Origin: a virus
Virus record (IMG/VR): IMGVR_UViG_3300042472_000391
Span: 1 to 20,323 of that record
Length of the DNA: 20,323 bases
Strand: one strand, 5' to 3'
In this document: one piece after another, positions 1 to 20,323 of the stretch
Numbering within the stretch: the stretch's first letter is position 1
How the letters are laid out: every line of letters starts with the position of its first letter
The notes under the pieces: generated by a model
The model's input: the letters and a program-made list of their open reading frames with translations, nothing else
What the model was told of the DNA's origin: nothing
Database searches by the model: none
Made by a program: the position numbers and the translations under genes

Positions 1-2280
1 GGAAACAGATGGGGATCCAACTGGCAGAACTTCCACAGATTAAGATTATATGCTAGAGGTGAGCAATCAGTTCAAAAGTATAAAGATGAATTATCAATCA
101 ATGGTGATTTATCTTATTTGAATCTTGACTGGAAACCTGTTCCTGTTATACCTAAGTTTGTTGACATCGTTGTTAACGGTATATCTAGCAAGAACTACGA
201 TATTAAAGCATACGCACAAGATCCAGATTCAATTAAAAAGAAAACAAATTATGCTTCTGCAATACTGGAAGACATGATGGCCAAAGATCTTTTAAATGAA
301 ATACAAGGAACGTTAGGAGCAAATCTATATAATACTATGGATCCTGCTAATTTACCAGAGGATAAAGAAGAATTAGAAATTAGACTTCAATTAAGTTACA
401 AACAAGAAATTGAAATAGCTGAAGAAGAAGTAATAAGTCAAATATTAGATAACAATAAATATCCGTTAATAAACAAAAGATTAAATTACGATTTAGTTGT
501 TTTGGGTATTGCGGCATCAAAAACAAATTGGAACAAAGCAGAAGGAGTAACAATAGATTATGTTGATCCTGCTAACCTTGTTTATTCTTACACAGAGGAT
601 CCAAACTTTGAAGACATATATTATGTTGGTGAAGTTAGATCTGTTACGTTAGAAGAGGTTAAAATGCAATTTCCACATTTAACAAAAGCTGATTTAGAAG
701 AGATTGAAAAATATCCAGGTGATGTAAATTATACACGTAACTATTACGGACAAGATTATGACACTTCTAATGTACAGGTGTTGTATTTTGAATACAAAAC
801 ATTTTCTAATCAAGTATTTAAAATTAAACAAACAGATGTTGGTTTAGAAAAAGCATTAGAAAAAACGGATGATTTTAATCCACCAGAAAGCGATACATTT
901 AGCAAAGTATCAAGAAGTATTGAAGTTTTATATTCAGGAGCAAAAATATTAGGTCACGAAAAAATGTTAGAATGGAAACTAGCAGAGAATATGACGAGAC
1001 CATTTGCTGATACAACAAGAGTACAAATGAATTATACTATTTGTGCACCAAGAATGTATAAAGGAAGAATTGAATCATTAGTAAGTCGTATAACAGGGTT
1101 TGCAGATATGATCCAGCTAACACATTTAAAAATACAACAAGTATTAGCTAGATTAGTTCCGGATGGAGTATTTGTCGATGTTGATGGTCTAGCCGAAGTT
1201 GATTTAGGTAATGGTACAAATTATAATCCGGCAGAGGCATTAAATATGTATTTCCAAACAGGTAGTATCGTTGGTAGATCAATGACGCAAGACGGAGATA
1301 TGAACAGAGCTAAAATTCCAATACAGGAATTACAAACTTCATCAGGTAGTGGCAAGATACAATCATTAATACAAACATATCAGTATTACTTACAAATGAT
1401 ACGTGATGTAACCGGATTAAATGAAGCAAGAGACGCTAGTACGCCAGACAGAGATGCTTTGGTTGGTTTACAAAAAATGGCAGCAGCAAATTCAAACACT
1501 GCAACAAGGCACATATTACAATCGAGTTTATATTTAACTCTACGTATATGTGAAAACATTTCAAGAAGAGTAGCTGATTCATTGAACTTCCCATTAACAG
1601 CAAGTTCATTAATGCAAAGTATATCGGTATCATCGGTAGAAACATTAAAAGAATTACAAAACTTAAACTTACATGACTTTGGTATTTTCTTAGAATTAGA
1701 ACCAGATGAAGAAGAAAGAGCACAATTAGAACAAAACATACAAGTTGCTTTACAATCAGGTGGTATTGATCTTGAAGATGCTATTGACTTAAGACAAATT
1801 AAAAATATTAAGTTAGCTAATCAGTCTCTTAAATATAAAAGAAAAAAGAAACAAGAAAGGGATCAAGAAAATCAAAAAGCAAACATACAAGCACAAGCTC
1901 AAGCAAACGCTCAGTTAGCGCAGGAAACAGCTATGGCTGAAGTACAAAAGCAACAAGCAATTACAGAACAGAAAATACAATTAGAGCAATCTAAACTAAG
2001 TTTTGAGATTCAAAAGATGCAACAAGAAGCGTTGATAAAGAAACAATTAATGGCAGAAGAGTTTAGTTATCAAATGCAATTAGCTCAAATGCAAGTTGCT
2101 CAAGCGCAAGAGAAACTTAATAAAATGGAAGATCGTAAAGATCAAAGAACAAAATTACAAGCCACACAACAATCTGAATTGATTGAACAAAGACAAAACA
2201 ATACATTACCAAAAGATTTTGAATCAGCAGGGTTTGACAATCTTGGTGGATTTGGTTTGGAGCAGTTCTCTCCTAAATAG
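1..2280 (+). CDS. Portal protein (5' end beyond window)
   Basis: Dodecameric head-vertex portal, the channel for DNA packaging and ejection and the docking site for the tail ring. Frame 1 is open from base 1, giving 759 residues. The visible TTG at 118 is internal, because the upstream codons continue a crAss-type portal N-terminus (WGSNWQNFHRLRLYARGEQ) that runs straight into the rest. The middle section, around residues 340-500, has the helix-rich portal core (MYKGRIESLVSRITGFADM, then IRDVTGLNEARDASTPDRDA). The last ~150 residues form a Gln/Ala/Lys-rich coiled coil expected to make the portal barrel, ending in a Gly/Phe-rich tail. The gene stops with TAG, the only TAG stop used by a gene here. 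Terminase would be expected upstream. Family assignment rests on remembered crAss-like signatures; portal function is well supported by position and sequence. Confidence 0.9.
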   Translation, partial: GNRWGSNWQNFHRLRLYARGEQSVQKYKDELSINGDLSYLNLDWKPVPVIPKFVDIVVNGISSKNYDIKAYAQDPDSIKKKTNYASAILEDMMAKDLLNEIQGTLGANLYNTMDPANLPEDKEELEIRLQLSYKQEIEIAEEEVISQILDNNKYPLINKRLNYDLVVLGIAASKTNWNKAEGVTIDYVDPANLVYSYTEDPNFEDIYYVGEVRSVTLEEVKMQFPHLTKADLEEIEKYPGDVNYTRNYYGQDYDTSNVQVLYFEYKTFSNQVFKIKQTDVGLEKALEKTDDFNPPESDTFSKVSRSIEVLYSGAKILGHEKMLEWKLAENMTRPFADTTRVQMNYTICAPRMYKGRIESLVSRITGFADMIQLTHLKIQQVLARLVPDGVFVDVDGLAEVDLGNGTNYNPAEALNMYFQTGSIVGRSMTQDGDMNRAKIPIQELQTSSGSGKIQSLIQTYQYYLQMIRDVTGLNEARDASTPDRDALVGLQKMAAANSNTATRHILQSSLYLTLRICENISRRVADSLNFPLTASSLMQSISVSSVETLKELQNLNLHDFGIFLELEPDEEERAQLEQNIQVALQSGGIDLEDAIDLRQIKNIKLANQSLKYKRKKKQERDQENQKANIQAQAQANAQLAQETAMAEVQKQQAITEQKIQLEQSKLSFEIQKMQQEALIKKQLMAEEFSYQMQLAQMQVAQAQEKLNKMEDRKDQRTKLQATQQSELIEQRQNNTLPKDFESAGFDNLGGFGLEQFSPK

Positions 2281-2291
2281 AACAACACAAC

Positions 2292-2311
2292 TAATTATAT
2301 AATATTTTATC
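2292..2311 (+). promoter_or_regulatory. Repeated A/T leader, copy 1 (before scaffold gene)
   Basis: The 20 bases before the ATG at 2312 consist of A and T except for one C next to the start codon, and contain TATATAATATT. Together with the first 6 coding bases they are identical to 5047-5072, giving a 26-base match. There is no Shine-Dalgarno sequence. It could be a late promoter with a TATAAT-like -10 box, a translation-enhancing leader, or both. The sequence alone does not decide. Confidence 0.5.
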
Positions 2312-3472
2312 ATGGCAGAACAAATTAAACAAGAGGGTGACTTTAAAATTAAAAGAGCTAAAGTTCCTACTATTAAACATGTATCAGCTCAGTCTGTTGC
2401 AAAAGTAGATTTAACAACTAAACCAATAGGCGATGCCGTTCAAGAGCAAACAACAGATGAAGGCGTGTTACAGCCAGGACAACCCGAAATGGGATTGCAA
2501 GAAGTGGTCGAAGGAAACACCGAACAAAAAATCATTACCGAACCGGTTGATGAGAAAGAAGTAGTTGTAGTTAATATTACAGAAACTACTGAAGAAGCAA
2601 AAGAACTTGAAGCAGAAGCAGAAAAAGCAATTAATGATTTAAAAGTATCAGGTAAACCATTACCAGAGAATATTGAAAAGTTAATTACTTTTATGGAAGA
2701 AACAGGCGGAGACATTGAAGATTATACTCGTTTAAATACGGATTATTCTAAGTTGAATCCAGAAGTTCTATTAAAAGAATATTACAAGAAAACAAAACCA
2801 CATTTAGATTTAGACGAGATTGACTTTCACATGGAAGAAACATTCTCGTATGATGAAGAAGAAGACGACGAGCGAGAAATTAAAAAGAAACGTATCGCTT
2901 TCAAAGAAGAGGTTGGCAAAGCCAAAAGCTTTCTGGAGGATCTTAAGAGTAAATATTATGATGAAATTAAATTAAAGTCTAATGTAAACCCAGATCAACA
3001 AAAAGCAATTGATTTTTTCAATCGATACAAAGAGGATCAACAATCAGTTGAGCAAATGCATTCAGCATTTAAAGATAATACCAAAAAGTTTTTTACACAA
3101 GATTTCAAAGGTTTTGATTTCAACGCAGGTGGAAAAACATTCAGGTTTAATCTACAAAATACTGACGCTGTTGCAGATAAACAATCAAACATTACTAACC
3201 TACTTAAGAAGTTCTTAAACGAAAAAGGTGAAGTAACAGATATGACTGGGTATCATAAAGCAATGTATGCTGCTGAAAACACTGACAGTATTGCAAACCA
3301 TTTTTACGAACAAGGTAAAGCTGACGCTATTAAAGAGATGTTAGCTAAATCAAACAACATTTCAACAGAACCTAGACAAACGTCTGCTGGTGAAATTAAC
3401 GTGAATGGATTTAAAGTAAGAGCTATCAATGGTGTTGATTCTTCAAAATTAAGAATTAAGAGTAAATTTTAA
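2312..3472 (+). CDS. Putative capsid scaffold / prohead core protein
   Basis: Likely the assembly scaffold, inferred from its position between portal and major capsid protein and from its composition. Its 386 residues are highly charged. Residues 1-85 are Thr/Val/Gln/Glu-rich and probably disordered. Residues 90-230 are acidic and helical, with a dense Asp/Glu run (FSYDEEEDDEREIKKKR near residue 178) leading into a Lys/Glu coiled coil. Residues 240-350 form a mixed segment that may be globular (FFTQDFKGFDFNAGGKTFRF). The C-terminal ~25 residues are basic (GFKVRAINGVDSSKLRIKSK), like the capsid-binding tails of other scaffolds. It starts 31 bases after the portal stop, behind an unusual repeated leader, and lies 17 bases before the capsid gene, so the three genes probably form one transcript. 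No protease motif is visible. It could instead be a minor head protein. Confidence 0.6.
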   Translation: MAEQIKQEGDFKIKRAKVPTIKHVSAQSVAKVDLTTKPIGDAVQEQTTDEGVLQPGQPEMGLQEVVEGNTEQKIITEPVDEKEVVVVNITETTEEAKELEAEAEKAINDLKVSGKPLPENIEKLITFMEETGGDIEDYTRLNTDYSKLNPEVLLKEYYKKTKPHLDLDEIDFHMEETFSYDEEEDDEREIKKKRIAFKEEVGKAKSFLEDLKSKYYDEIKLKSNVNPDQQKAIDFFNRYKEDQQSVEQMHSAFKDNTKKFFTQDFKGFDFNAGGKTFRFNLQNTDAVADKQSNITNLLKKFLNEKGEVTDMTGYHKAMYAAENTDSIANHFYEQGKADAIKEMLAKSNNISTEPRQTSAGEINVNGFKVRAINGVDSSKLRIKSKF

Positions 3473-3489
3473 ACTAAAACAAACACATT

Positions 3490-4974
3490 ATGGCAACAGT
3501 AAATGTTACCCCGAACTTCGGTTCGATTAAGCCGTCACAAAAGCAACAAGCTTTAGACACAAACTATTTAAACTTTACGGATCCAAGTAACGCGGATTTC
3601 GTATCATTTGCACAACAATATTTACCAGAAGTTTATGAAGCTGAGGTAGAGCGTTATGGAAACAGAACATTATCTGGTTTCTTACGTATGGTTGGTGCTG
3701 AAATGCCAATGTCTTCTGACCAAGTTATCTGGTCTGAACAAAACAGATTACACGTTGCATACACAGGTGTAGACGTTGTAAGTGCTGCAGGTAATACTTT
3801 ATTGATTGCAAGTAATTTGAATCCTTCTGTTGCTACTGATTATGTAGCTAACGTTATTTCAAAAAACCAAACGATTGTTATTATGAATCCTGCAACAGGA
3901 TTAGAAGTTAAAGCTATCGTTACTGTTTCTGGAGCGAATGATACTTCTTCTAACGCTGCAAATGGTGCATTAACTGTTGCTCCTTATACTGCTGCTACTT
4001 TAGCTGCTGCTGGATTTACAGATGGAATGGACGATTTAAAAATCTTCGTTTATGGTTCTGAATACAAAAAAGGATCTACTTTAACAGGTGATGATTATAC
4101 TAGCATTCAACCTTCATTCACTCAATTTAATAACTCTCCAGTAATTATCCGTAACAAATATGCTGTTAATGGATCTGACACTGCACAAATCGGATGGGTA
4201 GAAATTGCTACTGAAGATGGTGCTGATGGTTACTACTGGTACTTAAAAGCTGAATCTGAAACAAGATTACGTTTTGAAGACTATTTAGAAATGACAGTTG
4301 TAGAGGGTGAATTAGCTGCTGCAGGATCTGCTGCATTAGCTGCTGGTAAAAAAGGTACACAAGGTTTATTTGCTGCTGTTGAAGACAGAGGAAATATCTT
4401 AAATAACTTTAGCCCAGTTGGTGGTTTAGGTTCTTTCGATAATATCTTGAAAAACTTAGATACTCAAGGAGCGATTGAAGAGAATATGTTATTCTTAAAC
4501 CGTCAATTATCTTTAGATTTTGATGATATGTTAGCTGGTTTATCTGCTGGTTCAGCAGGTGGGGTTGCTTACGGTTTATTCGAAAACTCATCTGAGATGG
4601 CATTAAACTTAGGTTTCTCTGGATTCAGAAGAGGGTCTTATGACTTCTACAAAACTGACTGGAAATACTTAAACGATGCTTCCACTCGTGGAGCAATGAC
4701 AGGTGTTGGTAGTTCAATCGAAGGTGTATTAATTCCAGCTGGAACTTCTACAGTTTACGATCAAATTTTAGGAACTAACATCCGTAGACCATTCTTACAC
4801 GTTCGTTATAGAGCTGCACAAGCTGATGACCGTAGAATGAAATCTTGGATCACTGGATCTGTTGGAGGTGCTTACACATCTGACTTAGATGCAATGGAGG
4901 TACACTTCTTATCTGAAAGATGTTTATGTGTGCAAGGTGCTAATAACTTCGTGTTATTCACTGCTTCAGCATAA
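3490..4974 (+). CDS. Major capsid protein (HK97 fold, crAss-like)
   Basis: Builds the icosahedral shell. The 494 residues match the usual crAss-like capsid length of about 490-500. The N-terminal half carries the family signature around residues 48-85 (YLPEVYEAEVERYGNRTLSG, then FLRMVGAEMPMSSDQVIWSE). Residues 92-185 form a Thr/Ala/Gly-rich beta segment that may be a surface or insertion domain. The C-terminal third has the conserved run RRPFLHVRYRAAQADDRRMK before a beta-rich end (LSERCLCVQGANNFVLFTAS). Codon use is biased towards C-ending codons compared with neighbours: I count about 15 TTC to 8 TTT for Phe, against roughly 3 to 11 in the next gene, as expected for the most abundant virion protein. 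A terminator follows 19 bases after the stop codon. There is no Shine-Dalgarno sequence. Confidence 0.92.
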   Translation: MATVNVTPNFGSIKPSQKQQALDTNYLNFTDPSNADFVSFAQQYLPEVYEAEVERYGNRTLSGFLRMVGAEMPMSSDQVIWSEQNRLHVAYTGVDVVSAAGNTLLIASNLNPSVATDYVANVISKNQTIVIMNPATGLEVKAIVTVSGANDTSSNAANGALTVAPYTAATLAAAGFTDGMDDLKIFVYGSEYKKGSTLTGDDYTSIQPSFTQFNNSPVIIRNKYAVNGSDTAQIGWVEIATEDGADGYYWYLKAESETRLRFEDYLEMTVVEGELAAAGSAALAAGKKGTQGLFAAVEDRGNILNNFSPVGGLGSFDNILKNLDTQGAIEENMLFLNRQLSLDFDDMLAGLSAGSAGGVAYGLFENSSEMALNLGFSGFRRGSYDFYKTDWKYLNDASTRGAMTGVGSSIEGVLIPAGTSTVYDQILGTNIRRPFLHVRYRAAQADDRRMKSWITGSVGGAYTSDLDAMEVHFLSERCLCVQGANNFVLFTASA

Positions 4975-4993
4975 GCATAAATAATTGTAAACT

Positions 4994-5025
4994 TTACCCT
5001 CGTTGAATCTACGGGGGTAATTTTT
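4994..5025 (+). terminator. Rho-independent terminator after capsid gene
   Basis: TTACCCTCG (4994-5002) pairs with CGGGGGTAA (5012-5020) through nine pairs, one of them a G-T wobble, around a 9-base loop. TTTTT follows (5021-5025), with another T-rich run shortly after. It lies just past the capsid stop and just before a second transcription or translation start region, so it probably sets the end of the portal-scaffold-capsid transcript. Confidence 0.85.
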
Positions 5026-5046
5026 ACTCTTTTAATAAACAATAAT

Positions 5047-5066
5047 TAATTATATAATATTTTATC
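5047..5066 (+). promoter_or_regulatory. Repeated A/T leader, copy 2 (after the terminator)
   Basis: Second copy of the leader at 2292-2311. The identity covers 20 bases up to the ATG plus the first 6 coding bases, and stops there. Its position directly downstream of a strong terminator fits a promoter that restarts transcription for the following genes. A TATAAT-like box sits about 7-12 bases before the ATG, so a transcript started here would have an extremely short leader. The alternative is a translation signal. Confidence 0.5.
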
Positions 5067-5951
5067 ATGGCACAAGCTAAAACTGCTGCTAAAGCAAAAA
5101 CTATTCAACCAAGTACATACGTTGAACCAGAAAATACATTTGAACAAAGTGTTGAAGAAACATACACATTAGATGAACAACCAGTTGCGAAAACAAAACC
5201 GCAAACAGTGTTACCAAAATGGGAAATTAAAGATAGAACATATATTTTAGCGGGACCACACTCTCCTTTAACATATACTATTTCTTCAAGACATACAAGT
5301 AGATTTCCTTTATTATGGTTTGACAAAGATAATGGTGATCAAAAAGAATTAAGATATGCTACGAACCAAAACTCTGTTTTTGTAGAAGATCAAAAAGGAG
5401 AATCAACCTTGGGACATATCATATTTAAAAACGGTACTTTGTTTGTACCAAAAGAAAAACAAAACTTACAAAAACTATTATCATTATATCACCCAGACTT
5501 AAACAAGAAATACAGAGAGTTTGATCCTGTTATTACTGCTGGAGATGATTTAGATGATATGGATATACAATTAGATGCAATGAATGCAGCAAGAGAAATG
5601 GATATTGATCAAGCTGAAGCAATATTAAGGGTTGAGATTGGATCTAAGGTTTCTAAAATGACTTCTAAAGAAATCAAAAGAGATTTAATGTTATTTGCTA
5701 GAAGTAATCCGTATTTATTTATTGATTTAGCAAATGATGAAAACGTACAGCTTAGAAATGTAGCTATTAGAGCTGTTGAAGCGGGTATCGTAACTTTATC
5801 ACAAGATCAGCGTACATTCTTATGGACATCAAACAATAGAAAATTAATGACTGTCCCATTTGATGAAAACCCATACTCAGCTATGGCAGCATTCTTCAAA
5901 ACAGATGAAGGTATAGAAGTTTTTAGGTCTATAGAGAAAAAAATAGATTAA
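5067..5951 (+). CDS. Conserved head-module protein, function unknown
   Basis: Its 294 residues resemble conserved hypothetical proteins found next to the capsid gene in crAss-like phages (remembered signature SRHTSRFPLLWFDKDNGDQ and, further on, TLGHIIFKNGTLFVPKEKQN). Residues 1-48 are Lys/Thr/Glu-rich and probably disordered. Residues 49-145 look like a compact beta-rich domain (KWEIKDRTYILAG through LQKLLSLYHP). Residues 150-185 are an acidic helix (AGDDLDDMDIQLDAMNAARE). Residues 186-294 are helical, ending in KTDEGIEVFRSIEKKID. There is no signal peptide, membrane segment or catalytic motif. Its place between capsid and ring genes suggests a head auxiliary, completion or portal-vertex role. 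This is inferred only from position. Confidence 0.7.
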   Translation: MAQAKTAAKAKTIQPSTYVEPENTFEQSVEETYTLDEQPVAKTKPQTVLPKWEIKDRTYILAGPHSPLTYTISSRHTSRFPLLWFDKDNGDQKELRYATNQNSVFVEDQKGESTLGHIIFKNGTLFVPKEKQNLQKLLSLYHPDLNKKYREFDPVITAGDDLDDMDIQLDAMNAAREMDIDQAEAILRVEIGSKVSKMTSKEIKRDLMLFARSNPYLFIDLANDENVQLRNVAIRAVEAGIVTLSQDQRTFLWTSNNRKLMTVPFDENPYSAMAAFFKTDEGIEVFRSIEKKID

Positions 5952-5963
5952 CACGTAATATTA

Positions 5964-6002
5964 ATATATAGAGCGGTGGCTTAACGGTTACCGCTTATAT
6001 AT
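5964..6002 (+). other. Strong hairpin at the head/tail gene boundary
   Basis: ATATATA (5964-5970) and AGCGGT (5972-5977) pair with ACCGCT (5990-5995) and TATATAT (5996-6002), with a single bulged G at 5971 and a 12-base loop. The lower stem is all A-T and the upper stem is GC-rich. Only a weak, interrupted T/A tract follows, so it is not a classical terminator. It begins 12 bases after the stop of the preceding gene and ends 18 bases before the next ATG. It could be a terminator or attenuator, an RNA-processing or stability element, or a protein-binding RNA site. Confidence 0.65.
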
Positions 6003-6020
6003 TATAATAAAATAAGCAAA

Positions 6021-6944
6021 ATGGCAATAAACGTAGATACAGTTTACAAAACCGTTTTATTAATACTTAACAAGGAGCAACGTGGTTACATGACTCCTGA
6101 TGAGTTTAATAAAATAGCAACTCAAGTTCAACTTGAAATATTCGAGGATTATTTTAATAATCTTAATCAACAATTAAGAGTACCGGATAATGATAGTGAA
6201 TATGCTGATAGGATTAAAAATTTAGATGAGCAATTAGCTGTATTTAAAACTATAGGTAATTGTAGTTATATAGGCAATAGCGAATGGAATTTACCAACTT
6301 CATCTGGTTCTACTATATATACTGAACCTGTTTTCCAAACGGTTAACGGGCAATCTAATTATACATTGACATTATTAACACAAGCACAAATACAAAATGG
6401 CTTAACAAAAGTTTATTTTAATGGTATTATTCAAAATCCATCACAATATTCTATAGCAAGCAATACCATAACGTTAACGAGTATACCAACAACTGCATTT
6501 AGTGTTCTTGTCACGGTTACTGCTAATGACTTTTACAGATTAGGTACTGTAATATATGATGATACAATTGAGATGCAGAGAGTGCAAAGAAATAATTTAT
6601 TATATATAAATAAATCACCTTTAACAAAACCGACAAAAAAATACCCACTATATATATACGAGGAAGAAAAACTATACGTATATCCAAATACAATAACAAC
6701 AGGCGTTACTGCTTCATTTGTACGTAAACCAAAAGATGTTATATGGAACTTTACAGCAACTGCTCCTTATTATACATATTCGTATAGCCCTAATACTTCA
6801 CAACAATTTGAATTAATGGTTTCTGAACAAACAAATGTTATAACAAAGATATTGTTATATTCAGGTGTTGTTATTAAAGATCCACAAATAATTCAAGTTG
6901 CAGCACAACAAATTCAAAACGAAAACATAAATTCAAAATCATAA
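6021..6944 (+). CDS. Tail ring / connector protein with inserted beta domain
   Basis: Probably one of the ring proteins stacked below the portal in crAss-like virions. The N-terminal ~75 residues match the helical family signature (VDTVYKTVLLILNKEQRGYM, then FNKIATQVQLEIFEDYFNNL). The C-terminal part from residue 170 matches the conserved remainder (DFYRLGTVIYDD, SPLTKPTKKYPLYIYEEEKL, VRKPKDVIW). Between them, roughly residues 93-169, lies a segment with the pattern of a small beta-sandwich common in phage fibre proteins (TVNGQSNYTLT, VYFNGIIQNPSQYSIASNTI, VLVTVTA). I read this as a domain insertion. The gene ends TAA TAG, and only AGT separates this from the ATG of the next gene in the same frame. 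No Shine-Dalgarno sequence is present. Confidence 0.75.
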   Translation: MAINVDTVYKTVLLILNKEQRGYMTPDEFNKIATQVQLEIFEDYFNNLNQQLRVPDNDSEYADRIKNLDEQLAVFKTIGNCSYIGNSEWNLPTSSGSTIYTEPVFQTVNGQSNYTLTLLTQAQIQNGLTKVYFNGIIQNPSQYSIASNTITLTSIPTTAFSVLVTVTANDFYRLGTVIYDDTIEMQRVQRNNLLYINKSPLTKPTKKYPLYIYEEEKLYVYPNTITTGVTASFVRKPKDVIWNFTATAPYYTYSYSPNTSQQFELMVSEQTNVITKILLYSGVVIKDPQIIQVAAQQIQNENINSKS

Positions 6945-6950
6945 TAGAGT

Positions 6951-8174
6951 ATGGCATTTCCAGACGGTGGTTTAATTACCGAAACAAATAAACAATATTA
7001 TGCTGGAGCGCAAGGTTTCCAAGTAGAAGATTTAGGTGGACAAATGGAATTTACATTCACTTTTGACACTGAATTATTTTTAGGTAGCTGGGATCAAGAT
7101 GATGCTGGTTATGCTTTAAATAATTTTAAATTATATACAAGCACAAACGGTATTGACTTTGTAGAATATTTATTAGAGTATAGTTTATTAAAAAACACAA
7201 TAACATTTGATACAGCTGTTCCGTATGGTCATGTAGTAGTTGTTCAACTTAAATCAGTTGAAGGTGGTAATTATGGAGACTACGACGCTTATGGGGATGC
7301 CGTAGAGAACAATTACGGAGGCTATTCTTACATTACCTTAGATGATGTTATAAATAACTTTATTGTCGCTTACGTTGGCTCTGGTAAGCTTATATCAGAC
7401 GTTAAAAGAACTGATGTATTGTTCCATGCAAAACGTGGATTACAAGAATTTAGTTACGATGTACTAAAAAGCGTAAAATCACAAGAACTTACAATACCAC
7501 CAAGCTTAAGTATCATATTACCACAAGACTATGTGAACTATGTTAAAATGTCATGGATAGACAACCAAGGAATTAAACACCCTATTTATCCTACATCGTT
7601 AACAATAGATCCATCAGAAACACCGTTACAAGATAATATAGGTCAACCAATACAAAGTAGTTATGATGATAACTTAGAGGGCTCGTCTATAATAGAAGAG
7701 AGATGGAAGAAAATGAACAATGGTAAATTACTGAATTACATTAATGGAGTTGGTAACAATGACGGATTTGGTAACGGGTGGAACAATGGTTATGATTATG
7801 GTTACTACGGTAGACAATACGGTATGGACCCACAATACGCAAATTACAATGGTACATTTACAATAAATGACAGAGAGGGTAAAATATCATTCTCAAGTAA
7901 TTTAGTTGGTATGTTAATTGTATTTGAATATATATCCGACGGTTTAGCTTACGAATTAGATAGTAAGATACCTAAGATGGCAGAAGAAGCAATGTATGCA
8001 CATATATTACATTCAATAATATCTACAAGATCAAATCAACCTGAGTATTTAGTACAACGTCTTAAAAGAGAAAGAAGTGCTAAATTAAGAAATGCTAAGA
8101 TTAGATTATCTAATATTAAATTAGAAGAGTTTACACAGGTTATGAGAGGAAAATCAAAATGGATTAAACACTAA
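6951..8174 (+). CDS. Tail-tube protein, P22 gp4-like, with extra N-terminal domain
   Basis: The 407-residue protein extends the portal channel into the tail. The conserved tube core starts at about residue 127 (YITLDDVINNFIVAYVGSGK, then DVLFHAKRGLQEFSYDVLKS and PPSLSIILPQDYVNYVKMSW) and ends with a basic helical tail (QRLKRERSAKLRNAKIRLSN). In front is a domain of about 103 residues not needed for the family core (GGLITETNKQYYAGAQGFQ, FKLYTSTNGIDF, ITFDTAVPYGHVVVVQLKS), joined by a Gly/Tyr/Asp/Asn linker (104-126). A second low-complexity Gly/Asn/Tyr stretch occupies about 256-302. The gene starts 6 bases after the ring-protein stop codon and in the same frame. The tail-tube assignment is from remembered crAss-like sequences; the N-terminal domain role is unknown, perhaps surface decoration. 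Confidence 0.8.
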   Translation: MAFPDGGLITETNKQYYAGAQGFQVEDLGGQMEFTFTFDTELFLGSWDQDDAGYALNNFKLYTSTNGIDFVEYLLEYSLLKNTITFDTAVPYGHVVVVQLKSVEGGNYGDYDAYGDAVENNYGGYSYITLDDVINNFIVAYVGSGKLISDVKRTDVLFHAKRGLQEFSYDVLKSVKSQELTIPPSLSIILPQDYVNYVKMSWIDNQGIKHPIYPTSLTIDPSETPLQDNIGQPIQSSYDDNLEGSSIIEERWKKMNNGKLLNYINGVGNNDGFGNGWNNGYDYGYYGRQYGMDPQYANYNGTFTINDREGKISFSSNLVGMLIVFEYISDGLAYELDSKIPKMAEEAMYAHILHSIISTRSNQPEYLVQRLKRERSAKLRNAKIRLSNIKLEEFTQVMRGKSKWIKH

Positions 8175-8180
8175 AATTAA

Positions 8181-11100
8181 ATGGCAGAAGTAAAAAATAG
8201 TTTCCTGAAGTCTAAGATGAATCAAGACTTAGACGATAGACTTATCCCTAATGGAGAATATAGATATGCAAATAATATTTCAGTTGGAAAATCTGAAGCA
8301 GATGACATTGGAGCATTAAAAAACGTTTTAGGTAATGAAGTACTTTTACCTACACAATCAGAATATGATCAGGATATGGAATGTATTGGTGTGTTTATGG
8401 ACAACCAAAATAACCGTATGTTTCAGTTTTTAACTAATTATACGGATCCAAATCCAAATCAAATAACTTTTCCAGAAGATGCTCCATTTACAGAAGGCAT
8501 AACTGAATGGAAGATGAAAATAGCAATGTATACATTTGAAGGAAATAGTGCTCCTTATGTAACATTAGTAGAAGGATTATTTTTAAATTTTGCAAAAAAT
8601 AAACAATTTAAAATTACTGGAGTAAACTTAGTGGAAGGATTATTATTCTGGACTGATAATAGAAACCAACCTAGAAAAATAAATGTTTCAAATGCATTAA
8701 ATAATAACAACTACTATACTACTGAGGAACAAATATCTGTAGCAAAATATGCTCCAGTGGATCCTATAACATTATATAAAAAAGTAATTACTACAGCGGA
8801 TGGAAGTTCTTCTGGAGATATTCTTGAAGTTACTAGTGCAGCGGGTATTGTGCCCGGTATGACGTTATTAACAGACGATATAGCTGGATCAGACTTTTGT
8901 ACGGTTGTTGATGTTACGGGTACTACAATTACTTTTTATCAAAATTTACCAATTACAATTACAGACGGTACCGAACTAACATTTTTAATATCCACAATGT
9001 CAGATAAATCTTCTGTTCCTTCCTGGCCAGGAGATCCTGCATTTTTAGAGGATAAGTATGTTAGATTTAGTTACCGTTTTAAGTACGACGATAATGAATA
9101 TTCATTAATGGCTCCGTTTACACAAATAGCATATATACCTAAACAAAAGGGTTATTTCATTGCTGGTAACGAAACAGACGCTTATAGAAGTACTGTATTA
9201 AATTGGTTTGAGAATAATATAAATAACATCGAGCTAATTGTACCATTTCCTGATAAGATTGGTAATCTAATTAATAGTTATAAAATAGTTGAGATTGATA
9301 TTTTATATAAAGAATCTGACTCAACAGCTATTAAAGTTTTTGAAACGGTACCTATATCTGTTATAAATACAACAGCTAATACAAATAATAATTATTATAT
9401 ACAACAATATCAATCACAAAAGCCATATAAGACATTATCTGAAGATCAAACTGTAAGGGTATATGATAAAGTACCAGTAAGAGCGCGGGCTCAAGAATCT
9501 GCAGGTAATAGAATAATATATGGTAACTACTATGATAAATACACTTCTGTAGGTTCTATAAATTATAATGTTTCGGTACAACCTAAATCATCTTCTGGAA
9601 CAAACTTTATAGAATATCCAAATCATACATTAAAAAAGAATAGAAATTACCAAGTTGGATTTGTAATAGCAGACAAGTTTGGTAGACAATCGCCTGTTAT
9701 TTTATCTTCTGGTGATTTACCTGGATTGGATATTGGAGCAGCTGGGTTTGCAAAAGGATCAACTATTTATTCGAGTTATGAAAATTCAGTTTTATTTGAA
9801 GACGTTCGTACTTGGTTTGGTGATGCATTGGTTTTATATTTGAATGGACCAATAGATCAGCAAAAGGATATACCTACTGGCCAACCTGGCTTATATGCAA
9901 TAGCAACATCTAACTTTGGGTTTTCAATAACAAATTCAATAATAACAGATACAACATACACATATACATTAGACACAACGGCTTTATCTAACACACCTCC
10001 GGCTGTTGGCAATATAATGAGAGGATTTTACACAGATTATGTAAAAGTAATTAGCGGACCTAATCCTACATCAACACTTAATCAATATGTGATAACAACC
10101 AGCGGTAGGATTAATGATATATATAATTATGTAGATCAAGGTGCCGGTATAACAGATATTAAATTTGCTTATAAATATAATCCTATTGGTTGGTACTCTT
10201 ATAAAATAGTTGTTAAGCAACAAGAACAAGATTACTATAATGTATATTTACCGGGAATGCTAAATGGTTATCCTAAAGGTCAAACTTCGGGATCACAGGT
10301 TGTTTATTCAGGTGTAGGACCAACTGCTACTTCAACTTTGCAGAACGGTATAAATACAACGCAATTTCCGGTTAGTGAAACAGGCAACACATCTCATATT
10401 GTATTAATTAATGATAACATTAATAAAGTACCAAGAGATTTATCCGAGGTAGGGCCTGATCAAAAACAATACAGAAGTAGCGTACAGTTATATGGTAGAG
10501 TAGAAAACACAGAGGATAACTTTGATATAATAGGGGTCGATCCTACATATACCGCTAAGGTTACGGTAATACAATATGATAGCACAGATATATTAAATGA
10601 TAATTGGGTATTAATAAAACCTGGCGATGGTATACAATGCGTTGAAGCTAACGAACCAATTCCTAATCCTGATCCAGCATTAGGTGGTACAATTCCAAAT
10701 CCATATAGATGGCTTGGTGATGCTGTAGTTGTGTCTAACGTTATAGGGTTGTCAGGCATTGGAAAAATAACAATATCGTCACCTAACTGGGTAGTAGATA
10801 CAGGTAATCCAACAACTACATATAAAACATTTAGAATCACAAGAGCAGAAAATAAACAATATTTTCCAACTAGAAAAGCAGACACTGTAATATCAATAGC
10901 GACAGCGAATGAATTTAATTTTCTTGATAATTCAGAGGATAATTTAAGCGGTACTGCTGGTTTAAATTTTTATCAGTTACAAACAAAACCATTAATAGGT
11001 AGAGTTTCAACCGTTAATAAGATAGGCGTAGTGGCTGCTGATATGATACCTTTTTTAAGTGTATATGAGACCAGAGCAACAGAGAGCTTATTAGAATTAT

Positions 11101-13331
11101 TTTGGGAAACCGCTACCACTGGATTAATATCTGATTTGAATGCAGATGTTTTGACAGGTTTTGAAGGTCCAGCTGGATTTGATAATGTAGATTACACTCA
11201 TTTTGAATGGCAAGATCCAGAGGGGGACGGCGAAGATGAAGGTGCTCAGGATTCAAAATACATAACAAAGCCTTTCTTTGTTGTGGATCAAAATGGTTAT
11301 CCTATTTTAGATACAACTGTAACTTTAGTGTCTGTATTTAACGGTGAAAATCCAGCTGTTAGTAGATTTAATGATTTTGGTATAGAAGCTGTACCTTTAT
11401 CCTCACCTAAACAATATAGATTATACATAAAGCCTGAAGGAAATTTTGTATTTAATAACAATGCTGGTACTACCGAATCCTACGTTTTTACATTTAATGT
11501 AGTTGACAATTCTGATCCGGAACAACCTTTACCAACTACATTGACAATAGCTGGCAGATTAGGCAATAGCACACCGATTATAACTACTGTAGATACAAAT
11601 TATAGTGTAACACAAAACACAACAACATTTGCAACATTAGAAGCAAACAACGGCTCTTTTTCATTGGCAGACTCCGATTTGAAGTGGAGTATAGTTAGCG
11701 GCAATACTGGTGGTTATTTTTCTATAGGTGCATATACGGGTGTTTTAGAAGTAAATAATTCGTCAATACCTTTAGGTACATATAGTTTATTAGTAAAAGT
11801 AGAAGACGCTGTAAATACAAATACAGGTGATATATTACTACCATCTGGTAATTTTGGAACTAAATCAGCTAATAAAACTTTAAATATAAATGTAGGAGAT
11901 GCACCGGTTCCTTACTGGTTAAGACCAAATTATACAAGTTCAAATATACAAGCTCAAGCTGCATGTGGTATTACAAGCCGTAATGATGCTGGTATGGTTT
12001 ATATAGGACCAAACGAGAATCTAACAAGTGCTTATTTACCAACAATACCAGGTTTTAGTGGTACTTACGATATTATTGAAAATGTTGAAGTACAAAATGC
12101 ATTAGATTATGAATATGATACAATACAAGCAACTGGATTAGTTGAGGGTGAATATAGATTTTCTATAAACTTATATGTTTATCCACTACCTATATGCCCA
12201 GATGGCCCAGGTGGTGTTGGATCTAGAAGTACAGGTACAGCTGAAATATATTTATATAAGAGACTTTATAACCCATCAGCACCAGGTGCATGGATATTAA
12301 CATCTAATGAAAATAATTTTGGAATACCATCGCCTACATACAAAATAGGGCCTATAGGAAGTAGCACTTTTGATGATGGCATTACACCACCACAACCAGA
12401 AAAGTCATTAACAACAACATTTACGATTGAAGCGGAAGATGATTTGTATGAGTATGCGGTGGGGGTTAGATTGCAGAGTGTTTTTTCCAATGCTTACGGA
12501 GGCGGACCTCAAGTTACTATATTTGGTAATGATGCAAATTATACGTATAATCAATCATATCCATTTGATTTACAGTCTAATCCACCGCAAACAATTGATT
12601 ATGAATATTATACAGGTATTGAAGAAATTTCACCGGACCCTATGATACCAGGTGCTACAACAGGAATACCTTATACAACGCAAGATGCAACTAGAGGTCT
12701 ATTATATAATTCACCAACAAACGCAATAGCATCTGGTAATGTTACAATGGATGACGAAACTGTTAACCTTACTTTATCCAGCGTGAATGCTCAGATTGTT
12801 GCGGGATTATTATGTAATTTAAGCATATCAGGCAACACTTTTCCTGGAACAGTAGTTTATGTTAATCCTGCTAATCAAGCTGAAATAACATTACAATTAA
12901 TATATGGTTGGCCATATCCTTCTTCTTCTTTGACTGGCGGAAATTTAAGTTTAAATACAGAAACAAGTAATGAAACAACAGGTAGACTTTATGCAAATAC
13001 AATAGAAGGTACTGAAATAAAACGATTTTATACAGATGCTGCATTTACTCAAAAATGGATTCCACCTGTGGCAAATAGATATTATAATTTTATAACAACA
13101 AAAAATTATAATCCACAAGGTATTACATTTGGAAGCGGAAGCGTATTAGTATACAGCGAATTTCCATATTATTGTGCATTGATTAACGGAGAAGGAGAGG
13201 TTGTAGAACAGACTGTTCCAACGCCAAATGTACAAACAGCATGGATAGGACAAAACGAACCACAGTCAGGACCATTACCAATTGCAAATTATAGTTACAA
13301 TTTGTATTACGAAGAACCTTTCACTCCATAA
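8181..13331 (+). CDS. Giant muzzle-type tail protein ('stabilization protein')
   Basis: Its 1716 residues form the distal tail structure that closes the channel, by analogy with crAss-like muzzle proteins. The N-terminus carries the hallmark motif (SKMNQDLDDRLIPNGEYRYA followed by NNISVGKSEADDIGALKNVLGN without a break). The region to about 960 is the conserved body (LLFWTDNRNQPRKINVSNAL, YVRFSYRFKYDDNEYSLMAP, NRIIYGNYYDKYTS, FVIADKFGRQSPV). Several segments look inserted: about 201-271 (VTSAAGIVPGMTLLTDDIAG type), 1028-1127 (Ig-like), 1131-1240 (cadherin-like, with WSIVSGNTGGYFSIGAYTGV and YSLLVKVEDA), and 1520-1590 (another small beta unit). No signal peptide or membrane segment is seen. 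It starts 6 bases after the tube gene stop. The N-terminal identification is strong; the C-terminal half may contact host glycans, which is an inference. Confidence 0.85.
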   Translation: MAEVKNSFLKSKMNQDLDDRLIPNGEYRYANNISVGKSEADDIGALKNVLGNEVLLPTQSEYDQDMECIGVFMDNQNNRMFQFLTNYTDPNPNQITFPEDAPFTEGITEWKMKIAMYTFEGNSAPYVTLVEGLFLNFAKNKQFKITGVNLVEGLLFWTDNRNQPRKINVSNALNNNNYYTTEEQISVAKYAPVDPITLYKKVITTADGSSSGDILEVTSAAGIVPGMTLLTDDIAGSDFCTVVDVTGTTITFYQNLPITITDGTELTFLISTMSDKSSVPSWPGDPAFLEDKYVRFSYRFKYDDNEYSLMAPFTQIAYIPKQKGYFIAGNETDAYRSTVLNWFENNINNIELIVPFPDKIGNLINSYKIVEIDILYKESDSTAIKVFETVPISVINTTANTNNNYYIQQYQSQKPYKTLSEDQTVRVYDKVPVRARAQESAGNRIIYGNYYDKYTSVGSINYNVSVQPKSSSGTNFIEYPNHTLKKNRNYQVGFVIADKFGRQSPVILSSGDLPGLDIGAAGFAKGSTIYSSYENSVLFEDVRTWFGDALVLYLNGPIDQQKDIPTGQPGLYAIATSNFGFSITNSIITDTTYTYTLDTTALSNTPPAVGNIMRGFYTDYVKVISGPNPTSTLNQYVITTSGRINDIYNYVDQGAGITDIKFAYKYNPIGWYSYKIVVKQQEQDYYNVYLPGMLNGYPKGQTSGSQVVYSGVGPTATSTLQNGINTTQFPVSETGNTSHIVLINDNINKVPRDLSEVGPDQKQYRSSVQLYGRVENTEDNFDIIGVDPTYTAKVTVIQYDSTDILNDNWVLIKPGDGIQCVEANEPIPNPDPALGGTIPNPYRWLGDAVVVSNVIGLSGIGKITISSPNWVVDTGNPTTTYKTFRITRAENKQYFPTRKADTVISIATANEFNFLDNSEDNLSGTAGLNFYQLQTKPLIGRVSTVNKIGVVAADMIPFLSVYETRATESLLELFWETATTGLISDLNADVLTGFEGPAGFDNVDYTHFEWQDPEGDGEDEGAQDSKYITKPFFVVDQNGYPILDTTVTLVSVFNGENPAVSRFNDFGIEAVPLSSPKQYRLYIKPEGNFVFNNNAGTTESYVFTFNVVDNSDPEQPLPTTLTIAGRLGNSTPIITTVDTNYSVTQNTTTFATLEANNGSFSLADSDLKWSIVSGNTGGYFSIGAYTGVLEVNNSSIPLGTYSLLVKVEDAVNTNTGDILLPSGNFGTKSANKTLNINVGDAPVPYWLRPNYTSSNIQAQAACGITSRNDAGMVYIGPNENLTSAYLPTIPGFSGTYDIIENVEVQNALDYEYDTIQATGLVEGEYRFSINLYVYPLPICPDGPGGVGSRSTGTAEIYLYKRLYNPSAPGAWILTSNENNFGIPSPTYKIGPIGSSTFDDGITPPQPEKSLTTTFTIEAEDDLYEYAVGVRLQSVFSNAYGGGPQVTIFGNDANYTYNQSYPFDLQSNPPQTIDYEYYTGIEEISPDPMIPGATTGIPYTTQDATRGLLYNSPTNAIASGNVTMDDETVNLTLSSVNAQIVAGLLCNLSISGNTFPGTVVYVNPANQAEITLQLIYGWPYPSSSLTGGNLSLNTETSNETTGRLYANTIEGTEIKRFYTDAAFTQKWIPPVANRYYNFITTKNYNPQGITFGSGSVLVYSEFPYYCALINGEGEVVEQTVPTPNVQTAWIGQNEPQSGPLPIANYSYNLYYEEPFTP

Positions 13332-13384
13332 TATATAATACTATAATTAAATTAAAAACCATAAAAAAAACGTGATTATAAAGT

Positions 13385-14920
13385 ATGGCAGCAATATTAG
13401 AATTAAAATACTTTAACTCCTTCTGGTTAAAGAAATTAGATACAATAGTAGAAGTGGAAGATACAGCAGCGGTTCTAAGTGGAGCCGTTGCTAATTCTTC
13501 TAATATAACTATAGCTTTTTCAAATGGAGAAATTGGCGTTGGACAAACTGTTAGTTGGATGGATGGTGGGGTTGAAGAAACTGCTTATGTTTATAAAAAA
13601 ACAGGTACAACAGATACTCAGTTTACATTAAGCGAACCAGTAACTATACCTGACACTACTGCTTTAAAGTTTGGGCCAATAACAAACTTTGATTATATAC
13701 CAAATGCTTATTTAGCGTCTGATACAGATTGGTTCATTGAGGAAGCTAGAATCAGAGGTGGATATAATAATACAAATGTGGATTTAGGAGTTAAAGCTTA
13801 TATTGTTGAGGATAACATTAGACAACAGCATAGACAAAATTCATTAATATATTCTGGTGTATTCAACTCAAGAACAGGGGTTAATAAAACAAACGAATTT
13901 TCGGTTGGAGAAGATATAACAAGAAGTTTAGATCCGTCAAATGGTTCTATTCAAAAATTATATTCAGAAGATACAAACTTAATTGTATTTCAAGAATTTA
14001 AAGTTAGTAACGCATTAATTGACAAAGATGCTATCTATTCAGCAGAAGGACAACCAATGACAACATCAGGAGCTCAGGTAATCGGTCAGGTTCAAGCTTA
14101 TGCTGGTAACTATGGTATTGGTACTAATCCTGAAAGTTTTGCCGTTTATGGCTTCCGCAAGTACTTTGTTGATAGAAATAGAAACGTAGTATTAAGATTG
14201 TCACAAGATGGCATATCTGAAATATCAGAGTATGGAATGGGTGATTTCTTTAGAGATAATCTTTCTGAAATTGGTAATGATGGATTTATACTGGGTATGT
14301 GGGACATGCATAATAAAGAATATGTTTTATCTATGCAACCAATCGACGGAACCTACAAAACATTGACATTTGATGAAGATGTATCAGGTTGGACAAGTTT
14401 CTTTGATTTTAAACCAAACTGGGGTGGAAGTTTAAGAAATAACTTTTACACATTTAAGAATGGTGAAATTTGGAAACACTATTCACCAGGTAATAGCGGA
14501 TGGGGTAGATTCTATGGTGTTACTTATGATTCATCAGTTGAAGTTATATTTAATCCCGATGTGTCCCTGGTTAAGACTTTTAAAACAATAAATTATGAAG
14601 GAAGTACTGGTTGGGAAACTTTATCGTTTTACACTGACTCTGATATTTCGGTTCCTATATCTAAAGCATTTTATACAACGACTCTTGCTGATTTAGAATT
14701 ACAATTATTTACTAATTCATTCAAGAGAAAAGAAGATAAATACTTTGCTAATCTTATTAATATTACACCTGCTTCAAATAGCGAAGTTGTATGGGGTAAC
14801 TCAATGACGGGTGTAAAAGGAACAACAGCAACGGTTAGAATGAGATATTCAAATACGGATTTACAGAAGAGCGGAACACTGTTTGCGGTATCTTCTGACT
14901 ACATAGATTCATCTTACTAA
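13385..14920 (+). CDS. Muzzle-associated tail structural protein
   Basis: Its 511 residues have no membrane segment, signal peptide or catalytic motif. The N-terminus (AAILELKYFNSFWLKKLDT) is followed by an apparent inserted beta unit at about 25-98 (ANSSNITIAFSNGEIGVGQT, TTDTQFTLSEPVTIPDTTAL). A long beta-rich body then begins at DWFIEEARIRGGYNNTNVDL. Residues 250-330 (YGFRKYFVDRNRNVVLRLSQ, GMWDMHNKEYVLSM) look like the repeat-blade or propeller-type sequence seen in large crAss-like tail proteins. The gene follows the muzzle gene after 53 A/T-rich bases and sits before the cupin gene. I suspect it packs with or continues the muzzle, as a separately encoded C-terminal part. The structural role is well supported by context; the specific role is inferred. 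Confidence 0.65.
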   Translation: MAAILELKYFNSFWLKKLDTIVEVEDTAAVLSGAVANSSNITIAFSNGEIGVGQTVSWMDGGVEETAYVYKKTGTTDTQFTLSEPVTIPDTTALKFGPITNFDYIPNAYLASDTDWFIEEARIRGGYNNTNVDLGVKAYIVEDNIRQQHRQNSLIYSGVFNSRTGVNKTNEFSVGEDITRSLDPSNGSIQKLYSEDTNLIVFQEFKVSNALIDKDAIYSAEGQPMTTSGAQVIGQVQAYAGNYGIGTNPESFAVYGFRKYFVDRNRNVVLRLSQDGISEISEYGMGDFFRDNLSEIGNDGFILGMWDMHNKEYVLSMQPIDGTYKTLTFDEDVSGWTSFFDFKPNWGGSLRNNFYTFKNGEIWKHYSPGNSGWGRFYGVTYDSSVEVIFNPDVSLVKTFKTINYEGSTGWETLSFYTDSDISVPISKAFYTTTLADLELQLFTNSFKRKEDKYFANLINITPASNSEVVWGNSMTGVKGTTATVRMRYSNTDLQKSGTLFAVSSDYIDSSY

Positions 14921-14931
14921 AATTTAATTAA

Positions 14932-15405
14932 ATGAATGACAAATTAGAAACAAAAACTGAGAATAGAATAATTAGCCAAGACTATATTGATAAGGTAGAA
15001 CATTTAGAGCAAACGTTGCTAGCGATGGACGATCCTAATGTAGCTAAAGGTAATACAGATTTTTTTCCATTAAAGCATTCATTTTCACACGGTATATACA
15101 TACGGGAGATGTTTATGGAGAAAGATAGCGTTGTTATCGGTAAACTTCATAAATTCTCCCATACGTGGTTTTTATTGAAAGGTCAATTGCTAGTATCAAC
15201 AGATGAAGGATCAAATCAATATATAGCTCCTTGTTATGTTAATGCTCCTGCCGGTACAAAAAGAGTTATATATGCGGAGGAGGATTCTATATTTATTAAT
15301 GTACATCCAAATCCAGATAATATAACAGATACAGATGAACTCGAGGGTATTTTAGCATGTACATCGTATAAAGAATATAATGAATATAAACTATTAAAAG
15401 AATAA
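14932..15405 (+). CDS. Small cupin-fold protein in the tail cluster
   Basis: The 157-residue protein resembles the single-domain cupin proteins found in other marine-type tailed phages. After a charged helical N-terminus (1-40), the beta-barrel runs from about residue 46 to 127. Cupin motif 1 is recognisable as GKLHKFSHTWFLLKGQ with His73 and His77, spaced H-x3-H instead of the usual H-x-H. Motif 2 is APAGTKRVIYAEED with the typical P-x-G, but Arg sits where the metal-binding His is usual. His125 (NVHPN) and His49/His53 are further possible ligands. It may bind a sugar, a metal or a structural partner, and enzymatic activity cannot be read from the sequence. It starts 11 bases after the upstream stop and ends 3 bases before the next ATG, so it is cotranscribed with virion genes. 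Confidence 0.75.
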   Translation: MNDKLETKTENRIISQDYIDKVEHLEQTLLAMDDPNVAKGNTDFFPLKHSFSHGIYIREMFMEKDSVVIGKLHKFSHTWFLLKGQLLVSTDEGSNQYIAPCYVNAPAGTKRVIYAEEDSIFINVHPNPDNITDTDELEGILACTSYKEYNEYKLLKE

Positions 15406-15408
15406 TAT

Positions 15409-16212
15409 ATGAGTATGGTAGTAGTTGGAGTAATAGGTGCCGCAGGTACAATAGCTTCAGGATTAATAGGTGCTGGTGCTGCTAAGAAAAGAGAAAGAGC
15501 AGCTGCACAAGATAAAGCTAGATTAGGAGCTGAACTTAACCAATTAGAAAATAGTAGACAAGCAATTATAAACCCTTACTCTACAACAAAAGATATGAGT
15601 AGCCTAGCTAAAGATTTATCTGGTACATTAAGTAATCCTTATGCTAATTTAGGCGTTGCTACAAATGCAGCTAAATTTGAGGCAGAGCAGATTGATGTTT
15701 CATTAGCAAACACATTGGACACGTTAAAAGATACAGGTGCGGGAGCGGGAGGTGCAACAGCATTGGCTCAAGCAGCATTAAAAGCTAAGCAGGGTATATC
15801 TTCTAGCATTGAATCTCAAGAAGCTAACAATGAAAAAATGAAAGCTCAAGGAGAAGCAAATTTACAAGAGGCTAAAATGCAAGAGAAACAAAGAATACAA
15901 GGTGTTCAAATTGATGAAGCTCGTCGCGTGCAATCAGCAGAGGCGGCTGGTAAGTCATTTATGTTTGGCGCGCAAGAAAATAGAGAGCAACAAAAAATAG
16001 ACAGAGTTGCGGGACAATTAGGAGGTGCTCAAGCACAACAAATGCAGGCACAAGCGGATAGAACAGGCGCAATTACCGGTATGATTGGTGGTTTATCATC
16101 AATAGCAGGAAGTATGGCTGGAAGTGCTGGATCTGGAGCAACAAGTACTCCTGGGTCAGGAGCAGGTTATGCATCTCAGTTTGGAGCAATGGCAAATCAA
16201 TTTAAAAAATAA
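15409..16212 (+). CDS. Internal virion / ejection protein (gp14-like type)
   Basis: The 267 residues begin with a hydrophobic, Gly/Ala-rich stretch (VVVGVIGAAGTIASGLIGAG, about residues 4-24) and continue as an Ala/Gln/Glu-rich helical protein with a glycine-hinged middle (DTGAGAGGATALAQAALKA). A second Gly/Ala/Ser hydrophobic region lies near 220-245. The sequence FMFGAQENREQQKIDRVAGQ is typical of short-tailed-phage internal proteins of the T7 gp14 kind, which leave the head early and help form a conduit through the cell envelope. A second in-frame ATG lies 6 bases downstream, and I kept the first. It follows the cupin stop by 3 bases. The family assignment is by pattern, not alignment. Confidence 0.7.
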   Translation: MSMVVVGVIGAAGTIASGLIGAGAAKKRERAAAQDKARLGAELNQLENSRQAIINPYSTTKDMSSLAKDLSGTLSNPYANLGVATNAAKFEAEQIDVSLANTLDTLKDTGAGAGGATALAQAALKAKQGISSSIESQEANNEKMKAQGEANLQEAKMQEKQRIQGVQIDEARRVQSAEAAGKSFMFGAQENREQQKIDRVAGQLGGAQAQQMQAQADRTGAITGMIGGLSSIAGSMAGSAGSGATSTPGSGAGYASQFGAMANQFKK

Positions 16213-16220
16213 AGATATAT

Positions 16221-17627
16221 ATGGGAGCATATTCAAATCCACAAATACCTATTGACACACAATCAGGACAATACTATAGGGATCTTACAAATACAATAGC
16301 AAGCAATACTGTTAATACTATTAACACATGGGCCGCAAAAGCCGCTGAGAATAAAAAAAATAATGAAGCTTTAAAAGTAAAAGTTGGAGAAGAAGAAAGT
16401 GCTTTATATAGAAATTTAAGTAGCACACAACAAACAAATCCAACTGTTAACTTTGAAGAATTATATAGACCTCAAATAAAAAGATACGCTGAATTAAGAA
16501 CGAGCATATTAAATGGAACAAGTACTGATCCTTCTAAAGACAGAATGGAAGCCGATAAAATATTTGCAAGTGTTGGTAATATTAAAAACTCATTAGTAGA
16601 TTTATCAAGTGAAGGTTTTGATGAAAAATATTCTAAAATGGGTGGAGCCGGCGGTTATGCTGTAAAAGAAAATGATCCAAATGTTATGAAGTCAATGCTA
16701 ATCTTCTCAGGCAAATTACCTGGTAAAAAAGTAGCAAGATTTGAAGATAACGATCCTTCTAAAGTTGTTTGGGATATATACGACGGTGAAACTAAAATAC
16801 AATCTTTATCAGCTGAACAATTAAAGAAAGCGGCTAGTGGCCAAGGTTTATTAAAAGTAATACCAAATGCTGCAGATTCTATAGACAATGCAAAAGCAGC
16901 CGTACCAGATGTATTTGATGTGAAAGACGGATTACCAACTGGAACAATTAAACAAGAATATTTAGGGGAAGTATACGAGAAAGAATTGCCTGGACAAGAA
17001 ACATCGATAGTTAGTGGTTATCAAAAAAATACCAAAAAATATGTAGCTACAGCAAAAATTAATAAAGAAGCTATTATGGCAAACCAAAACTTTTTAAATG
17101 TTTTAAATGCTAAAGCTGACGGTTTCATTAATGGCTCTGCGGATAATTCTCAAGCAATATTATTCCACAATACATATATTGCTAAGTCAGATCAAGATTT
17201 GCTTGAATGGGATAAACCTATGACTACAGAACAGCAAAACAAATTCAAATACGATTATAGAATGTTTGTTATAGATGGATTACCGGAAGAACAAACTGTT
17301 CCAGGATCTGGAATTATTGAAAAAGAAGAAATTACAAAACAAGTTATATCTAAACCAACAGGTGGCAAAGGAGGAAGTAATAAACCAAATAAACCATCTG
17401 CGGCCGCTGAAAAACAAGCAAAATTAGACGCTGAAGTTTCGGATTTAATAAAAACTAAAAAAGGTGGCGTTACTAGACAAGGGTATACATTAAGTATTAT
17501 AGATGGCAGATGGGGCCTTTATGATAAAGATGGGTTACCAAAACCTGGAACAGAAAATATCACGAACCCTACAGAATTAGCTACATTTATTGGTGGATCA
17601 CGACCAGGTAAAACAAAATTAAAATAA
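16221..17627 (+). CDS. Probable internal (cargo) virion protein
   Basis: Not recognised as a named family. The 468 residues are Lys/Asn/Ala-rich with mostly helical character. Residues 1-70 form a helix with an Asn/Lys patch (NTINTWAAKAAENKKNNEAL). Residues 75-270 are mixed and include a possible globular part (SGKLPGKKVARFEDNDPSKV, then VWDIYDGETKIQSLSAEQLK). Residues 370-405 are a Gly/Pro/Lys linker (PTGGKGGSNKPNKPSAAAEK). The last ~60 residues look like a small separate domain (GYTLSIIDGRWGLYDKDGLP). No signal peptide, membrane segment or active-site motif is visible. It lies 8 bases after the ejection-type gene and 18 bases before the giant gene, so a role as head cargo ejected with the DNA is likely but inferred. 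Confidence 0.55.
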   Translation: MGAYSNPQIPIDTQSGQYYRDLTNTIASNTVNTINTWAAKAAENKKNNEALKVKVGEEESALYRNLSSTQQTNPTVNFEELYRPQIKRYAELRTSILNGTSTDPSKDRMEADKIFASVGNIKNSLVDLSSEGFDEKYSKMGGAGGYAVKENDPNVMKSMLIFSGKLPGKKVARFEDNDPSKVVWDIYDGETKIQSLSAEQLKKAASGQGLLKVIPNAADSIDNAKAAVPDVFDVKDGLPTGTIKQEYLGEVYEKELPGQETSIVSGYQKNTKKYVATAKINKEAIMANQNFLNVLNAKADGFINGSADNSQAILFHNTYIAKSDQDLLEWDKPMTTEQQNKFKYDYRMFVIDGLPEEQTVPGSGIIEKEEITKQVISKPTGGKGGSNKPNKPSAAAEKQAKLDAEVSDLIKTKKGGVTRQGYTLSIIDGRWGLYDKDGLPKPGTENITNPTELATFIGGSRPGKTKLK

Positions 17628-17645
17628 AAAATAACAATAATATAT

Positions 17646-20323
17646 ATGGCAAAGTATTTTAATAATAACGGAGAAGAATATACTATAGAAGAAATCGTGG
17701 CAGCTGCTGAAGAAAACAATAAAAGTGTTGAAGACATTATAGCAGATAATGGTTTAACTATTGACGGTGAGAAGCCGGGAAAGTCTCAGGGTGTAACTGC
17801 AAAGAAACCGGTAGTTGCGCCAAAAAAACAAAAGTTGGTTTCACCTTCGGGAAATACTTCTTCGGGTTGGAATACTAAACCTACACCAAAATATGGTGTT
17901 GAAGCCATTACAGAAACTTTTCAAATAAAAAAGAAAGCTCAAGAAAAAAAAGCAGCAACTAAAAAAGCAGAAGTTAAGAAAAGCAAAGCTGTTGTTAATA
18001 ATTTTGTAGACACACAGCCCGACCTAGCTAATCCTTTTGATACAACAATAAAAGCAGATGTAACTGATCCATTTAATACGGGTGTAAAATTAGATGTAAG
18101 TAATATACAAAGCGATTATTTAGGTAGAGAAGATAAAAAAGCAATGCAATTTATTAATTCTAGTGTTAATCTTGACGAAGCTAACAGTAAGTTAAATGAT
18201 GAATTAAATGATTCTCAGACTATTGATTATGTAAGAGAAGGAGCAAAAGAATATTATAATGAATTAATTGCAAACCCACTTACTGAAGTTGCTGGGTTAT
18301 TTGGGGCAAACATTGATATAAAGATGGCTCCATATAAACCATTAGAGAATGAAAAAAAACAAGCTAGAGAAGAATTAGCTAAAAAAGGTATAAAGATTAC
18401 TAATGAAAAAATAGAGGAAAGAGCTAAATCTATATATATAGATAATCAAATATTAGATCAAAAAGGTAAAGCTGCTGAAGAATATTTTGACACATTAGAT
18501 GATGACAAATTAAAAGACCAATTAAAGATTAAAGCAATTGCGGATAAATTAAATGCATCGGACAAAGCTAGGCAATATACAATGCTATCTAAAGTTTATG
18601 ATTCTCAAATAAAAAGCTTTGGTAGTTATGCAAATGATATAAGAAAAAAATACAATGATGGTAATATAACGCCTGAAGAGTTAGCAGAATATAAAGTTAA
18701 AGCAAAAGAAGCTAAGGAAGCTTATGGATATTTAGAAAATATTTATAAAGACTTTCCTAAAGTAGAGCAGCAATTAAAAACAGACACAGAAAAACTAGAC
18801 TTTTATAAATTAAATTATGATGATGTAGAAGGTAATCTAAAAAGATTATATGCAAGTGGTTTAAAAGTATTAGGTGGAACATTAAAAATTGGCGGTGAAA
18901 GTGCTAAGTTTTTAGAAGAAAGCATAACAGGTAATATAAGCCCAATTGGTACTGGAACAAACTTAAGTACTATTGGGGGCATGATGTTGGAAGATGCTGA
19001 GACCGAAACACAGGATTTAAAATCTATAACTTTTGAAAGCGTTAGTAATTTTAATGATTTTGGTAAATATATGGGTAATCTGTTTTCAGATCAAATACCT
19101 ATATATGCTTCAATGTATTTTGGTGGTTCCGCAGGAGCAGGCGCAGTTTCGCTTAGTTCGGGTGGACAAAAGATACAAGAAATGGAAAACGAAGTTGGAG
19201 CTAACTATAGTTTAGGTACAAAGCTACTTACAGGTTATGCTTATGCTACAGCTGAATTCATTCCAGAAAAAATAGGTACACTTAGAATGTTTGAGAATCT
19301 AAAAGGCACTATGTCCTCTGTTGGTAAAGAATCAAGAGAATTATTTAAAGATGGACTATTTAAGTCTGCTATTGGAATTGGAGGTAAAACAGCAATGGAA
19401 TCCACTATAGAAGGTGGTACTGAGGGGCTGACTGAACTTTTAGATATGACTATTGATGAGCATCTATTAGGTAAAGAATTTACAGCTCAAACAAAAGTAA
19501 AAAGGATTAAGGAAGCTGTTGCTGGTGGAGTATTTATGGCTGGTCCTATGCAAACTATTGGAGGCGCTAATACTTTAATTGCAAAAGAATTAAAAAACTA
19601 TGCAACCGAAAACGAAATACAAGAAAGTAAAAAAATTATAGATAGAATTGATTTTTTACAGAATGAGTTAGCAACTAATGCTAGTTTATCAAGTAGTGAA
19701 TCAAATCAAATTAAACAAGAGATAAATAATTTATCTGATACTTCTATTGGTATAATTGAAAATTCTCAAGATAGAGTTTATAATATGACTACGGAAGATA
19801 TGGTTGCTGTAGTTAATATAAATAAAGAACAAGCTAACTTAAAAAATAAATATACAGAATTAATTGACTCTAATTTTTCAAATGAAATTAAAGTTGAAAA
19901 AGCAAACGAATTAAATAAGGAATTTAAACAACTTGAAAAAGAAAGACAGTTTTTATTAACGGATAAATACGCTACAATAAATAAAGTAGTTAATAACGCT
20001 TTGGTTATTAATGATAGCATTGAAAATATAACTAAGATAGCTAATTCTATTGGACAAGTTGAATTTGATAATAAAATAGGTGATCAATCTGGTATTGCTG
20101 TATTTAATTCACCAAAGGAATTAGGTGAAGCGTATAAAGTATGGTTAGTTAAAGATAATAAAAACGAAGATGGTACGGAAAAGAAAACACCTGCCAAAAT
20201 TGATTTAGAAGTAAAAGAAGCAATTAACTCAGATGGTTTTAAATTACCAAATGGACAAATTGTAATCAATAAAGCTGTTGCTGCTAATACAGGGGCTATT
20301 AACGTTGCTAACCATGAATTCTT
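17646..20323 (+). CDS. Giant cargo/ejection-type protein, possible zincin (3' end beyond window)
   Basis: The frame is open from the ATG at 17646 to the window edge: 892 residues and still running. The N-terminus carries a short helical motif seen at the start of large phage polyvalent proteins (EEYTIEEIVAAAEENNKSVE, ending in IIADNGL). A Lys/Thr/Ala/Pro-rich linker follows (about 45-120), then a helical Lys/Glu-rich region (150-440). Residues 470-520 and 610-640 are Gly/Ala-rich and hydrophobic (YFGGSAGAGAVSLSSGGQ, AVAGGVFMAGPMQTIGGA), possibly membrane-active. A long coiled coil covers about 655-800. At the edge, FKLPNGQIVINKAVAA leads to NHEF, with His890 and Glu891 as the last complete residues but one. 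This looks like the first half of a zincin HExxH site, though the second His is outside the window. Lysis, peptidase and cargo roles are inferred. Confidence 0.7.
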   Translation, partial: MAKYFNNNGEEYTIEEIVAAAEENNKSVEDIIADNGLTIDGEKPGKSQGVTAKKPVVAPKKQKLVSPSGNTSSGWNTKPTPKYGVEAITETFQIKKKAQEKKAATKKAEVKKSKAVVNNFVDTQPDLANPFDTTIKADVTDPFNTGVKLDVSNIQSDYLGREDKKAMQFINSSVNLDEANSKLNDELNDSQTIDYVREGAKEYYNELIANPLTEVAGLFGANIDIKMAPYKPLENEKKQAREELAKKGIKITNEKIEERAKSIYIDNQILDQKGKAAEEYFDTLDDDKLKDQLKIKAIADKLNASDKARQYTMLSKVYDSQIKSFGSYANDIRKKYNDGNITPEELAEYKVKAKEAKEAYGYLENIYKDFPKVEQQLKTDTEKLDFYKLNYDDVEGNLKRLYASGLKVLGGTLKIGGESAKFLEESITGNISPIGTGTNLSTIGGMMLEDAETETQDLKSITFESVSNFNDFGKYMGNLFSDQIPIYASMYFGGSAGAGAVSLSSGGQKIQEMENEVGANYSLGTKLLTGYAYATAEFIPEKIGTLRMFENLKGTMSSVGKESRELFKDGLFKSAIGIGGKTAMESTIEGGTEGLTELLDMTIDEHLLGKEFTAQTKVKRIKEAVAGGVFMAGPMQTIGGANTLIAKELKNYATENEIQESKKIIDRIDFLQNELATNASLSSSESNQIKQEINNLSDTSIGIIENSQDRVYNMTTEDMVAVVNINKEQANLKNKYTELIDSNFSNEIKVEKANELNKEFKQLEKERQFLLTDKYATINKVVNNALVINDSIENITKIANSIGQVEFDNKIGDQSGIAVFNSPKELGEAYKVWLVKDNKNEDGTEKKTPAKIDLEVKEAINSDGFKLPNGQIVINKAVAANTGAINVANHEF

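Follow-up and report, generated by a model that had tools for sequence, protein, structure and literature searches.

A putative zincin metallopeptidase domain in the giant virion-type protein of an uncultured phage related to Flavobacteriia phages

Gene content of the window

The window analysed here is the whole of the linear IMG/VR virus record IMGVR_UViG_3300042472_000391 (20323 bases), and its relevant genes and features are listed in Table 1. The relative of the structural protein encoded at 3490-4974 in Cellulophaga phage Calle_1 is annotated as a major capsid protein. The last ORF (17646-20321, 892 aa) has no stop codon before the edge and ends in ...NVANHEF followed by TT (20322-20323), the bases 20313-20321 being CAT GAA TTC (H890, E891 and F892) after an AAC codon. 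A preliminary description of this DNA had reported NHEF and then TT at this place, correctly in both peptide and coordinates, and had proposed that an HExxH zinc-protease site is cut here by the edge. Since the record is linear and comprises just 20323 bases, the zinc site cannot be completed within its own contig, and the remainder of the domain lies beyond the 3' edge of the window.

Table 1 Genes and features of the window
Feature	Position	Strand	Remarks
Portal gene	1-2280	+	5' end cut; phrog_6547, E 1e-134
Gene of a 386-aa protein, ORF adjoining the portal gene	2312-3472	+
Gene of a virion structural protein	3490-4974	+	phrog_13704, E 1e-97
Gene of a 267-aa protein, putative small triad member by position (compare N4 gp52)	15409-16212	+	putative role
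Gene of a 468-aa protein directly 5' of the giant, putative medium ejection-type triad member by position (compare N4 gp51)	16221-17627	+	putative role
Giant virion-type protein gene, first 892 codons	17646-20323	+	frame open to the end; rest cut by contig end
Putative zincin domain, N-terminal part, starting at the first predicted strand (around residue 817) and running to HEF	20094-20323	+	from models of the L002 domain
Start of the HExxH site, HEF codons and two bases	20313-20323	+	from sequence; completed as HEFLH in L002

The small-medium-giant gene order recurs in the related loci described below. Among the 74 of 79 loci with enough upstream sequence, an ORF of at least 300 aa (median 471) ends directly before the giant in every case (74/74), and an ORF of 150-350 aa precedes this medium ORF in 72/74; by tblastn, homologues of the 267-aa protein were detected in 50/79 loci and of the 468-aa protein in 20/79. 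The genes gp52-gp51-gp50 of phage N4 have the same order, and their products are treated as ejection proteins and likened to T7 gp14, gp15 and gp16 in the available text of PMC12633501. The roles suggested for the triad rest on gene position; by analogy with N4 gp52-51-50, the giant is quite probably the last of a three-protein ejection set and would enter the cell with the DNA.

Completion of the site in related contigs

The 892 residues were used to scan viral contigs, which led to two loci, L002 (IMGVR_UViG_3300034050_000199) and L003, both open at the 3' end. The L002 giant differs from that of the window in 17 of 892 residues and 76 of 2678 bases; the capsid-type proteins of the two contigs are 100% identical, and stretches of the region between the capsid-type gene and the giant show 79-88% identity. 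In L002, HEF is followed by TTA CAT AAA (HEFLH-K, residues 890-894), so the motif is HEFLH. The preliminary description had predicted Phe or Leu and then His after HEF, and the codons TTA CAT encode Leu and His, the second His being His894; it had also called for a downstream Glu or His ligand, and the sequence past HEFLH (..EDYAEEYFNSFIDAL..) contains Glu955, 65 residues after the first His. L003, with 59% identity over the aligned proteins, likewise has HEFLH and later ..NLEEYFTAFIDAI... By chance, the HExxH pattern would occur 0.001 times in the shuffled L002 protein (2404 aa), and 28 of the 33 HEF triplets in 79 related giant proteins are HEFxH.

Two other stretches of the L002 giant, both beyond the part covered by the window, were noticed by eye. 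Residues about 1168-1232 (EEMVSYVRTSMIPYIAKFDPTKNNSLYGYINAQYINRMK) have a sigma-factor-type helical look, and Pfam gave no match for this stretch. Residues about 1598-1628 (PDIVIG...FVEAKL) resemble the core of PD-(D/E)xK nucleases and are missing, also by eye, from the full-length relative L009.

Conservation of the site among relatives

An alignment-based scan of IMG/VR, with two peptide patterns that did not include HExxH, gave 213 relatives, of which 79 loci were kept. HExxH was found at the expected place in 79/79 ORFs. Where complete, relatives reach lengths of 2100-3200 aa or more; with the second collection described below included, complete giant ORFs, split genes apart, measured 2145-3658 aa. 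Across the 73 distinct domains, seven columns were invariant, namely His890, Glu891, His894, Glu955, Gly994, Gly1003 and Phe1009; Gly1003 and Phe1009 belonged to the search pattern, and the four site residues lay outside the patterns. In an alignment of 106 rows, made up of these 73 domains and 33 of the 48 profile-matching members of a second collection, only H, E, H and Glu955 remained invariant; the rows were anchored on HExxH, Glu was not a criterion, and none was discarded for a missing motif. The reading of the edge as an HExxH zinc-protease site is supported by the relatives, where the site is complete and its four residues are invariant in 106/106 aligned sequences. The spacing from the first His to the Glu is 50-84 residues (median 60). 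In gluzincins the third ligand is a Glu, and a spacing of 50-84 residues is compatible with this class.

The second collection was gathered with the well-conserved C-terminal module, which makes up about 470 residues at the end of the giants; the scan gave 564 relatives, of which 80 were kept, the contigs being partly shared with the first collection and every seed sequence having a zincin. A giant ORF of more than 2000 aa was present in 77/80 loci, and HExxH occurred in 77/77 of these giants (78 motifs) compared with 0.5% of 1540 shuffled proteins, always 1031-1480 residues upstream of the C-terminal module. H, E, H and E were invariant here as well (77/77). In two of the three other loci, L184 (4620-11482) and L185 (3495-12013), a split, through biology or an assembly error, leaves the giant as two ORFs, of which the upstream one carries HExxH, and in the third, L141, the contig start cuts the giant. 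The profile of the first collection matched 48/77 giants; of the 29 diverged domains, 21 were compared by profile as subsets of 14 and 7, with 8 left out, and aligned over 211 and 205 columns at E 3e-15 and 6e-11, values that have no shuffle control. From these alignments we read all second-collection domains as one homologous, strongly diverged domain. One subgroup, A9, has an invariant Asp three residues past HExxH, which the window's type lacks; such an Asp marks one phage clade of zincins in the zincin section of PMC5512222.

The 2888-aa giant of locus L008 (3620-12286) carries, by eye, QEAGH at the HExxH place, followed by AEEYVMNIVEF, and is perhaps a natural inactive version. We also considered whether the zincin evolves unusually fast, as suggested by a median pairwise identity of 18% versus 55% for the C-terminal module. 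This was rejected from the identity profile along the whole protein: windows before the C-terminal module have 12-27%, among which the HExxH window forms a local peak (26%), and the C-terminal module had itself served to pick the loci.

Fold prediction and family searches

Two AlphaFold models of the domain were obtained, one of 275 residues from 73 loci sequences (pLDDT 84.3, pTM 0.82) and a trimmed one of 162 residues from 106 sequences (pLDDT 90.9, pTM 0.78). The predicted order of elements is strands, the HExxH helix and a later helix (144-154 in the trimmed model) that starts at the Glu, in agreement with the element order of zincins as described in the relevant part of PMC5512222. Against solved structures, neither model had a Foldseek match that reached E 0.001. 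In the VIA comparison of the longer model, lethal factor ranked at the top with Z 5.7 (150 residues, 4.2 angstroms) and Z 4.7, and below it came unrelated structures (Z 2.5-3.2) and five entries for collagenases (Z 2.1-2.5). For the trimmed model, the three top rows were unrelated half-domain matches (Z 4.1); the rows that spanned nearly the whole domain included 1oz9 (Z 4.0), PprI 8sln (Z 3.5), 1tvi (Z 3.1), collagenase 7zbv (Z 2.5) and a calmodulin complex (Z 2.2, 8.4 angstroms), and lethal factor was absent among the matches listed. We take 1oz9 and 1tvi to be YbeY-type proteins, and PprI is presumably an IrrE-type metalloprotein. These structure matches agree with a predicted zincin and, taken alone, are no proof of one. 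The preliminary description had held that a fold unlike zincins would speak against its proposal; the predicted element order is zincin-like, whereas the matches to solved structures are weak. Among predicted viral proteins, Foldseek returned one match at or below E 0.001, to an uncharacterised long protein from an uncultured virus (E 4.6e-6).

The profile search for zincin families that the same description had recommended gave no match for the window's type and weak metallopeptidase matches in a few diverged relatives. Pfam and PHROGs contained no zincin match for the window fragment, L002, L003 or the set A4, NCBIfam had none for the 7-member set A4, the only one compared with it, and a sequence-profile search of solved structures found no zincin. 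Peptidase_M78 (IrrE-like) was matched by 7/73 relatives at E 0.1 or better, with 0.0017 as the best value and no match for the L002 domain itself, ATLF by 2/73 (E 0.0047) and the metallo-protease family phrog_87 by 3/73 (E 0.00017); outside this set, Reprolysin_3 was matched by 1/14 A8 members (E 0.0097) and Peptidase_M91 'Effector protein' by 2/7 A9 members (best E 0.00053). All these weak matches of the 73 relatives, A8 and A9 stand beside matches to unrelated families, many of them in the case of the 73 relatives.

Judged from residue conservation and the models, the window edge almost certainly interrupts a zincin (HExxH ... Glu) metallopeptidase domain in a giant phage protein, and this candidate domain very probably belongs, as a genuine example, to a kind of phage enzyme that is already known. 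The link to the zincins of phage polyvalent proteins drawn in the preliminary description fits the account of them in PMC5512222, as far as that account was available.

Giants of cultured phages

By its sequence, the phage that carries the giant is a tailed, uncultured phage related to Flavobacteriia phages. In phage records, the window giant had matches only in those of Flavobacterium and Tenacibaculum, and related portals occur in 87 phage records, 86 of which bear the name of Flavobacterium, Cellulophaga, Tenacibaculum or Maribacter. A search of a genome collection gave only two matches, both in metagenome-assembled genomes. The domains of L012 (E up to 1) and L031 (E up to 0.1) and the C-terminal module of L041 (E up to 1e-5) had no match in phage records.

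The Cellulophaga phages phi38:1 and phi19:3 have portal and capsid proteins akin to those of the window. They encode giant-position proteins of 1691 and 1871 aa without HExxH, a motif that is absent from every ORF of at least 60 aa in the fetched stretches of both. These two proteins correspond to the window giant by position and were absent among its sequence matches. The giant of the Flavobacterium elemo phages is annotated as a structural protein, and phi38:1 gp101 is likewise so annotated, by similarity; the available part of PMC7077304, a paper found by host name, mentions neither elemo nor mass spectrometry. The record ranked first by both portal and capsid protein is MW202828. Its giant (MW202828.1, L103 741-12320, - strand) has 3859 aa and two HEFGH motifs, at 1615 and 2500, and is annotated as 'reticulocyte binding/rhoptry protein', which is probably a misannotation. 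In Tenacibaculum phage Gundel_1, HECLH occurs outside the giant, in a 127-aa ORF (L105 22131-22514, + strand) that, from its sequence, is possibly a stand-alone small metallopeptidase.

A peptide of about 37 residues with the core QPGQPEMGLQEV, encoded at 2432-2542 of the window within ORF 2312-3472, is shared with some of these giants. It is common to elemo phage giants (E 1e-8; 68 Flavobacterium records matched, with 30 of 69 matches listed) and recurs in the MW202828 giant (E 2e-4). In IMG/VR it was located in a protein of 378-407 aa, or a cut copy of one, in 42/45 loci and in long proteins in 3/45 (L225, L227 and L237). The LQE in it resembles what we take to be the T4 prohead protease rule, and the shared peptide may serve as a tag for encapsidation or mark a site of processing.

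Discussion

A key question is what a peptidase in this position would cut. In zincins, two His and a Glu hold the zinc, and the Glu of the motif activates water. In the giant, the two His and Glu955 would hold a zinc ion, and Glu891 would activate water. The chain with its putative peptidase would travel into the cell with the DNA, and the peptidase would cut a virion-derived protein, likeliest the giant chain itself or its partners; such cutting would let separate units go through the tail channel or work independently once inside the cell. As a whole, a zincin in an ejected giant that cuts a virion-derived protein is the best explanation, with a probability of roughly 0.6. The choice of target, most likely the giant itself or its partners, is more tentative, at somewhat below even odds. 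Processing of the giant or its partners is placed first because no complete giant of the second collection lacks the domain, which sits comparably far from the C-terminal module in all of them. The two giants of phi38:1 and phi19:3, which correspond by position and lack HExxH, are short (1691 and 1871 aa), as processing would also suggest. Self-processing has been proposed for zincins of polyvalent proteins, with P1 DdrB as an example, in the section of PMC5512222 devoted to them. The main counter-evidence, by analogy, is N4 gp50, which bears HExxH and is packaged whole.

In the main rival reading, the zincin, once ejected, attacks one or several proteins of the host, for instance of defence or the envelope, in favour of infection. 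Host cleavage is given as an option for polyvalent-protein zincins in the same part of PMC5512222, and the weak matches of A9 members to Peptidase_M91 'Effector protein' would suit it, as would the strong divergence of the domain between phages with retention of the active site. However, the remainder of the N-terminal part has diverged to the same degree as the zincin, so this divergence is no argument for host cleavage, and presence at a similar place in 77/77 giants is unlike a dispensable effector; we regard an effector as rather unlikely. Still less likely is that the zincin fold serves as a folding unit or clasp of the giant, its peptidase activity being minor or absent. This would be in line with N4 gp50, which stays whole and whose C-terminal domain with C1 inhibits the polymerase (PMC12633501, available text), and with L008, which by eye keeps the place with QEAGH instead of HExxH. 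Against it stands the catalytic Glu, invariant in 106/106 and 77/77 sequences; a domain with a purely structural role could do without it.

The domain might alternatively be an HExxH metalloenzyme other than a peptidase, such as an HExxH-type oxygenase or nuclease. HExxH is also found in radical-SAM-linked enzymes, according to the portion of PMC12633501 available, and 1oz9 (Z 4.0) and 1tvi (Z 3.1) appeared in the VIA rows of the trimmed model; but the third-ligand Glu and its spacing of 50-84 residues suit gluzincins, and lethal factor, collagenases and PprI are in the VIA lists too, which leaves this reading improbable. That the HEF at the edge belongs to no site at all could be argued from the window, which itself contains only HEF, but the complete site in L002 practically refutes such a coincidence, and the relatives are invariant; its probability is negligible.

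How giants of 2000-3500 residues pass a channel of about 35 angstroms and then become active is an open question even for N4 (PMC12633501, available text). A protease site in 77/77 giants of more than 2000 aa offers a testable handle on it, by which self-processing, host attack and a structural role can be told apart. More speculatively, and with the odds well against it, an unnamed large lineage of uncultured Flavobacteriia-type phages might depend on a universal virion metallopeptidase that processes the giant, and perhaps its partners, at packaging or entry; the QPEMGLQEV peptide, present in some giants and in the portal-adjoining protein of 378-407 aa, could then be a tag or cutting site in the processing pathway. 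If true, metallopeptidase processing of the giant would be a step unreported for N4 gp50.

Comparison with known systems

Among cultured phages, gp21 of the Flavobacterium elemo phages is related to the window giant at window residues 369-779 (28% identity, E 2e-27), occupies the same gene place and has HEIFH at residue 1543. It differs in its length of 3694 aa, in the zincin standing elsewhere in the chain and in a DUF3293 domain; tblastn with the L002 domain did not find the elemo gp21 zincin.

N4 gp50 is likewise the giant last protein of a small-medium-giant set that adjoins the portal and capsid genes, and its domain C1 has HELVH, then NEF. A profile of the N4 gp50 zincin was built from 11 phages, and in the match to C1 the HExxH and the strand and helix preceding it were in register (E 1.6e-4, probability 50.4, 58 columns). 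None of 180 column-shuffled controls (three designs, 60 each) exceeded the real score. Shuffles that kept the five motif columns nearly equalled it (best 38.0 versus 38.3; probability up to 51.3 versus 50.4), so the likeness to N4 C1 is supported for the motif only. The A8 profile matched the N4 domain over just 21 columns around the motif, and kinship of the C-terminal module with N4 C2, which was also considered, gave no profile match. No single-subunit RNA polymerase domain was detected in the 3'-open L002 and L003 proteins with Pfam (E up to 1) or PHROGs (E up to 0.1), searches that had no N4 control. N4 gp50 with its HExxH domain is said to be packaged unprocessed in the passages of PMC5512222 available, and in those of PMC12633501 it is studied as a full-length 383-kDa enzyme whose C-terminal domain, C1 included, inhibits the polymerase, with C1 contacting it.

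P1 DdrB is a virion-associated polyvalent protein with a zincin, reported to be cut before packaging; in the description given in part of PMC5512222, by which alone we know it, it differs from the window giant in that its zincin is C-terminal and accompanied by a ParB-like domain. The zincin-like MPTases of that account (Iyer et al. 2017), which sorts them into 12 clades, share with the window's domain the HExxH with a later Glu, the strands before the HExxH helix, and the location inside a giant multidomain protein with adjoining virion genes; the L002 type of the window is very probably one of this kind that Pfam, NCBIfam and PHROGs leave unnamed. It would best be filed, provisionally, as a lineage new among the zincin metallopeptidases in polyvalent proteins of phages, a diverged domain family defined by four invariant residues, of which the window's type has no name in the libraries searched.
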